This document shows positions 1-64,000 of a stretch of 64,000 bases of DNA, in pieces. How positions within the stretch are numbered: position 1 is the first letter of the stretch; each line of letters opens with the position of its first letter. Both the position numbers and the translations under genes were made by a program. This DNA comes from Pelagibacterales bacterium SAG-MED37 (GTDB taxonomy: Bacteria > Pseudomonadota > Alphaproteobacteria > Pelagibacterales > Pelagibacteraceae). The stretch lies in assembly GCA_014653605.1 (NCBI GenBank), contig JACWEG010000004.1, positions 1 through 64,000 of the forward strand. Direction: 5' to 3'. The notes beneath the pieces are model-generated. The model was given only the letters and a program-made list of their open reading frames with translations, did not search any database and was not told the DNA's origin.

Positions 1-1647
1 TTAATGTTGATGAAAGAGAAATTGTAAATGCTTTAGTTGCTTTAGGATTTGGTGCATCCTTAATATCAATTTTTGCAAGATTGGGTGGAGGGATATTTAC
101 AAAAGGAGCTGATGTAGGAGCCGACTTAGTTGGAAAAGTTGAGGCTGGTATACCAGAAGATGATCCTAGAAATCCAGCTGTAATTGCTGACAATGTTGGT
201 GACAACGTAGGTGACTGTGCAGGTATGGCAGCTGATTTATTTGAAACATATGCAGTTACTATTGTTGCAACAATGGTTTTATCATCTATTTTTTTCCAGG
301 GTGATATGTCTATGATGATTTACCCTTTAACTATAGGTGGAGCTTGTATTTTAACATCTATATTAGGTACATTCTTTGTAAAATTAGGTAAAAGTAAAAA
401 TGTGATGAATGCTTTATACAAGGGTTTTGTAGTTTCAGCTGTTTCGTCACTAATAATACTTTATCCAGTTACTGACTATGTATTAGGTTTAGACAATACA
501 TATAACTTAGAAAATAAAGTTTTTTCAGGTATGAGTTTATACTATTGTGGAATTATAGGTTTAGTAATAACCGGCTTATTAATTTGGGTTACTGAGTATT
601 ACACAGGAACTAATTACAGACCTGTAAGAAGTGTAGCTAGTTCATCGACTACAGGTCATGGGACCAATGTTATTCAAGGATTAGCTGTTTCACTAGAAGC
701 TACAGCAATTCCAGCATTAATTATTGTTACTGGAATACTAGCAACCAATCATATTGCTGGTCTTTATGGAATTGCAATTGCAGTCACAACTATGTTGGCG
801 TTAGCTGGAATGGTTGTTGCACTAGATGCTTATGGTCCTGTTACTGATAATGCAGGTGGTATAGCTGAAATGTCAAAGTTGCCGAATAATGTGAGAAAAA
901 CTACAGATGCACTTGATGCAGTTGGAAACACAACAAAAGCAGTCACAAAAGGTTATGCTATAGGTTCTGCAGGGTTAGGAGCTTTAGTTCTTTTTGCAGC
1001 TTACACAGAAGATATAAAACACTTTTCAAAAGAAGCAGGATCTGCACTTGAGGGAATCGTTGTTACTTTTGATTTATCAAATCCGTATGTTGTCGTAGGT
1101 TTATTAATTGGTGGAATGCTTCCATATTTATTTGGTTCAATGGGTATGCAAGCAGTTGGTAGAGCAGGTGGTGCCGTAGTTGTTGAAGTAAGAAGACAAT
1201 TTAAAAAATATCCAGGTATTATGAAGAGAAAACAGAAACCTGATTACGCAAAGCTTGTTGATTTATTAACAGTCGCTGCGATTAAAGAAATGATCATACC
1301 ATCATTACTACCAGTATTGTCACCAATTGTACTATACTTTATTATTTTTGCTATTGGTGGCCAAGTAGCTGCATTAGCTTCTGTTGGAGCAATGTTGTTA
1401 GGTGTTATTATAACTGGATTATTTGTAGCTGTTTCAATGACCGCAGGTGGTGGTGCTTGGGATAATGCAAAAAAAATATATTGAAGATGGAAATCATGGG
1501 GGTAAAGGATCTGAAGCACATAAGGCAGCTGTTACTGGTGATACAGTTGGAGATCCTTATAAAGACACTGCTGGACCTGCAGTTAACCCGATGATTAAGA
1601 TTACAAATATCGTAGCTTTATTATTGTTAGCTGTTATCGCTGGTTAA
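1..1647 (+). CDS. hppA: K+-independent membrane-bound proton-translocating pyrophosphatase; 5' partial, frameshifted
   Basis: Hydrolyses pyrophosphate to pump protons across the inner membrane. The reading frame is open to the left edge (first full codon at base 3), so the N-terminus lies outside the window. Visible family motifs are [32 protein letters not shown] and DNAGGIAEM, and the segment [14 protein letters not shown] carries the Lys/Thr pair typical of the K+-independent class. The frame breaks at a run of eight A (1469-1476), where frame 1 stops at 1484. The expected C-terminus ([19 protein letters not shown]...) continues in another frame from about 1470 to the stop at 1647, so removing one A restores the gene. 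Its 3' end overlaps the convergent bamE by 14 bp. Function is certain; whether the break is real is not. Confidence 0.93.
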
Positions 1648-2119
1648 TTTCTTTTCTTTTTTTGGCCCTCACACCAAGAGGGTCATTAATTTTTTGTCTC
1701 ATACTTGACATGAAATCATAAATAAAAGAGTTTCTTGCAAATGCTGCTTCTGTAGTATTACTAACAATCTTAATATCTTTCATATTATCTATATTTAAAA
1801 ACTCTTTCTTGGTTAGTACACCATAACTATCAATTTCTAAAACAAGCACATCATTTTTATAAATTATCATTTTTCCAAGATTTTTTATATTTGATTGAGT
1901 TTGTTTTCTTTCAATGTAGATCCACACATCATTATCAAATTTACTTTGAGTTGAAGGACTTCCTAAAATTCTTCTTATATCATTAGTAGTTGACTCATTT
2001 ACTATCAATGTTTTTTGTTTTTTTTCAAGAAATGGGACACCGTGGTGTTTATCAACTTTTTTAAATGAGCAATTAGTTGCTATAATTGAAAAAAAAATTA
2101 TATATAATATTTTTATCAT
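1634..2119 (-). CDS. bamE: BamE/SmpA-family outer-membrane assembly lipoprotein
   Basis: Predicted accessory lipoprotein of the BAM complex, which inserts beta-barrel proteins into the outer membrane. The 161-aa product starts with a short hydrophobic signal ([17 protein letters not shown]) whose Cys fits a lipobox. It then shows the SmpA/OmlA pattern: a region on regulating ('[13 protein letters not shown]') followed by '[11 protein letters not shown]' and a beta-rich stretch. The C-terminal part after about residue 110 is less conserved. It is convergent with hppA, and its start codon overlaps that of the divergent Cbp3-like gene by two bases (CATG), so its promoter must lie inside that neighbour. 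Confidence 0.8.
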
Positions 2120-2584
2120 GAGTAAAAACTATATTAATATTTATAACAATTTAATCAATTTCTCTAGAAATAAAGATTTGTATATTTCACTTAATCGTCA
2201 AGATAATTTTTCTGATCGATTGACGTTTTTCTTGTTACATTTTGCCTTTTTTTTAAAAAACTATAAAAATGATGAAAATAAAGAGATTTTACAAAAAATT
2301 TATGATTTTAATTTCAGACAATTAGAACTTAGTATTAGGGAAATTGGCTACGGCGATCAATCTATAAACAAAAAAATGAAAGTTTATTTAAATTTGTTTC
2401 ATGCAATTGTTTCAGAAATTCATTTTTGGGATGATTTAGACAAAAATGAAAAATTAAAAAACTTTCTATATTTTTAGAAGATTTTAGTAAAATAGAGAAT
2501 TTAGTTGTATATTTTGATGATTTTAATCAAAATTTAACTAAAAAATCTTTGAATTTTTTTTTAAAAGGTGTAAGTAACCTTTAA
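2118..2584 (+). CDS. Ubiquinol-cytochrome c chaperone (Cbp3/UQCC1-like) family protein, frameshifted
   Basis: Members of this family assist assembly of the cytochrome bc1 complex. The ORF track gives 119 aa ending at 2477. The block [20 protein letters not shown] followed by [15 protein letters not shown] matches the conserved core of the family. The track stops inside a TATTTTTAG stretch, but a -1 shift at the T5 run (2471-2475) opens a further 37 codons ([17 protein letters not shown]..., ending FFLKGVSNL) to a TAA at 2582-2584, just before rpmF. The joined protein of about 155 aa fits the family size better, so a base is probably missing from the sequence or the gene needs slippage. The start codon overlaps the divergent bamE start. 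Confidence 0.68.
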
Positions 2585-2586
2585 TT

Positions 2587-2769
2587 ATGGCCGTACCAAA
2601 ACGAAAACAAACTCCTTCAAGGACTGGTATGAGAAGAGCTCAAAATATGAAGTTCTCCTCTAAGAACGTTGTTGAGGATAAAAAATCTGGTGAATATAGA
2701 TTATCTCATCATTTAGACTTAAAAACAGGTATGTATAAAGGTCGTCAAGTTTTAGATCCAAAAGAATAA
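2587..2769 (+). CDS. rpmF: 50S ribosomal protein L32
   Basis: Small structural protein of the large ribosomal subunit, 60 aa. The N-terminus [20 protein letters not shown] is the family signature. The Cys-pair zinc site found in some L32 proteins is absent, as in many alphaproteobacteria. It lies 15 bp before plsX, the standard rpmF-plsX pairing, and directly after the Cbp3-like gene, so the three are probably co-transcribed. Confidence 0.96.
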
Positions 2770-2784
2770 TAATTTTTTTTAATA

Positions 2785-3786
2785 ATGTCAGATTTAATTA
2801 AAATTGCAGTTGATGCAATGGGTGGTGATGGTTCTCCTAAAAAAGTTATTGATGGCATCATTCATAGTCAAAAATCAAACAAAAGTAATTTCTTTAAAAT
2901 TTTTGGTGATCAGGATGAAATAAAAAAACTTATAAAGGGTAAGATTAATGATGCCTATTACGAAATAGTTCATACATCCAATGTAGTAAAAAGCACTGAT
3001 AGTCCTTTAGAAGCAGCTAAAAGAGGAAAAAATACTAGTATGTGGCTAGCAATTGAAAGTGTTAAAAAAAAAGAAACCGATATTGTTATTTCGGCAGGTA
3101 ATACAGGTGCACTACTTGTAATTGCTAAATTGAATCTTAAAATGATTGAAAATATTGATAAACCAGCTTTATCTGCTCTCTGGCCTAACAAAAAAGGTAT
3201 GAGTGTAGTTTTAGATCTTGGTGCAAATATTGAATGTAGTTCAAAAAATTTAGTTGATTTTTCTATAATGGGTTCATCACTTTATAAATCTCTATATCCA
3301 AATGAAATACCTAATGTGGCATTATTAAACATTGGGTCAGAAGAGCTTAAAGGAAATGAAATAATCAAAGAAACATATCAAACCTTAAATGATAAAAAAA
3401 ATAAAAATTTTGATTTCACTGGTTATATAGAAGGAAATGAACTTATGAATGGAAATGTAAATGTTATTGTTTCTGATGGCTTTACTGGTAATGTTGCACT
3501 AAAAACAGCAGAAGGTACAGCCAATTTTATAACTAGCGAACTTAAAAAGGCATTAAGCGGATCTATTTTAGGTAAAATTTCATCTATATTGAATATATCA
3601 AATCTTAAGAAATTTAAAAAAAGACTAGACCCAAGATTATATAATGGAGCAATTTTTATTGGTTTAGACTCACCTGTTGTAAAAAGTCATGGTGGAACTG
3701 ATTTTATTGGATTTTCAAATTCATTAAATGTTTGCAATAAGATTGTAAAAGGAAATTTGATAGATAAAATTAGAAGTAATATATAA
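2785..3786 (+). CDS. plsX: Phosphate acyltransferase PlsX
   Basis: Converts acyl-ACP to acyl-phosphate, the donor for the first acylation step of phospholipid synthesis; a peripheral membrane enzyme. The 333-aa protein begins IKIAVDAMGGDGSPKKVIDG, the PlsX signature, and carries VISAGNTGALL and VSDGFTGNVALKTAEG. Length is close to the family norm of about 340. It follows rpmF and precedes ihfA by 5 bp; fabH, which commonly sits between plsX and ihfA in alphaproteobacteria, is not here. Confidence 0.95.
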   Translation: MSDLIKIAVDAMGGDGSPKKVIDGIIHSQKSNKSNFFKIFGDQDEIKKLIKGKINDAYYEIVHTSNVVKSTDSPLEAAKRGKNTSMWLAIESVKKKETDIVISAGNTGALLVIAKLNLKMIENIDKPALSALWPNKKGMSVVLDLGANIECSSKNLVDFSIMGSSLYKSLYPNEIPNVALLNIGSEELKGNEIIKETYQTLNDKKNKNFDFTGYIEGNELMNGNVNVIVSDGFTGNVALKTAEGTANFITSELKKALSGSILGKISSILNISNLKKFKKRLDPRLYNGAIFIGLDSPVVKSHGGTDFIGFSNSLNVCNKIVKGNLIDKIRSNI

Positions 3787-3791
3787 ACAAA

Positions 3792-4091
3792 ATGAGAATA
3801 AATTTAACTAAAAAAGACTTAGTTAATACAGTTTATATGCAGATTGGATTTTCAAAACAAATCTCTGAAAATCTAATTGAAGAATTTTTTTCATTAATAG
3901 TCTTAACTTTAAAAAAAAAAAGAAGTGTAAAGATTTCTAAATTTGGAACATTTTCTATTAGGTCTAAAAAATCAAGAATTGGAAGAAATCCCAAAACCAA
4001 AGAAAGCAAAGTTATTTCCGAGAGAGATGTAGTACTTTTTAAACCATCAAAAGAATTTAAAGAATTTATTAATCAAAAAAAAGATGAATAA
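3792..4091 (+). CDS. ihfA: Integration host factor alpha-like HU/IHF DNA-binding protein
   Basis: Nucleoid-associated DNA-bending protein of 99 aa. It shows the HU/IHF fold: MRINLTKKDLVNTVY at the N-terminus, KISKFGTFSIRSKKSRIGRNPKT at the beta-arm, and a C-terminal helix. The position between plsX and a MerR gene is the usual alphaproteobacterial position of ihfA, which decides the alpha assignment. The 3' end overlaps the MerR gene by 8 bp, so they are translationally coupled. Confidence 0.88.
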   Translation: MRINLTKKDLVNTVYMQIGFSKQISENLIEEFFSLIVLTLKKKRSVKISKFGTFSIRSKKSRIGRNPKTKESKVISERDVVLFKPSKEFKEFINQKKDE

Positions 4092-4455
4092 AATAACAGG
4101 CTCATATAAAACTATAAGCGAGGTAGTAAAGATATTAGGTTTGAAATCCAAAAAGGGTGAGTCCTTACCAACACATACAATTCGTTTTTGGGAAACAAAA
4201 TTTAAACAAATAAAACCTAAAATATTTAATAATAATAGACGATATTATGATCAAAAAAATATTGAGTTATTAAAAAAAATTCATTTTTTACTTAAAGAGC
4301 AGGGGATGACTATAAATGGAGCCAAAAAAATATTAAACAATAATGAACCATTAAAACTTGACGAAACTTCAAATAATTCTATAAAGACTGATAATTTAAA
4401 AAATAAGTTAGTAAAGATTTCTAATCTTGTTAAAATTTTAAAAAAAATAAAATAA
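4084..4455 (+). CDS. MerR-family transcriptional regulator
   Basis: Predicted DNA-binding regulator of 123 aa. It has an N-terminal MerR winged helix-turn-helix: TISEVVKILGL, then THTIRFWETKFKQIKPK, then NRRYYDQKNIELLKKIHFLLKEQGMTINGAKKIL. The short Lys-rich C-terminus has no evident effector-binding or Cys metal-sensing domain. This orphan MerR immediately after ihfA is conserved in alphaproteobacteria, and its target is not evident from the sequence. It overlaps ihfA by 8 bp. Confidence 0.85.
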   Translation: MNKITGSYKTISEVVKILGLKSKKGESLPTHTIRFWETKFKQIKPKIFNNNRRYYDQKNIELLKKIHFLLKEQGMTINGAKKILNNNEPLKLDETSNNSIKTDNLKNKLVKISNLVKILKKIK

Positions 4456-4456
4456 T

Positions 4457-4648
4457 ATGGCAAAAAAAACACATGTAAAAGTACGTTTAGTTCCAGAAGC
4501 TAAACCTGATAGTCCCTTTTTTTATTATGTTAAAAAACCTGCTGGTGGTGAAAAAGCTAAAGTTAAATTAAAAGCAAAAAAGTATAATCCTGCTACTCGT
4601 AAACATGAAGTTTTTGTTGAAAAGAAACTTCCACCTCACAGTAAATAG
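4457..4648 (+). CDS. rpmG: 50S ribosomal protein L33
   Basis: Large-subunit ribosomal protein of 63 aa, a little longer than the usual 55 because of an insertion around PAGGEKAKVKLK. The start MAKKTHVKVRLVPEA and the end KKYNPATRKHEVFVEKKL match L33. There are no Cys residues, so this is the zinc-free type. It begins 1 bp after the merR stop, and the convergent chorismate mutase gene stops at the very next base. Confidence 0.9.
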   Translation: MAKKTHVKVRLVPEAKPDSPFFYYVKKPAGGEKAKVKLKAKKYNPATRKHEVFVEKKLPPHSK

Positions 4649-4939
4649 CTATCTTTTTTTAAAATTCCTTTTTTCGTAGTCAATATATGACCAGATCATA
4701 TTCTTCCAAATTCGGTTAGTTATTTTTGGATCAATTTTATTTTGTATAGATTTTTTTTTAATATTTTTAAGAATTAGTTTAATTCTTCTTTGATCTATTA
4801 TTTGCTTCTTTTTATCTTTAAGAGCTAATACTTTATTAACGAGGATTGTTCTTTTTTTAATTACTTTAATTAGAGTATTATCTAATTTATCTAGTTCTGA
4901 TCTAATTTTGCTCAGTTTTTTTCTTTTATGTGGCGACAT
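4649..4939 (-). CDS. Chorismate mutase, AroQ-type single domain
   Basis: Predicted to convert chorismate to prephenate in Phe/Tyr synthesis; cytoplasmic, all-helical. The 96-aa product covers one AroQ domain: KIRSELDKLDNTLIKVIKKR with the first active-site Arg, KVLALKDKKK with the active-site Lys, and DQRRIKLILKNI. There is no fused prephenate dehydratase or DAHP synthase domain. It is convergent with rpmG (zero gap) and divergent from ctaA with a 43-bp gap. The ORF track's ctaA start would overlap this gene and is not preferred. Confidence 0.8.
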   Translation of the reverse strand: MSPHKRKKLSKIRSELDKLDNTLIKVIKKRTILVNKVLALKDKKKQIIDQRRIKLILKNIKKKSIQNKIDPKITNRIWKNMIWSYIDYEKRNFKKR

Positions 4940-4982
4940 TTATATATTTGGATTATTAAAAAATTATTATATTTATGGCTTC

Positions 4983-5999
4983 ATGTATACAGTTAATCCA
5001 AAAATAAATAATCAATTATCTCTTTGGTTGATGACCATGTTTTGGATTATAGCAATTATGATTGTTGTTGGTGGTCTTACAAGATTAACTGACTCGGGTC
5101 TTTCCATAACTGAATGGCAGTTGTTTTCTGGTATCTTACCTCCTTTAAATAATAATGATTGGATCATGTATTTTAATCTCTACAAAAAAATCCCTGAGTA
5201 TGAATTACAAAATTACAACATGACTTTACAGGAATTTAAAATAATTTTTTGGTGGGAGTGGGGTCATAGATTTTTAGGAAGAGTAATTGGTATTAGTTTT
5301 CTAATTCCTTTAGTTTATTTCTCCTTTAAAATTGAATTTTATAAATTGTTAAATTTATATTTAATTTTTTTTCTCATATGTATCCAAGGTTTTGTAGGTT
5401 GGTATATGGTTAGTAGTGGTTTAGTCGATAGAGTTGATGTAAGTCATTTTAGACTATCAATTCATTTATTAATAGCATTTTTGATTTTATCATTAATTTT
5501 TTGGAATTATTTAAAAACTAAAGTTATCAATGAAAACACAAGAAGGATAAGTATATTTTTACCATTAATATTTTTGATACTTGTATTTATTCAAATAGTG
5601 GTAGGTGCTTTCGTTTCTGGTATGGATGCAGGTAAAATCTATAATTCTTGGCCTCTCATGGGCAATACTTATTTCCCAAATGATAATGATTTTAGAGATT
5701 TGTTTAAATTATCTGCTTTTAGTGATCCTTCTTTAGTCCAATTTATGCATAGAAATTTAGCATATTTGATCATGCTCTTTTATTTTTTTATTTTTTACAA
5801 AATATATAAAAACAAAATTTATGATTTATATAAATCTATAAACATTTTAGGTATTTTTATAATCCTGCAAATTATTTTAGGTATTTATACAGTAATATAT
5901 GGTGCACAACTATATATTGCAGCTATGCACCAATTAAGTTCAATTTTTTTAGTTAGTTCTTGTATTTATTTTTTCTATATAAATACAAGGTTTAGCTAA
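4983..5999 (+). CDS. ctaA: Heme A synthase (COX15/CtaA)
   Basis: Oxidises heme O to heme A for the aa3-type cytochrome oxidase; a polytopic inner-membrane protein. The 338-aa reading from ATG 4983 starts MYTVNPKINNQLSLWL. The longer track start at 4908 runs into the divergent chorismate mutase gene and adds no family sequence. Family motifs seen are GGLTRLTDSGLSITEW, WWEWGHRFLGRVIG, DVSHFRLSIHL, FMHRNLAYL and AAMHQLSSI, which include the four heme/copper-ligand histidines. About eight membrane segments are visible. The 3' end overlaps metY by 8 bp (convergent). Confidence 0.93.
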   Translation: MYTVNPKINNQLSLWLMTMFWIIAIMIVVGGLTRLTDSGLSITEWQLFSGILPPLNNNDWIMYFNLYKKIPEYELQNYNMTLQEFKIIFWWEWGHRFLGRVIGISFLIPLVYFSFKIEFYKLLNLYLIFFLICIQGFVGWYMVSSGLVDRVDVSHFRLSIHLLIAFLILSLIFWNYLKTKVINENTRRISIFLPLIFLILVFIQIVVGAFVSGMDAGKIYNSWPLMGNTYFPNDNDFRDLFKLSAFSDPSLVQFMHRNLAYLIMLFYFFIFYKIYKNKIYDLYKSINILGIFIILQIILGIYTVIYGAQLYIAAMHQLSSIFLVSSCIYFFYINTRFS

Positions 6000-7320
6000 C
6001 AGCCTTCAAAGTTCCTTTTGAAGATTTATTTAATGCTTGATCTAGATCTTCTATAATATCATCAATGTGTTCTAAACCGATACATAGTCTGACATAGCTT
6101 TGAGTCACACCAGATGCGGCAAGTTCTTTTTCATTTAATTGACTATGGGTTGTACTAGCTGGATGAATTGCTAAACTTCTAGCATCCCCAATATTTGCAA
6201 CATGATAGAACATTTTTAGAGATTCTATAAATCTTTTGCCAGCTTCAAAACCACCTTTTAATTCAATACCAACCATAGGCCCATTTCCACCTTTAAGATA
6301 TTTTTTGGCTCTATCAGCAATAAGTTTATCGTGTTCAGTAGAAAATATTACTTTAGTTACTTCTTTATGTTTTTTTAAATAATCAACAACTTTTTGTGCA
6401 TTTTCACAATGTTGTTTCATTCGTAAAGCTACAGTTTCAAGTCCTTGAATTATAGAAAACGCATTATCTGGTGAACAAGCTGACCCTAAGTCTCTTAATA
6501 AACAAACTCTAGCTCTTACTGCAAAAGGTATGTTTGCCCCAGTAAGTTCTGGTACAACCTTACCCCAAATAGCCCCACTATAACTTGCATCAGGTTCGTT
6601 AAATAAGGGTTGTCTTTTTGGATCTGCAGTCCAGTCAAAATTACCACTATCAACAATACTCCCTGCTATAGCAGTACCGTGTCCACCAATATATTTTGTT
6701 AGAGAATGAATTACGACAGCTGCACCATGTTCAATGGGTTTACATAGTATAGGAGCTGCTGTGTTATCCATTATTAAGGGGATATTATATTTTCTTCCTA
6801 TGTCAGACACTTCTTTAATTGGAAATACTCTTAAATATGGATTGGGCAGAGTTTCTCCGTAAAAAGCCCTAGTCTTATCATCAATAGATTTCTCAAAATT
6901 TTTAGGGTCTTTAGGGTCTGCATATCTAATTTCAATACCAAGCTTACTTAAAGTGTGCGTAAATAAAGAGACAGTACCACCATAAAGATCGGTTGAACTA
7001 ACTATATTGTCTCCAGCTTGAGCAACATTTAATACTGAAAATAATGAAGCAGTTTGTCCAGATGCTACCGTCAAACAAGCTAAACCTCCTTCAAGAGCTG
7101 CAATTCTTTTTTCTAATACATCGTTAGTGGGGTTCATTATCCTTGTGTAAATATTGCCAAATTCTTTTAAAGCAAAGAGATTTGCGGCATGATCCACACT
7201 ATTAAATTGATATGATGTAGTTCTATAGATAGGAACGGCTACTGCATTTGTTGTTGGATCACTCCTATAATCACCTCCATGAATGGCTATAGTTTCTGGA
7301 TTATTTCTTTTTTTTGTCAT
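5992..7320 (-). CDS. metY: O-acetylhomoserine sulfhydrylase (aminocarboxypropyltransferase)
   Basis: PLP enzyme that makes homocysteine from O-acetylhomoserine and sulfide, bypassing cystathionine. The 442 aa are full length for MetY. Motifs seen are IHGGDYRSDPTTNAVAVPIY, YTRIMNPTNDVLEKRIAALEGG, and HSLTKYIGGHGTAIAG with the PLP-binding Lys. The start is set by a strong AAGGAG five bases upstream. That site lies inside the 3' strand of a SAM-V-like aptamer, with a SAM-II-like aptamer further upstream, so expression is probably repressed by S-adenosylmethionine. It is convergent with ctaA and divergent from rplM. Confidence 0.95.
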   Translation of the reverse strand: MTKKRNNPETIAIHGGDYRSDPTTNAVAVPIYRTTSYQFNSVDHAANLFALKEFGNIYTRIMNPTNDVLEKRIAALEGGLACLTVASGQTASLFSVLNVAQAGDNIVSSTDLYGGTVSLFTHTLSKLGIEIRYADPKDPKNFEKSIDDKTRAFYGETLPNPYLRVFPIKEVSDIGRKYNIPLIMDNTAAPILCKPIEHGAAVVIHSLTKYIGGHGTAIAGSIVDSGNFDWTADPKRQPLFNEPDASYSGAIWGKVVPELTGANIPFAVRARVCLLRDLGSACSPDNAFSIIQGLETVALRMKQHCENAQKVVDYLKKHKEVTKVIFSTEHDKLIADRAKKYLKGGNGPMVGIELKGGFEAGKRFIESLKMFYHVANIGDARSLAIHPASTTHSQLNEKELAASGVTQSYVRLCIGLEHIDDIIEDLDQALNKSSKGTLKAVS

Positions 7321-7324
7321 TTTA

Positions 7325-7384
7325 CTCCTTTTTTAGTGCTTTTACTAAATGTAAGGCGCACAATATAGTTCAAATGCCTACCGA
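7325..7384 (-). promoter_or_regulatory. SAM-V-like riboswitch aptamer covering the metY ribosome-binding site
   Basis: Read on the minus strand, AGGC and GCCT form a short P1 stem around TTGAACTATATTG. Downstream, GCACTAAAAAAGGAG reproduces the conserved 3' pseudoknot strand of SAM-II/SAM-V aptamers. The last bases are the Shine-Dalgarno of metY, five bases from ATG, so ligand binding would hide the ribosome site. SAM-V riboswitches upstream of Met genes are known in SAR11; the class assignment is by recalled consensus, not by a covariance model. Confidence 0.8.
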
Positions 7385-7400
7385 TTGATTAATGAAAATT

Positions 7401-7450
7401 CCTTTTTAGCAGTTTTACGCCCGCAATAGGATCAAATCGGCAACTAATTA
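7401..7450 (-). promoter_or_regulatory. SAM-II-like riboswitch aptamer, upstream member of a tandem
   Basis: On the minus strand the core CCGATTTGATCCTATTGC, then GGGCG and GCTAAAAAGG closely matches the SAM-II pattern (GAUUUAACC.UAUUGC...GCUAAAAAGG). TGCC/GGCG can form P1, and TCCT/AGGA can form the pseudoknot. It sits about 80 bases upstream of the metY start, and the SAM-V-like aptamer lies between them. Because it is far from the ribosome-binding site it may act on transcription rather than directly on translation (inference). Confidence 0.75.
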
Positions 7451-7488
7451 GTAGCATATATGAACAAATATTCAAGATAAATATCAAA

Positions 7489-7516
7489 TTGACTTTGAAG
7501 TTAATAATAGTATTAA
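7489..7516 (+). promoter_or_regulatory. Possible promoter of rplM-rpsI
   Basis: TTGACT at 7489-7494 is followed after 16 bases by TATTAA at 7511-7516, in the divergent metY/rplM region. The implied start would leave a leader of only a few bases before the rplM ATG at 7527. This may be coincidence in AT-rich DNA. Confidence 0.3.
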
Positions 7517-7526
7517 TCCTCGCACA

Positions 7527-7985
7527 ATGACTAAATTCGTAAAAAAAGACCAGATAAACTCATCGTGGTATGAAATAGATGCAACAAATGCAGTCGTTGG
7601 TAGACTAGCTACAATTGTTTCTAAAATTATAAGAGGAAAAAATAAAACTACTTACACACCCCACATGGACAATGGTGATTTTGTTGTAGTTAAAAATATA
7701 GAACAAGCCAAATTTACAGGCAAAAAGTTTCAAGATAAGAAATATTTTAGACATACTGGTCATCCAGGGGGAATAAAAGAAACTACACCAGAAAAACTTC
7801 ACGAAAAAAAACCTGGTGAAACACTTAAATTAGCTGTTAAGAGAATGTTACCAGGTGGTGTTTTAGGAAGAAAACAGCTTACAAAACTAAAGATTTATTC
7901 TGGTAATGAACATCCACATGCCTCTCAAAATCCTCAAGTTATAGAATTGAATAAATTAAATAATAAAAATATTGTAAGAAATTAA
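7527..7985 (+). CDS. rplM: 50S ribosomal protein L13
   Basis: Large-subunit assembly protein, 152 aa. Family sequence is visible throughout: SSWYEIDATNAVVGRLAT, YTPHMDNGDFVVVKN, HTGHPGGIKE and VKRMLPGGVLGRKQLTKLKIY. It is first in the universal rplM-rpsI pair; its stop is immediately followed by the rpsI start. Confidence 0.97.
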   Translation: MTKFVKKDQINSSWYEIDATNAVVGRLATIVSKIIRGKNKTTYTPHMDNGDFVVVKNIEQAKFTGKKFQDKKYFRHTGHPGGIKETTPEKLHEKKPGETLKLAVKRMLPGGVLGRKQLTKLKIYSGNEHPHASQNPQVIELNKLNNKNIVRN

Positions 7986-8423
7986 ATGGAAAATACTCAA
8001 TCAACTCCAAAAACTCCTAAGATAAAGTTAGATTTTAAAGATAGTAAATATGCAACAGGAAGAAGAAAAACTTCTATAGCAAGAGTTTGGTTAAAAAAGG
8101 GTTCAGGAAAAATTTATGTAAATGGTAAACTTTTTAGTGATTATTTTGCTAGTGATAACCATAAAATGCAGATTACGAGACCCTTTGAGCTGATCAATCA
8201 AGCTACTGATTATGATGTAAGATGTAGTGTGAAAGGTGGTGGACCAACAGGACAAGCTGGAGCAATGGTACATGGTATATCTAAAGCATTAGTATTATTT
8301 GACGAAAATCTTAAATCTACTCTTAGAACTGAAAAATTGACCACTAGAGATTCTAGGGCAGTTGAGAGAAAAAAACCTGGAAGAAAAAAAGCTAGAAGAA
8401 GTTTCCAGTTCTCTAAAAGATAA
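7986..8423 (+). CDS. rpsI: 30S ribosomal protein S9
   Basis: Small-subunit protein whose C-terminal tail reaches the P site. The 145-aa product has ATGRRKTSIARVWLKKGSGK, a GGGPTGQAGAMVHGI block, and the terminal GRKKARRSFQFSKR (family SKR ending). The first ~20 residues are a low-conservation extension, as in other alphaproteobacteria. ATG follows the rplM TAA with no gap. Confidence 0.97.
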   Translation: MENTQSTPKTPKIKLDFKDSKYATGRRKTSIARVWLKKGSGKIYVNGKLFSDYFASDNHKMQITRPFELINQATDYDVRCSVKGGGPTGQAGAMVHGISKALVLFDENLKSTLRTEKLTTRDSRAVERKKPGRKKARRSFQFSKR

Positions 8424-8456
8424 TTTTTTTTTAATTTTAAACTGTTATAATATAAA

Positions 8457-9479
8457 ATGCCTAAGCTTAATGTATTAGTCGCTGGTTCAACTGGCTATAT
8501 TGGAATTCAACTAATTAAGTTATTAGTGAAACATAAGTATGTAAGAATTAAATACTTATGCGGAAATTCTTCAGTTGGAAAAAAAGTTTCAAGTTATGAC
8601 AATTCAAGATCTTTTAAAAACTTACCCAAAATCATTAAGTTTGATAAAAAATATTTAAAGGATGTTGATTTAGTTTTTACGGCATTACCTAATGGAGAAG
8701 CTCAAGCCATTTCAAAAGATTTGAATGATAAAAATGTATTAATTGATTTAGCAGCAGATTTTAGACTCGAAAAAGCTTCTGATTATAAAAAATGGTATAA
8801 TCAAAAACATAAAGCTTTAGCTAATATTAAAAAAAGTATTTATTCTTTACCCGAAATAACAGGAAAAAAAGTAAAGGATTTTAAAATAATTTCTTGTCCA
8901 GGATGTTATCCAACTTCAATTCTTATACCACTGCTTCCGTTATTAAAGAGTAAATTGATTAAAAAAAACAATATTATAATTGACTCTAAATCTGGATATT
9001 CTGGAGCAGGAAGAGGTGTTCATAAAAAATATAAAGATAAAAATTTATATGAATCGCTTAGCGCTTATGGAATTGGCTCTCATAGACACAATCCTGAAAT
9101 AGACCTAATGATTAAAAGATTTACAAAAATAAAATCTATTTTTGATTTTACTCCACATTTATCACCAATGTTTAGAGGAATATTAAGTACTATTTATGTA
9201 GATTTGAATAAATCTAGCTCTCAATCAAAAATTATTAAAACTTTATCTAATTTTTACAAAAAATCTATTTTTGTAAAAATAATGAGTAAAGATAAATTGA
9301 TAAGTACAAATGATGTGATTAATTCAAATAATTGTCATATTTCTATTTGTAAAACAAAAAATAAAAATAGAATAATAATACTATCTGCAATAGATAATTT
9401 AATTAAAGGTGGTGCAGGACAAGCAATTCAGAATATGAATATAAAATATGGCTTTCCAATAAATACAGGTTTGAAATGA
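8457..9479 (+). CDS. argC: N-acetyl-gamma-glutamyl-phosphate reductase
   Basis: NADPH-dependent third step of arginine synthesis. The 340-aa protein has the N-terminal Rossmann motif VLVAGSTGYIGIQLIKLL, the catalytic-Cys block IISCPGCYPTSILIPL, SGYSGAGRG, and the C-terminal NLIKGGAGQAIQNMN. Its TGA overlaps the ATG of the next gene (ATGA), which suggests an operon continuing into a small lipoprotein gene and homoserine dehydrogenase. Confidence 0.94.
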   Translation: MPKLNVLVAGSTGYIGIQLIKLLVKHKYVRIKYLCGNSSVGKKVSSYDNSRSFKNLPKIIKFDKKYLKDVDLVFTALPNGEAQAISKDLNDKNVLIDLAADFRLEKASDYKKWYNQKHKALANIKKSIYSLPEITGKKVKDFKIISCPGCYPTSILIPLLPLLKSKLIKKNNIIIDSKSGYSGAGRGVHKKYKDKNLYESLSAYGIGSHRHNPEIDLMIKRFTKIKSIFDFTPHLSPMFRGILSTIYVDLNKSSSQSKIIKTLSNFYKKSIFVKIMSKDKLISTNDVINSNNCHISICKTKNKNRIIILSAIDNLIKGGAGQAIQNMNIKYGFPINTGLK

Positions 9480-9700
9480 GAATTTTAGTGTATTTTGGTT
9501 TAGCTATAATTATTAGCAATTGTTCGTTAAATCAAGATTCTAAATATTGGAAAGAAGATAGTATAAAGAAAAAAGCAGATAACCAAAAATTAATAAAGAT
9601 TGTTGAAAAATCAAATGATATTAGATTAATGTCGGCTGATGAATATAAAATTTATATAGATGATTATATTAAAAAAAGTAAATTTCCAGATATAAATTAA
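9476..9700 (+). CDS. Small predicted lipoprotein, function unknown
   Basis: A 74-aa product with an N-terminal hydrophobic signal, MRILVYFGLAIIISNCS, whose Cys fits a lipobox (IISNC). The rest is short, charged and Lys-rich. I do not recognise a family. The start overlaps argC by 4 bp and the stop overlaps the next ATG by one base (TAATG), so it is a genuine member of the argC-hom operon. A role in envelope biology is only inferred from the signal. Confidence 0.7.
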   Translation: MRILVYFGLAIIISNCSLNQDSKYWKEDSIKKKADNQKLIKIVEKSNDIRLMSADEYKIYIDDYIKKSKFPDIN

Positions 9701-10992
9701 TGAATAAGATAATTAACATTGCTGTAGTTGGTTTGGGTCAGGTTGGTATTTATCTTTATAACGAACTGAACTCTAAAAAAAAAGAAATTGAAATTAAGAC
9801 AGGAAAAAAAATTAATATAGTTGCTATTTCAGCAAAAAATAGAAATAAGAAAAGACGATTTAAGATTGATAAGAAAATTTTTTACTCAAATCCTTTAAAG
9901 ATATTTAAATCAAAAAAAATTGATATATTATTTGAGTCAATTGGACTATCAGATGGTATTTCCAAAAAAGTTGTAGAAACTGCTTTAAAAAACAAAGTTA
10001 ATGTTATAACTCCCAATAAAGCTTTAATAGCAAAACATGGAGATTATCTTTCTAAATTAGCAGAAAAAAATAGAGTAAATTTAGAGTTTGAAGCTTCTGT
10101 TGCTGGAGGAATACCTATCTTAAGAGCTATAAAAGAAAGTTTGGCAACAAATAAAATTAATAAAGTCTATGGAATACTGAATGGCACTACGAATTATATT
10201 TTATCTGAAATGGAAAATAGCAATGAAACTTTTGATAAAGTCTTACAAAAAGCTCAAAAACTTGGTTATGCTGAACCAGGCAATCCAAAGTTAGATTTAA
10301 ATGGTTTTGATGCTTTTGCTAAAATAAAAATATTATCTGCTCTTTCTTTCAATACAAAAATTTCGAAACATAAATGTATAATGGAAGGAATTGAAAATAT
10401 CAAATTAGAGGATATTAAAATAGCTAATCAGTTAGGTCTTAGAGTTAAATTACTTGGAATTTCTGAAATTATTAATGGTCAATTATTTGAGACTGTACAT
10501 CCAAGTTTAGTAAGCAAAAACACATACATAGGAAATGTTAGTGGTGTTATGAATGCAGTTATTACAGAAGGTAAACCAGTAGGGCAGAGTGTTTTACAAG
10601 GAGAGGGTGCTGGACCTGGTCCAACATCATCATCTTTGTTGGCTGATCTGTTATCAATTTTACGAGGTAATACAAAATATCCTTTTGGTATTTCATCTAG
10701 TAAAAGACGATCTATTAAGCCATTTAACAATGATAATTATACTAATTCTTTATATCTTAGATTTGTAGTCAAAGATAAACAAGGTGTTCTTTTATTAATA
10801 ACAAATAGATTAGCAAAATATAAAATTTCAGTGAAAAGAATTATTCAAACACCTGATAAGAAGAATAAGAAAGCAACTATTGTAATTATTACTCATAAAA
10901 CAACAGAAATTAACGCAAGAAATTGTTTATCAATATTCAAAAAAAATAAGAATATTCTTAAATTTCCAACATTAATTAGACTATACAATTAA
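9700..10992 (+). CDS. hom: Homoserine dehydrogenase
   Basis: Reduces aspartate semialdehyde to homoserine, the branch point to Thr and Met and so the supplier of the MetY pathway in this window. The 430 aa cover an N-terminal NAD(P) domain (IAVVGLGQVGIYL), NVITPNKALIAKHG, the catalytic domain (FEASVAGGIPILRAIKESL, LNGTTNYILSEM, GYAEPGNPKLDLNGFDA) and a C-terminal ACT-type regulatory domain from about residue 345 (LRFVVKDKQGVLLLITNRLAKYKIS). There is no fused aspartokinase. It overlaps the next gene by one base. Confidence 0.94.
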   Translation: MNKIINIAVVGLGQVGIYLYNELNSKKKEIEIKTGKKINIVAISAKNRNKKRRFKIDKKIFYSNPLKIFKSKKIDILFESIGLSDGISKKVVETALKNKVNVITPNKALIAKHGDYLSKLAEKNRVNLEFEASVAGGIPILRAIKESLATNKINKVYGILNGTTNYILSEMENSNETFDKVLQKAQKLGYAEPGNPKLDLNGFDAFAKIKILSALSFNTKISKHKCIMEGIENIKLEDIKIANQLGLRVKLLGISEIINGQLFETVHPSLVSKNTYIGNVSGVMNAVITEGKPVGQSVLQGEGAGPGPTSSSLLADLLSILRGNTKYPFGISSSKRRSIKPFNNDNYTNSLYLRFVVKDKQGVLLLITNRLAKYKISVKRIIQTPDKKNKKATIVIITHKTTEINARNCLSIFKKNKNILKFPTLIRLYN

Positions 10993-11894
10993 TGGACATT
11001 TATATTAAACTTTTTGAGGTTCTATTTCCTGTATTTTTTGTTGTTGGTATTGGATATTATTTAGGTAAAAAAAATCCAAAAATAGATACAACTTTTATTA
11101 CAAATTTTGCTGCTAACGTTGGTACTCCAGCAATGATTATTTACGCCCTAAATCCAGTAAATATTTCATTCAATATTTTTCTTAGTTATTTTTGGTATTA
11201 CGCTTTGGCCATATGTGGATTCATGATTACAGGCATAATAATATTATACCTTTTAAAGACTAAAGATATTATTAGAGAATTACCTCCATTAACAATGCCC
11301 AATACTGGAAATATGGGCTTGCCGATATGTTTATTTGCTTATGGTTCACAAGGTCTTGGTGTTTCAGCTGCAATATCTGCATTGATCATTTTATGCCACT
11401 TTACACTAGGTGTATTTTTAGCTGATAGAAAATTTAGTTTAAATGTTATACTTAAGAGTCCTCCTTTTTATGCAATTATAATTGCTATATTTTTACTTTA
11501 CTATGATTTAGAACTTCCAGGATTTGTTGAAAATACTACCTTTCTATTAATGTATGCAACAATATTTCTGATTTTGATGTCTTTAGGAATTGCATTAACA
11601 AGACTAAAAGTCTTTTCACTCAATAAAGCTATTTTTTCTTCTATAGGTCGCGTAATTGTTGGCCCTATAATAGGATATCTATTAATACTACATTTTAATC
11701 TTGAAGGATTTGCTGCTGGTGTTTTATTAATTCAATGTTCAATGCCAAGTGCAGTTCTTAATTATCTTGTAGCATCAATATATTCACCAAAAAAGATTGT
11801 TGATAGTGTTGCTAGTACAATTGTTGTTTCAACACTGATGTCGTTTATTACTGTTCCAATAGTTGTATTCTTTGCTTTAAAATACTTTAATTAA
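10992..11894 (+). CDS. AEC (auxin efflux carrier/malate permease) family transporter
   Basis: A 300-aa inner-membrane protein with about ten hydrophobic segments in two repeats. The opening (KLFEVLFPVFFVVGIGYYLGKKNP) and the paired motifs NMGLPICLFAYGSQG and QCSMPSAVLNYLVA are typical of the AEC family. Family members export or import organic acids or amino-acid derivatives; the substrate cannot be told here. Its ATG overlaps the hom stop (TAATG), which hints at an amino-acid or organic-acid link. Confidence 0.85.
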   Translation: MDIYIKLFEVLFPVFFVVGIGYYLGKKNPKIDTTFITNFAANVGTPAMIIYALNPVNISFNIFLSYFWYYALAICGFMITGIIILYLLKTKDIIRELPPLTMPNTGNMGLPICLFAYGSQGLGVSAAISALIILCHFTLGVFLADRKFSLNVILKSPPFYAIIIAIFLLYYDLELPGFVENTTFLLMYATIFLILMSLGIALTRLKVFSLNKAIFSSIGRVIVGPIIGYLLILHFNLEGFAAGVLLIQCSMPSAVLNYLVASIYSPKKIVDSVASTIVVSTLMSFITVPIVVFFALKYFN

Positions 11895-11914
11895 TCTATA
11901 TCCTTCATCAATAG

Positions 11915-12766
11915 ATGAAGGCTATAATTTTTAATTTATTGGCTTGGATAATGCTTCCTATAATGGATGGATTTGCAAAATATTTAAGTGCAGATTTACC
12001 CGTTTTGCAAATTACTTGGGCAAGATATTTTTTTACTGTTGCTTTTACTCTACCGATCATGTTTTTCTTTTTTAGGCAAAATTTAGTATGGACCGATAAA
12101 CCTAAATTACAGTTTATTAGAGGTTTAATTTTACTCTGCGCAAACATTTGTTTTTTTTATTCTATTTCAGTCATATCTTTGGCAAAGGCATTAACTTTAG
12201 CATTTATTGCTCCTTTAATTGTAACCGCTTTCTCACCAATATTTTTAAAAGAAAAAGTAGGTTTTAGAAGATGGACAGCAGTAATCATTGGATTTGTAGG
12301 TTCTTTAGTAGTTATTAGACCAGGATTTGTAGAAATTAATTTAGCTAGTTTGGCTGCACTTGGCACAGGAGTTATGTATGGATTTTATTTAATTATTACT
12401 CGTAAACTTAGCACTTCAGACAATCCCTTATTAACTTTGTTATTAACAGGTGTAGTAGGGGCCATAATAATATCTGTCTTAATGCCTTTTGTGTGGGTTA
12501 AGCCTAGCATAAATCAGTGGTCTATGATGGCTGCAATAGGTATATTTGCCTGTATAGGGCATTTATTCCTTATATTGTCTCTCAAATACGCTGATGCTTC
12601 TAAATTAGCTCCATTTAGCTACTTTGAAATCATTACTAACATCATTATAGGCTATTATTTCTTTAGTGATTTCCCAGATAATTGGACTTTCCTAGGATTA
12701 TTTATTATTGTATTAAGTGGCATCTACATTTCCAAAAGAGAGAAATTAGTTAAAAAAGTAAAATAA
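11915..12766 (+). CDS. EamA/DMT superfamily permease
   Basis: A 283-aa protein with ten predicted membrane segments in two EamA repeats. The first repeat includes WIMLPIMDGFAKYLSADLPVLQITWARYFF and a conserved Pro-rich turn after AFIAPLIVTAFSP; the second ends FSYFEIITNIIIGYYFF. Family members move small metabolites or amino acids; the substrate is unknown. It follows the AEC gene by 20 bp and is the last gene before the large gap. Confidence 0.85.
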   Translation: MKAIIFNLLAWIMLPIMDGFAKYLSADLPVLQITWARYFFTVAFTLPIMFFFFRQNLVWTDKPKLQFIRGLILLCANICFFYSISVISLAKALTLAFIAPLIVTAFSPIFLKEKVGFRRWTAVIIGFVGSLVVIRPGFVEINLASLAALGTGVMYGFYLIITRKLSTSDNPLLTLLLTGVVGAIIISVLMPFVWVKPSINQWSMMAAIGIFACIGHLFLILSLKYADASKLAPFSYFEIITNIIIGYYFFSDFPDNWTFLGLFIIVLSGIYISKREKLVKKVK

Positions 12767-13108
12767 TAGGTATTATTTATTTACTAATATATGAAGTATT
12801 ACATTAATTGTTTATTTTAAACTATTGTTTTTATTGAATTTTTTACAATATATAATATTATAAAAATAAGACTTATAAAGAGTATAAATACATATATTTG
12901 CGATAATAGGTTCTGAGTTTTTGATAAATTATAAAAAATTTAAAAAAAACCAATAAAATTAAGCTTTTTTAACTATCCTAAATATGAAATTGATTTAAAA
13001 ATAGGGTGGTCTAAAAATGTTGATATAGTACAATAGTAGAGCAATGCACTAATTGAATATACCATTTAATGGGCCATAGAAGGGTCTATTTTAAGTGTAG
13101 CCCCATAT

Positions 13109-13210
13109 ATGGTACAACTAAAGGGTGAACTTTGCTATTTTATAAAAAATCAGTTAAAAGGATTAAAAAACCATGATTTTACTGACTTTTTTAATGTAAA
13201 AAAGCCCTAA
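13109..13210 (+). CDS. Candidate 33-aa ORF in the gap
   Basis: ATG at 13109 opens MVQLKGELCYFIKNQLKG and ends KNHDFTDFFNVKKP before TAA. The frame is also open about 15 codons upstream without an ATG (WAIEGSILSVAPY), so it may be a remnant of a longer gene. There is no Shine-Dalgarno and no recognised family. The composition is more protein-like than the surrounding desert, but chance is possible at this length. Confidence 0.2.
   Translation: MVQLKGELCYFIKNQLKGLKNHDFTDFFNVKKP
13150..13192 (+). terminator. Possible rightward intrinsic terminator
   Basis: TCAGT(T)AAAA pairs with TTTTACTGA over a 17-base loop with one bulged T, followed directly by CTTTTTT. It would end a rightward transcript from the gap or read-through from the EamA gene. 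The stem is AT-rich, so strength is uncertain. Confidence 0.35.
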
Positions 13211-13219
13211 AATAAGGCT
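13196..13219 (-). terminator. Intrinsic terminator of the Ogt-like operon
   Basis: On the minus strand AGCCTTATTTTAGGGCT followed by TTTTTT forms a small hairpin (AGCC/GGCT, extendable by a wobble) plus T-run directly after the stop codon of the Ogt-like gene. Confidence 0.5.
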
Positions 13220-13487
13220 AAATCGCTACCTTTTCTGATCTAAGTAATTTGAGCTTTTGTTTAATTCCACCTCTCCCAGAGTAGCCTCCAAGATCTCCAT
13301 CAGATCTAATCACTCTATGACAGGGTATTTTTGGAGCATATGGGTTTTTAGCACAAGCATTAGCAACAGCACGAGCTGATTTAGGCCTTTTTATACCAAT
13401 AGCCACCTGTTTATATGTTTTTACCTTACCTTTTGGTATAGTTTTAAGGTATTTCCAAACTTTTAATTGAAATTTTGTTCCTTTCAC
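13218..13487 (-). CDS. Short MGMT-family (Ogt-type) methylated-DNA-cysteine methyltransferase domain protein
   Basis: An 89-aa protein that is only the C-terminal alkyl-transfer domain: FQLKVWKYLKTIPKGKVKTYKQVA, then RAVANACAKNP, the acceptor-Cys motif PCHRVIRSDG and GGYSGRGG. The Cys is kept, so it is not an alkyltransferase-like (ATL) protein lacking the acceptor residue. The N-terminal domain of Ogt (about 170 aa in E. coli) is missing. The GTG start is the only option because a TAA lies four codons upstream. It follows a 58-aa membrane protein gene by 6 bp and ends in a small terminator. Confidence 0.85.
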   Translation of the reverse strand: MKGTKFQLKVWKYLKTIPKGKVKTYKQVAIGIKRPKSARAVANACAKNPYAPKIPCHRVIRSDGDLGGYSGRGGIKQKLKLLRSEKVAI

Positions 13488-13493
13488 TGATTT

Positions 13494-13670
13494 TTAGCGT
13501 GGAATTAATAAAATTATATAACTTACAAAGAAAATAATAGCCATTACAGACAAGAATATCGTATTAAAACTTTTACCAGTGTTTCGATATTGAATAAAAG
13601 TTAATATAACAAAACCAATCGAGCTGATTAAAAACCATACTGCAGGAATCTCTCCATCAATTGAACCCAT
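13494..13670 (-). CDS. Small two-helix membrane protein (58 aa), absent from the ORF track
   Basis: ATG at 13670 reads MGSIDGEIPAVWFLISSIGF..., stop TAA at 13494-13496. Two clear hydrophobic helices are seen, about residues 11-27 (VWFLISSIGFVILTFIQ) and 38-56 (IFLSVMAIIFFVSYIILLI), joined by a basic turn (YRNTGKS). The frame fills exactly the space between the divergent recombinase control region and the Ogt-like gene, ending 6 bp before that gene's GTG. This makes an operon and argues for a real gene. No family is recognised, and there is no Shine-Dalgarno. Confidence 0.6.
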   Translation of the reverse strand: MGSIDGEIPAVWFLISSIGFVILTFIQYRNTGKSFNTIFLSVMAIIFFVSYIILLIPR

Positions 13671-13689
13671 AATTTTTTAATTTAAACTA

Positions 13690-13718
13690 TTGACATTAAA
13701 AATCACCTATAATATAGT
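13690..13718 (+). promoter_or_regulatory. Promoter of the tyrosine recombinase gene
   Basis: A consensus TTGACA (13690-13695) is followed after exactly 17 bases by TATAGT (13713-13718). Initiation would fall near 13725, inside the inverted repeat that precedes the recombinase ATG. TATAAT at 13708 is also present but gives a 12-base spacer. Confidence 0.6.
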
Positions 13719-13744
13719 TTCCGATAATTAATGGTTATCGGAAA
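13718..13744. repeat. Perfect 10-bp inverted repeat with 7-bp spacer upstream of the recombinase
   Basis: TTTCCGATAA (13718-13727), spacer TTAATGG, then TTATCGGAAA (13735-13744), ending 5 bp before the recombinase ATG and overlapping the likely transcription start. The geometry (inverted arms around a 6-8 bp centre) is that of a tyrosine-recombinase core site, but it equally fits a repressor operator or an mRNA hairpin hiding the start. Confidence 0.85.
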
Positions 13745-13749
13745 TATAT

Positions 13750-14655
13750 ATGAATAATTTAATAACTGATGTAAAAAGCCTAGAGTTAGAAACTTTAAAA
13801 AATTTAAAGAATTCAAAAGCTAATAATACTCTTAGAGCTTATCAATCTGATTTCAGGGACTTTTCAGCATTCTGTGCAAAAAGTGGTTTTTCTTCAATGC
13901 CATCACAGCCAAAAATAATAGCGCTTTACATTACTCATCTCTCGAAATCATCAAAATTTAGTACATTAAAAAGGAGAATAGCATCTATAAGCGTCCTTCA
14001 TAAACTAAAAGGGCATTATCTAGATACTAAACACCCAATTATAATGGAAAATTTACATGGTATTAAAAGAACTTTAGGATCAAGACAAAAAACTAAAAAA
14101 CCTATATTAATCAATGATTTAAAATTAATAATTAAAGCAATAGGTGAAGAAAAAATTAGAGATAAAGCTTTAATTTTGATTGGATTTTCAGGTGGTTTTA
14201 GAAGATCTGAGCTAGTAAATATTGATTATGATGACGTTGAATTTGTTACAGAAGGTGTAAAAATTTTAGTTAAAAAATCTAAGACAGATCAATCAGGAGA
14301 AGGAAGTGTTAAGGCAATCCCCTACTTTGACAATCAAGAATTTTGTCCTGTTGTAGCTCTAAAGAATTATGTTGGCAAAAAATTTACAAATACTGATGAG
14401 GGTAAAATTTTCGATATTTCAGATAAATCTGTGGCTCTTATTATTAAAAGATATGCAGAAAAAGCGGGTTTAGACTCATCAAAATACGCAGGACATAGTT
14501 TAAGATCAGGTTTTGCAACTACTGCTGCTGAGTTTGGCGCTGAAGAAAGAAATATCATGGCTATGACAGGTCATAAAACTACTCAAATGGTGAGAAGATA
14601 TATTCAAGAAGCAAATCTATTTAAAAATAATGCTTTAAATAAGATAAAAATATAA
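13750..14655 (+). CDS. Tyrosine recombinase (phage integrase/Xer superfamily)
   Basis: A 301-aa DNA strand-exchange enzyme. The N-terminal SAM-like core-binding domain (residues ~10-95, NNTLRAYQSDFRDFSAFC) is followed by the catalytic domain. All catalytic residues are visible: Arg in GFSGGFRRSEL, Lys in KKSKTDQSGEG, HSLRSGF (HxxR), TGHKTTQMVRRY with His and the Tyr nucleophile. It differs from ordinary XerC/XerD by its position beside accessory genes and by a dedicated promoter and inverted repeat. There is no adjacent phage structural gene. It is convergent with the 701-aa glycosyltransferase. Confidence 0.9.
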   Translation: MNNLITDVKSLELETLKNLKNSKANNTLRAYQSDFRDFSAFCAKSGFSSMPSQPKIIALYITHLSKSSKFSTLKRRIASISVLHKLKGHYLDTKHPIIMENLHGIKRTLGSRQKTKKPILINDLKLIIKAIGEEKIRDKALILIGFSGGFRRSELVNIDYDDVEFVTEGVKILVKKSKTDQSGEGSVKAIPYFDNQEFCPVVALKNYVGKKFTNTDEGKIFDISDKSVALIIKRYAEKAGLDSSKYAGHSLRSGFATTAAEFGAEERNIMAMTGHKTTQMVRRYIQEANLFKNNALNKIKI

Positions 14656-14665
14656 AATAGGATAA

Positions 14666-16771
14666 CTAAATTAAATTAGCTTTTTTACCAAGCGATATAT
14701 CAATAATGAATTTAGAAACTTTAGATTCATTAAACATTTTGAAATATTTTTGTTTCCCTTTTTTTGCAATTTGAATTCTTTTTTTATCATTTTTTTTATA
14801 GAACATTATTTTATTAGCTAGTTCGTCAATATCTTTATAGGAAACAATTTCGTTTGAATTAAAAAAATTATTCATTTCAACTTTTTGATCAATAAAAACC
14901 ATTAATCCATTGCCCATAAGTGAGGCAATTCTATTACTAGAATAATGTTTTGTTGGATTACCTCTACTTAAGTTCAAGGCCATTTTTGAGTTTAATAATG
15001 ATTTGTAAAAATCATTGCCCCAGACAGGTTCTTGTTTTCCATAACCATAAAAGTCATATTTGATACCATTGCTTTTTTTTATTAGTTTATTCAAAAAATT
15101 TACTCTATTGTCTGTTTTTCCTTCTTTTAAAGTAGCACGGTTAACACCATGACTCATTGCATAAAAAACATCATTATAAGGGTTAAGTTTAAAAACGTCA
15201 AAGCACTCAATATTTTTATCAACTGGGGTCATAAAAAAATGAATATTTTGGTTATTTTTTTTTGAAAAGTTTAAAACAGACGGATTTGTCGTAATAAATG
15301 AATGATCTACTAATGGTAAAAATTTTTTTAATTTATCTTTATTATCAAGTTTATCAGCTAAGTTATTCATAAAAGGATCTTCATTCCATTGAGAAATAAT
15401 TATATTCTTATTAAGTCTTTTAAAATCATATAAAATATTTTTTGTAATATTGTCGGAGTGACCAAAGATAATAAGATCAGGATTATAATTCTTAAATGTT
15501 TCAATCAAATAGGAATGAAATTTATCTTTGAAGTTTAGTATATTAAGGCCCTTATTTTGTCTTACATAATCTCTATCACTGATTTCGATCACATCATGAC
15601 CATTTCTTATAAAGCCATTTGTAAATTTCTTACCCAAGGATAAATTGTAAATTCTATGATTTAATTTTTGAGCTATATTATAAATATTTAAAATCCTTAA
15701 TTTATTCCTATTAACGTTGATATTTTTAAATGGAAATAAAGAATCTCTCATGAGATCAATTTTTTGAGAGTTATTTTTTAGATGGTGTTTAACAAATTTT
15801 TTACTCTTAATTTGAAGGGTTTTTCTAAATCTTCTATTTTTTATTAATTTAATAACTTCATTCTCAATATTACTGACATTTAATGTTTTAAGTTTAATTG
15901 CATAATCAGTTGTCTCAGCTAGACCTCCTGTATTTGATATGATTGTTGCACATCCTCTTGAGGAGGCTTCTAGTGCAGTTCTTCCAAAAGGTTCTTCCCA
16001 TCTAGATGGTATAACTGCTATTTCAGATTTACTTAAAAAATTTAAAACCTTATTATGTGATATTTGTCCTAAGTTTAAATGTCTTTTATGTGTTGGAAAA
16101 TTTTGAAATCTTTTTTCTTCACCGATTGAATATGCTTTCCAATCTTTGTTTTTATCTAAAATATTAAACATTGCTTTACAATATAAATCATAACCTTTTG
16201 ACTCATTTAACTTTCCTACAAAAATTATATATTTTTTCTTTTTAACATTTACTTTTACTGGATCGATGCTGTGATAAATAACTTGTGTTTTATTATCTGA
16301 TAGTTCTGGTAAGTCTTTAAAAAATCTTTTCTTTACCCATTCAGAAATAAAAATTATTTTGTCTACATTTTCCAAAAGGTACATACGTTCTCCGATTGAT
16401 TTAGCTCCTTTCATTGTTGTTGGATCGTTGTGAAAATATAAAATAATCTTAGAATCAACTTTTTTAAAAAATTCTTTAACCATTATAGGTCTGTTATGTA
16501 ATTCTATAATATCAAAATTTATAGTTTTAATTCTATTTATAATTTTAGATGAATATTCTTTAGTGGTACTATTTAGTTTTGAATTTACATTACTTATATT
16601 AATATTTGTATAATTCTTAGTTAGAAAATTCTTATTTTTTGTATTACCAAAAACAAAGGTATTTCTTTTATAAATTGAATCTCTCATAAAATCACTTATC
16701 CACAAAGCAACTGCTCCTGCTCCTTGTTTGGTATAGTTTTCTTTGTAAGGTAGAATTGATGCAATCTTCAT
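14666..16771 (-). CDS. Two-domain glycosyltransferase (GT4-type plus CgeB/DUF3880-type)
   Basis: A 701-aa protein, probably acting on surface polysaccharide or glycans. Residues ~1-350 form a GT-B enzyme of the GT4 type: KIASILPYKENYTKQGAGAVA start, IIFVGKLNESKGYDL, and the donor-site pattern SRWEEPFGRTALEASSRG with GGLAETTDYA. Residues ~360-700 resemble the CgeB/glycosyl-transferase group 1 family (LIIFGHSDNITKN, YGYGKQEPVWG, NLSRGNPTKHYSSNRIASLMGNGLMVF). It follows the GIY-YIG gene by 2 bp, downstream of tRNA-Glu. Domain identities are recalled patterns; the linkage formed is unknown. Confidence 0.85.
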   Translation of the reverse strand: MKIASILPYKENYTKQGAGAVALWISDFMRDSIYKRNTFVFGNTKNKNFLTKNYTNINISNVNSKLNSTTKEYSSKIINRIKTINFDIIELHNRPIMVKEFFKKVDSKIILYFHNDPTTMKGAKSIGERMYLLENVDKIIFISEWVKKRFFKDLPELSDNKTQVIYHSIDPVKVNVKKKKYIIFVGKLNESKGYDLYCKAMFNILDKNKDWKAYSIGEEKRFQNFPTHKRHLNLGQISHNKVLNFLSKSEIAVIPSRWEEPFGRTALEASSRGCATIISNTGGLAETTDYAIKLKTLNVSNIENEVIKLIKNRRFRKTLQIKSKKFVKHHLKNNSQKIDLMRDSLFPFKNINVNRNKLRILNIYNIAQKLNHRIYNLSLGKKFTNGFIRNGHDVIEISDRDYVRQNKGLNILNFKDKFHSYLIETFKNYNPDLIIFGHSDNITKNILYDFKRLNKNIIISQWNEDPFMNNLADKLDNKDKLKKFLPLVDHSFITTNPSVLNFSKKNNQNIHFFMTPVDKNIECFDVFKLNPYNDVFYAMSHGVNRATLKEGKTDNRVNFLNKLIKKSNGIKYDFYGYGKQEPVWGNDFYKSLLNSKMALNLSRGNPTKHYSSNRIASLMGNGLMVFIDQKVEMNNFFNSNEIVSYKDIDELANKIMFYKKNDKKRIQIAKKGKQKYFKMFNESKVSKFIIDISLGKKANLI

Positions 16772-16773
16772 AT

Positions 16774-17022
16774 TTAACTGATACTTAATAAATATCTTCT
16801 CTTTTTTAAATCTTTTTTTAGTTTATATTCAAATGACATAGCTAATCTTTTATCATAAAATCTTTTTTTATAGATAATTTTCCATTTGTACCCACGTGTG
16901 GATTTAGCACCTATCCCAGAATTATGTTTTTTAAGTCTTAGTTTTAAATTATTAGTGTATCCAACGTATGTTTTTGTTATTTTACTATTTACACCCTTGA
17001 GCATATAAACATAAAACATCAT
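16774..17022 (-). CDS. GIY-YIG nuclease-domain protein (UPF0213/YhbQ-like)
   Basis: An 82-aa single-domain protein with the GIY-YIG pattern: FYVYMLKG (GIY position), KTYVGYTNNLKLRLKKH (YVG plus conserved Arg), and the catalytic-Glu region AMSFEYKLKKD. Small proteins of this type are proposed DNA-repair or structure-specific nucleases, but function is not proven. Two ATGs occur in tandem (MMFYVY); either may be used. It starts 5 bp downstream of the tRNA-Glu 3' end and is probably on the same transcript. Confidence 0.85.
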   Translation of the reverse strand: MMFYVYMLKGVNSKITKTYVGYTNNLKLRLKKHNSGIGAKSTRGYKWKIIYKKRFYDKRLAMSFEYKLKKDLKKRRYLLSIS

Positions 17023-17027
17023 AAATA

Positions 17028-17102
17028 TGGCGGTCCCTAGGGGAATCGAACCCCTCTTTCGAGGATGAAAACCACGTGTCCTAACCGATAGACGAAGGGA
17101 CC
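17028..17102 (-). tRNA. tRNA-Glu (TTC)
   Basis: On the minus strand the acceptor GGTCCCT pairs with AGGGACC, the T-arm is AGGGG TTCGATT CCCCT, and the anticodon loop TTTTCAT gives TTC. CCA is encoded. The anticodon stem CGTGG/CCTCG contains one T-T mismatch in the middle. The next gene leftward starts 5 bp after its 3' end. Confidence 0.95.
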
Positions 17103-17155
17103 AAATTTCAGTTTTTTATTGCATAATATCAGTATAATCAAGCTTTTTAAGTTGA

Positions 17156-18097
17156 TTAAATCTTCTGTTTGTTTTTAATAATCTTTTTTAGTCCAGAAGA
17201 TTTGTGTGTAATTAATGTTTCTGATGTAAAATCGTTACTATCAATATTAATTCCAGAAACTAAGTCCCCAGATGTTATTCCTGTCGCACAAAAAATTGAA
17301 TCACCAGATATAATTTCTTTTAAATGGTATTTTTTTTCAAAATCAATAATTCCCATCTTTTTTGCTCTAGATTTATCTTTTACAGTATCAAATAAGAAAC
17401 GACATTGAAAAAAACAATCAAAAGCATCTAAAGCAGAAGCAGCTAAAACTCCTTCGGGACCTCCTCCAATACCTAAAAATATATCAACATTATATTTTTG
17501 ATCTGTTACTAATAAAGCACCAGAAACATCACCGTCTGTAATAAGTTTTAGATTTACTTTAAGATTTTTAAGCTCATTTATAATTTCTTTGTGTCTAGGT
17601 CTATCTAAAATACATGCAGTTAAATCTGAAGGTTGCTTATTTTTATATTCAGCTAGATTATAAATATTTTTTTTAACTGAGTTGTCCAAGTCAATAATAT
17701 TTGGATCACTAACGTTAGCTGATATTTTATTCATATATGTCTCTGGAGCATTTAATAAATTTGATTTTTCTGCAACCGAAATAACTGATAGAGCACCAGG
17801 AAGATTATTAGCAACAAAATTTGTACCTTCTAAAGGATCAACTGCTATATCGAGTTTTGGTCCTTTTTTAGTACCCAGCTTTTCACCAATAAAAAGCATT
17901 GGGGCTTCATCAAGTTCACCTTCACCAATAACAACTTCACCTTCCATTTCAATTTTATTTAATTCTGTTCGCATTTTATCAACTGCTGCTTTATCAGCTG
18001 CAACTTTATCTTTTTTTCCAATTAAATGGTATGAAGCTAAAGCAGCTTTTGAAGTCACGTTTACAAACTGATCTATAAATTTTTTGTCAATTGCCAT
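17156..18097 (-). CDS. glpX: Class II fructose-1,6-bisphosphatase
   Basis: Dephosphorylates fructose-1,6-bisphosphate in gluconeogenesis. The 313-aa product matches GlpX: TSKAALASYHLIGKKDKVAAD, then VVIGEGELDEAPMLFIGE, the metal-binding block DIAVDPLEGTNFVANN, and GGGPEGVLAASAL. Length is normal. The start codon overlaps the sbmA-like stop by one base, so the two are co-transcribed. Confidence 0.94.
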   Translation of the reverse strand: MAIDKKFIDQFVNVTSKAALASYHLIGKKDKVAADKAAVDKMRTELNKIEMEGEVVIGEGELDEAPMLFIGEKLGTKKGPKLDIAVDPLEGTNFVANNLPGALSVISVAEKSNLLNAPETYMNKISANVSDPNIIDLDNSVKKNIYNLAEYKNKQPSDLTACILDRPRHKEIINELKNLKVNLKLITDGDVSGALLVTDQKYNVDIFLGIGGGPEGVLAASALDAFDCFFQCRFLFDTVKDKSRAKKMGIIDFEKKYHLKEIISGDSIFCATGITSGDLVSGINIDSNDFTSETLITHKSSGLKKIIKNKQKI

Positions 18098-19089
18098 TAA
18101 ATTTTTTCATCAACAAATTCATCTTGTTTTATTTTATATTCAAACTCTCTTAAACGTTTATAAACACTTGCGAGTTCTATTATTGTAGGCCAAGCTTTTA
18201 ATATATATTGCATTGAGCCCTCTACTCTTCCAAAAGCTCTTATAATTTGTTGCATTACACCAAGTGTAACTGCTCCTGCTACAATTGCTGGAGCTAAAAA
18301 AACATATGCTGATAATACATTAGCTTGTAAGTAAGCTATTCTACCAATATTAAAGTATAAATATCTTAAATAACTTAAATAATGAATGCTTCTAACATCT
18401 TCAAACAATTCATCTATAGATTTTGGTCTTATAGTTCCATCATCTTCTGCAATAACTAAGATTTTTCTGTAAGCTGCTTCTTTTTTTTGTAAATCATATT
18501 CAACTCCTACCAATCTCAATATTAGACCTAAAAGTACAAGAAAAATCGTTCCTCCAATTGACCAAATAAGAGCACCAACAATTAGACCATAATCCCAATC
18601 TCCAAAAAAGAAAATTGGAATACCAATACTTAGTCCGAACAAAATTGGCATAAATTCAATTAAGATCATTAAAGCTTCAATCAAACTTGTTCCAAGAGAC
18701 TCCATTATCCTTGAAAATTTAATTGTATCCTCTTGAACTCTTTGAGCTGCACCTTCAATCTTGCGAGCTTTATCGTAAACAGAATGGTACCATTCAACCA
18801 TTGCAGCTCTCCATCTAAATAAATAGTGTGAAGTAAAGAAACTTACTAGTACTGCAACACCAACGTACATAGCAGCTAAGATAATAAATGATAATAAGCT
18901 TGCCCAATATTCTTCAATAGTTATAGCATTAGGAGCACCTAACGCTTTTTGGATCATGTCATAAAATTCACCAAACCACTCATTTATTTTAACATCAATC
19001 TTAACTTGTATCCAAAGCGATGAAAGTATTATAGCAGAACCTAGCCATGACCATAAGTACCAATTTTTTTCAGTAAAAAATCTAAACAT
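18097..19089 (-). CDS. SbmA/BacA-like peptide transporter
   Basis: A 330-aa membrane protein of the SbmA/BacA family, which takes up antimicrobial and other modified peptides. The N-terminus reads FFTEKNWYLWSWLGSAIIL. The conserved block RWRAAMVEWYHSVYDKARKIEG followed by AAQRVQEDTIKFSRIMESLG is diagnostic, as is the C-terminal IRAFGRVEGSMQYILKAW. No ABC ATPase domain is attached, so it is the proton-driven type. It is shorter than E. coli SbmA (406 aa). It lies in the tRNA-Pro to glpX operon. Confidence 0.82.
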   Translation of the reverse strand: MFRFFTEKNWYLWSWLGSAIILSSLWIQVKIDVKINEWFGEFYDMIQKALGAPNAITIEEYWASLLSFIILAAMYVGVAVLVSFFTSHYLFRWRAAMVEWYHSVYDKARKIEGAAQRVQEDTIKFSRIMESLGTSLIEALMILIEFMPILFGLSIGIPIFFFGDWDYGLIVGALIWSIGGTIFLVLLGLILRLVGVEYDLQKKEAAYRKILVIAEDDGTIRPKSIDELFEDVRSIHYLSYLRYLYFNIGRIAYLQANVLSAYVFLAPAIVAGAVTLGVMQQIIRAFGRVEGSMQYILKAWPTIIELASVYKRLREFEYKIKQDEFVDEKI

Positions 19090-19093
19090 ATAA

Positions 19094-19375
19094 TTATTTT
19101 AAGAAATTATCTGCATACGATTTTTTTACAGTTTTTCTTTTTTTGGGTTCAATTATTTCAAAATCAATTTTTTTTTTCTTAGCATAATTAATTGCTAATT
19201 CTTTTGTGGAAAATTCCAATTTAAGTTCTGTATAAGTATCGTTTGAACTTTCCCACCCCATTAATGGATTTATTGTAGGGTCATTAGTTTCAAATTCAAT
19301 AATCCATTTATCAGTTTTACCAAAACCAGACTGCATAGCACTTTTGTTCGGAATGTAGATTTTTGCTTTTTTCAT
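19094..19375 (-). CDS. ETC complex I subunit, NDUFS4-like
   Basis: A 93-aa accessory subunit of NADH:quinone oxidoreductase, found in alphaproteobacteria and mitochondria. It opens KKAKIYIPNKSAMQSGFGKT, with WIIEFETNDPTINPLMGWESSNDT and FSTKELAINYAKK matching the family. The ORF track's start (MGPEGRRFESYHSD) is a translation of the tRNA-Pro gene and is wrong; the ATG at 19375 is chosen. It begins 4 bp after the tRNA 3' end, so tRNA processing would release its mRNA. Confidence 0.87.
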   Translation of the reverse strand: MKKAKIYIPNKSAMQSGFGKTDKWIIEFETNDPTINPLMGWESSNDTYTELKLEFSTKELAINYAKKKKIDFEIIEPKKRKTVKKSYADNFLK

Positions 19376-19379
19376 AAAA

Positions 19380-19456
<77 letters not shown>

Positions 19457-19533
19457 AATGAGATCGTTATATCGATTTTACTTATGTTTTCAATAGAAAG
19501 AAAATTCAAATACATGTAATATTGCCACCTGTT

Positions 19534-20316
19534 ATGTTTATTTTAAAAAGATACTTCAAATTTTATAAAAATAATGGCTTACTTAAATCATTAGTAAAGA
19601 TTATATCAACTCCTTTCAGATTAGTGAATAAGATGAATTATCAAAAAAATAAAAAAGATATTTTTAATGAAAATAGCACAAAAAAAAGATTTGATTTGAT
19701 ATATGAAAAAAATTTTTGGTCTTCAAAAGAAAGTGTTTCAGGTTTAGGATCTCAGTTAGATAATACAATAAATATTAAAGATGGAATAAGGGATATAATT
19801 AAAAAATACGATATAAAGAATATTTTAGATGCACCGTGTGGTGATTTCAATTGGATTAAAGATGTTTTGTCTAAAGATTTAACATACACAGGTGTTGATA
19901 TTGTTGAAAAATTAATCCAAAAAAATAAAGATTTATATAGTCATAAAAATATAGATTTTTTAACATTAGACATCACAAAAGATAAACTTCCAGACTCTGA
20001 TTTAATGATTTGTAGAGATTGCTTAATACACCTATCCTTCGAGAGTATAAATTCTTTTTTTAAAAACTTTTTAAAAAGTGATATTAAATATATTTTAATG
20101 ACTAGCTATAAATTAAAGGATGAAAAAAAAAATATTATCAATTTAGATATACCAGATGGCGAATATAGAGAGATAGATTTATCTCAAGCCCCCTTTTTAT
20201 TGAGTGAACCTTATCAGAAAATTTTAGATAAAGATGAATTAAATAAACAAAGTGGTTTTTATTGTTATTTAAATTTGTACTCTAAAGAACAAATTAACAA
20301 TTTGGTTTTTAGATAA
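19534..20316 (+). CDS. Class I SAM-dependent methyltransferase
   Basis: A 260-aa protein with a Rossmann methyltransferase core from about residue 95. Motif I is ILDAPCGDFNWI, motif II YTGVDIVEKLI, then FLTLDITKDKLPDSDLMICRDCLIHLS. Residues 1-60 are basic, perhaps for membrane or polymer association. The ATG at 19534 is preferred to the TTG at 19522 used by the track. It is convergent with the glycosyltransferase-like gene with a 2-bp gap. The substrate is unknown; the neighbour suggests glycan or surface modification. Confidence 0.82.
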   Translation: MFILKRYFKFYKNNGLLKSLVKIISTPFRLVNKMNYQKNKKDIFNENSTKKRFDLIYEKNFWSSKESVSGLGSQLDNTINIKDGIRDIIKKYDIKNILDAPCGDFNWIKDVLSKDLTYTGVDIVEKLIQKNKDLYSHKNIDFLTLDITKDKLPDSDLMICRDCLIHLSFESINSFFKNFLKSDIKYILMTSYKLKDEKKNIINLDIPDGEYREIDLSQAPFLLSEPYQKILDKDELNKQSGFYCYLNLYSKEQINNLVFR

Positions 20317-20318
20317 GA

Positions 20319-21065
20319 TTATATAAACAATTTTTTATATTTTTTTATAAACTTTATTCGGTCTCTTCTTCTTATCCCAGCTAAATGTATTATTATTGGA
20401 TCAAAATAATAATTAGAAATTTCGTTATTTAAAGGACTATTAAAATTTCTATTAGGCATGCTATTCCATAATCCTGATAAAAAATAAAACTTATTTAAAG
20501 TTTTTTTTGCAGGATTGTTATCTGATAATTTTGAAATCTCAGCTTTGTAACCTAATTCATCCATGAATGCAGCATTGTCAGGCCAATAATGGTTTAAATA
20601 TTTCTTTTTATTCCAAACATTTCTGAAAAATTCTAAGGACCATTTTGTATTTCTCACTAATATTACACCAACATTAGGTCCCCATGTTAAATAATCAATA
20701 TTTGATATCTTTGTTTTGTGTTTAGATTTAAAAAACTGGTTATGAACGAATATGTGTTTTTTTTTATCAATATGATTTAATATATTTTCATACCGGCAGA
20801 TAAAAGTATCTGCATCTAACCATAAATAAAATTCATGGGTTCCTTTTTCCAGATTCTCAATAAACATTTTAATTTTTAGCCAATAAAAATGTCGTTCAAA
20901 AGAACTTCTTTTGTCTATCTCATAATCAAAATTAAAATAATCAGCATATTTAATTATTGTTTTTTCAGACTCTTTTCCAATATCTTTATATCTATAATTA
21001 TAACCAGAGAGAATCTTCAACCTACTATTGTTTGATTTCTCTTTATTTTTATTAAAAAAAAACAT
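20319..21065 (-). CDS. Predicted glycosyltransferase (GT34/GMA12-MNN10-like)
   Basis: A 248-aa protein of GT-A type. The metal-nucleotide DxD motif is in FYLWLDADTFI. It is followed by a Trp-rich block (YLTWGPNVGVILVRNTKWS), an acceptor-region WPDNAAFMDEL, and a C-terminal IIIHLAGIRRRDR, an arrangement seen in GMA12/MNN10 galactosyl/mannosyl transferases. Family placement is tentative. It has no signal or membrane segment, so it is probably cytoplasmic. Confidence 0.65.
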   Translation of the reverse strand: MFFFNKNKEKSNNSRLKILSGYNYRYKDIGKESEKTIIKYADYFNFDYEIDKRSSFERHFYWLKIKMFIENLEKGTHEFYLWLDADTFICRYENILNHIDKKKHIFVHNQFFKSKHKTKISNIDYLTWGPNVGVILVRNTKWSLEFFRNVWNKKKYLNHYWPDNAAFMDELGYKAEISKLSDNNPAKKTLNKFYFLSGLWNSMPNRNFNSPLNNEISNYYFDPIIIHLAGIRRRDRIKFIKKYKKLFI

Positions 21066-21220
21066 TATTTATATTGTTAAGATAAACAGTAGTTTTTATA
21101 ATATACAAGGTTAAATAAATGTAAATCATAATTGATATTTTAGAAGATTAGCTCTTTGTTAAACTAAATTTTGTTTATATTTAGATATTAAGTCTCAATA
21201 CAATTATGGTATAAGAAATA

Positions 21221-21682
21221 ATGATTATAGAATGTATTAACTGTAGCAAAATATTTGATGTAAATTCTGATCTTATACCTAGCACAGGAAGAACAATTCA
21301 ATGTGGATCATGTAATCATGTTTGGTTCTTCAATCCCAATAAGGTAAATTTAAAACTTAAAGAAGAAATACAGCCAAGAGTTTCTATACCTATTAAAAAT
21401 CAAAAAATAGAAGATATTAAACCAAAAAAGAAAACTGACAATTTAAATAAAACTGAAAAAAAGAAATTTGAAGTTACAAAATATCGAGCTAAATCGAGCT
21501 TAAGTATAACAAAATTTTTATCCTATATTTTAGTATCAATAATAACTTTTGTTGCCTTAATAATCTTAATAGATACCTTTAAGTCTGTTTTATATGTTGT
21601 TTTTCCAGGTCTAGAATTAATAATATTTAGTCTTTTTGAAACCTTGAAAGATATCCAATTATTTATTAAAGACTTAATTTAA
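21221..21682 (+). CDS. MJ0042-type zinc-ribbon membrane protein
   Basis: A 153-aa protein with an N-terminal zinc ribbon, MIIECINCSKIFDVNSDLIP followed by IQCGSCNHVWFF (two CxxC pairs). A Lys-rich linker leads to one strong membrane helix (~103-125, FLSYILVSIITFVALIILID). This architecture is common in alphaproteobacteria, often with a longer C-terminal DUF3426 domain that is absent here. Function is unknown. It ends 1 bp before nhaA, so co-expression is likely. Confidence 0.75.
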   Translation: MIIECINCSKIFDVNSDLIPSTGRTIQCGSCNHVWFFNPNKVNLKLKEEIQPRVSIPIKNQKIEDIKPKKKTDNLNKTEKKKFEVTKYRAKSSLSITKFLSYILVSIITFVALIILIDTFKSVLYVVFPGLELIIFSLFETLKDIQLFIKDLI

Positions 21683-21683
21683 T

Positions 21684-22856
21684 ATGATCAATTATTTATC
21701 CAAACCATTTAAATGGTTTTTTAAGTTAGAAGCAGCCAGCGGGTTAGTTCTGCTTTTTGCTGCAATTATAGCATTAATTATTAGTAACTCTAATTTATCA
21801 GAATTATATTTTTCAACTTTAAATAAATATTTATTTATAGGAATTAACAATTTTGGATTAAAATTATCTGTTATCCATTGGATTAACGATGCCTTAATGG
21901 CAATATTCTTTTTTTTTGTAACTTTAGAAATTAAAAGAGAATTTTTACAAGGTGAACTTTCAAATATAAAACAAGCCTTACTACCAATAATTGCTGCTGT
22001 AGGTGGAATGTTAGTTCCAGCTTTATTCTATGTTTTTATAAATCTAGGGGATAGTGAAACTTTAAATGGATGGGCTATACCCTCTGCTACTGATATTGCA
22101 TTCTCATTAGGTGTCTTGTCATTATTAGGAAAACGAGTTCCATTATCATTAAAAGTTTTTTTAACAGCATTAGCAATTATTGATGATCTTGGAGCAATTT
22201 TGATCATTGCTATTTTTTACTCAGGAGATTTAAGTATCAAATATTTAAGTTTGATGTTGTTAGCTTTCATAATTTTGTTAATTATAAATAAGTTTAATAT
22301 TAAAAAGTTTTTACCTTATTTAATTGTAGGTATTTTTCTTTGGGATTTTACTCATAATTCAGGAATTCATGCAACGATTGCTGGTGTTTTATTAGCAATG
22401 ACAATTCCACATAGAAAAAAAGAAAAAGATTTTTCATTATTAATAAAAGTTGAACATGCAATCAGCCCTTATGTTGCTTTTGGTATTATGCCATTGTTTG
22501 CTTTTGCAAATGCAGGTGTATCTCTGGAAGGTTTAACTTTTGGATCTTTGTTAAATAAAGTGCCATTAGGAATTGTACTAGGATTATTTGTAGGTAAACA
22601 ATTAGGTGTTTTCTTGTTCTCTTACGTTTCTATAAAAACCAAAATTGCTCAAATGCCAAATAATTCTAACTGGTTTAACTTTTATGGTGTAGGTGTATTG
22701 ACTGGAATAGGATTTACGATGAGTCTATTTGTTGGAAACTTAGCATTTGCTGAAAATATTCAATATATGGATGGTGTAAAAATTGGTGTATTGACTGGGT
22801 CATTATTATCCACTTTATTTGGATATTTTTTAATATTACTTACACCTAACAAATAA
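21684..22856 (+). CDS. nhaA: Na+/H+ antiporter NhaA
   Basis: Exports Na+ in exchange for H+, controlling pH and salt in a marine cell. The 390-aa protein begins SKPFKWFFKLEAASGLVLL. It has the essential Asp pair in LTALAIIDDLGAILIIAIFY, IPSATDIAFSLGVLSLLG, and HATIAGVLLAMTIP. About 12 membrane segments are visible. Length matches E. coli NhaA (388). Confidence 0.96.
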   Translation: MINYLSKPFKWFFKLEAASGLVLLFAAIIALIISNSNLSELYFSTLNKYLFIGINNFGLKLSVIHWINDALMAIFFFFVTLEIKREFLQGELSNIKQALLPIIAAVGGMLVPALFYVFINLGDSETLNGWAIPSATDIAFSLGVLSLLGKRVPLSLKVFLTALAIIDDLGAILIIAIFYSGDLSIKYLSLMLLAFIILLIINKFNIKKFLPYLIVGIFLWDFTHNSGIHATIAGVLLAMTIPHRKKEKDFSLLIKVEHAISPYVAFGIMPLFAFANAGVSLEGLTFGSLLNKVPLGIVLGLFVGKQLGVFLFSYVSIKTKIAQMPNNSNWFNFYGVGVLTGIGFTMSLFVGNLAFAENIQYMDGVKIGVLTGSLLSTLFGYFLILLTPNK

Positions 22857-22865
22857 ATTTAAGAG

Positions 22866-23411
22866 ATGAGAAAGTTAATTTTTATTGGGATAACAATTAT
22901 TATGTTTTTTTTTAAAAGTAATGTTAATGCAAATTATGACAAGATTTTTTTTGATTTTAAAATTGAAAGTATCACAGGTGAAACTATAGATTTTAATGAG
23001 TATAAAAATAAAGTTATTTTAATTGTAAATACCGCAAGCTATTGTGGATTTACTAAACAATATACTGATTTACAAGAATTGTGGGATAAATATAGATCAA
23101 GAGGTTTGATTGTATTAGGAGTTCCATCAAATTCTTTTAATCAAGAAAAAAACAAAAATTCTGAAGTCAAAGAATTTTGCAAAGTAAATTTTAATATAAA
23201 TTTCCCTTTATCTGCTATTACTGAAGTAAAAGGTGATAATGCTCATGATTTGTTTAAATGGGCTAAAAATAATCACGGTAAATCAGCTATTCCTAAATGG
23301 AATTTCCATAAAATCTTAATAAACAAAGAAGGTAAAGTTGAAGATACATTTACGTCCTTTACAAACCCAATGTCAAAGAAATTAGTAAATAAAATAGAAA
23401 ATATTCTATAA
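22866..23411 (+). CDS. Glutathione peroxidase family protein with signal peptide
   Basis: Thiol peroxidase of 181 aa. Residues 1-23 form a signal peptide (MRKLIFIGITIIMFFFKSNVNA), so the protein is probably periplasmic. The catalytic tetrad region is visible: peroxidatic Cys in NTASYCGFTKQY, Gln in VPSNSFNQE, and Trp-Asn in IPKWNFHKILIN. It is the Cys type with no selenocysteine. The reductant may be thioredoxin-like rather than glutathione. It follows nhaA by 9 bp and overlaps the convergent MBL gene by 6 bp. Confidence 0.88.
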   Translation: MRKLIFIGITIIMFFFKSNVNANYDKIFFDFKIESITGETIDFNEYKNKVILIVNTASYCGFTKQYTDLQELWDKYRSRGLIVLGVPSNSFNQEKNKNSEVKEFCKVNFNINFPLSAITEVKGDNAHDLFKWAKNNHGKSAIPKWNFHKILINKEGKVEDTFTSFTNPMSKKLVNKIENIL

Positions 23412-24176
23412 TTCTATAGTAAGTCCATCATGTGCTGGTATCACATTATTAGGAAGAACTTTTTTAAGTTCAATATAATCCAAAACAGGTGAAAGATTTG
23501 TTAGAATAGCTTTTTTTGGTTTGAATTTCTTAATCATATCTAAAGATGTTTCAAGATTGAAATGTGATGGATGGTAATTATACCATAAACAATCAATAAT
23601 TAGATATTTTAAATTTTTAAAATATTTAAAATCTTTATTATAAATTCTACTCACATCACTTATATAAGCCAGTTTTTTATCAATAATAAAACAATTTGAT
23701 TTTACTTTACCATGAGCAACTTCAATAGATCTAATTTTGACTTTTTTTCTTTCGTTTATTAAAGAGAAATAATTTTTAAGCTTATTTATCTTGAGTGTAG
23801 CTGGATATTCTTTTGAATAGCTTTTGAAAATATAAGAAAAAGTTTTTTTTAAATATTTTGCAGTAAATTTATCAGCAAATACATCTATTTGTTTTTTACT
23901 GTTTATATAAAAAGATCTCAAATCATTAATCCCATGTGTTTGATCTCCATGCATATGTGAGTATAAAACTTTATTAATCTTTTTAACTTTATGGCGTAAC
24001 AATTGTTGTCTTAGATCTGGAGAAGTATCAAATAAAATATTTTCTTTAGAAGTTTTGAGTAAAGCAGAACATCTAGTTCTATAATTTTTTTTATTATTTG
24101 GATCACAATTGCCAAAGAAGCCATCCGGTCTTGGTACACCCATTGAACTACCGCATCCTAAGATTATAAACTTCAT
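23406..24176 (-). CDS. MBL-fold metallo-hydrolase (PhnP-like)
   Basis: A 256-aa metallo-beta-lactamase-fold hydrolase. The start MKFIILGCGSSMGVPRPDG and Cys-bearing GNCDPNNKKNYRTRCSALLK are typical of the PhnP-like group downstream of tatD in alphaproteobacteria. The metal site appears as YSHMHGDQTHG (HxHxDH-like), with a later Asp in AYISDVSR and an ending IPAHDGLTIEL. Members include cyclic phosphodiesterases; the substrate here is unknown. It is the last gene of the mltB-metG-tatD operon. Confidence 0.85.
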   Translation of the reverse strand: MKFIILGCGSSMGVPRPDGFFGNCDPNNKKNYRTRCSALLKTSKENILFDTSPDLRQQLLRHKVKKINKVLYSHMHGDQTHGINDLRSFYINSKKQIDVFADKFTAKYLKKTFSYIFKSYSKEYPATLKINKLKNYFSLINERKKVKIRSIEVAHGKVKSNCFIIDKKLAYISDVSRIYNKDFKYFKNLKYLIIDCLWYNYHPSHFNLETSLDMIKKFKPKKAILTNLSPVLDYIELKKVLPNNVIPAHDGLTIEL

Positions 24177-24184
24177 AAAATCAA

Positions 24185-24943
24185 TTAGCTAAATAGCTTA
24201 TTAAAATTATTAGTTGTTATTTCTACAAGTTGAGATTTAGTTATTTCTTTTAATTCTGCTAATTTTTGAGCAGTATAATCTATAAAAGAAGGCTCATTTT
24301 TTTTTCCTCTATTTGGAACTGGGGCTAAGAATGGGCTGTCTGTTTCTATTAAAATTTTTTCTAATGGCAGAAATTTAAACGTTTCTTGTAATTCTAATGA
24401 ATTTTTAAATGTTATAATTCCACTCGCTGAAAAAAAAGCATTTAAATCAAGTAATTTTTCTGCAAACTTTTTTGAACCTGTAAAACAATGCATTAGGATT
24501 TTAAGATCTTTATCTTTATAATCATTTAAAATCCTGAAAGTTTCCTCTTCTGCACTTCTCGAATGAATAATTATAGGTGCATTAGTCTCAATTGAAGCTT
24601 TGATATGTTCGTTGAAACTTTTAATTTGTTTATCTTTATCGCTATTATTGTAATAAAAATCTAATCCTGTCTCACCTATCCCAATAATTTTAGGATTTTC
24701 ATTAAAATTTTTTACAATATTATCTGAACTAATAATTTCATCATTAGTTTCATGGGGGTGTACACCTATTGTACCGTAAATCATTTCGTCTTTGTCTATA
24801 ATATTTTTGATTCTAGAAAAACTTTCAAAAGAAGTAGAAATAGTTAGTAATTTTTTGATACCAACATCCTTGGATCGTTTAATAACATTGGGTAAATCGC
24901 TTAAAAGCGGTTCATGATCTAAATGACAATGTGAATCAATCAT
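24185..24943 (-). CDS. TatD-family metal-dependent deoxyribonuclease
   Basis: A 252-aa TIM-barrel hydrolase with TatD family motifs: MIDSHCHLDHEPL (HxH metal site), IGETGLDFYYNNSD, IIHSRSAEEETFRIL, MHCFTGSKKFAEKLLD and LIETDSPFLAPVPNRGKKNEP. It is probably a 3'-5' exonuclease or D-Tyr-tRNA deacylase-type enzyme. It overlaps metG by 8 bp, the conserved metG-tatD order. Confidence 0.92.
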   Translation of the reverse strand: MIDSHCHLDHEPLLSDLPNVIKRSKDVGIKKLLTISTSFESFSRIKNIIDKDEMIYGTIGVHPHETNDEIISSDNIVKNFNENPKIIGIGETGLDFYYNNSDKDKQIKSFNEHIKASIETNAPIIIHSRSAEEETFRILNDYKDKDLKILMHCFTGSKKFAEKLLDLNAFFSASGIITFKNSLELQETFKFLPLEKILIETDSPFLAPVPNRGKKNEPSFIDYTAQKLAELKEITKSQLVEITTNNFNKLFS

Positions 24944-26477
24944 CTTTTTTTTCTATTTTTTTGAAAAGAATATCTATTTTATTAATTTTATCAACTTTTG
25001 ATAAAAAGTTATTATTTTCTATAGACGATAAATTAATGTCAGCTTCATTTATGCCAAAAATTTTAAGTGCTTTAATAGAGCTTTGTGGAATAATTGGATA
25101 CAGTAAAAAACTAACTTTTCTAACAATTTCTAATGTTGTAAAAACAATGGTATTTAATCTAAATAAATCTTCTTTTTTATTCCATGGTTCTTGATCATTA
25201 AAATATTTATTGGCTTCAAATAATGAATTAACGATAAAGTTTATATAGAAATTGATATCTTGATTGTCAATTTTTTCTCTAATTAACTCAATATTATCTT
25301 TATAATTATTTAGTATCTTGTGATCATCTTCATTAAATTCAATTTTTTTTGGAATTTTACTGTCACAATTTTTAATTGCAAAGGCGGTTACTCTTTGACA
25401 CAGATTACCAAAATTATTAGCCAAGTCACTGTTAATACAATCTTCTAAACGTTCTTGAGAAATATTTCCATCATTACCAAATGAAACTTCTTTTATAAGA
25501 TAATATCTTAATGAATCTAAACCATATTCATTAATAATTTCTATGGGATCAAGAATATTACCTTTCGATTTAGACATCTTTTCATCTCCAGAAAGTATCC
25601 AACCATGACCATAAACTTTTTTAGGAAGATCTATTTTAGCTGCAAGAAGAAATGCAGGCCAATATACTGCATGAAATCTTAAAATATCTTTTCCTATTAA
25701 ATGAATAGAGGCCGGCCAGAAACTTTTAAATAATTTTTCCTTAGTATTTGGATAGTTTAAAGCACTAATATAATTTGTTAAAGCGTCTAACCAGACATAA
25801 ATAACATGATTTTCATTACCAGGAACTTTAATACCCCAAGAAAAACTTTTTCTACTAATTGATAAATCCTTTAAACCACTTTTTACAAAGCTGACTACTT
25901 CATTTTTTCTTGCTTCAGGTGAAATGAAACCTGGGTTTTTTTCATAGAATTCTAGTAATGGTTTTTCCCATTTAGATAATCTAAAAAAATATGACTCTTC
26001 ATCCACCCATTCTACAGTCGATTTAGATGAAGTTGCGACTTTCGAACCATTAATTTCTTCGATTTCATCCTCACTATAAAACGCTTCATCTGAAACTGAA
26101 TACCAACCAGAATATTTAGATAGATAAATATCATCATTTTTTTCTAATTCTTTCCATAAGTGTTGAACTGAAGTTTTATGGCGGGTTTCTGTGGTTCTAA
26201 TAAAATCTGTATTAGTTAGATTTAGTATTTCAGAAAGATTTCTAAAAGTTTTACTAATTTCATCACAAAATTGTAATGGTTTTAATCCTTTTTTTTCAGC
26301 TGATCTTTGAATTTTTAAACCATGTTCATCAGTACCGGTTAAAAAATGAACTTTAAAACCGTCTATTTTTTTAAATCTAGCAAAAAAATCTGCAATTATA
26401 CTTGAGTAAGCATGTCCCATATGAGGTTTTGCAGATGGATAATAAATTGGGGTAGTAATATAAAAATTTTTATCCAT
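24936..26477 (-). CDS. metG: Methionyl-tRNA synthetase
   Basis: Charges tRNA-Met. The 513-aa class I enzyme has the HIGH-type motif in YPSAKPHMGHAYSSI, and KMSKSKGN. The connective peptide (YSGWYSVSDEAFYSEDE...) has no Cys knuckle, so it is the zinc-free type typical of alphaproteobacteria. The anticodon-binding helical domain occupies the C-terminal third, without an added tRNA-binding EMAP domain. It overlaps holB by 8 bp and tatD by 8 bp. Confidence 0.96.
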   Translation of the reverse strand: MDKNFYITTPIYYPSAKPHMGHAYSSIIADFFARFKKIDGFKVHFLTGTDEHGLKIQRSAEKKGLKPLQFCDEISKTFRNLSEILNLTNTDFIRTTETRHKTSVQHLWKELEKNDDIYLSKYSGWYSVSDEAFYSEDEIEEINGSKVATSSKSTVEWVDEESYFFRLSKWEKPLLEFYEKNPGFISPEARKNEVVSFVKSGLKDLSISRKSFSWGIKVPGNENHVIYVWLDALTNYISALNYPNTKEKLFKSFWPASIHLIGKDILRFHAVYWPAFLLAAKIDLPKKVYGHGWILSGDEKMSKSKGNILDPIEIINEYGLDSLRYYLIKEVSFGNDGNISQERLEDCINSDLANNFGNLCQRVTAFAIKNCDSKIPKKIEFNEDDHKILNNYKDNIELIREKIDNQDINFYINFIVNSLFEANKYFNDQEPWNKKEDLFRLNTIVFTTLEIVRKVSFLLYPIIPQSSIKALKIFGINEADINLSSIENNNFLSKVDKINKIDILFKKIEKKDD

Positions 26478-27390
26478 TTAATAATTTTGTGTCAATTTCT
26501 AAAAATAAAGATTCTTCATTTAGGTTAAACTTTTTCACATTATTAATCTTTTTTAAAAAATAACTAAAAATTTCAAAGTAAGTGATGGAAACTTTTTTAA
26601 GCAAAAATAATTCTAAATAATCATATAAAATCATCCTTATTTTATTATCATTTTTATAATAAGATCCATTAATAATTAATGATAAAAACTCTTTTAGATT
26701 AACATCTTTTAAGTCTATCTCCTTTTCTTTAGAAAATTCTAATACATCATAAATTTTACCAGGTGTGTGGTAATAATTTAATATATCAGAATTAATTAAG
26801 TTTTTAATTTCATCACCAAATAATAACTTATTCACGAAAATAACCTTTTCGTTAGTTAGTGATATCTTAAAATTTAAACACCTAGATAAAAGAGTAGATA
26901 GAATTTTTTTATTATTATTTATCAAAATAAAATAAGTATTTTCGTTAGGTTCTTCTAAAATTTTAAGTAAAGCATTAATAGAATTTACATTCAAAAATTC
27001 AATATTATCAATTAATATAAACCTTGGTTTTGAATTGAATGAGGATTTATTTAGATTATTGATTAAGCTTCTAATCTGATTAATTTCAATACTTTTTTTT
27101 TCAGAGCTTACGTCTATTAGATTAAAATTTGGATTTGAGTTATTTTGAATTAATTTAAAAGAACGATTGTCTGTATTTATTTGAAGATCATTAGTGTTGT
27201 AAGGATTTTCTTCATTGCTAGATAAAACATAATTTATTAAATGATAAGCAAGTGTACACTTACCAATACCTTTTTCTCCTGAAAGCAAAATTTTATTTGG
27301 TAATTTTGAATTATTATATAGATTTATTAATTCGTTAAGTTCTTCATCTAAACCATAGAGTTTTGTTTGTGATTTAGAACAAAGGTTCAT
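26470..27390 (-). CDS. holB: DNA polymerase III delta' subunit-like clamp-loader ATPase
   Basis: A 306-aa AAA+ protein, the predicted delta' stator of the clamp loader. The Walker A-like motif is LLSGEKGIGKCTLAYHL, then RFILIDNIEFLNVNSINALLKILEEPNENTYFIL, the classic delta'/gamma block, and ILSTLLSRCLNFK (SRC sensor). The canonical zinc Cys cluster is not evident. It lies between tmk (4-bp overlap) and metG, its usual place. Confidence 0.87.
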   Translation of the reverse strand: MNLCSKSQTKLYGLDEELNELINLYNNSKLPNKILLSGEKGIGKCTLAYHLINYVLSSNEENPYNTNDLQINTDNRSFKLIQNNSNPNFNLIDVSSEKKSIEINQIRSLINNLNKSSFNSKPRFILIDNIEFLNVNSINALLKILEEPNENTYFILINNNKKILSTLLSRCLNFKISLTNEKVIFVNKLLFGDEIKNLINSDILNYYHTPGKIYDVLEFSKEKEIDLKDVNLKEFLSLIINGSYYKNDNKIRMILYDYLELFLLKKVSITYFEIFSYFLKKINNVKKFNLNEESLFLEIDTKLLNG

Positions 27391-28001
27391 CTTATTAGCT
27401 TTTCTATTTTGTTAATTATATTCTTTTTATTTTTCTCGATTGATAAGTTTGAGTCTATAATTTGATAATTTTTTTTATTTTTACTTAATTTGAGGTATCC
27501 TTTTTGAACCCTTCTATAAAAATCTTTATTAAATTTATCATATCTGTTTAATTTGACTCTCTTTCCCAATCTTTTAATCATATTTTTCTCATTTACAATA
27601 TTTAAAAAAGTAAAATTTACTTTAAAATTATTTAGAATATGGTCATTAATCTTTTTTATTATATCTAGGTTTATACCCATACCATAATGTTGATACGCTA
27701 AAGTTGAGTCTGTAAATCTATCTAATAAAATTATCTTTTTTTTATAAAATTTTCTTAAGTAACTTATGTTTTCACTTCTAGCTGCTAGATAAAGTAATAA
27801 ATCAGTGTTTTTTTGAAAATTTGACTTGTTATTTAAAATTAACTTTCTTATTTTTTCTGAGTTCTTACTACCTCCCGGTTCCCTTATCGAAACGTGACTG
27901 ATTTTCTTTTTTTTTAGATAGTTAGACACATGTTTGATGTGAAAAGTTTTACCACTACCTTCAATACCTTCAAAAACTATTACAATTTTTTTAGACATCA
28001 C
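27387..28001 (-). CDS. tmk: Thymidylate kinase
   Basis: Phosphorylates dTMP to dTDP. The 204-aa enzyme has the P-loop FEGIEGSGKTFHIKHV, REPGGSKNSEKIRKLIL (substrate Arg) and LLDRFTDSTLAYQHYG. The LID region (KRVKLNRYDKFNKDFYRRV) is poorly matched to the Arg-bearing E. coli type. It overlaps dacA by 11 bp and holB by 4 bp. Confidence 0.93.
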   Translation of the reverse strand: MMSKKIVIVFEGIEGSGKTFHIKHVSNYLKKKKISHVSIREPGGSKNSEKIRKLILNNKSNFQKNTDLLLYLAARSENISYLRKFYKKKIILLDRFTDSTLAYQHYGMGINLDIIKKINDHILNNFKVNFTFLNIVNEKNMIKRLGKRVKLNRYDKFNKDFYRRVQKGYLKLSKNKKNYQIIDSNLSIEKNKKNIINKIEKLIR

Positions 28002-29142
28002 CCCAAATTAAATAATTTAATGACTTCATTAGTCTTGAAAAGATATTTACTTTTTTAACATCTTCTAAAGCTAGAAGGTCGTATTCACCTACTAAATCTT
28101 GATCATAAACTATTTTCAATTTAGCCAAAATCTGATCTTTTTTAATTGGAGCTTCTATAGGGCCATCATAAATTAATTTAATTTTAAGTAATTTTTTTTG
28201 ACCTTTTTTAATTATTTTGTATATATCATCTTTAGAATAGACGCTGACTTTATTTTTTTTTCCAAGCCAAACATCAACATCGTTAAATGATTCATTGGAT
28301 TTTGCTATTTCAACTAAATCAAAATTTGTAAGTCCATAAGTTAATAGTTTTGCACTTTCCTTTGATCTCAATGTCTTTGTTTCAAATCCACTACCAACAG
28401 CTATTAATCTTCTACCTTTTCTTTCTAAGGATGATGCTAATGAATATCTTTCTACAGCTAGGTAACCTGTTTTTACACCATCAACTCCCATATTTTTATA
28501 TAAAAGAGGATTTCTATTACCTTGTGTAATAGGATCGCCCCCTGTCCTATCCCAAGTAAATTCTTTTTCTTTAAACCATTTATAAAATTCAGGATGATTT
28601 TTTATTAAATAATTAGACATAATCATAATATCTCTAACAGTAGAATAATTATCAGGATCATTAATTCCTGAAGAGTTAGCAAAATTAGTATTTTCCATTC
28701 CTATTTCTCTTGCTTTAGAAGTCATCATAATGGCAAATTCTTCCTCTGTACCAGCTATTCCCTCTGCCAAAGCAATACATGAGTCATTACCTGAAGCAAC
28801 TATTATACCTTTAAGTAAATTTTCAACCGAAACCTCATCTCCAACCATTACAAACATAGAAGAGTAACCAGCAGTAGATAATCTCCAAGCTTTTTCTGAA
28901 ATTAAAAATTTTTCATCTAAACTCAAATCACCAGATTTAATCAAATCAAAAGCAATAATACTTGTCATGATTTTTGTCATTGAAGCAGGATAAATCGATC
29001 TATCTGGCTCTTTTTCATAAAGAATTTCACCTGATAAGTAGTCTTGTAGAATTGCTGTTCTAGCTTTTATATCAACATTTGCAAAAGCGTGATTAAAAAA
29101 AAATAAAATTGAAAATAAGAAAAGTATGAAATTTTTATACAT
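27991..29142 (-). CDS. dacA: D-alanyl-D-alanine carboxypeptidase (PBP5/6 type)
   Basis: Trims the pentapeptide of peptidoglycan in the periplasm. The 383-aa protein has a signal peptide (MYKNFILFLFSILFFFNHAFA), SxxK in YPASMTKIMTS, SxN in ASGNDSCIALAEG and KTG in GVDGVKTGYL. The C-terminal PBP5-like beta domain follows from about residue 270. The end YLIWGDV may give weak membrane attachment. It overlaps the RlpA-like gene by 8 bp. Confidence 0.93.
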   Translation of the reverse strand: MYKNFILFLFSILFFFNHAFANVDIKARTAILQDYLSGEILYEKEPDRSIYPASMTKIMTSIIAFDLIKSGDLSLDEKFLISEKAWRLSTAGYSSMFVMVGDEVSVENLLKGIIVASGNDSCIALAEGIAGTEEEFAIMMTSKAREIGMENTNFANSSGINDPDNYSTVRDIMIMSNYLIKNHPEFYKWFKEKEFTWDRTGGDPITQGNRNPLLYKNMGVDGVKTGYLAVERYSLASSLERKGRRLIAVGSGFETKTLRSKESAKLLTYGLTNFDLVEIAKSNESFNDVDVWLGKKNKVSVYSKDDIYKIIKKGQKKLLKIKLIYDGPIEAPIKKDQILAKLKIVYDQDLVGEYDLLALEDVKKVNIFSRLMKSLNYLIWGDV

Positions 29143-29887
29143 TTTTTAAAACCTCTAAATTTTCAAAGTTAAATAAATCCATTTTTTCAAAATTATTTCT
29201 TAAAGATTTTATATCATTAAAAGGACCTATTAGAAGTCTATAATTTGTTTTTGATAATTCAATAATCTTTAAATTCTTAATAGAGGTTTCTTTTTTAATA
29301 CGATCCAATAAGATTCTGGCTGTGTCTTTATAATAAAAATCTGCAACTTTAATAGAATAGGAAAATTTTTTTTTTGTTATAATTTTTTTTTTCTTTTTCT
29401 TTACGTTTAAATCATTAATTTGAATTCCATCTATTGGAGCCTTTTCTGCAACTTTACTTTCCTCTTCAAATGTTTTTGCTTTTCCTGCAATAAAAGTAGA
29501 ATTTTTTGATATCAATACTATTTCAACATATGGTTCATTTTGATCTAAATCTAATGTTTCTGCTATTCTGGGACTCAATATAGAATTATAAAAATTTGAA
29601 AATTTTACTTTATTTGATTTAACTTCAGCAATTAAAAAATTCCCATTAGCAGGGTTTGTAATTTTAACCATTGATTTTCTTTTAAGAGATTTGTGATAAA
29701 TATTTAAAGATCTATTCTCAATTTTTTTAATGTTTTCTAATTTATCATTATAGATAAGTGCAAAACCTGAATTTCTGTATTTATCATCTCTTAAAAGATC
29801 TAAATTTTCATTTTTAATGTTAAATGTTTTATCACAACCTATTAACAGAAGTGGTAAAAAAATTATCAGTATTAATTTATAATTCAT
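29135..29887 (-). CDS. RlpA-like lipoprotein with SPOR domain, degenerate barrel domain
   Basis: A 250-aa lipoprotein (lipobox LLLIGC, Cys 18). The middle part (KSMVKITNPANGNFLIAEVKS) resembles a double-psi beta-barrel of RlpA, but the usual catalytic DRGP segment is not present. The last 70 residues (YSIKVADFYYKDTARILLDRIK... NYRLLIGPFNDIKSLRNNF) form a SPOR domain, which binds denuded septal peptidoglycan. Its position between mltB and dacA is the alphaproteobacterial rlpA position. A septal scaffold rather than an active lytic enzyme is inferred. Confidence 0.72.
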   Translation of the reverse strand: MNYKLILIIFLPLLLIGCDKTFNIKNENLDLLRDDKYRNSGFALIYNDKLENIKKIENRSLNIYHKSLKRKSMVKITNPANGNFLIAEVKSNKVKFSNFYNSILSPRIAETLDLDQNEPYVEIVLISKNSTFIAGKAKTFEEESKVAEKAPIDGIQINDLNVKKKKKKIITKKKFSYSIKVADFYYKDTARILLDRIKKETSIKNLKIIELSKTNYRLLIGPFNDIKSLRNNFEKMDLFNFENLEVLKNV

Positions 29888-30878
29888 TCTTAATTTTATC
29901 TTTTAATGTGCATACTGCTAAAGCAAATCTTAAAGATCGATTCCATTTTAAAATTATTTCGTAATTATCAAAAACTAAATAGGCTGGACTAAGTTTATTA
30001 GCATTTTCAACAATATCTTTATCTGGAGTAATTATAGCAACTTTTAAATTTTCATCTAAAGAGTCTATTATTTCATTGTTTTTTAAAAATTTTTTAAAAT
30101 ATCTTAATTTTTTTTTATTCTTTAATTTTTTTGCTGAAACATTTAAATATTTATCTGAAATATCGTTATTTAGATTAATTTTATAAAAACATGGTGTTTC
30201 TTGGTTCCATCCCATATTATTTAAATAGTTAGCTGCAGAAGCATACGAGTCTTGTGAATTCTTGAGATCAATATAGTTATCATTATTATAATCAATTGCA
30301 TAATTTTCAATTGTAGAAGGCATAAACTGGAAAAAACCAAATGCCCCTGCCCATGACCCATATAATGATTTATAATCAATTTGATTTGTATCAATTAATT
30401 TTAATAGAATTAACAATTCATTTGTAAAAAATTTAGATCTTCTCTGATCAAAACTTAATGTTGCTAATGAAGACAGAATATCCATTTTACCAACATATGT
30501 GCCAAAGTTAGTTTCAATTCCCATTAATGCTAAAAGTAATTCTTTCTCTACATCAAATTTTTTTTCAACTTTATTAATTAGTTCAGATTGATCTTTGTAA
30601 AAAATAATCCCTTTTTTTACTTTTTTATCTGAACTTCTTTTAGAAATATAAGTTTTAGTATCTTCATAAAATTCTGGTTGATACCTATCATATTCAATAA
30701 CTTTAGGTAAAAATTTAACATCTGACATAACTAGATTAAAAGTATTTTCAGAAATATTATTTTTAAGTGCAACAGCTTTAAAAGTTTTTTTCCAATTTTC
30801 AAATTCTAAATTATTATCAGCGTATGAATTATGTGTAAATAATGTTAAAATAAGAATAAGAATACTAACTTGTTTCAT
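29877..30878 (-). CDS. Lytic murein transglycosylase, MltB-type
   Basis: Cleaves peptidoglycan glycan strands. The 333-aa protein has a signal peptide (MKQVSILILILTLFTHNSYA), the catalytic Glu in LLALMGIETNFGTYVG, and the family blocks GSWAGAFGFFQFMPSTIENYA and YASAANYLNNMGW. There is no Cys lipobox, so it is probably soluble in the periplasm. A C-terminal peptidoglycan-binding domain found in some homologues is lacking. It overlaps its neighbours on both sides (11 and 14 bp). Confidence 0.9.
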   Translation of the reverse strand: MKQVSILILILTLFTHNSYADNNLEFENWKKTFKAVALKNNISENTFNLVMSDVKFLPKVIEYDRYQPEFYEDTKTYISKRSSDKKVKKGIIFYKDQSELINKVEKKFDVEKELLLALMGIETNFGTYVGKMDILSSLATLSFDQRRSKFFTNELLILLKLIDTNQIDYKSLYGSWAGAFGFFQFMPSTIENYAIDYNNDNYIDLKNSQDSYASAANYLNNMGWNQETPCFYKINLNNDISDKYLNVSAKKLKNKKKLRYFKKFLKNNEIIDSLDENLKVAIITPDKDIVENANKLSPAYLVFDNYEIILKWNRSLRFALAVCTLKDKIKNEL

Positions 30879-31743
30879 AAAGATCCTTTAGATATATAAC
30901 TACAGCAATCCAAATAATAATAAAACTCACAAATTTAATAATAGAAAACTCTTCATTATAATAAAAATAACCAAGAATAAACTGTAATGTTGGAGTTATA
31001 TAGAAAATCATACCTGTAGGGCCCAGCCCAATCAATTCAACACCTCTAACGTATAAAAATAAAGGAATCACAGTCATAGGACCAGCTAACATTAAAAAAA
31101 GACTTAAGCCTGGATTTGATAAGCTAAAATCATTAAATCCATTTTTAGTTATAAAATAAAAAATAAGTAAAGCAAAAGGAAGTATATATAAACTTTCAAT
31201 TAATATACCTACATCAGTATCTACATTAATCTTCTTTCTGATAAGATTATAAAAAGCCCAACTAAATGCTACTATCAAACCTACCCAGGGTAAACTTTTT
31301 AAATTTATGAATATTAGAATGATAATTGATAATAGAACTAATAAAATTGAAAAAATTCTTTTTGAATTAAGTTTCTCTTTAAAAAAAATATATCCTAACA
31401 AAACACTTATAATCGGCATAATGAAATAGCCAAAACTTGCATCAATAATTCGTTCTGTTGCAACGGCATATATCCATACAGCCCAATTTATAAATATCAA
31501 AAAACCAGAGACCAACAAAGCAAATAAAGTTTTCTTATTTTTTAAAATATCTTTAAAAAGATTCCATTTTGAAAGAATTGAAGTTGTAAAAATAAGCATT
31601 ACTGCTGTCCATAAACATCTATGAACTATTAGTTCTATATGACCAATAAATGATACATATTGAAAATATATTACACCAATAAAACCCCACCAAAAAGATC
31701 CTAGAGAAGTTAATAATAAACCTTTATTGAATTGTTCTTTCAT
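30865..31743 (-). CDS. rarD: RarD-type EamA permease
   Basis: A 292-aa, ten-helix inner-membrane permease of the RarD group: KGLLLTSLGSFWWGFIGVIYFQ, then VHRCLWTAVMLIF, NWAVWIYAVATERIIDASFGYFI, and LAGPMTVIPLFLYVRGVELIGLG. The RarD group is named for chloramphenicol-sensitive mutants; the natural substrate is unknown. It is the first gene of the long leftward envelope/replication operon and overlaps mltB by 14 bp. Confidence 0.88.
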   Translation of the reverse strand: MKEQFNKGLLLTSLGSFWWGFIGVIYFQYVSFIGHIELIVHRCLWTAVMLIFTTSILSKWNLFKDILKNKKTLFALLVSGFLIFINWAVWIYAVATERIIDASFGYFIMPIISVLLGYIFFKEKLNSKRIFSILLVLLSIIILIFINLKSLPWVGLIVAFSWAFYNLIRKKINVDTDVGILIESLYILPFALLIFYFITKNGFNDFSLSNPGLSLFLMLAGPMTVIPLFLYVRGVELIGLGPTGMIFYITPTLQFILGYFYYNEEFSIIKFVSFIIIWIAVVIYLKDLYETS

Positions 31744-31831
31744 AGATAATTTAGCTAATTAATTAATAACTATGTTAAATAGACTATTTTATAGTTGAAT
31801 TAAATATTTTTAATTATAAAAGCTTCTTCGT

Positions 31832-31921
31832 GGAGAGATGGCTGAGCGGTTGAAAGCACCGGTCTTGAAAACCGGCAAAGGGGCAACTCTTTCCTGGGTT
31901 CGAATCCCAGTCTCTCCGCCA
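31832..31921 (+). tRNA. tRNA-Ser (TGA)
   Basis: GGAGAGA/TCTCTCC acceptor stem, anticodon stem CCGGT/ACCGG with loop CTTGAAA (anticodon TGA), a long variable arm (CAAAGGGGCAACTCTTTC) as expected for class II tRNA-Ser, T-arm GGGTTCGAATCCC, and encoded CCA. Confidence 0.97.
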
Positions 31922-32188
31922 TTATTTTTCACTATACTTAAAATTTCTAAATAAAGAATTTACATTATTACTCTCAAATTCAAAATCAGTTTTTAATTTG
32001 TTATAAAAACTATATAAATTATCATCATCTATGTTTAATAACTTTTCTAAGTCAAGAAGATCGTTGGTGCTTAATCCGTCAATATATTTTTTGGTAAATG
32101 CACCTAAAAGTTTGTCCATTTCTTTAGTACCACGATAATTAGATCTGTAAATAATTTTTTTTTTTAATAGATCTATATTGAGGTCCAT
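31922..32188 (-). CDS. sdhE: Succinate dehydrogenase assembly factor (SdhE/SDHAF2)
   Basis: An 88-aa protein that promotes covalent FAD attachment to SdhA. The signature is KKIIYRSNYRGTKEMDKLLG (RGxxE), followed by LSTNDLLDLEKLLNIDDDNLYSF. It ends at the base next to the convergent tRNA-Ser and is divergent from recG with a 22-bp gap; the sdhE-recG pairing is common in alphaproteobacteria. Confidence 0.9.
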   Translation of the reverse strand: MDLNIDLLKKKIIYRSNYRGTKEMDKLLGAFTKKYIDGLSTNDLLDLEKLLNIDDDNLYSFYNKLKTDFEFESNNVNSLFRNFKYSEK

Positions 32189-32210
32189 TATTATAATATA
32201 TTAGTTGTTT

Positions 32211-34262
32211 ATGGATAATAAAAGTAATTATAAATATTTATTGTCAGATTTGTCAATTTTAAAAGGTGTAGGTAATAAAACCACCAATTTACTTAAAAAA
32301 AAAAGAATAAACAATATTTTTGATCTATTATGGAAATTACCTAAGTCTTATACAGATAGAAGTTTATCATCTAAAATAAAAGATTTGAAGTTGGGAGAAA
32401 TTCAAACAATAACAATAGTTCCTAAAAAATATTCTTTTCCTCGAATAAGAAACCTACCTAATAAAGTTATTTGTTCAGATGAAACAGGAGAATTAGACTG
32501 CATTTTTTTCAATAGTTACGAGGGATATATTAAAAAAATTTTACCTATAGGAAAAAATGTAACAATAAGTGGTAAAATAGGTAGATTCAGAAATAAATAT
32601 CAGCTTACTAATCCAAAATATATTTCTGAAAATGCTTCGTTAATAAAACAAAAACATAACACGTATTCACTTACAGAAGGTATTACAGAAAAAGTCTACA
32701 ATAAGATAATAAAACAAATAATGAACAAATTGCCTATTTTAGATGAATGGCATTCTAAAGAATTACTAAAAAAATTTGATGGTATAAGTTGGAATGATTC
32801 AATTAAAGAATTACACGAACCTCAGAATCAAGGAAATTATAAAGATAATTTTTATCAAAGACTTGCTTATGATGAAATTTTTTCTACATTCTTAGTTAAT
32901 TCAGAAATCAGAAAAAAAATAAAAAGGATAAAAAAAAAGAAGAAAAAAATAAATTTAAAAAAACAAGCTTTAATAATAAAGAATTTAGATTTTACACTAA
33001 CAAATGATCAATTAAAATCACTTAAAGAAATAAATAATGATCTATGTGCTAATACTAAAATGTTTAGACTGTTACAGGGGGATGTTGGTAGTGGTAAAAC
33101 TATCGTTTCTCTTATTTCTGCATACAATACAATAAATTCAGGTTTTCAAGTTGCTTTAATGGCCCCAACCGAAATTTTAGCTAGACAGCATTTTAATCTT
33201 GCAAAAAAATTATTTCCAAAGAATGTAAATATAAGATTAATTTCAGGGAAATCAGAATATAGAGATAAAAAAGAAATACTTAATGAATTATCAAATCATG
33301 ACATAGATATAGTTTTTGGAACTCATGCAATTTTTCAAAAAAAAGTAACTTTCAAAAAGTTAGGATTAATAATTATAGATGAACAGCATAAATTTGGTGT
33401 AAATCAAAGAAAGAAATTATCCGATAAAGGTGGAAACGATTGTGATGTTTTATTAATGACAGCTACGCCAATTCCAAGAACATTAACAATGACAATTTAT
33501 GGTGATATGGATCTTTCAATAATTAGAGAAAAACCAGCAGCAAGAAAACCCATAAAAACCTACAGTAAATTAGAAACTAAGATTGATGATGTTTTAATGT
33601 TTATAAAAAAACAAATAGAACTTAATAATCAAGTTTTTTGGGTTTGCCCTCTGATTGAAGAATCGAAAAAAGTTGATCACACTTCTGCTATCAAAAAATT
33701 TGAATATCTTAGTAAGGCATTCCCAAATAATGTGGGTCTACTTCATGGAAAAACTAATATTGAAGATAAAGAGCTTATACTAAATAATTTTCTAAATAAT
33801 AAGTTTAAGATATTGGTTTCAACTACAATTATTGAAGTTGGAATCGATTTTCCTAACGCCAATGCAATTATAATAGAAAATGCTAATAAATTTGGCTTGT
33901 CCCAATTACATCAACTAAGAGGAAGAGTTGGAAGAGGCAGTAAACAGTCCACCTGTATACTCATGTTCAAATCTAACTTGAGTGAAAATGCAAAAAAAAG
34001 AATTAATATACTTAAAGATTCTAATGACGGTTTTGTAATTTCTGAAGAAGATATGAAAATCAGAGGTTTTGGAGACATTTTGGGTTTTAAACAAAGTGGA
34101 ATAAAAAATTTTAAATTAGCTGACCCTGTTCTTAATGAAGACCTATTTTTATTAGCTGAAAAGGAAATGAATAGAATTGAAAAATCTGATGAAGATATAG
34201 GTAAATATAAACCTCTAATAAAGTTATACGATAGAGCAGATATAATTAATGATATAGCTTAG
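32211..34262 (+). CDS. recG: ATP-dependent DNA helicase RecG
   Basis: Reverses stalled replication forks and migrates branches. The 683-aa protein has an N-terminal wedge/OB region (LKGVGNKTTNLLKKKRI, then OB fold), Walker A in LLQGDVGSGKTIVSL, DEQH box LIIIDEQHKFGVNQRKKL, MTATPIPRTLTMT, and the C-terminal RGRVGRGSKQSTCILMF. ATG 32211 is chosen over the TTG at 32205. It overlaps the convergent DUF502 gene by 4 bp. Confidence 0.96.
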   Translation: MDNKSNYKYLLSDLSILKGVGNKTTNLLKKKRINNIFDLLWKLPKSYTDRSLSSKIKDLKLGEIQTITIVPKKYSFPRIRNLPNKVICSDETGELDCIFFNSYEGYIKKILPIGKNVTISGKIGRFRNKYQLTNPKYISENASLIKQKHNTYSLTEGITEKVYNKIIKQIMNKLPILDEWHSKELLKKFDGISWNDSIKELHEPQNQGNYKDNFYQRLAYDEIFSTFLVNSEIRKKIKRIKKKKKKINLKKQALIIKNLDFTLTNDQLKSLKEINNDLCANTKMFRLLQGDVGSGKTIVSLISAYNTINSGFQVALMAPTEILARQHFNLAKKLFPKNVNIRLISGKSEYRDKKEILNELSNHDIDIVFGTHAIFQKKVTFKKLGLIIIDEQHKFGVNQRKKLSDKGGNDCDVLLMTATPIPRTLTMTIYGDMDLSIIREKPAARKPIKTYSKLETKIDDVLMFIKKQIELNNQVFWVCPLIEESKKVDHTSAIKKFEYLSKAFPNNVGLLHGKTNIEDKELILNNFLNNKFKILVSTTIIEVGIDFPNANAIIIENANKFGLSQLHQLRGRVGRGSKQSTCILMFKSNLSENAKKRINILKDSNDGFVISEEDMKIRGFGDILGFKQSGIKNFKLADPVLNEDLFLLAEKEMNRIEKSDEDIGKYKPLIKLYDRADIINDIA

Positions 34263-34876
34263 TTCTTACCTGAAGATGTTCCTGCTGAGACTATAAATTT
34301 TGAAGCTTCTTCAAAAGTCATATTTAGATAAATAACATCATCAATTGGAAACATTAATAAAAAACCACTAGTTGGATTTGGAGTTGTTGGTACAAAAACA
34401 TTAATTAATCTTTGATTAGTTTTATCTGCCATTTCACCTTTATTTTCTTTAGTAGCAAATCCAACGGCCCATACACCTTTTCTTGGGTATTCTATTAATA
34501 CAACACTTTTTTTATCATTATCTTTATTAGAAAAAGACTCAGTCATTTGAAGAATTGCGGAATAAATAGTTCTTAAAAAAGGTATTCTTTTAAATAAATC
34601 GTCAATTAATTTAAGTATTCTTTTTCCTAAAAAGGATAATGATAAACCACCAACAAAAGTTATTAAAATAATTGAAATTAATATTTCAATACCTGGAATC
34701 GCATAAGGTAGATAATTATTAGGATTAATATTTTCAGGAATAAGATTTGATGAAACTCCAATAAGGATTTTGCTGAGATATAAAGTAAAACCGATAGGTA
34801 TAAGAACAACTACTCCTGTTATAAAATAATTTCTAAGAATAAGTGTTAAAGATCTCTTTTTTTTATTTTTTTTCAT
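34259..34876 (-). CDS. DUF502 family membrane protein
   Basis: A 205-aa protein with two membrane helices near the N-terminus (YFITGVVVLIPIGFTLYLS and IPGIEILISIILITFVGGLSLS). The conserved cytoplasmic part contains FLRTIYSAILQMTESF, then KSVVLIEYPRKGVWAVGFAT and FVPTTPNPTSGFLLMFP, which define DUF502. Function is unknown. Its place next to recG is conserved in alphaproteobacteria. Confidence 0.9.
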   Translation of the reverse strand: MKKNKKKRSLTLILRNYFITGVVVLIPIGFTLYLSKILIGVSSNLIPENINPNNYLPYAIPGIEILISIILITFVGGLSLSFLGKRILKLIDDLFKRIPFLRTIYSAILQMTESFSNKDNDKKSVVLIEYPRKGVWAVGFATKENKGEMADKTNQRLINVFVPTTPNPTSGFLLMFPIDDVIYLNMTFEEASKFIVSAGTSSGKN

Positions 34877-34880
34877 AAGA

Positions 34881-34958
34881 TTAATTAAAACTTGAGTAAA
34901 TTACGAAAGAAATTGCAATAATAAATAAAATTAACAAAATTTTATTATTTAGATTCAT
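34881..34958 (-). CDS. Candidate 25-aa membrane mini-protein
   Basis: An ATG at 34958 reads MNLNNKILLILFIIAISFVI to a TAA at 34881-34883, four bases before the DUF502 start. The product would be one hydrophobic helix. Its position in front of DUF502 suggests a small membrane partner or leader, but at 25 codons in AT-rich DNA chance is a serious alternative. Confidence 0.3.
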   Translation of the reverse strand: MNLNNKILLILFIIAISFVIYSSFN

Positions 34959-34988
34959 TAAAAAATATATTATCAATGATATTTGAAA

Positions 34989-35816
34989 ATGGATAGAAGA
35001 AAATTCTTAACATATGTTGGTTGTAGCTGCTGTGGTTTTGCCTTTAATTCTTGTACTACAGCACCTATTACTGAAAGAAGACAATTAAAGATAGTCTCTG
35101 AAGCTAAGCTAAATGCTCAGGCAGCAGCTATTTATGAAAAAGTAAAAGAAAAAGAAAAAATGAGTGATGATCTAAAATCACTTAATGAAATTAGAGAAAT
35201 AGGAAAAAAAATGGAATATTCAATAGGTGAATATTTCTACAGATCAAAATTAAATGATCCAACAGTAAATTTTGATTGGGAATATATATTAATTGATAAT
35301 AAAAAAGTTAGAAATGCATGGTGTATGCCAGGTGGTAAAATTGCAGTTTATTCTGGTATGCTTGAAGTTACAAAAAATAAAAATGGCCTAGCAGCTGTAA
35401 TGGGTCATGAAATAGCACATGCTGTAGCAAAACACTCAGTAGAAAGGGCAAGTCGGGGTGCTCTTCTTAATACTGGAACTCAAATCGTTGATATTCTGAG
35501 TGGTGGTAAATTATCTCAAGTTAATAGAACCACAGGAATGAATACTGTTGGTTTACTCTCTCAATTAGGAATTATGTTTCCATTTAATAGAAAACAAGAA
35601 AGTGAAGCGGATTATCTTGGGTTAATTTTTTCCTCTTTATCAGGATATGATATTAGAGAAACAATCAAAATTTGGGAAAGAATGAAAGAATATAATAAGG
35701 GTAAAACTCCTTCTGAGTTTATGAGCACCCACCCTTCCCCAGATAATCGTATAAGAAAAATTAAAGAATGGACTAACGGCGTAACTTTAGATTATCCACC
35801 TATAAAAGATATCTAG
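34989..35816 (+). CDS. M48-family metalloprotease, exported lipoprotein
   Basis: A 275-aa zinc protease. The N-terminus has a twin-Arg-like motif (MDRRKFLTYVG), a hydrophobic stretch and a possible lipobox (FNSC), suggesting export by Tat and lipidation. The zinc site is MGHEIAHAVAKHSVE plus ESEADYLG, and STHPSPDNRIRKI is the M48C ending. It is similar to BepA/LoiP-type periplasmic proteases in outer-membrane quality control. ATG 34989 is preferred to the TTG at 34983. Confidence 0.9.
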   Translation: MDRRKFLTYVGCSCCGFAFNSCTTAPITERRQLKIVSEAKLNAQAAAIYEKVKEKEKMSDDLKSLNEIREIGKKMEYSIGEYFYRSKLNDPTVNFDWEYILIDNKKVRNAWCMPGGKIAVYSGMLEVTKNKNGLAAVMGHEIAHAVAKHSVERASRGALLNTGTQIVDILSGGKLSQVNRTTGMNTVGLLSQLGIMFPFNRKQESEADYLGLIFSSLSGYDIRETIKIWERMKEYNKGKTPSEFMSTHPSPDNRIRKIKEWTNGVTLDYPPIKDI

Positions 35817-35822
35817 GTTATG

Positions 35823-35898
<76 letters not shown>

Positions 35899-35980
35899 AC
35901 ATTCATTAGATGAATTAAATCTATATATAGAATTATTTTAATAATTCAAATAGGAATTTCTGAGACAAATAGTTTCTTAT

Positions 35981-37093
35981 TTACAGCTTTTCAATATATT
36001 TATCATGAAAGGTGTCAAATGTACCATTTTCAATATTCTTTCTTATAGCAGTCATCAATTCTTGATAAAAATTTATATTGTGTAAAGTTAAAATCATTGA
36101 ACCTAAAATTTCATTAGTATTAAAGAGATGATTCAAATAATTCTTTGAATATTTGTTCAGATTGAGATTTCTACAATTATTATCTAGAGGAGTATTATCA
36201 TCTTTATATCTATTATTCTTTATATTAATTCTACCATTCCAAGTAAAAGCTAATCCTGTTCTTCCTGATCTTGTTGGCATCACACAATCAAACATATCAA
36301 TACCTCTTTTAACAGCACCTAAAATATCAGATGGAGTACCTACGCCCATTAAATAATGTGGTTTATCATTTGGTAAATCATCTTTAATATCATCTAAAAC
36401 TGAAAACATTTCTTTTTGGGTTTCTCCTACTGCTAACCCACCAATAGCATAACCATCAAAATTGATTTTTTCTAATTCCTTTAATGATTGTAATCTAAGG
36501 TCCTTAAAAAGTCCTCCTTGTATTATTCCAAATAAAGCTTTATGAGGATTTTTACCAAAGGCATTTTTTGATCTTTTTGCCCAATATAAAGATAACTCCA
36601 TAGATTTTTGTATTAACTTATAATCATTAGTTTTTTTTGGGCACTCATCCATAATCATTACAATGTCTGAATTTAATCCAAGTTGAATTCTAATACTTTC
36701 TTCTGGGCTTAAATAAAATTTTTTTCCATCAACATGTGAATTAAAAATAGCTCCTTTTTCTCTATCAATTTTATTTAATTTAGATAGTGACATTACTTGA
36801 AATCCCCCAGAGTCAGTAAGTATTGGCAAATCACAATTCATAAATTTATGTAAACCTCCAGCTTTTTGAATTCTATCGACACCAGGTCTAATCATTAAGT
36901 GGTAAGTATTTCCAAGGATAATCTCAGAGCCTGTTTTAATTATATCATTAATCGTACACGCTTTAACTGTAGCTTGAGTTCCAACTGGCATAAAGGCAGG
37001 TGTTCTAATATTACCTCTATGGGTTTCAATTAATCCGTGTCTAGCATATTTATCTTTATTTAATACATTAAAAGCAAAATCTTTTAATGCCAT
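35981..37093 (-). CDS. tgt: Queuine tRNA-ribosyltransferase (TGT), zinc ligands partly missing
   Basis: Inserts preQ1 at G34 of tRNAs with GUN anticodons. The 370-aa enzyme has LTDSGGFQVMSLSKL with the catalytic Asp, GYAIGGLAVGETQKEM, and FDCVMPTRSGRTG with the nucleophile region. The structural zinc site is unusual. Where E. coli TGT has C-x-C-x2-C, this protein reads NNCRNLNLNKYS, keeping only the first Cys, while the later His (LTLHNINFY) remains. Length is normal. Start chosen at MALKDFAFNVL. Confidence 0.94.
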   Translation of the reverse strand: MALKDFAFNVLNKDKYARHGLIETHRGNIRTPAFMPVGTQATVKACTINDIIKTGSEIILGNTYHLMIRPGVDRIQKAGGLHKFMNCDLPILTDSGGFQVMSLSKLNKIDREKGAIFNSHVDGKKFYLSPEESIRIQLGLNSDIVMIMDECPKKTNDYKLIQKSMELSLYWAKRSKNAFGKNPHKALFGIIQGGLFKDLRLQSLKELEKINFDGYAIGGLAVGETQKEMFSVLDDIKDDLPNDKPHYLMGVGTPSDILGAVKRGIDMFDCVMPTRSGRTGLAFTWNGRINIKNNRYKDDNTPLDNNCRNLNLNKYSKNYLNHLFNTNEILGSMILTLHNINFYQELMTAIRKNIENGTFDTFHDKYIEKL

Positions 37094-37099
37094 TAAATT

Positions 37100-37669
37100 C
37101 TATAAAGATTTAAAGCTAATTATTTTATCTGGATCTGACACAGAGCCGTTATTACTTTCATCACCTCTTTTAATTTTATCTACGTATTCCATTCCTTCAA
37201 CTACTTTTCCAAAAACTGTATACTGATTATCTAAAAACGGTGCAGGTTTAAAACAAATAAAAAATTGACTATTGGCGCTATTAGGATCTGATGATCTCGC
37301 CATAGATAAGGTCCCTCTATCATGAGGCAACTTGCTAAATTCTTGTTTTAAATCTGGTAAATCAGAACCACCCATACCCGCTCTTCCTAAATCAAAATCA
37401 TTAGATGATGAATTACCAAATTTAACATCGCCAGTTTGAGCCATAAATCCATCTATTACTCTATGAAAAACAACATTGTCATATTTTCCATTGTCAGCTA
37501 GCTCTTTAATTCTTTTCACATGGTTAGGTGCTACATCCGAAAATAACTCTATCTTAACATCTCCATCTTTTAATTTTAAAATCATTATATTCTCCTGTGC
37601 TATTGATTGATTGGTTGTTAAAAAAAATAAGATTAATATCTTGATTAAAAATCTATTCATAATTATCAT
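37100..37669 (-). CDS. Periplasmic cyclophilin-type peptidyl-prolyl isomerase
   Basis: A 189-aa foldase. It has a signal peptide (IKILILFFLTTNQSIA), then the cyclophilin core: VVFHRVIDGFMAQTGDV (catalytic Arg), SMARSSDPNSANSQFFIC and YTVFGKVVEGMEYVDKI. The N-terminal MIIMNRF offers two starts; the shorter MNRF begins 9 bases later. It overlaps coaD by 17 bp, and it precedes tgt. Confidence 0.92.
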   Translation of the reverse strand: MIIMNRFLIKILILFFLTTNQSIAQENIMILKLKDGDVKIELFSDVAPNHVKRIKELADNGKYDNVVFHRVIDGFMAQTGDVKFGNSSSNDFDLGRAGMGGSDLPDLKQEFSKLPHDRGTLSMARSSDPNSANSQFFICFKPAPFLDNQYTVFGKVVEGMEYVDKIKRGDESNNGSVSDPDKIISFKSL

Positions 37670-38156
37670 TCTTATCTTTTAAAGATTTAATTGTACTTTT
37701 AGTCGTAAATTTTTTTATGTCACCACCTAATTTAACAATTTCTTTAACAAATTTTGAAGAGATAATCTGATTTTCAACATCTGACATTAAGAAAATTGTC
37801 TCTATATTATTGTCTAATTTTCTATTCATTCCAGCTAACTGAAATTCATATTCAAAATCTGAAACTGCTCTTAAGCCTCTTAGAATTATATTCGACTTAA
37901 ACTTTTTACATAAGTCAGTTGTTAGTGAATTGAAAGAAACAACTACAATTTTTTTTTTGCTCAATTTAAGATCTTTAAATAGTGCTTTATTCACAATGTC
38001 TATTCTCTCCTCTGAACTAAATAAATAATTTTTATTACTAACATTTGAAACACCAACAACTATCTTATCAAACAATTTTAGTGCTTTTTTAATTACATCG
38101 ATGTGTCCATATGTTATTGGATCAAATGTACCAGGATAAATAACAACTTTATTCAT
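37653..38156 (-). CDS. coaD: Phosphopantetheine adenylyltransferase
   Basis: Penultimate step of coenzyme A synthesis. The 167-aa protein has the nucleotidyl-transferase motif VIYPGTFDPITYGHIDVI (TxGH), RGLRAVSDFEYEFQLAGMN, and ISSKFVKEIVKLGGDI with the ISSTxVR-type loop. It shares a base with the gyrA stop, giving a gyrA-coaD-ppi-tgt operon common in alphaproteobacteria. Confidence 0.95.
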   Translation of the reverse strand: MNKVVIYPGTFDPITYGHIDVIKKALKLFDKIVVGVSNVSNKNYLFSSEERIDIVNKALFKDLKLSKKKIVVVSFNSLTTDLCKKFKSNIILRGLRAVSDFEYEFQLAGMNRKLDNNIETIFLMSDVENQIISSKFVKEIVKLGGDIKKFTTKSTIKSLKDKNDNYE

Positions 38157-40735
38157 TAGATTAAATTATCATCAATTTTAATTGCAGAAACAACTTTTTC
38201 ATCACCTGATAATTTAATAATTCTAACACCTTGCGTGTTTCTACCGGCTGATCTAATCTCTTTAACAGCAACCCTAATTACTCTACCCTTATTTGTTGAA
38301 ATTAATATTTCATCTCCTTCATATACTGGAAATGATGATGTTATATTTCCATTTCTTGGTGAATTTACAATTCCAATAATTCCTTTTCCACCCCGATTTG
38401 TTACACGATAATCAGTATGGGAAGTCTTTTTGCCATACCCATTTTCACTTATTGATAAAACAAATTTTTCTTTAGCTTTAATTTCTGATTTTTCATCTTT
38501 TGATATTTTACCATTTTTTTTGGTATTATCGTTATCAATAACAGAAAGAGATACAATCTCGTCATTTGTAGCCAACTCAATTCCTTTAATTCCTTTAGAT
38601 GAACGGCCTTTAAAAACTCTTAATTTCTTTGCTTCAAATCTTATACATTTACCAAATTTAGTGCTTAATATAATATCTTGATCATCCTGACATATTTTTA
38701 CACCTACAATTTTATCATTATTATCAAGTTTCATTGCAATTTTTCCTGAGGCATTAATTGAAGAAAAATCATCTAGGCTGTTTTTTCTAACTTTACCTTG
38801 AGCGGTTGCAAAAATTATTTGATAATTCTTAAGGTCTGTATCATTTTCTGGCATCGGCATGATTGAGCTTATAGATTGGTGATTTTTTAAAGGTAAAATA
38901 TTAAACAAAGATTTACCCTTTGAACTTGTTGACCCCTCAGGAATTTTCCATGCTTTGATTTTATAAACCAAACCCTCTGTAGAAAAAAATAAAACAGAAG
39001 TGTGAGTATTAACTGACAATGTTTGAATGACTGAGTCTTGATCCCTTGTGGTAATTCCAGATTTTCCCTTACCACCCCTTTTTTGTTGTTTAACACCATC
39101 TAAAGACCCTCTCTTTATATATCCTTGTAAAGTTACAGTTATTATTACTGACTGTTTTTGTATTGTTTCTTCAATGTCATAATTTAATACAGCGTCTATT
39201 ATTTTAGTTCTTCTTGGAATTGCAAATTTTTCTTTAATACTTTTAAGCTCTTCACTGATTACTTTTAAAAGTTCTTTTTTAGAGGATATAACTTTTTTAA
39301 ATTTAGTAATTAATTCAGCTAATTTTTTTATCTCAACTTCGATTTCGTTAGCTCCTAAGGCTGTTAATTTTTGTAATCTTAATTCTAGAATAGCTAATAC
39401 TTGAGGCTCTGTTAATGAGTAAAGATTTTTACTTTTTTTACCTTCCACTAAAGAAATTAATTTTTGTGTTTTATTGATTTTCCATTTTGTTTTTAGAATA
39501 GATTGTTTCGCGTCATCAGGGGTTTTTGATGAACGAATAATTTTAATAATCTTATCTAAATTTTCAACAGAAACAGATAAACCCAATAAAATATGAGCAC
39601 GATCTTCTGCTTTTTTTAAATCGAATTTAGTTTTTTTAATTACAACGTCCTCTCTAAAGGACAAGAAGCTAGATAAAAAATCTTTTAAATTACAAGTTTT
39701 TGGTTTTCCTTCAACTATAGCTAAGGTATTAAAACCAAAAGAACTTTCGATTTGGGTATTTTTGTAAAGTTGTCTTTTTATAGTTTCTGGCTCAACACCA
39801 TTTCTTAAATCTATCGCTACTCTAATACCCTCTCTATTAGACTCATCTCTAATATCTTTAATACCCTCAATTTTTTTTTCTCTTACTAATTGTGCAATTC
39901 TTTCATTTAAAACTGATTTGTTTACTTGATATGGAATAGATGTAATTACCAATCTATCTCTTCCATTTTTAAGAGACTCGGCTGAGACTTCACCTCTTAT
40001 TTTAAATGAACCTCTGCCATTGTTATATCCTTGTTTGATAATATCTTTGCCAATTATTACGCCACCTGTTGGAAAATCTGGTCCTGGTATATGTTTCATT
40101 AATTCTTTAATCTTAATATCTTTATTTTCAATCAAAGCTAATGTGCCATCAATAATTTCACCTAAATTATGCGGTGGAATACTCGTTGCCATTCCAACGG
40201 CTATACCACCTGCCCCATTTACCAATAAGTTTGGATATTGTGATGGGAGAACCGTAGGTTCCTTTTCAGTTTCATCATAATTACTTTTATATTCAACTGT
40301 ATTCTTCTCAATATCATCAATTAAATATTGAGAGACTTTCGAAAGCCTTGTTTCTGTATATCTCATTGCAGCTGCAGGATCTCCGTCGATAGAACCAAAG
40401 TTTCCTTGACCCTCAACTAAAGGTAAACTCATCGAAAAATCTTGTACCATTCTTACTAGGGCATCATATACAGACTGATCACCGTGAGGATGATATTTAC
40501 CAATTACATCACCTACTATTCTTGCAGATTTTCTAAATTGTTTAGACCAGTCATAACCACCTTTGTACATTGCGTACAAAATTCTTCTATGAACTGGCTT
40601 TAGGCCATCTCTAATATCAGGTAGCGCCCTACTAACTATTACACTCATTGCATAAGAAAGATAAGACGAACTCATCTCATCATGCATTGAGATTAACTTA
40701 ATATTTTTATCTTCGGGAACTTCTGTTTTTTGCAT
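38156..40735 (-). CDS. gyrA: DNA gyrase subunit A
   Basis: DNA-cleaving subunit of gyrase, 859 aa. The start [20 protein letters not shown] and [13 protein letters not shown] with the active-site Tyr are seen, and the quinolone-determining stretch reads [15 protein letters not shown]. The C-terminal pinwheel carries the GyrA box [11 protein letters not shown], which distinguishes it from ParC. A basic linker near residue 750 ([15 protein letters not shown]) is an unconserved insert. It follows ssb by 5 bp. Confidence 0.97.
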
Positions 40736-40740
40736 ATGAA

Positions 40741-41196
40741 TTAAAACGGAATTTCGTCATCCATATCATTAGATATTTGAGACATGTCATCATTGTTAGA
40801 TGTTGATGGAGTGTTATCATTAGCTATTCCACCACCAGAATTTCCACCACCCAACATTGTTAAAGATGAATTATAACCTTGAATAACAATTTCAGTTGAA
40901 TACTTATCTTGACCAGATTGCTCGTCTTTCCATTTTCTAGTTGTTAATTGACCTTCAACATAAATCTGAGCACCTTTTTTCAAATATTGTTGAACAACAT
41001 TTACTAGTCCTTCGTTAAATACAACTATACGGTGCCATTCAGTTTTCTCTTTTTTTTCACCTGAATTCTTATCTTTCCAAGATTGGCTAGTAGCTAAACT
41101 TAATCTAGCTACGCTTTTACCGTTAACCATTTGTTTAATTTCAGGGTCTGCGCCCAAACGACCAATTAAAAGTACTTTATTTAAACTTCCAGCCAT
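40741..41196 (-). CDS. ssb: Single-stranded DNA-binding protein
   Basis: A 151-aa OB-fold protein: [20 protein letters not shown], then [32 protein letters not shown], a flexible Gly/Asn/Ser-rich tail and the acidic tip DDEIPF that recruits partner proteins. It is divergent from uvrA across 90 bp, a common pairing; no LexA box was recognised there. Confidence 0.96.
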
Positions 41197-41286
41197 AATA
41201 TTTTAATATTTGTTAAATTAATTTATTTGAACTATATCACAATTTACTCTGAATATTAATTTTATTAAGTCAAAGCAACAAAAATT

Positions 41287-44142
41287 ATGATTAAAAAGAT
41301 AGTTATTAAGGGAGCTAAAGAACATAATTTGAAGAATATTTCTTTAGAAATACCTAAAGATAAATTTGTTGTAATTACTGGCTTATCTGGATCGGGAAAA
41401 TCATCATTAGCGTTTGATACAGTCTATGCTGAAGGACAAAGAAGATATGTTGAAAGTTTATCGGCATATGCGAGACAATTTTTGGACAAAATGAAAAAAC
41501 CTAATGTAGATTTGATTGAAGGATTAAGTCCAGCAATATCAATTGAGCAAAAAAATACCTCAAAAAATCCTAGGTCTACAGTTGCAACAGTGACTGAAAT
41601 TTATGATTATATGAGAGTACTGTATGCTAGAGCAGGAATACCTTTTTCACCATTTACTGGTAAACCTATTACATCACAAACTGTCACACAAATTGTTGAT
41701 AAAATTAAAGAACTCCCAAAAAAATCAACTATATATATTTATGCACCAGTCGTAAGAGGTCGTAAGGGAGAATATAGAAAAGAAATTTTAAATTACAAAA
41801 AAAGAGGGTTTAGAAAAATAAAAATAGATGATGTTTTATACGATATTGAAAAAGTCCCTGAATTAAATAAAAAAGTTAAACACGATATTTACATTCTTGT
41901 TGATAGAATAGTTCTAAATTCATCTCTAGGAAATAGACTGGCTGAAAGTATTGAGTCATCGATTAATATTGCTAATGGTTTAGTTTTTGTTGAATATGAG
42001 GATGAAACTTTACCTAAAAAATTTAGAAAATTAGAAAAATTAATATTCTCAACTAAATTTGCCTGTCCAGAAAGTGGCTTCACAATTGAAGAAATTGAAC
42101 CAAGACTTTTTTCTTTTAATAGTCCATTTGGTGCTTGCGAAGAATGTGAAGGAATAGGAATAAAATTAAATGTTGATCCCAATTTGGTTATACCAAATGA
42201 AAAAAAAAGTATCGCAGATGGAGCTATAGAGCCCTGGGCAAAAACTACAACATTATATTATGCACAAACACTCTCATCATTAGCAAAACATTATGGATTC
42301 TCATTAGAAGATAAATGGTCAAAACTTTCTAAAAAGATAAAAGATATAATACTTTATGGATCTGATGAAGAAGAAATAAAGTTCTCATATGATGATGGTT
42401 ATGAAAAATATTCTCATAAAAAGACATTTGAAGGAGTAATAAACAACCTAGAAAGAAGATATTTAGAAACAGATAGTGATTGGAAAAGAGAGGAAATTTC
42501 TCAATACCAATCTGATACAAAGTGTGAGAGATGTAATGGTCATAGACTAAAAGATGAAGCTCTTTGTGTTAAAATTGATGGATTACATATAAGTGAAGTG
42601 ACTGAAAAATCTATTTCTGATGCTGCTAAATGGTTTGAAAATCTTAAAAATACTCTTGATAAAAGACAAGTAAAAATTGCTGAACATATTTTAAAAGAGA
42701 TAAATGAAAGATTAAATTTTTTATTAAATGTTGGTCTTGACTATCTTACACTATCAAGAGAGTCTGGAACTTTATCGGGTGGTGAAGCACAAAGAATACG
42801 TTTGGCTTCACAAATAGGTTCTGGATTAACAGGTGTTTTATATGTACTTGATGAACCCTCTATTGGTCTTCATCAAAAAGATAATGTAAAATTAATTAAT
42901 GCGCTTAAAAGGTTGAGAGATTTAGGCAATACAGTAATTGTAGTAGAGCATGATACTGAAACAATGGAAAACGCAGATCATATAATTGATCTTGGTCCTG
43001 AAGCTGGTAATAATGGTGGTGAAATAGTTGCACAAGGTTCTTTTAAAGAAATTAGCCAAAATAAAAACAGTATAACAGGTAAATATCTTTCAAATAAATT
43101 AAAGATTAATGTTCCTCAAAAAAGAAGGTTGGCAAAAAATGGTAGATTTTTAGAAATTACGGGAGCTAGTGGTAACAACTTGGATAATGTGAATTTAAAG
43201 ATACCACTTGGCAGTTTAACTTGTGTAACTGGTGTATCTGGTAGTGGTAAATCTACTCTTGTGTTACAGACTTTATATAATGCGCTCAACTTAACTTTAA
43301 ATAATAATAAATCTAGAAAGATTCCGAAACCTTTTAAAGGTTTTAAAGGAACTGAATTAGTTGATAAAATTATTGACATCGATCAGTCACCTATTGGTCG
43401 AACACCCAGATCAAATCCAGCAACTTATACAGGTGCTTTTGGTCCAATTAGAGATTGGTTTACAGGATTACCAGAATCAAAAACAAGAGGTTATAAGCCA
43501 GGTCGATTTTCTTTTAATGTAAGGGGTGGAAGATGTGAGGCTTGTGAAGGTGATGGAGTAATTACTTATGAAATGCATTTTTTACCTGATGTTTATATAC
43601 AGTGTGATGAATGCAAAGGTACCCGATATAATAGAGAAACTTTAGAAATAAAATTTAAAGATAAAAGTATTGCTGATGTTTTGGATATGACTGTAGATGA
43701 GGGTTGTGAATATTTTGAAAACATATCTAATATCAAAACTAAACTGCTTACTTTAAAAAAAGTTGGTCTTGGTTATATAAAAATTGGACAACAAGCTACA
43801 ACATTATCAGGTGGTGAGGCTCAAAGAATAAAACTTGCCAAGGAATTATCTAAACGTTCGACAGGTAGAACTATGTATATTTTAGATGAACCAACTACAG
43901 GCCTACATCAGCATGATATTAAAAAATTGCTGGAAATTCTTCATACTTTTGTCTCACTAGGAAATACCGTGGTAGTCATAGAGCATAATTTAGATGTGAT
44001 TAAAACAGCAGATTATATAGTGGATATGGGCCCTGAGGGAGGAGTAAAAGGTGGAAAAATTATCGCAGAGGGTAAACCTGAGGAAATTTGTAAAATTACT
44101 AACAGTTATACAGGTAAATTTTTAAAACCACTTTTAAATTAG
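41287..44142 (+). CDS. uvrA: UvrABC system protein A
   Basis: Damage-recognition ATPase of nucleotide excision repair, 951 aa. It has two ABC cassettes with Walker [21 protein letters not shown] and [19 protein letters not shown], and signatures [16 protein letters not shown] and [16 protein letters not shown]. The C-terminal zinc finger is complete (CEACEGDG...CDECKG). The N-terminal zinc module is incomplete: CPESGF has one Cys where E. coli has CPIC, a variant I believe is common in alphaproteobacteria. Confidence 0.97.
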
Positions 44143-44189
44143 ATAATAAATATTGTTATATCTAGATGAAATTAGTATATTAAAAAGTA

Positions 44190-44792
44190 ATGGGAAACTT
44201 ACTTTCATCACTTTCAAAAACAATACATGCATCTTTAGCGATTGCTATAATTTTATTTCTAGGATTATTTTATCAAAATGATGGGTTTAGCTTTGATAGA
44301 ATTTTTTGGAGTTGGGTTGCAAGATATGTTCATGTGATAGTTGGAATAATGTGGATAGGTTTGCTATGGTATTTCAATTTCGTCCAAATTCCGAATATGG
44401 GTAAAATTCCTGATGAACAAAAACCTGCAATTGGAAAAGTTATTGCACCTGCTGCATTATTTTATTTTAGGTGGGGGGCAGCACTTACTGTTTTATCTGG
44501 ATTAATTCTCGCTGGACTAAATGGATATTTACATGATTCAATGACACTTAGTATTGGTTCTGGAATACCAAAACATACGGCAATAGGTATTGGAATGTGG
44601 TTAGGTTTAATTATGGCTTTCAACGTATGGTTTGTTATTTGGCCTAATCAGAAAAGAGCTTTGGGTATTGTTGAGTGTGAACCAGAATTAAAAGCTAAAT
44701 CTGCAAGAACAGCAATGTTATTTTCAAGAACAAACACATTATTGTCCATACCAATGCTACTGACAATGGTTGCAGCTCAAAATTTATATTAA
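44190..44792 (+). CDS. PuuD-type (urate oxidase N-terminal-like) membrane protein
   Basis: A 200-aa polytopic membrane protein with about five helices. The block YVHVIVGIMWIGLLWYFNFVQIP and the later FRWGAALTVLSGLILAGL match the membrane domain of PuuD. PuuD proper is longer and ends in a cytochrome c domain; there is no CxxCH here. His residues (YVHVIVG, PKHTAIG) could bind heme. The substrate is unknown and 'urate hydroxylase' would be an overstatement. It is convergent with secF (4-bp overlap). Confidence 0.75.
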   Translation: MGNLLSSLSKTIHASLAIAIILFLGLFYQNDGFSFDRIFWSWVARYVHVIVGIMWIGLLWYFNFVQIPNMGKIPDEQKPAIGKVIAPAALFYFRWGAALTVLSGLILAGLNGYLHDSMTLSIGSGIPKHTAIGIGMWLGLIMAFNVWFVIWPNQKRALGIVECEPELKAKSARTAMLFSRTNTLLSIPMLLTMVAAQNLY

Positions 44793-45676
44793 TTATTACC
44801 GTCTTCTTTTAAAACAGTTTTTTGAGAGACTCTAAGTCTAACTAGAACTGTATTAGCAATGTATATAGATGAATAAGTACCAAAAATTACACCAAATATC
44901 ATAGCTAGAGAAAAGCCTCTTAAAATTTCACCACCAAAGAAGAATATCGATAACAATGCTAACAAAGTTGTTATAGAAGTTATTAAAGTTCTCGATAAAG
45001 TTTCATTTATTGAAATATTTGTTAGTTCAAAAATTTTTATATCTGAATATTTTCTTAAATTTTCTCTAACTCTATCAAAAATTACGACAGTATCATTCAT
45101 TGAATAGCCCACAATTGTTAGTACAGCAGCAATAATTGATAAATTAATTTCTAGTCCAAGAAGAGAGAATAAACCTAATGTTACTATAACATCATGAAAT
45201 AAAGCTAATATAGCTCCAAGACTAAATTGCCATTCAAATCTAATCCAAATATAGATAAGCATTAAAATCAAAGCAACTGATATTGCTATAATTCCAGACT
45301 TTAATAGTTCTGCACTTACTTTTGGTCCTACGTTTTCAACTCTTCTAAAATTAAAATTATTTCCAAAAGACTTATCAAGGTTTGTTTTAATTTCTTCTAT
45401 TACATTTTTATTATCATTATTTTCAAACTTAATTAAAAAATCAGTTTCATTTCCAAATTTTTTAACCGAAACATCACCTAAGTTCATTTGATTAAGATTA
45501 TCTCTTAAAGAAGATACATTAATTTTAGACTCTGACGCCCTAAGTTCAATCAGTGTTCCACCTTTAAAATCTATACCAAAATTTAAACCCTTGAACGTCA
45601 ATAATAATAATGAGACTACAACGAGCGAAACTGAAAGAATGTTAAATCTATTATAATATTTGTTAAATGCTATCAT
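44789..45676 (-). CDS. secF: Protein-export membrane protein SecF
   Basis: Works with SecD to drive late steps of Sec export using the proton gradient. The 295-aa protein has six membrane helices, the P1 signature NFGIDFKGGTLIEL, and the conserved VGYSMNDTVVIFDRVRENL and RTLITSITTLLALLSIFFFGG. It starts at the base next to the secD stop. Confidence 0.95.
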   Translation of the reverse strand: MIAFNKYYNRFNILSVSLVVVSLLLLTFKGLNFGIDFKGGTLIELRASESKINVSSLRDNLNQMNLGDVSVKKFGNETDFLIKFENNDNKNVIEEIKTNLDKSFGNNFNFRRVENVGPKVSAELLKSGIIAISVALILMLIYIWIRFEWQFSLGAILALFHDVIVTLGLFSLLGLEINLSIIAAVLTIVGYSMNDTVVIFDRVRENLRKYSDIKIFELTNISINETLSRTLITSITTLLALLSIFFFGGEILRGFSLAMIFGVIFGTYSSIYIANTVLVRLRVSQKTVLKEDGNN

Positions 45677-47230
45677 CTAAATTAATCCTTCTTTTTGCTT
45701 GTTTTTGGCTACATACAAAACAGTCAATAATCTAGCTATGAAATAAACTGAAAAAAGTGTAGTAAATATTCCAACTCCTAGAGTTAAAGAAAAGCCTTTG
45801 ATAGGACCAGATCCCATGAAAAATAATATAATTGCAGCAATTAATGTTGTTATATTTGCATCAAGAATAGCTGTTCTTGACTTAGTATAGCCACTATCAA
45901 AAGCAATTAAGTTATTTTTTTCGTCTTTTAATTCTTCTTTAATTCTCTCAAATATCAAAACATTAGCATCGACAGCCATACCCACAGTTAAAATTATACC
46001 AGCAATTCCAGGTAAGGTCAGAGTTGCTTCAAATATTGTTAAAACACCTATTAAAAGAAATAAATTTATAATTAATGCTATATTTGTAATGAGACCAAAT
46101 ATTTTATATTTAATAAAAATAAATAGAATAACTAAAGCAAACCCAATAGCCAAAGCAATCATTCCAGCATTAATAGAGTCTTGTCCAAGATCTGGACCAA
46201 CAGTTCTTTCCTCGATAATATTTAATGGCGCAGGCAATGCTCCTGATCTAAGTAGTAAGGCAAGATCAGTGGCAGATTGAAATGTAAAACCTCCACTTAT
46301 TTGACCAGATCCACTTGCAATGGTATCTCTTATTACTGGTGCACTTATAATCTTCCCATCAAGAACTATTGCTAATTGTTTTCCAATACCTGTTGAAGTA
46401 GCTTTACCAAATCTTTTTGCCCCTACTCTATCTAAGGTAAATGAAACAACAGTTTCATTTGTTTCATTATTCATTCTTGGTTGAGCATCTAAAAGATTAT
46501 CTCCACTTAAAATTATTCTTTTACTAACGACTGATTCTTCTGTGCTATCTTCATATTTTAATTTTTCTGTACCAAAGGAATCTTCTGTGTTTGAGGCTAC
46601 AAATCTAAATGTTAAATTTGCAGTTTTTCCAAGTAATGATTTAATTCGCATTGGGTCATCTAATCCTGGTAGTTCCACTAAAATTCTATCATTACCTCTT
46701 TTAAGAATATTTGGTTCATTTGTACCTATCTCATCAATTCTTCTTCTTACTATCTCTAAAGCTTGATCTTGAGATGATGTTTTAAGTTCAACCAAACCTT
46801 GTTTTGAATAATTAACAATTAAAAGATCGTTTTTTTCTTCAATATTTAATTGATGAGATTTAAATCTTGGATAATAAGGATTTAGATTACTTTCTTCATC
46901 ATTAAATTCATCTAATACTGTTTGTTTAAATTGATTATCCACAGTAAATGAAAGTTCTTTATTTGAAATCTTAAGATTATTTATTCTTATATTTTTTTCT
47001 TTAAAATAATTTTTAATAGTGATTGTCAGATTCTGGAGTTTTTGTTCTACTACAGGGCTGTTGTCAATTTCTAGTAAAAGATACGAACCACCTTGTAAAT
47101 CCAACCCAAGATTTATTTTTTTGTTTAATAAATCATTGCTAAATTTAAAAAGATTTGATGAAGCTATTAATATAAAGATTAAAGAAATTAATGTAACAAA
47201 AATAATTCTTAATTTTGAAAAGTATAACAC
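45677..47230 (-). CDS. secD: Protein translocase subunit SecD
   Basis: A 517-aa RND-type export subunit: KINLGLDLQGGSYLLLEID, then EIVRRRIDEIGTNEPNILKRGNDRILVELPG in the periplasmic part, SGALPAPLNIIEERTVGPDLG, and the membrane block LPGIAGIILTVGMAVDANVLIFERIKEEL. Six membrane helices. Shorter than E. coli SecD (615), as usual for alphaproteobacteria. It lies between yajC and secF. Confidence 0.96.
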   Translation of the reverse strand: MLYFSKLRIIFVTLISLIFILIASSNLFKFSNDLLNKKINLGLDLQGGSYLLLEIDNSPVVEQKLQNLTITIKNYFKEKNIRINNLKISNKELSFTVDNQFKQTVLDEFNDEESNLNPYYPRFKSHQLNIEEKNDLLIVNYSKQGLVELKTSSQDQALEIVRRRIDEIGTNEPNILKRGNDRILVELPGLDDPMRIKSLLGKTANLTFRFVASNTEDSFGTEKLKYEDSTEESVVSKRIILSGDNLLDAQPRMNNETNETVVSFTLDRVGAKRFGKATSTGIGKQLAIVLDGKIISAPVIRDTIASGSGQISGGFTFQSATDLALLLRSGALPAPLNIIEERTVGPDLGQDSINAGMIALAIGFALVILFIFIKYKIFGLITNIALIINLFLLIGVLTIFEATLTLPGIAGIILTVGMAVDANVLIFERIKEELKDEKNNLIAFDSGYTKSRTAILDANITTLIAAIILFFMGSGPIKGFSLTLGVGIFTTLFSVYFIARLLTVLYVAKNKQKEGLI

Positions 47231-47246
47231 TTTAATTTAACGAGAT

Positions 47247-47534
47247 TTATTTCTTAATTTCTTGGCCGTTCATTAAGCTTTGAACCCCTGTGCCTCTTAT
47301 CACTTCGACAGTAACATTGTCTGCAATCTCTACTTCAATTTTATCATTATCGATAACTCTTGATATAGTTCCAGTAATGCCACCTGAGGTTACAATCTTA
47401 TCTCCTTTTTTTAAGCCTTCAACCATAGCTTTATGTTCTTTAACTTTTTTTTGTTGAGGTCTTATTAAGAAAAAATAAAAGATAACAAAAATTAGTATTA
47501 ACGGTATAAACTGGCCTATTCCTGAACTTTCCAT
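47247..47534 (-). CDS. yajC: Preprotein translocase subunit YajC
   Basis: A 95-aa single-span protein of the SecDF-YajC complex. The helix (GQFIPLILIFVIFYFFLIRPQQKKVKEH) with RPQQK is the family signature, followed by LKKGDKIVTSGGITGTI. First gene of yajC-secD-secF, 16 bp before secD. Confidence 0.95.
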   Translation of the reverse strand: MESSGIGQFIPLILIFVIFYFFLIRPQQKKVKEHKAMVEGLKKGDKIVTSGGITGTISRVIDNDKIEVEIADNVTVEVIRGTGVQSLMNGQEIKK

Positions 47535-47588
47535 AAAACTCCTTGATTAAAAGTGAATATTTATACTATCTGTGGGGTTAAAACAACT

Positions 47589-48848
47589 TTAATTGATCGA
47601 AATTTTTTCCAAATTGTTCATATAAGGTTTAAGAACTTTTGGAATAGTTATTGAGCCATCTTTTTGCTGATAATTTTCTAAGATAGCAATAAGAGTTCTT
47701 CCTATTGCCAATCCACTCCCATTTAAAGTGCCTGCATAAAGGGTATCTTTATTAGAGTCTTTGTATCTAGTTTTCATTCTGACCGCTTGAAAAGTAGAAC
47801 ATGATGAGCAAGAAGAAATTTCTCTGTATTTATTTTCTGAAGGCAGCCAAACTTCAATATCATAGGTTTTTTCAGCACTAAATCCCATGTCACCACTACA
47901 CAGAATAACTTTTCTATAAGGTAATTCTAAAAGATCTAATATACCCGTAGCGCAATTCGTCATTCTTTCTAATTCTTCAAGACATTTATTTTGTTCTACA
48001 ACACTAACCATTTCAACTTTATAAAATTGGTGCTGTCTAATCATTCCTTTAGTATCTTTGCCATAACTACCAGCTTCTTTTCTAAAACAAGGAGTTGAGG
48101 CAACAAATCTCATGGGTAAAGATTTAATATCTAGAATTTTGTCTTTAACAATATTAGTCAAAATTACTTCTGCTGTAGGTATTAGAAATTTTCTTTCAGC
48201 ATCTTTATCTAATTTAACTTCAAATTGATCATTTTCAAATTTAGGCAATTGACCAGTACCAAACATAGTATTTTCTGAAGCAAGTAAAGGTGGTGAAATT
48301 TCTTCATAACCATTTTCTTGTATATGAATATCCAACATAAAATTTGATAAAGCTCTTTCTAATAGCGCCAATTTACTTTTAACAAAAACAAATCGCGACC
48401 CTGTAGTTTTTGTTGCAAGATCGAAATCTAACATGCCCAATTCTTCACCTAACTCATAATGTGATTTAGGTTTAAAATCAAAATTAGGAATTTTTCCAAA
48501 TTTACCAATTTCAACATTGTCATTCTCATTTTTTCCACTTGGAACATCAGGATGTGGAAGATTTGGTATATTGGATAAAATTTTTTCAAGTTCGGATTTA
48601 AGTACATTTTGTTTTTTAGAAATTTCCTCTAAAGAAACTGAAAGTTCTTTAGATTTTGCAAATAAAGATTTATCTTTAGATTTTGAAATATCTTTTTTCT
48701 CTTTCTCTAAATTCTCTTTCTTTTGAATAAATTCTCTATTTTGTATATCTAATTTTTTTAATTGAGAAAAATTAATGTCGATTGTTCTTTTTTTTAATTC
48801 TTTTTCAAAAGCATCAAAATTTTTTCGAATTTCTTTTAAATTATGCAT
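47589..48848 (-). CDS. serS: Seryl-tRNA synthetase
   Basis: Charges tRNA-Ser. The 419-aa class II enzyme has an N-terminal coiled-coil arm (residues ~25-105), the catalytic domain with TAEVILTNIV, FRKEAGSYGKDTKGMIRQHQF (motif 2 region), CSSCSTFQAVRMKTRY and NGSGLAIGRTLIAILENYQ (motif 3). It overlaps tatC by 8 bp. Confidence 0.96.
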   Translation of the reverse strand: MHNLKEIRKNFDAFEKELKKRTIDINFSQLKKLDIQNREFIQKKENLEKEKKDISKSKDKSLFAKSKELSVSLEEISKKQNVLKSELEKILSNIPNLPHPDVPSGKNENDNVEIGKFGKIPNFDFKPKSHYELGEELGMLDFDLATKTTGSRFVFVKSKLALLERALSNFMLDIHIQENGYEEISPPLLASENTMFGTGQLPKFENDQFEVKLDKDAERKFLIPTAEVILTNIVKDKILDIKSLPMRFVASTPCFRKEAGSYGKDTKGMIRQHQFYKVEMVSVVEQNKCLEELERMTNCATGILDLLELPYRKVILCSGDMGFSAEKTYDIEVWLPSENKYREISSCSSCSTFQAVRMKTRYKDSNKDTLYAGTLNGSGLAIGRTLIAILENYQQKDGSITIPKVLKPYMNNLEKISIN

Positions 48849-49611
48849 CAGAATCTTTTAATTTTTTACTTTCAATAAATTTTACTGAAAATATTGATAA
48901 TTCATATAAAATTAATAAAGGAATAGCTAAACCAATTTGCGTTATAGGATCAGGTGGAGTCAACAATGCAGCAGCTGCAAATATGATGACTACGACATAT
49001 TTCCTTCTTTTTTTTAAAAAATCAGAATCAACTACTCCTACTCTTGCTAGCAAACTAAGGACAACAGGTAATTGAAAACTTATTCCAAAAGCAAAGATGA
49101 GTTTCATTACAAGAGATAAATATTCATTCACTTTAGCTTCCAGCTGAATTGGTAAGTTTGTTGACAATCCTGTGCTTTCAAATGATAAAAAGAATTTTAT
49201 CGCTAAAGGCATAATCAAATAGTAGACCAACATGCCACCTAAAAAGAATAAAATCGGTGTTAAGACTAAATAGGGTATAATTGCAATCTTTTCATGTTTA
49301 TAAAGGCCTGGTGCAATAAATTTCCAAATTTGCATTAAAATAAAAGGACAAGTAACAAAAAAAGCTGTGAAAAAAGAAACTTTTAAATACGTTAAAAAAG
49401 TTTCTTGTAAAGCAGTAAAAATGAGTCGTCTATCAGACCCATCATCTTTAACGGCTTTTGCAAATGGTTCAACTAAAAAACCATATAAGTGTTCTGCAAA
49501 AAAATAACAGGCTATAAAAAAAACTATCAGAAAAATAAAACTATTAATTAATCTTTTTCTTAATTCTGCTAAATGACTTACGAAGCCACTTTCGTTTTCA
49601 TCATGACTCAT
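48841..49611 (-). CDS. tatC: Sec-independent translocase TatC
   Basis: Receptor subunit of the twin-arginine export system, 256 aa with six membrane helices. It has FVSHLAELRKRLINSFIFL at the N-terminus, EPFAKAVK, and FAFGISFQLPVVLSLLARVGVV. The C-terminal KFIESKKLKDSDA is cytoplasmic. It overlaps tatB by 11 bp and serS by 8 bp. A likely client in the window is the M48 protease with its RRKFL signal. Confidence 0.95.
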   Translation of the reverse strand: MSHDENESGFVSHLAELRKRLINSFIFLIVFFIACYFFAEHLYGFLVEPFAKAVKDDGSDRRLIFTALQETFLTYLKVSFFTAFFVTCPFILMQIWKFIAPGLYKHEKIAIIPYLVLTPILFFLGGMLVYYLIMPLAIKFFLSFESTGLSTNLPIQLEAKVNEYLSLVMKLIFAFGISFQLPVVLSLLARVGVVDSDFLKKRRKYVVVIIFAAAALLTPPDPITQIGLAIPLLILYELSIFSVKFIESKKLKDSDA

Positions 49612-49813
49612 CTTTTTTATCTACTTCTTTTTCTTTTGGATTATCTTCAATATCAATATTTGAAATTTCGCTTTGCACGTTATTTATATATTTTTTTGCA
49701 GTACCAATCCAAGATCCAGCTTTCTTTAACATGATAGGAAAATCTTTAGGTCCAAGAACAATTATAGCAATAGCAACAACAATTAAGATCTCAAACCAAC
49801 CAATAGTAGGCAT
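49601..49813 (-). CDS. tatB: Twin-arginine translocase subunit TatB
   Basis: A 70-aa protein: one membrane helix (IGWFEILIVVAIAIIVLGPKDFP with the GPKD hinge typical of TatB), an amphipathic helix (MLKKAGSWIGTAKKYIN) and a short acidic tail. Assigned TatB rather than TatA by the GP hinge and by order A-B-C. It is much shorter than E. coli TatB (171). Confidence 0.88.
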   Translation of the reverse strand: MPTIGWFEILIVVAIAIIVLGPKDFPIMLKKAGSWIGTAKKYINNVQSEISNIDIEDNPKEKEVDKKDES

Positions 49814-49818
49814 GTGAT

Positions 49819-50019
49819 TTATTCTTTATTCTTTGTATCTTGATTTTCGTCGGAAATATTTTTAGGCTCATTGTCATCAGTAACATCTGATGCCATACCT
49901 TTTTTAAAACTTTTAATTCCTTTAGCAACATCACCCATAAGGCTAGATATTTTTCCTCTACCAAATAATAATACCACAAGTATTACAACGATAGCTATTT
50001 GCCAAATTCCAATGCTCAT
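49819..50019 (-). CDS. tatA: Twin-arginine translocase subunit TatA
   Basis: A 66-aa pore-forming Tat subunit. The helix [21 protein letters not shown] followed by the amphipathic [19 protein letters not shown] with the FG hinge is TatA. The acidic tail is typical. It heads tatABC, 5 bp before tatB. Confidence 0.92.
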
Positions 50020-50087
50020 ACAAATCTTATATCCTTTTTATTTATATATTTAAAGTGTCTTTTTTTTGGATAAATTAAAATTAAAGA

Positions 50088-50789
50088 CTAGTTCTTTTCA
50101 TCTGAATCAAGAGTGCCACTGAGCATTTCATCAATATTTGAGTAAATGTCCTCTTTTTTATCGTCCTGTTTTTCTTTGTAAAATTTTCCAGTACCAAAAA
50201 TTGCATTATCTATATTAGTACTGTCAATTAAGCCTGCTGCTCCTAATTCATCAACAGTTGGTAAATCAGAAAGCTTTTGAAGATTAAAATGACTCAAGAA
50301 ATCATCTGTTGTTATATATTGTATTGGTTTACCTGGTACATCTTTTCTACCACCTGGCTTAACCCAGTTTAATTCCATCAAAATTTCTAGTGTGTTAGTC
50401 CCAAAAGCTACACCTCTTATTTCTTCAATTTCTGCTCTAGTAACAGGTTGGTGATAAACAATGATTGCAAGTGTTTCTATGGCGGCTCTTGATAATTTTT
50501 TTTCAACAGTTTTCTCTTGTACCATTAAATTTGATAAATTTGGTGATGTTCTAAAGGACCATTTTTTTGATATACAAACTAGGTTTATTCCACGATCTGA
50601 ATATTCATTCTGAATTTTTAACAATATCTTTTCTACATCAGCCTTTTTTGAAATTTTACTTTCAATAGTTTCAATATTTAAAGGTTCTGCAGCAGCAAAA
50701 ACTATAGCTTCAATTTCTTTTTCAATAGAAGTTAATTTTGAGGGAAAATTAATAATATTATCTTTTTTTTTTGTTTTTTTTTTAATCAT
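50088..50789 (-). CDS. scpB: Segregation and condensation protein B
   Basis: A 233-aa winged-helix partner of the SMC-kleisin complex: EKEIEAIVFAAAEPLNIETIES, then ETLAIIVYHQPVTRAEIEEIRGVAFGTNTLE and WVKPGGRKDVPGKPIQYITTDDFLSHFNL. The C-terminal tail of about 50 acidic residues is not conserved. It overlaps scpA by 4 bp. Confidence 0.93.
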   Translation of the reverse strand: MIKKKTKKKDNIINFPSKLTSIEKEIEAIVFAAAEPLNIETIESKISKKADVEKILLKIQNEYSDRGINLVCISKKWSFRTSPNLSNLMVQEKTVEKKLSRAAIETLAIIVYHQPVTRAEIEEIRGVAFGTNTLEILMELNWVKPGGRKDVPGKPIQYITTDDFLSHFNLQKLSDLPTVDELGAAGLIDSTNIDNAIFGTGKFYKEKQDDKKEDIYSNIDEMLSGTLDSDEKN

Positions 50790-51526
50790 TTATTTTCTTT
50801 AATATAAATATCGTCATATAGATTCTCTTGCTTAATCTTTAAATTTCCTTCTTTAACTAATTCTAAAGAACCAGCAAATATTCCAGCTTTACCTGTTCTC
50901 TTATATTTTGTATCGTTTTTCAAATTTTTAGGAATTAAATCATCTAGTTTTTTCCAATCCATTAATTTTCCAAAGAAATTTTTTATAGTTTTTATTCCTT
51001 CTTCTGTTGTAAAGACAGGTAACTTTGGGATGTTTATTCTTTGAAAGTCTTTAGTCATTATTATTGTGGAGTATGTTTTTAATAATTCAAATAAATTCAG
51101 TTTATATTCACTATTATAAATTGGTTTTATCCCAGCTCTACTTCCTCTTGATCTAATTTCTCTGCCTAATCGTTTTCTCTTGAGCATTTGTTCAGAAAGT
51201 AATCTTATTAATTCTAATTTTTTTAATTGTAACTTAAGTTTTTCAGCAACTTCATGAACTTTGAATTCTTCATCAGGCGTACCAGGTAATAAGAGTTTTG
51301 ATTTTAAATAAGCTAGCCAAGTTGCCATTAATAAATATTCTGATGCAATTTCTAAGTTAAGATTTTTTTCATTTGTAATGAAATCGTGAAATTGATCCGC
51401 TAATTTTGTTATAGATATATCCTCTAAATTAACTTTTTGAGCTTTAGCTAAATCTAGCAAGACATCTAGAGGGCCGTTGTAGTTTTCAACATCAACTTTG
51501 AATAGTGCAGAATCAGATTCAATCAT
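50786..51526 (-). CDS. scpA: Segregation and condensation protein A (kleisin)
   Basis: A 246-aa kleisin that bridges SMC heads in chromosome condensation. It has VENYNGPLDVLLDLAKAQKVNLEDISITKLADQ, the N-terminal domain signature, then EYLLMATWLAYLKSKLLLP, and a C-terminal winged helix. It lies between nagZ (9-bp gap) and scpB. Confidence 0.93.
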   Translation of the reverse strand: MIESDSALFKVDVENYNGPLDVLLDLAKAQKVNLEDISITKLADQFHDFITNEKNLNLEIASEYLLMATWLAYLKSKLLLPGTPDEEFKVHEVAEKLKLQLKKLELIRLLSEQMLKRKRLGREIRSRGSRAGIKPIYNSEYKLNLFELLKTYSTIIMTKDFQRINIPKLPVFTTEEGIKTIKNFFGKLMDWKKLDDLIPKNLKNDTKYKRTGKAGIFAGSLELVKEGNLKIKQENLYDDIYIKENK

Positions 51527-51535
51527 TGAGGAATA

Positions 51536-52483
51536 TTAGCTTAAAATTTTATAAAATTCTGATGTTTTTTTAGTTATAAATCGATCAACTAATGGTGAAT
51601 TTTGTCCAACAACTGTCATTTCTTTAAGGTTTCCGTTACAATGTAGAACTATATTACAACCTGCTTTAAACGTTTTGATTGTATTTTCTTTTATAGGTCC
51701 CTTTAAACTTTTCATAGAAAGATCATCTGAAATAAGGATATTTTTAAAACCTATTCTATTTCTAATTAATTTAATTAATTTTTGTGAATGAGTTACACTA
51801 TTTTTATTGTCTATGTCAGTAAATACAATATGTGCTGTCATAGCAAATAAGCTCTGTTTATTCTTAAAAGGTATAAAATCATTTTTTGTTAAATAATCTA
51901 ATTTTTTGCTTACAAATGGAGTTGAAAGATGACTGTCCACTTTGGCTAATCCATGGCCAGGAATATGTTTAATTACAGTACCAATTCTATTTTCTTTAAA
52001 GTATTTAATACAATAATCACCTATTTTAGATACTATTTTAGGATTCCTTGAAAATGATCTATCCCCAATAACTTTATTGGCTCCTTTAATTTTTAAATCT
52101 AATACAGGCACTGTATTAATGTTAATGCCTAGCAATCTTAATAAATATGAGGTTTTATCAATAAATAATTTATAGAAAAAGTTAAATTCTCTATAATTTT
52201 TTATAAACTTATTTCCGAAAAATTCTGAAGTTAGATTATCAAATGAAATTATGTTTTTTAATCTATTAACACGCCCACCCTCTTGATCTACTAATATTGG
52301 ATATTTTTTATCTTTAAAAACTTTTCTAATTGATGAAGTTAACTTAAAAGTCTGTTTTATATCTTTGATATTTCTTGAAAATAAAATGACACCCCAAGGT
52401 TTATATTTTTTTAAAAAATTCTCCTCTTTTTTGGAGAGTTTAATTGATTTAATTCCAACAATAAAAGATCTGCGATTATTCAT
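51536..52483 (-). CDS. nagZ: Beta-N-acetylhexosaminidase (NagZ-type)
   Basis: GH3 enzyme that removes GlcNAc from muropeptides in cell-wall recycling. The 315-aa protein has PILVDQEGGRVNRLK, VIKHIPGHGLAKVDSH with the general acid/base His, and LISDDLSMKSL with the Asp nucleophile. It has no signal peptide, so it is cytoplasmic. It overlaps the small membrane protein gene by 8 bp. Confidence 0.93.
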   Translation of the reverse strand: MNNRRSFIVGIKSIKLSKKEENFLKKYKPWGVILFSRNIKDIKQTFKLTSSIRKVFKDKKYPILVDQEGGRVNRLKNIISFDNLTSEFFGNKFIKNYREFNFFYKLFIDKTSYLLRLLGININTVPVLDLKIKGANKVIGDRSFSRNPKIVSKIGDYCIKYFKENRIGTVIKHIPGHGLAKVDSHLSTPFVSKKLDYLTKNDFIPFKNKQSLFAMTAHIVFTDIDNKNSVTHSQKLIKLIRNRIGFKNILISDDLSMKSLKGPIKENTIKTFKAGCNIVLHCNGNLKEMTVVGQNSPLVDRFITKKTSEFYKILS

Positions 52484-52739
52484 TTGTTTCTAAAAGCTTC
52501 CAAAAATTAAATTTTTTCTTTTTTTTGGTACTTGATTGCTCAACATACTCTATAATATTTTTTGTATCATCTTCAAGAATAGGTATATTTTTTGAATAAG
52601 TATTTATTTTTTGATCAATATTTTGTAAAGATCGATATGAATTTTTTTTATTAGTATCAGAAAAATAATATCTTCCTGTTAGAAATAAAAATAAACAAAT
52701 AATGAATATAAATATGAAATATTTAATCTCTTTAAGCAT
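52476..52739 (-). CDS. Single-span membrane protein between argS and nagZ
   Basis: An 87-aa protein with one N-terminal helix (YFIFIFIICLFLFLTGRYYF) and a Lys/Asn-rich tail. Alphaproteobacteria usually have a SPOR-domain protein at this spot, but I see no SPOR domain; it may be a truncated derivative. Real by context: its ATG overlaps the argS stop by one base and it overlaps nagZ. Confidence 0.65.
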   Translation of the reverse strand: MLKEIKYFIFIFIICLFLFLTGRYYFSDTNKKNSYRSLQNIDQKINTYSKNIPILEDDTKNIIEYVEQSSTKKKKKFNFWKLLETNE

Positions 52740-54472
52740 TACATTTTTTCTGGAGTAGAAACACCAACTATATTCATTCCAGACTTAACTACATTAGAAA
52801 TTGTTTTAAGAAAAATCAATTTATCATCAGTAATTTTTTTCTGATCATTAATAAATCTTTTTCCTGGATTATCTTTACCCAGGTTCCAGTATGAGTGAAA
52901 TAATGACGCCAAGTCATATAAGTATGTCGGTATTCTATGGGGTTCAAGTTTATTACTAGCTATATCGATACATTTAGGCCATTCAGATATTTTTTTTAAG
53001 ATATTTATTTCATCATCAGTATATTGAAAATCGTAGTTGTTAATTTTGATTTCAGAATTTAAATCTTTACCAATATGTCTGAAAACTGAAGCTATTCTTG
53101 CATAACAGTACTGAACATAATATAGAGGATTATCTTTAGATTTCTCAATTACATTATCAAAATCAAAATCAAGTTCTACGTCACTACTTCTATTAAGCAT
53201 AATGAATCTTGTCGCATCTTTTCCAACTTCATTAATTAAGTCATCTACTGTTATGTAATCACCTTTTCTTTTAGACATTTTAAAGGGTTTTTTATCTTTA
53301 ATAAGTTTGACCAACTGGCTTACTTTACAGATCAATTTCCCTTTTGAATTTGATAATGCATCAACTGAGGATGATATTCTTTTTATATAACCTGCATGAT
53401 CTGCTCCTAGAATGTTAATTAAAAAATCAAATTTTCTATCTAATTTATTTTTATGGTATGCAACGTCGCTAGCAAAATAAGTCCATGAACCATCAGTCTT
53501 TTGTAAAGCTCTGTCTTTATCATCACCAAAATCGGTTGATCTAAAAAGCAATTGCTCTCTTTCTTCCCATTTATCATTGTTTTCACCCACAGGTGCTTTG
53601 ATTTTTCCTTTATAAACAAATTTAGTTTTTTGAAGGTAATCAATAACATTTTCAACTTCTCGATTAGTGACTATTTTTTTTTCACTAACAAAATTGTCAT
53701 GATTAATACCTAAAATATTAAGATTCTTTTTGATCAATTTAAGTGCCTCTTCAATAGATAGTTCAGTTAGTTTTTCAGCTATTTGATCAAAATTCTCAAA
53801 ATTTATTTTTTTATTTGCATTAACTATGTTCTCAGCAAAAGTAATTAAGTAATCCCCAGGATAGAGATCTTCATTGTCTGAGGGGAAAGGTTCTTTAAAA
53901 AGGATTTCTCTTATTCTAAAATAAACAGATTTTGTAAAATTTAGAATTTGATTACCATAGTCATTGACATAATACTCTTTGGTAACTTTGTGTTTATTAA
54001 ATAACAAAATATTTGCAATTACATCACCTAATATAGCTCCACGACAATGACCAACATGTAAAGGTCCAGTTGGATTAGCAGATACAAATTCAACTAAGTA
54101 ACTTTTCTTCTTTTCATTACTATTAATTCCAAAATTATCAGAATCTTTAATTATACTTTGGATAAAGTTGGTCCAAAAAATTGGTTTAAATTTTATATTT
54201 ATAAATCCTGGCTTAACAACTGAAACATCTTCAATTAAATCATCATTCTCTTTAACTGGTTTTGCCAATAATTTAGCTAATTCTAATGGAGGTTTATTAT
54301 TTAATTTTGATAAAAACATTGCGACATTTGTTGAGATGTCACTGTTAAACTTTGCTGGAGGCATCTCAGCTGTAATACCATCTAGTCTTTCAGGTAAAAC
54401 CAATTTTCCATTTTTAGCCTGATCTAATATAATTTTTTTTATTTTATCTAAATATTGTTCAAAAATGTTCAT
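52739..54472 (-). CDS. argS: Arginyl-tRNA synthetase
   Basis: Charges tRNA-Arg. The 577-aa class I enzyme has EFVSANPTGPLHVGHCRGAILGD (HIGH-type HVGH), YYVNDYGNQI, GADHAGYIKRI and FKMSKRKGDYITVDDLI (KMSK). The DALR anticodon domain is in the last 120 residues. It overlaps dgt by 4 bp. Confidence 0.96.
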   Translation of the reverse strand: MNIFEQYLDKIKKIILDQAKNGKLVLPERLDGITAEMPPAKFNSDISTNVAMFLSKLNNKPPLELAKLLAKPVKENDDLIEDVSVVKPGFINIKFKPIFWTNFIQSIIKDSDNFGINSNEKKKSYLVEFVSANPTGPLHVGHCRGAILGDVIANILLFNKHKVTKEYYVNDYGNQILNFTKSVYFRIREILFKEPFPSDNEDLYPGDYLITFAENIVNANKKINFENFDQIAEKLTELSIEEALKLIKKNLNILGINHDNFVSEKKIVTNREVENVIDYLQKTKFVYKGKIKAPVGENNDKWEEREQLLFRSTDFGDDKDRALQKTDGSWTYFASDVAYHKNKLDRKFDFLINILGADHAGYIKRISSSVDALSNSKGKLICKVSQLVKLIKDKKPFKMSKRKGDYITVDDLINEVGKDATRFIMLNRSSDVELDFDFDNVIEKSKDNPLYYVQYCYARIASVFRHIGKDLNSEIKINNYDFQYTDDEINILKKISEWPKCIDIASNKLEPHRIPTYLYDLASLFHSYWNLGKDNPGKRFINDQKKITDDKLIFLKTISNVVKSGMNIVGVSTPEKM

Positions 54473-55587
54473 TTAATATTATTGTAAAGGTTTATAGCAT
54501 ATCGGTCTGTCATTCCTGATATAAAATCTGAAATTGCTCTATACTTATCTAATGAAAGTTGTTCTTTTGAGATAAATTTTTTTGGATTTTGTTTAATCTT
54601 ATTAAATAATCTTTTAACTATAGATTTACCCTTATTATTCTTAGTTAATACATTTTTATTATTATACATTTTTGTTTTTAAAAAAAATCTAATTTCGTTT
54701 TCTGAATTCTTAATACTATCTGAGAAATCAACCATTAAAAAATTAGTTTTTACGATATCCTTTGGAGAGTTTATTTTATTTCTTGCTAGATTCTTTTTTG
54801 TATTCTTTATTAAATCCTTAATCATTAGGTCAATTGAGTCCCTTATAATTTGATAAGTTGCAATTTTATAATTTTTTTTATTAATTTTATTTTTATATTT
54901 TTTATGAATATCTCTAAAGAATTTAATTTCAACTAGCTCTTCTAAACTAAATAGATTTGCTTTTATTCCATCTTGTATATCGTGGTTATTATAAGCTATA
55001 TCATCTGAAATTGCTGATATTTGAGCTTCAATAGATGGATACGTGTTAAAATTAATCATATTTTTAAATTTTTTAATCCCTATCAGATTATCAACTAAAC
55101 TTATGTCATCTACAGGCCCATTATGTTTTAAAAGACCCTCTAAAGTTTCAATTGAAAGGTTTAAACCATTAAATCTTAGATACTTATTTTCCAAAAACAT
55201 TACTATTCTCAAAGTTTGTAAATTATGATCAAAACCTCCATAATTTTCCATACATTCATCTAAAGAGTCTTCGCCAGCATGACCAAAGGGCGTGTGTCCT
55301 AGATCATGAGCAAGGCTTAGACATTCAGCCAAATCCTCATTTAGATTGAGATAACGAGCAATTGATCTTGCTATTTGAGCAACCTCCATCGAATGAGTTA
55401 TTCTTGTTCGAAAATGATCACCTTCAGTATTTACAAATACTTGTGTTTTATGTTTAAGCCTTCTAAATGAAGCGCTATGAATTATTCTGTCCCTATCCCT
55501 TTGAAATGGGCTTCTATATTTAGACGAGGATTCATTAAATATTCTACCTTTGCTTTTAAATTGTCCAATCTTTGAGTATTTTTTCAT
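54469..55587 (-). CDS. dGTP triphosphohydrolase-like HD-domain protein
   Basis: A 372-aa HD hydrolase predicted to cleave dNTPs to nucleoside and triphosphate. It has SSKYRSPFQRDRDRIIHSASFRRLKHKTQVF, the metal motif RITHSMEVAQIAR...LAHDLGHTPFGHAGED (HD), and SDDIAYNNHDIQDG. It belongs to the shorter type found beside argS in alphaproteobacteria. It is divergent from erpA with a 50-bp gap. Confidence 0.92.
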   Translation of the reverse strand: MKKYSKIGQFKSKGRIFNESSSKYRSPFQRDRDRIIHSASFRRLKHKTQVFVNTEGDHFRTRITHSMEVAQIARSIARYLNLNEDLAECLSLAHDLGHTPFGHAGEDSLDECMENYGGFDHNLQTLRIVMFLENKYLRFNGLNLSIETLEGLLKHNGPVDDISLVDNLIGIKKFKNMINFNTYPSIEAQISAISDDIAYNNHDIQDGIKANLFSLEELVEIKFFRDIHKKYKNKINKKNYKIATYQIIRDSIDLMIKDLIKNTKKNLARNKINSPKDIVKTNFLMVDFSDSIKNSENEIRFFLKTKMYNNKNVLTKNNKGKSIVKRLFNKIKQNPKKFISKEQLSLDKYRAISDFISGMTDRYAINLYNNIK

Positions 55588-55637
55588 CCTTTAAAATAAA
55601 TTAATAAGTATTATATTAGTAATACCAGTGATCAATA

Positions 55638-55955
55638 ATGATAAAAGAAATTAAATTTACTGATAAAGCGCTAAAACAGATCAATACTCTGTTGTCAAAA
55701 AAAGATAAAGGCTCTTTTTTTAGAATCGCCATCAAAGGTGGTGGATGTTCAGGATTTCAATATGAATTTACGTTTGATCAATCAAAAGCTGCAGATGATT
55801 TAAATTTTGAAAATATTTTAATTGATAAAGCTTCTGCTGATCTTTTAAAAGGATCCGAAGTTGATTATGTTTCGGAATTAATAGGTGAACAATTTAAAAT
55901 AACTAATCCACAAACTAAATCTTCTTGCGGTTGTGGTGTGTCTTTCTCTCTTTAA
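55638..55955 (+). CDS. erpA: A-type iron-sulfur carrier protein
   Basis: Delivers Fe-S clusters to target enzymes. The 105-aa protein has FRIAIKGGGCSGFQYEFTFD and the terminal SSCGCGVSFSL, giving the three conserved Cys. ErpA rather than IscA is inferred from its place between dgt and xthA and the absence of other isc genes. The stop overlaps the xthA start (TAATG). Confidence 0.87.
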   Translation: MIKEIKFTDKALKQINTLLSKKDKGSFFRIAIKGGGCSGFQYEFTFDQSKAADDLNFENILIDKASADLLKGSEVDYVSELIGEQFKITNPQTKSSCGCGVSFSL

Positions 55956-56731
55956 TGCTCATTTCTTCCTGGAATGTAAATTCCGTGCGAGCTCGTATTG
56001 AAAATATCAAAAGTTATCTTTTAAAGTATAAACCAGATATTTTAATGATGCAGGAGATCAAAACTGAAGATGTGAATTTTCCTTATGATGATTTTTCATC
56101 TATGGATTATGAAAGTCATGTATTTGGACAAAAAAGTTATAATGGTGTTGCTATTATTTCAAAAGGAAAATTAAAAAATATTAGAACAGATTTAATTAAA
56201 GATAAATTAAAACAATCAAGAATAATTTCTGCTGAGCTTGAGTATAAGAAAAAAATTGTTCAATTAATTAATATCTATACTCCTAATGGAAATCCAGTTG
56301 ATACAGAAAAATATGACTATAAAAAAAATTGGATGGATCAATTGATTAAACAATTAAAGTCTTTATCTAAAAAAAATTCGAATATTATTCTCGCAGGTGA
56401 CTTTAATGTGATCCCCGCTGCTGAAGATGTCTATAATGTAAAAAGTTTTGAAGATGATGCTTTGTATAGATTAGAAATAAGAAAAAAATTTAGAGAGATG
56501 CAAAATTTAGGTTTTAGTGATGTTTATAGACATTTTAATGAAACGAAAGAAGGTTATACTTTTTGGGATTATATGAGAGGTGCATGGCAAAAGAATAATG
56601 GGATGAGAATAGATCATTTTTTAGTTTCAAACTCTTTAATCGACCAAATAAAATCTATAAATATTAATAAAGACCCTAGAGGTAGAGAAAAACCTTCAGA
56701 TCACACCCCCATAGAAATTAAATTAGCTTAA
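55955..56731 (+). CDS. xthA: Exodeoxyribonuclease III
   Basis: AP endonuclease and 3' exonuclease in base-excision repair. From ATG 55955 the 258-aa protein begins MLISSWNVNSVRARIENI. It has ILMMQEIKTED (catalytic Glu), AGDFNVIPA, FWDYMRGAWQKNNGMRIDH and SDHTPIEI (catalytic His). The track's start at 55925 lies inside erpA and adds unrelated residues. It overlaps the convergent reductase gene by 9 bp. Confidence 0.95.
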   Translation: MLISSWNVNSVRARIENIKSYLLKYKPDILMMQEIKTEDVNFPYDDFSSMDYESHVFGQKSYNGVAIISKGKLKNIRTDLIKDKLKQSRIISAELEYKKKIVQLINIYTPNGNPVDTEKYDYKKNWMDQLIKQLKSLSKKNSNIILAGDFNVIPAAEDVYNVKSFEDDALYRLEIRKKFREMQNLGFSDVYRHFNETKEGYTFWDYMRGAWQKNNGMRIDHFLVSNSLIDQIKSININKDPRGREKPSDHTPIEIKLA

Positions 56732-57721
56732 AGATTTTATTTTATTAACTAATTCCTCGTTAATGTTACGAGGACCTTTATCAAGTCTGTTTTTATGTCG
56801 TCTTTCCCCAGGTAATCTTACTTCACCCATTGATTTCATCTTATCAAAGAATTCATCTGCATGTTTTTGCCAATTTGTTCCTGCAGTTTTATCAGGAGAG
56901 ATAGCAAGAATAAATTCTCCTCCACTTGGTGGACCACCATCATTATTATCTTTAGCAGCTGTTTCAAAACTAAAATTATCACCAACTAAAGCACCAGCCA
57001 TTAGTTCTACCATCATAGCAATTGCTGAACCTTTATAACCACCAAAAGGTAATAATACACCACCATCAGCTATTGCACCTGGGTCAGTAGTTTCTTTACC
57101 TTCTTTAGTTAATCCTGTTCCAAGAGGTACCTTATGCCCTTCTCTTTTAGCCACTTGAACTTCACCCATTGCCATTGAGGCTGTTGCCATATCATAAACT
57201 ACAGGAGTTTTTCCTGGTCTTGGCCAAGCAAATGATATTGGGTTTGTTCCAAATAATGGCTTGATTGCGCCAGCAGGTGCTACTGCAGGCTTATAAGATG
57301 TACAAGCAAAAGCAACTAAACCTTCTTCTGCTAATTTTTCTGTTTCAGGCCACATCGCAGCCATATGGTGAGAATTATTTATTGCAAGTACTGCAACACC
57401 ATTTTCTTTTGCAGCTTTTATTAATTCAGGTATGCCTTTATTTAAAACCACAGGTGCTAAACAATTATTACCTTGAACTTTAATTACTGAAGCTGAAATC
57501 TTTTTGATTTCTGGCTTTCCTTTACCATTAATTTTTCCACTTTTTAAACCACTTACATAAGCTGGTAATCTAAATAAACCATGAGATAAAGAACCATCAC
57601 GTTCAGCATTTCTGATTAAATCTGATAATATAGATGCTGTTTCATCATCACATCCATTAGCTAATAAAGTCTTTTTAGCTAAATCAAATATTTCATCTAG
57701 TGTAAGGGAAACCGTACTCAC
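56723..57721 (-). CDS. Ldh/malate dehydrogenase-family NAD(P)H oxidoreductase, DpkA-like
   Basis: A 332-aa member of the L-sulfolactate/malate-dehydrogenase (Ldh2) family. Blocks RDGSLSHGLFRLPAYVSGL, LAINNSHHMAAMWPETEKLAEEG, LFGTNPISFAWPRPG, LLPFGGYKGSAIAMMVELM and RLPGERR strongly resemble recalled DpkA (delta1-piperideine-2-carboxylate/pyrroline-2-carboxylate reductase). That would mean a role in D-lysine or hydroxyproline/proline catabolism. The exact substrate cannot be fixed from sequence alone. It is downstream of the Zur pair but with a separate gap of 14 bp. Confidence 0.83.
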   Translation of the reverse strand: MSTVSLTLDEIFDLAKKTLLANGCDDETASILSDLIRNAERDGSLSHGLFRLPAYVSGLKSGKINGKGKPEIKKISASVIKVQGNNCLAPVVLNKGIPELIKAAKENGVAVLAINNSHHMAAMWPETEKLAEEGLVAFACTSYKPAVAPAGAIKPLFGTNPISFAWPRPGKTPVVYDMATASMAMGEVQVAKREGHKVPLGTGLTKEGKETTDPGAIADGGVLLPFGGYKGSAIAMMVELMAGALVGDNFSFETAAKDNNDGGPPSGGEFILAISPDKTAGTNWQKHADEFFDKMKSMGEVRLPGERRHKNRLDKGPRNINEELVNKIKSLS

Positions 57722-57735
57722 CCTTATATTAAATA

Positions 57736-58200
57736 CTATCTATGTTTTCTTTTCAAATCTTTTTTTAGATCTTCGTGGTCACCAACAACTGTATGATATC
57801 TGCTCTTAGTGACATATTTTTCTAAAAAAGGAACTGCCAATAATGGAAGGAAACCACCGATAACAATTCCAAAAGCAGCACTTTGTAAATCTGGGTCAGC
57901 TAAAGCTGCTATAAAGTCTGCAATGATATGAGCTAAAACTATTCCAACTATACCAGCAATCGCTCCATTAGAGATAATTTTAAGAAATCTATTGATACTC
58001 CAACCAGTATAAAATCCAATTAAAGGTATTAATGTGTGAATAAAGCCAAAAGTTGCTCCTCTTAAAATGCTATGTTCCTCTATTAGTTCTTCCATAAAGT
58101 GAAGAAACTCTGGTAATTCATGTGAATGACCTTCTGCTGCTCTAACAAATGTAAAACCAAAAATACACATCGCTAAAGTTAAAAAACTTATTTTTTTCAT
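57736..58200 (-). CDS. Membrane protein co-transcribed with the Zur-like regulator
   Basis: A 154-aa protein with a signal-like N-terminus (MKKISFLTLAMCIFGFTFVRA), a His/Glu-rich external segment (GHSHELPEFLHFMEELIEEH) and about three membrane helices, ending in a basic tail. No family was recognised. It starts at the base where the regulator's stop ends. The His/Glu-rich segment and the operon with a Zur-like protein suggest a zinc (or other metal) handling role, which is an inference. Confidence 0.72.
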   Translation of the reverse strand: MKKISFLTLAMCIFGFTFVRAAEGHSHELPEFLHFMEELIEEHSILRGATFGFIHTLIPLIGFYTGWSINRFLKIISNGAIAGIVGIVLAHIIADFIAALADPDLQSAAFGIVIGGFLPLLAVPFLEKYVTKSRYHTVVGDHEDLKKDLKRKHR

Positions 58201-58565
58201 TAATTACAATCCTTACAAGTAGTTAAAACTTCCATGTTAAATGTATTAAAATCATATTTTTTTACGTTGTTTTTTTTAAACAAACTTCCAAAAAGACTAG
58301 ATTTTAACTCCTCTGTATCTCCACATTTTTTACATATGGCGATTGCTGTACTGTGATTTTTTGAATGTAAATGATTGCACAGCATAAAAGTTTTTGTTTG
58401 ATTAGATTTATGAATTCGTTCTTCTTCTATTAGGCTATCAAGAGCTCTGTAAACTGTCATAGGTTGTGTTTTTTTAACCTTTTGAAGTTTATCTAATATC
58501 TCATAAGCAGTTAAATGCTTTGAAGATTTTTTTATAATATTAAAGACTAATTCCTTATTTGACAT
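58200..58565 (-). CDS. zur: Fur-family regulator, probably Zur
   Basis: A 121-aa metal-responsive repressor. The N-terminal winged helix (LTAYEILDKLQKVKKTQPMTVYRALDSL) is followed by the Zur-type zinc site ICKKCGDTEEL and a C-terminal TTCKDCN, plus CNHLHSKNH. PMTVYRAL and the two CxxC pairs fit Zur better than Fur. A perfect palindrome upstream suggests autoregulation. It is shorter than most Zur proteins (about 150-170 aa). Confidence 0.8.
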   Translation of the reverse strand: MSNKELVFNIIKKSSKHLTAYEILDKLQKVKKTQPMTVYRALDSLIEEERIHKSNQTKTFMLCNHLHSKNHSTAIAICKKCGDTEELKSSLFGSLFKKNNVKKYDFNTFNMEVLTTCKDCN

Positions 58566-58571
58566 ATTGTT

Positions 58572-58583
58572 ATGTTATAACAT
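58572..58583. promoter_or_regulatory. Probable Zur box (palindromic operator)
   Basis: ATGTTATAACAT is a perfect 12-bp palindrome centred 12 bp upstream of the zur ATG, and it resembles the known Zur consensus core (GTTATANNATAAC type). Rightward, a TATAAT at 58609-58614 lies upstream of the divergent membrane gene, so one operator could control both directions. Confidence 0.6.
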
Positions 58584-58622
58584 CACAATAATAAGTCAAG
58601 AAATATGATATAATATTTATCT

Positions 58623-58961
58623 ATGATTCTATTCATCGCTAAAGTTATCAGTGCTGCTCTTATTATTGCCTTTGCGAGCTGGTTATCTGGACAAAATCCG
58701 AAATTAGCTGGATTTATTATAGCTCTTCCACTTGTATCGCTTATTGCTATTGCTTTTTCTTACTATGAACACAATGATATAGAAAAAACAATTCTATTTA
58801 CTAAAAGTATATTGGTTGCTGTACCTATAAGTTATCTATTTTTTTTACCCTTCTTCTTTGCAAAATCTTTAAATATGAATTTCTTAATGATTTATGGTGC
58901 AGGCCTAGGATTGTTAATTATTGGTTTCTTTATTCATAAATATATAACTAATTTTTTATAA
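58623..58961 (+). CDS. Small four-helix membrane protein (DUF3147/GlpM-like?)
   Basis: A 112-aa protein, nearly all hydrophobic, with four helices (MILFIAKVISAALIIAFASWL, LAGFIIALPLVSLIAIAF, ILVAVPISYLFFLPFFF, FLMIYGAGLGLLIIGFF). The layout resembles DUF3147/GlpM-like proteins, but this is tentative. It is divergent from zur; TATAAT sits 9 bp before the ATG, so the leader may be very short. Function unknown. Confidence 0.65.
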   Translation: MILFIAKVISAALIIAFASWLSGQNPKLAGFIIALPLVSLIAIAFSYYEHNDIEKTILFTKSILVAVPISYLFFLPFFFAKSLNMNFLMIYGAGLGLLIIGFFIHKYITNFL

Positions 58962-59007
58962 TATAGTTACTCTCTAATAAACTCGTGTAAATAATATTTA
59001 ATAAAAG

Positions 59008-60450
59008 TTAATCAACTATTAAAGTATCTTTCGATCCACCACCTTGTGAACTATTTACAATTGTACTTCCTTTTCTTAGAGCTACCCTAGTTAGGCCACC
59101 AGTTGTTACATAATTAGTTTTACCACTTAAAACAAATGGTCTTAAATCTAAGTGCCTAGGCTCTATATTTTTTTCTGTAATTGTTGGAGCTGTTGATAAT
59201 GTTTCTAAAGGTTGAGCAATATATTCCCTTGGGTTTTTTCTAATCTTCTCTGCTACTTCTTCTCTTTCCTTTGAAGAAGCCTTTGGACCAATCATTATTC
59301 CATATCCACCAGATGCATTAGCAGGCTTTACAACTAATTTAGATAGATTTTCTAAAACATATTTCTTTTGACTTTCATCATGACACAAATAAGTCTCGAC
59401 TTGATTTAAGATGGGTTGTTCTCCTAAATAATAAACTATCATTCTATTTACGTATGAATAAACAACCTTGTCATCGGCTACACCTGTACCCACTGCATTA
59501 ATAATACCCACATTTTTTTTCAACCAGCATTTAAACAAACCTGGAACACCAATAACTGAGTCTTTATTAAAGGCTTTTGGGTCTAAGAAATTATCGTCTA
59601 GTCTTCTGTATATGCAATCAACTTTCAAAGGACCTTTCACAGTTTTCATGAAAACCATATCATTTTCAACAAAAAGATCTTTTCCTTCTACCAATGCAAT
59701 ACCCATTTGTTCAGCTAAAAAAGAATGTTCAAAATAAGCAGAATTATAAATACCTGGTGTCAATACTACCATGTGGGGATGAGCAGTTTTTTTAGGTATA
59801 CATTCGTTCATACAATTAAAAAGTTTGTTGGTGTATTGATGTATTGATGCAACTTTATATCTCGTAAAAAGTTCAGGAAAGACATCTCTCATAACCATTC
59901 TGTTCTCAAGCATATAAGAAACACCTGAGGGTACTCTAAGATTATCTTCAAGTACCAAATAGTCTCCATTTTTATTCCTAATTAAATCTACTCCAGATAT
60001 ATTTGCCCAGGATTTATATTTAGGTGAAAATCCTTCACATTCTTTTACATAATATGGTGAGTCAAAAATAATTTCTCTAGGTATGACATTATCTTTAAAA
60101 ATTTTCTTTTGATTATAAACGTCATCAATGAATAAATTTAAGGCTTTAACTCTTTGCTTAAGACCTTTAGTTACCTTGTTCCATTGTGATTTAGGAATGA
60201 TTCTTGGAATAATATCTAGTGGCCACTTCTTTTCCTCTGCCCTATTATTAGCAGCATATACTCTAAAATTAATACCTCTGGCACTTATTGTGCTTTGGCA
60301 ATTTTTTTCAATTTCTTGAAGTTTATCTTTTCCATATCTTTCTAAAATATTTGAAATTATAACGGCATGTTTTCTTAATTTATTTTCATTGGTAAAATAA
60401 CCATCGTATGCTTTTGTAGCATTGTAGTTATCCCAGAGTTTCCCGCTCAT
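59008..60450 (-). CDS. Circularly permuted type-2 ATP-grasp protein (COG2308)
   Basis: A 480-aa predicted peptide or amide ligase. Family blocks: NLFIDDVYNQKKIFKDNVIP, ISGVDLIRNKNGDYLVLEDNLRVPSGVSYMLENR, VVKPANASGGYGIMIGP, HLDLRPFVLSG and the terminal SQGGGSKDTLIVD. Such genes are typically linked to an alpha-E (COG2307) gene, a transglutaminase-like gene and an Anbu peptidase. Here only Anbu is adjacent (divergent). The substrate of the system is unknown. Confidence 0.9.
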   Translation of the reverse strand: MSGKLWDNYNATKAYDGYFTNENKLRKHAVIISNILERYGKDKLQEIEKNCQSTISARGINFRVYAANNRAEEKKWPLDIIPRIIPKSQWNKVTKGLKQRVKALNLFIDDVYNQKKIFKDNVIPREIIFDSPYYVKECEGFSPKYKSWANISGVDLIRNKNGDYLVLEDNLRVPSGVSYMLENRMVMRDVFPELFTRYKVASIHQYTNKLFNCMNECIPKKTAHPHMVVLTPGIYNSAYFEHSFLAEQMGIALVEGKDLFVENDMVFMKTVKGPLKVDCIYRRLDDNFLDPKAFNKDSVIGVPGLFKCWLKKNVGIINAVGTGVADDKVVYSYVNRMIVYYLGEQPILNQVETYLCHDESQKKYVLENLSKLVVKPANASGGYGIMIGPKASSKEREEVAEKIRKNPREYIAQPLETLSTAPTITEKNIEPRHLDLRPFVLSGKTNYVTTGGLTRVALRKGSTIVNSSQGGGSKDTLIVD

Positions 60451-60489
60451 TAAAGGATTGTTTAATAATTAGGGTAAACAATCAATTGC

Positions 60490-60503
60490 GATATAGTTAT
60501 ATC
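60490..60503. repeat. Short inverted repeat between the ATP-grasp and Anbu genes
   Basis: GATATA-GT-TATATC, 6-bp arms, lies mid-way in the 107-bp divergent spacer. It could be an operator for joint control, but AT-rich repeats of this size are expected by chance. Confidence 0.25.
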
Positions 60504-60557
60504 AGCTATGCTTGAATTTAATTATATGTTAATTAATTAATAATTATTAATAGTATT

Positions 60558-61286
60558 ATGACTTATTGTGTTGGCATTAAAGCTCAAGATGGAATTGTAT
60601 TTGCCTCAGACTCTAGAACAAATGCTGGATTAGATAATGTCAATATATATTCAAAAATGTTTGTTCATGATGTTGGTGATAGAAGTGTCATTATAGTTAC
60701 TTCTGGAAACTTAGGTACATCTCAAGCAGTATATAAATCTATTGAAAATGATCTTAAAGGTGACAATGGTATAAATTTAAACACATGCAAAGATTTCGAC
60801 CAAATTGCATCTTACATTGGTTCACTAAATATTAAACATTCAGCGCCAAAAGGAATAAACACAGATACAGTTTTATTAGGTTCGTCATTTTTAGTTGGTG
60901 GTCAGATTAAAGGTCAACCATTAGAATTGTACTTAGTATACTCTCAAGGAAATTATATTAAACCAGCTGATAGCAAACCTTATCTAGTTATTGGTGAAGT
61001 AAAATACGGCAAACCCATTTTAGATAGAGTTATAAAACCAAGCGTATCTATTGGTGATGCATCACGTTGTGCTTTGATTTCAATGGACTCAACTTTAAAA
61101 AGTGATTTAACAGTTGGCCCTCCTATTGATTTTGCTGTCTATAAAAAAGATGAATATAAAATTGCCTCACAAAAATGCTTAAATATAACTGATACTGAAT
61201 ATTCTAAGGTCTGTGATCAATGGTCGGATGGCATATTTAAAATTTTTGATTCTTTTCCAAGATTTGATTGGGAAAACAACAAATAA
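60558..61286 (+). CDS. Anbu-type proteasome-like peptidase (COG3484)
   Basis: A 242-aa Ntn-hydrolase related to the 20S proteasome beta subunit. MTYCVGIKAQDGIVFASDSRTNAGLDNV puts a Thr directly after Met, which would become the catalytic N-terminus. IYSKMFVHDVGDRSVIIVTSGNLGTSQ (Lys of the active site), RCALISMDSTLKSDLTVGPPID and LELYLVYSQGN are also Anbu-like. There is no ATPase gene nearby. It is divergent from the ATP-grasp gene, the partner seen in many genomes. Confidence 0.9.
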   Translation: MTYCVGIKAQDGIVFASDSRTNAGLDNVNIYSKMFVHDVGDRSVIIVTSGNLGTSQAVYKSIENDLKGDNGINLNTCKDFDQIASYIGSLNIKHSAPKGINTDTVLLGSSFLVGGQIKGQPLELYLVYSQGNYIKPADSKPYLVIGEVKYGKPILDRVIKPSVSIGDASRCALISMDSTLKSDLTVGPPIDFAVYKKDEYKIASQKCLNITDTEYSKVCDQWSDGIFKIFDSFPRFDWENNK

Positions 61287-61355
61287 GATTATTTTTCCTA
61301 TAAACTGTAATAAATTCTTAACATAACTGAAATAATAACAACGAAAGGGGATTTT

Positions 61356-61577
61356 ATGTTTTTAAAAAAATATCTAAAGTGGATCAGTACGTTTCTAGTT
61401 CTAGTAGGAATACTTCTTACAAATTTAAATATATATCCATTAAATATATATTTTCATGGATTGGGAGTTGTTGGATGGACTATAGCAGGATTTATGAGCA
61501 AAGATAAAGCGATACTAACAAACTTTGGATTACAAATTCCATTGTTTGTAATTGGTATTTATAAAGTTATTTTTTAA
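61356..61577 (+). CDS. Small three-helix membrane protein
   Basis: A 73-aa protein with helices at LKWISTFLVLVGILLTNLNI, IYFHGLGVVGWTIAGFM and FGLQIPLFVIGIYKVIF. An AAAGGGG ribosome site lies 5 bp before the ATG, stronger than for most neighbours. It ends at the base before arsC, so it leads the arsC-aquaporin-Nudix operon. Unrecognised family; function unknown. Confidence 0.72.
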   Translation: MFLKKYLKWISTFLVLVGILLTNLNIYPLNIYFHGLGVVGWTIAGFMSKDKAILTNFGLQIPLFVIGIYKVIF

Positions 61578-62009
61578 ATGAAGAATATATTGTTCGTATG
61601 CACAGGTAATTCAGCAAGAAGTATTATTGCTGAAAGTATAATAAATAATGAGTATGACGATATGTATAAAGGTTTTAGTGCTGGGAGTAATCCAGCAGGA
61701 AAAGTAAATGAAGATGTGAAGAATTATTTATTATCAAAACATTATGATCTTTCAAATTATAGATCTAAAAATTTTAATCAGTTCGTTAATAGTCAAATTA
61801 AAATGGATTATGTGATTACAGTTTGTAATAATGCCAATAACGAAGTCTGTCCTATTTGGCCAAATAAAGATCAGATAATTCATTGGGATATAGAAGATCC
61901 TGTTAAATTACTTAGTGAAACAAATGACTTAAATAGAAAAGATGAAATAATTGAAAAAGTTTACAATAATATTCATAATAAAATAAAGGAACTAATAAAT
62001 GAAAAATAA
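61578..62009 (+). CDS. arsC: Arsenate reductase, low-MW phosphatase type
   Basis: Reduces arsenate to arsenite. The 143-aa protein has the P-loop LFVCTGNSARSIIAE (CX5RS), the second redox Cys pair in ITVCNNANNEVCPIWP, and HWDIEDP with the catalytic Asp. All three Cys of the thioredoxin-coupled class are present, which favours reductase over protein tyrosine phosphatase. It overlaps the aquaporin gene by 11 bp. Confidence 0.9.
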   Translation: MKNILFVCTGNSARSIIAESIINNEYDDMYKGFSAGSNPAGKVNEDVKNYLLSKHYDLSNYRSKNFNQFVNSQIKMDYVITVCNNANNEVCPIWPNKDQIIHWDIEDPVKLLSETNDLNRKDEIIEKVYNNIHNKIKELINEK

Positions 62010-62658
62010 AAGTCGATATTTTCTTGCTGAACTAATAGGCAGTTGTTTTTTAGTAATGATTATTGTTGGCTCAGGTTTAATGGCTGAAAACCTAACCAAT
62101 GACGTTGCGGTGATGTTAATTGCAAACACAATAGCAACAGGAGCAGGTTTATTTGTCCTTATCACAGTATTTGCTGATGTATCAGGAGCTCACTTTAATC
62201 CATTTGTAAGTATTGCAATGACAATAACAGGTAAATTAAAAAAGAAACTATTGCCCTACTATATCATTGCTCAATTGGTTGGTTGCTTGATTGGTGTTGG
62301 TTTAGCCAATTTCTTTTTTGAACATGAAATTTATGAATTATCTACTAAGTCAAGAGATGGAATTTACATATTCACATCTGAGGTAATAGCAACATTGGGG
62401 CTTATAATAATAATTTTTGGCTCTATGAAGTCAGGAAAAATTGCTGTTGCTGCTAGTGTTGGTCTTTATATTACTGCTGGTTATTGGTTTACTTCATCAA
62501 CATCTTTTGCAAATCCAGCTGTTGCAATTGCTAGAACTTTTACAGATTCGTTTACTGGTATAAATTATTTAAACACTCCTTATTATATTTTAGCTGAGCT
62601 TATCGGAATGTTAATTGCTGTATTTATTGTTAAAAAGTTATTTTTAGAGAAAAATTGA
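61999..62658 (+). CDS. MIP/aquaporin family channel
   Basis: A 219-aa channel with six helices and two half-helix motifs. The first is altered, GAHFNPFVSIAM (NPF for NPA); the second is normal, FANPAVAIARTFTDSFTGI. The Arg of the selectivity filter is present (IAR). Overlap with arsC suggests it passes arsenite, like AqpS in the ars operon of Sinorhizobium. The Thr/Asp after the Arg resembles other bacterial members. Substrate is an inference. Confidence 0.85.
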   Translation: MKNKSRYFLAELIGSCFLVMIIVGSGLMAENLTNDVAVMLIANTIATGAGLFVLITVFADVSGAHFNPFVSIAMTITGKLKKKLLPYYIIAQLVGCLIGVGLANFFFEHEIYELSTKSRDGIYIFTSEVIATLGLIIIIFGSMKSGKIAVAASVGLYITAGYWFTSSTSFANPAVAIARTFTDSFTGINYLNTPYYILAELIGMLIAVFIVKKLFLEKN

Positions 62659-63146
62659 AAAATATAAAACTTACCAATCAAATAAGTTTAATTAACAAAA
62701 AATTTAAGAAAAAAGAGTTTTATCATTATCTTGAAACTTCTAATCTTTCATTAGTAATACCTAAGATTAAAGACAAATATATAGTAGTTTCTCAAAAAAG
62801 AGTTCCGATTAACAAAATTAATTATGAGTTTCCTTCTGGGATAGTAGAAAAAAAAGAAACAACTCTGCAATCAGCTCATAAAGAATTAAAAGAAGAAACA
62901 GGATATAAATCAAGATCAAAATTAAGTAAAATTATAACTTTTTATACTGAGCCTGGGCGATTAACTACTAAAATTACTGGTTATTTTACGAAAGACTTAA
63001 CAAAAATTTCAAAGCCAGAAAAAGGTATAAAAATTCATCTGTTTAATCAAAGCGATATATTTAAATTAATATTAAATCAAAAATTCAATAATAGTTCTCA
63101 TATAGCAATGTTTTTGTATCTAATAACAAATCTTAAAAATCAATAA
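62655..63146 (+). CDS. Nudix hydrolase
   Basis: A 163-aa hydrolase of nucleoside-diphosphate derivatives, ADP-ribose pyrophosphatase-like. The Nudix box is SGIVEKKETTLQSAHKELKE followed by ETGY; the canonical Arg of RE is Lys here (KELKEETGY), while the metal-binding Glu residues are kept. The TTG start overlaps the aquaporin stop (TTGA), and there is no ATG within the first 60 codons, so TTG is the likely start. The substrate is unknown. Confidence 0.82.
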   Translation: MKNIKLTNQISLINKKFKKKEFYHYLETSNLSLVIPKIKDKYIVVSQKRVPINKINYEFPSGIVEKKETTLQSAHKELKEETGYKSRSKLSKIITFYTEPGRLTTKITGYFTKDLTKISKPEKGIKIHLFNQSDIFKLILNQKFNNSSHIAMFLYLITNLKNQ

Positions 63147-63225
63147 ACTACAGGTTGTATCAAATTAGCTTTCAGATTTATGAATTATGTGATTAAATTA
63201 ATTATCTAAAAGTTTGGAGGTAGAA

Positions 63226-63432
63226 ATGGGAAAAAAATTAAAAAAAAATGAGAAGAAAAAAACAAAAATCGTAAAAACAATTGATAGATTGAAAAATAAA
63301 ATTACGGCTAAAGAAAAAAAATTGTCAAAAGTTAATATTAAAATTGCTGCTCTAGAAAAGAAAGTTGCAGAAAAAAAAGCAAAAAAACTTGCTAAAAAAG
63401 CAGAGCAGTCTCCTGCATCTATAAATAATTAA
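63226..63432 (+). CDS. Lys-rich small coiled-coil protein
   Basis: A 68-aa, strongly basic protein: MGKKLKKNEKKKTKIVKTID, then a helix with heptad-like pattern (ITAKEKKLSKVNIKIAALEKKVAEKKAKK). ATG 63226 is chosen because a strong GGAGG lies 5 bases upstream; the track start at 63214 would translate that ribosome site. Possibly a nucleic-acid-binding or highly expressed structural protein, but no family is recognised. A stable hairpin follows the stop. Confidence 0.7.
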   Translation: MGKKLKKNEKKKTKIVKTIDRLKNKITAKEKKLSKVNIKIAALEKKVAEKKAKKLAKKAEQSPASINN

Positions 63433-63450
63433 TATAAAATAAAACGTCTT

Positions 63451-63484
63451 ATTACTTCCCTCTCAATAAGGAGAAGGAAGTAAT
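63451..63484. terminator. Stable hairpin after the Lys-rich gene, probable bidirectional terminator
   Basis: ATTACTTCC-C-TCTC pairs with GAGA-A-GGAAGTAAT, 13 bp with one C-A mismatch and loop AATAAG. Rightward it lacks a T-run; leftward it is followed shortly by TTTTATTTT. It may stop both the Lys-rich transcript and the leftward ppx-like transcript. Confidence 0.55.
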
Positions 63485-63522
63485 TAGTTAATTAACAAAA
63501 TTCAATTACTAGGAAGAAAATA

Positions 63523-63609
63523 ATGAGACTTAGTATTTTAAATCTTGTTAAGACTCTTATAGATAAACTAAGTTACAAAATTATTTACTTATTGTTAAAG
63601 TTTAATTAA
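63523..63609 (+). CDS. Candidate 28-aa peptide
   Basis: ATG at 63523 is preceded by AGGAAG with a 6-base gap and reads MRLSILNLVKTLIDKLSYKI... to TAA at 63609. The sequence is amphipathic/basic. It is the only recognisable reading frame between the hairpin and the convergent ppx-like gene. Good start context but too short to be sure. Confidence 0.35.
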   Translation: MRLSILNLVKTLIDKLSYKIIYLLLKFN

Positions 63610-63616
63610 CTTAAGT

Positions 63617-64000
63617 TTATTTTGAATTATTAGAATAAATTACTCTTGGTTCTAAAAATAATTCTCTAGCAAGAGCTTTAAATCTTTTAGTTACCTGTTT
63701 TGAAATTATTTCTTGATGTTGTGATGGAATTTTTAAAAATACAGCATTACCTCTTTTATATAATTTAAACTCCTCCAAGAATATCGTAGATATCGAGGTC
63801 AATGATTGTGAAAATCTCAATGCTGCTCCCACTTGTTTGCTTGAAAAAATTTCATTATTATTTAAAAAAGTTAGATAATCCATCTTTGGATTATACTTGA
63901 TACTACAGTACCGCCAATAGCATGACAAAGCTAATTGTATTCTTTCTTTATGAGTCAGTCTAAGTAATGGAGTATTTATCGTTTCTTGAAATACCAATTC
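63617..64000 (-). CDS. Exopolyphosphatase/guanosine pentaphosphatase (Ppx/GppA) family, C-terminal fragment at window edge
   Basis: The leftward frame is open to the right edge, so only the C-terminal 128 codons are seen. The helical segment RLTHKERIQLALSCYWRYCSI and SSKQVGAALRFSQSLTSIS resemble the C-terminal domain of Ppx/GppA. The enzyme would degrade polyphosphate or pppGpp. The ASKHA N-terminal domain lies beyond the window, so the call rests on the tail alone. The track's TTG 'start' at 63997 is an artefact of the edge. Confidence 0.68.
   Translation of the reverse strand, partial: ELVFQETINTPLLRLTHKERIQLALSCYWRYCSIKYNPKMDYLTFLNNNEIFSSKQVGAALRFSQSLTSISTIFLEEFKLYKRGNAVFLKIPSQHQEIISKQVTKRFKALARELFLEPRVIYSNNSK

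Follow-up and report, generated by a model that had tools for sequence, protein, structure and literature searches.

The palindrome directly upstream of the recombinase gene in this DNA is read here as the dif-equivalent, that is, the chromosome dimer resolution site, of the Pelagibacteraceae, with the adjoining gene encoding the only recombinase that acts on it; this pair, of plasmid type, would have replaced XerC, XerD and the canonical dif. We put the probability of this reading at about 0.88. Its direct support lies in the anatomy of the site, its conservation, terminus position and single copy, in the absence of XerCD and the presence of the FtsK gamma domain, and in the kinship of the enzyme to plasmid recombinases that have the same site. 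If it is correct, SAR11 did not lose its dif/Xer system: within one order, a plasmid-type module with one enzyme took its place. Such a natural replacement of XerCD would bear on the domestication of mobile-element recombinases for chromosome segregation, which has been argued both ways (PMC8138268, PMC8987985). The sequence-only reading of this DNA had proposed a recombinase gene with a core-like site at its start; the position at the replication terminus, the replacement of XerCD/dif, the plasmid type of the recombinase and the phages with the same site go beyond it.

The recombinase gene and its palindrome

The features of the window, meaning the whole stretch of 64,000 nucleotides that was analysed, are as follows.

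13690 to 13718, forward strand: promoter, from its sequence, with TTGACA at 13690-13695, 17 nucleotides of spacer, and TATAGT at 13713-13718
13718 to 13727, forward strand: predicted left recombinase-binding arm, TTTCCGATAA, of the dif-like site; its GATAA is invariant in all SAR11 loci examined
13728 to 13734, forward strand: 7-bp centre, TTAATGG, the presumed crossover region; TTAATNG is nearly fixed in SAR11
13735 to 13744, forward strand: predicted right recombinase-binding arm, TTATCGGAAA; its TTATC is invariant in all SAR11 loci examined
13750 to 14655, forward strand: gene for a single tyrosine recombinase of Xer type, 301 aa (PF00589, 69 bits), with orthologues throughout the family

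The sequence TTTCCGATAA-TTAATGG-TTATCGGAAA at 13718-13744 is a perfect 10-bp inverted repeat with a 7-bp centre, lying, as had been stated from the sequence, between a near-consensus promoter and the ATG of the recombinase gene, from which it is separated by 5 bp. The last base of the -10 element (13718) is also the first base of the left arm, and the site overlaps the transcription start, as had been proposed. Because the site is in this way built into the promoter, the recombinase bound there would probably limit its own expression, and autorepression is plausible from the sequence: among 145 distinct orthologues, 144 carry TTGAC at 31-34 bp ahead of GATAA.

The exact site occurs once in the window, where shuffled sequences give an expectation of 0, and it is single in the assembly of 977,632 bases even when up to 3 mismatches are allowed; there is one such short, AT-rich, non-coding palindromic site per chromosome. 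The bare palindrome is little surprising because the DNA is so AT-rich (28% GC): the window holds seven perfect 10-bp inverted repeats with centres of 5-9 bp against 2.1 expected, and the palindrome itself is the only one of these with at least 3 G/C per arm, against 0.23 expected. From the sequence alone it is mildly unusual and constitutes weak evidence, and the case is carried by conservation and position.

The recombinase is catalytically complete, as had been noted earlier, with R151, K178, H249, R252, H275 and Y284 all present. Its closest named relatives, at 95% identity, are from single-cell genomes of Pelagibacteraceae, which places the window in SAR11. A Foldseek search with the predicted structure gave Cre and XerA as the best matches, which we take as supporting evidence since the model is of moderate quality (pLDDT 76.8, pTM 0.56). 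In strain HTCC1062, the gene SAR11_1019, annotated as 'xerD integrase/recombinase' and likely to be the orthologue of the gene in the window, is reported to be expressed and to be induced together with recA (PMC5069961; see also PMC3090418).

Two small ORFs on the reverse strand accompany the gene and site. That at 13218-13487 encodes a stand-alone MGMT-type DNA-binding domain of 88 aa, alkyltransferase-like, and that at 16774-17022 encodes a single-domain GIY-YIG protein.

Conservation of the gene and site in SAR11

SAR11 are the most abundant bacteria of the ocean. Orthologues of the recombinase are present in most genomes of the genus and in all 11 closed Pelagibacteraceae genomes, from several genera; a hit is absent in 5 of 60 Pelagibacteraceae genomes that are at least 95% complete, none of the five being closed. 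The repeat stands next to these orthologues, with GATAA-N7-TTATC directly upstream of the gene at 110 of 110 loci in the first sets and at 41 of 41 in a later set that overlaps them in part. When the loci of 145 distinct proteins are compared, the core GATAATTAATNGTTATC hardly varies, unlike the DNA around it; the GATAA and TTATC arms formed part of the search pattern in this comparison, and no locus failed the pattern. Two genomes, G028 and G184, have the gene and show no match to the strict core pattern. The gene and site are kept as a unit over several genera, the recombinases are monophyletic, and the gene, with its full catalytic set, is retained vertically in the lineage.

Outside the core, the arms fall into two classes, A (TTCC-core-GGAA) and B (TACTAAY-core-RATAGTA). 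The class follows the recombinase tree, changing 4 times on it compared with 44 times when the labels are shuffled, and class B recombinases show many sequence differences, one of them an inserted stretch close to residue 221. The co-variation of repeat and enzyme that the sequence-only reading had proposed to look for is found, and the prediction that the repeat is the core site of this recombinase is well supported, by its presence beside the orthologues and by arm classes that follow the enzyme.

The DNA directly upstream of the promoter varies between SAR11 lineages (loci L002-L031) and the gene and site are constant, implying a fluid neighbourhood on that side. In genome G131, a GATAATTAATTGTTATC core at C8:7874-7890, some 7 kb away from a recombinase fragment that is truncated at the contig start, may represent a second copy.

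Position at the replication terminus

The site lies at the replication terminus, where the GC skew switches. In the complete, single-contig genome G012 (1.343 Mb) it is at 617,610, the cumulative GC-skew maximum being at 615,773 and the minimum at 1,290,840, a separation of 1.8 kb from the maximum and of half a genome from the minimum. For G130, of which the first 400 kb were covered, site and maximum are 1 kb apart, and the window has the same flip, with its cumulative maximum at 14,660. The skew is positive before the site and negative after it in 19 of 20 other genomes, taking up to 20 kb on each side, a pattern shown by 17.5% of positions in G012. Skew was computed over 1.340 of the 1.343 Mb of one genome, over the initial 400 kb of another and over 20 local stretches. 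In all 11 closed genomes the distance from the site to dnaA is 0.42-0.49 of the chromosome, which places the site opposite dnaA. Because the genomes are related, the nominal probability, 2e-9, overstates independence. A search of G012 for a KOPS-like guide word yielded no convincing candidate; the words with the strongest skew are rich in A, and many of them switch at about 612-620 kb.

XerC, XerD, dif and FtsK in the order

In a survey of 2009, Carnoy and Roten reported that Pelagibacter ubique possesses no dif/Xer system, and took this free-living organism as evidence that genome streamlining can discard dif/Xer (PMC2731167). In the sister family of the same order there are two strong Xer genes (244-322 bits), and the exact canonical dif TATAATATATATTATGTAAA is found in four of the nine genomes tested, with close variants in two others. 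Among 12 Pelagibacteraceae genomes there is no strong XerC or XerD, and the recombinase type found in the window is the only consistent Xer-like gene, scoring 65-82 bits against the XerD model, for which the cut-off is 329.6; other integrases occur only sporadically. The canonical dif pattern has no match shared among the Pelagibacteraceae genomes. FtsK with its gamma domain is found in 40 of 41 genomes.

The Pelagibacteraceae arrangement is therefore not canonical XerCD/dif: there is one recombinase rather than two, and a 7-bp centre with symmetric arms rather than a 28-bp site with a 6-bp centre and half-sites of XerC and XerD type. The 7-bp centre, unlike the 6-bp centres of proteobacterial dif sites (PMC2731167), counts against the dif reading, as do the lack of a clear KOPS-like guide word, the genomes G028 and G184, the five nearly complete genomes without a hit, and the outside relatives in which no such site was seen (see below).

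It is worth considering whether a plasmid-derived module stays at the terminus for some reason other than dimer resolution, for example decatenation or the resolution of incoming plasmids. No dimer-resolution phenotype is known, and the 2009 survey argued that free-living bacteria with streamlined genomes might do without the system (PMC2731167). We nevertheless find this very improbable, because the recombinase is the only one linked to a site, XerCD is replaced in the Pelagibacteraceae only, the site is always at the terminus, and the FtsK gamma domain is kept.

On the dimer-resolution reading, two recombinase subunits would bind the two arms. In a chromosome dimer, both copies of the site would be brought together at the division septum, presumably under the control of FtsK, whose gamma domain is retained, and cleavage and strand exchange across the 7-bp centre would then yield two monomers.

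Kinship with plasmid recombinases

The nearest relatives of the recombinase outside SAR11 are plasmid-borne 'site-specific integrases' with 43-45% identity, and relatives are found on 2,098 PLSDB records; sporadic relatives in other Alphaproteobacteria have about 40% identity. Identity to the XerC and XerD of the sister family is 19-23%. In a maximum-likelihood tree the SAR11 proteins form one clade (96/84), beside or within the plasmid and accessory group and far from XerC/D. TnpS/TnpT of Tn4651 was considered as the closest relative and ruled out, with 27% identity and no palindrome.

Many of the plasmid relatives have TTCCGATAA-N6/7-TTATCGGAA upstream, with common arms, a variable centre and 39-269 bp to the gene. 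Class A arms, scored as at least 13 of 18 positions, lie upstream of 16 of 35 plasmid and alphaproteobacterial relatives, compared with 6% of background windows, and the scanned stretches of the other 19 have no such site. The Niallia megaplasmid pMEGANia matches all 18 arm positions around a centre of 7 bp, and the site on a Mesobacillus plasmid is class B-like. The recombinases of these two (L321, L330) are sisters, and their class A-like and class B-like sites echo the two SAR11 classes, which makes them a suitable pair for mapping arm specificity. Several plasmid copies are near ParA or toxin-antitoxin genes and, given also that the plasmids are circular, these relatives would act in plasmid multimer resolution. 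The SAR11 enzyme is thus closer to the TTCCGATAA-type plasmid recombinases than to chromosomal Xer proteins and shares their upstream arms, which is why we consider that SAR11 probably replaced XerCD with a module of this type; the transfer would have run from plasmid to SAR11.

The combination of shared arms with a varying centre and a varying distance to the gene is characteristic of a recombination core and not of an operator, and a centre that is nearly fixed in SAR11 and variable in the plasmid relatives is as expected of a crossover region. An operator at which the recombinase or another protein regulates the gene, with recombination taking place elsewhere or never, would suit a palindrome placed right at the transcription start with a promoter spacing fixed in nearly all orthologues. 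It is very improbable that this is the whole role of the palindrome, which also marks the GC-skew terminus, as an operator need not do, and which phages carry without the gene (see below).

In four alphaproteobacterial loci (L297:240-1394, L298:260-1363, L301:269-1372, L302:236-1321) the recombinase follows an ORF of some 365 aa that is similar in all four (QKAIRRG...EDVGVGD-like), and the palindrome sits between the two genes. This ORF was not seen in SAR11.

Copies of the site in phages

The pattern TTCCGATAA-N7-TTATCGGAA is found in at least 120 stretches of IMG/VR viral contigs, compared with 1 for a scrambled palindrome of the same composition. Of 75 viral loci examined, a recombinase of the family is missing from 62 and present in 11, where the site is on its 5' side; the 29 loci with the SAR11-type core are all without one. 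About half of these loci share a terminase large subunit (TerL), and where inspected the site is in the intergenic region between terS and terL. By TerL the closest isolates are Pelagibacter phages, HTVC106P (85%) followed by the relatives of HTVC010P. On three viral contigs, a 37-base class B site is identical, letter for letter, to that of a SAR11 genome.

Among 50,697 phage records searched at E of at most 0.1, only the Pelagibacter phages HTVC100P, HTVC035P and HTVC106P match, all in non-coding DNA. The site of HTVC100P, ATTATTACTAACGATAA-TTAAAG-TTATCAATAGCAATGA, has host-like arms and a 6-bp centre. HTVC106P, which infects HTCC7211, carries a class A-like site, and HTCC7211 is a class B host if G209 is HTCC7211, in which case the matching of phage and host sites is not strict. 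In the part of HTVC010P that was examined the match is no more than weak, and no mention of dif was found in open-access papers that name this phage (subscription journals were outside the scope). No close viral copy of the recombinase was found in IMG/VR, and phage records give only matches of 23-29%.

Sites between terS and terL, with no recombinase gene nearby, were seen in pelagiphage-like contigs (L332-L435, for example L358:1787 and L337:4156) and in the cultured HTVC106P and HTVC100P (L476:1419; L480:901-936); the site of HTVC035P is known by search only.

The sequence-only reading had suggested either an attachment or a resolution site, and of these the resolution site is well supported and the attachment site is not supported. 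An attachment site (attB or attL) of an integrated or decayed mobile element could draw on the closest relatives outside SAR11 being on plasmids and other accessory DNA, and on the phages that carry the same site. We judge it extremely improbable: the site is a single copy with no element boundary, there are no phage genes in the neighbourhood (as had been said from the sequence), and the same gene and site are kept family-wide as a monophyletic clade over several genera. Furthermore, the TerL of the site-bearing phages is found in only 1 of 399 SAR11 genomes, and the flanks fetched there contain no site; no integrated copy of a phage was found at it. The element boundaries, second copy and nearby phage genes of a phage integrase with its att sites were likewise not found, and an integrase/att or phase-variation site was ruled out, there being a single copy and no partner site.

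For the phages, the candidate uses of the site are integration with the host enzyme, circularisation and multimer resolution, the first of which would parallel the IMEX elements such as LME-1 of Legionella (PMC9765430). The odds are about even for the combined proposal that SAR11 dropped XerCD/dif for a captured plasmid resolution module, used for chromosome dimer resolution, and that pelagiphages lacking a recombinase have, between their terminase genes, mimics of the host site in order to use the host enzyme in one of these three ways. If so, dif hijacking would be a strategy of short-tailed phages whose hosts are the most abundant bacteria in the ocean. An arm sequence common to plasmids of several phyla and to pelagiphages provides an easy marker of a widespread family of recombinases and sites, and allows phage use of the site to be tested directly.

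Comparison with known systems

XerS/difSL resembles the SAR11 system in having one recombinase, with its gene directly beside a near-palindromic site at the terminus (PMC5357621). It differs in that difSL is 31 bp long with an 11-bp centre and imperfect arms, and the XerS profile NF003462 gives the SAR11 recombinase 58.5 bits against a cut-off of 267, placing it outside the XerS family. Helicobacter and Campylobacter likewise have a single enzyme in difH/XerH, generally with linkage between gene and site and with a terminus location (PMC2731167); the differences are imperfect arms and a centre of 6-10 bp (PMC5357621); XerH was not among the phmmer matches in the PDB, and its structure 5jk0 is a distant fold match, at rank 49. 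The dif/XerL system of the Legionellales, which homology searches had missed and which came to light through a mobile element carrying a dif mimic, also has one recombinase and long, uninterrupted inverted-repeat arms (PMC9765430). In L. pneumophila, dif and xerL are more than 400 kb apart, unlike the SAR11 site, which adjoins its gene (PMC9765430); this comparison is one of architecture only.

Cre/loxP of the plasmid-prophage P1 similarly uses a single recombinase and a symmetric site, and separates dimers of a circular replicon, as is predicted for SAR11; Cre has 16-17% identity to the SAR11 recombinase in structural alignments. The loxP site has an 8-bp centre and 13-bp arms. The TnpS/TnpT resolvase of Tn4651 (pWW0) also combines a tyrosine recombinase with a site next to the gene, falls within the wider tree, and differs in that TnpS needs TnpT and its intergenic region is without a SAR11-type palindrome. 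The closest group comprises the plasmid 'integrases' of Alicyclobacillus, Niallia, Protochlamydia and others, many of which share the upstream site and which differ in being on plasmids rather than at a chromosome terminus; no description of their function was found in the literature searched.

The open-access literature has no published report of a SAR11 dif site or of the site string itself, subscription journals being outside this scope. A dif/Xer system with a single recombinase is already known in kind from XerS, XerH, XerA and XerL. As far as the searchable literature shows, what is new here is its SAR11 lineage, its plasmid kinship, its symmetric site with a 7-bp centre, and the copies of that site in phages.
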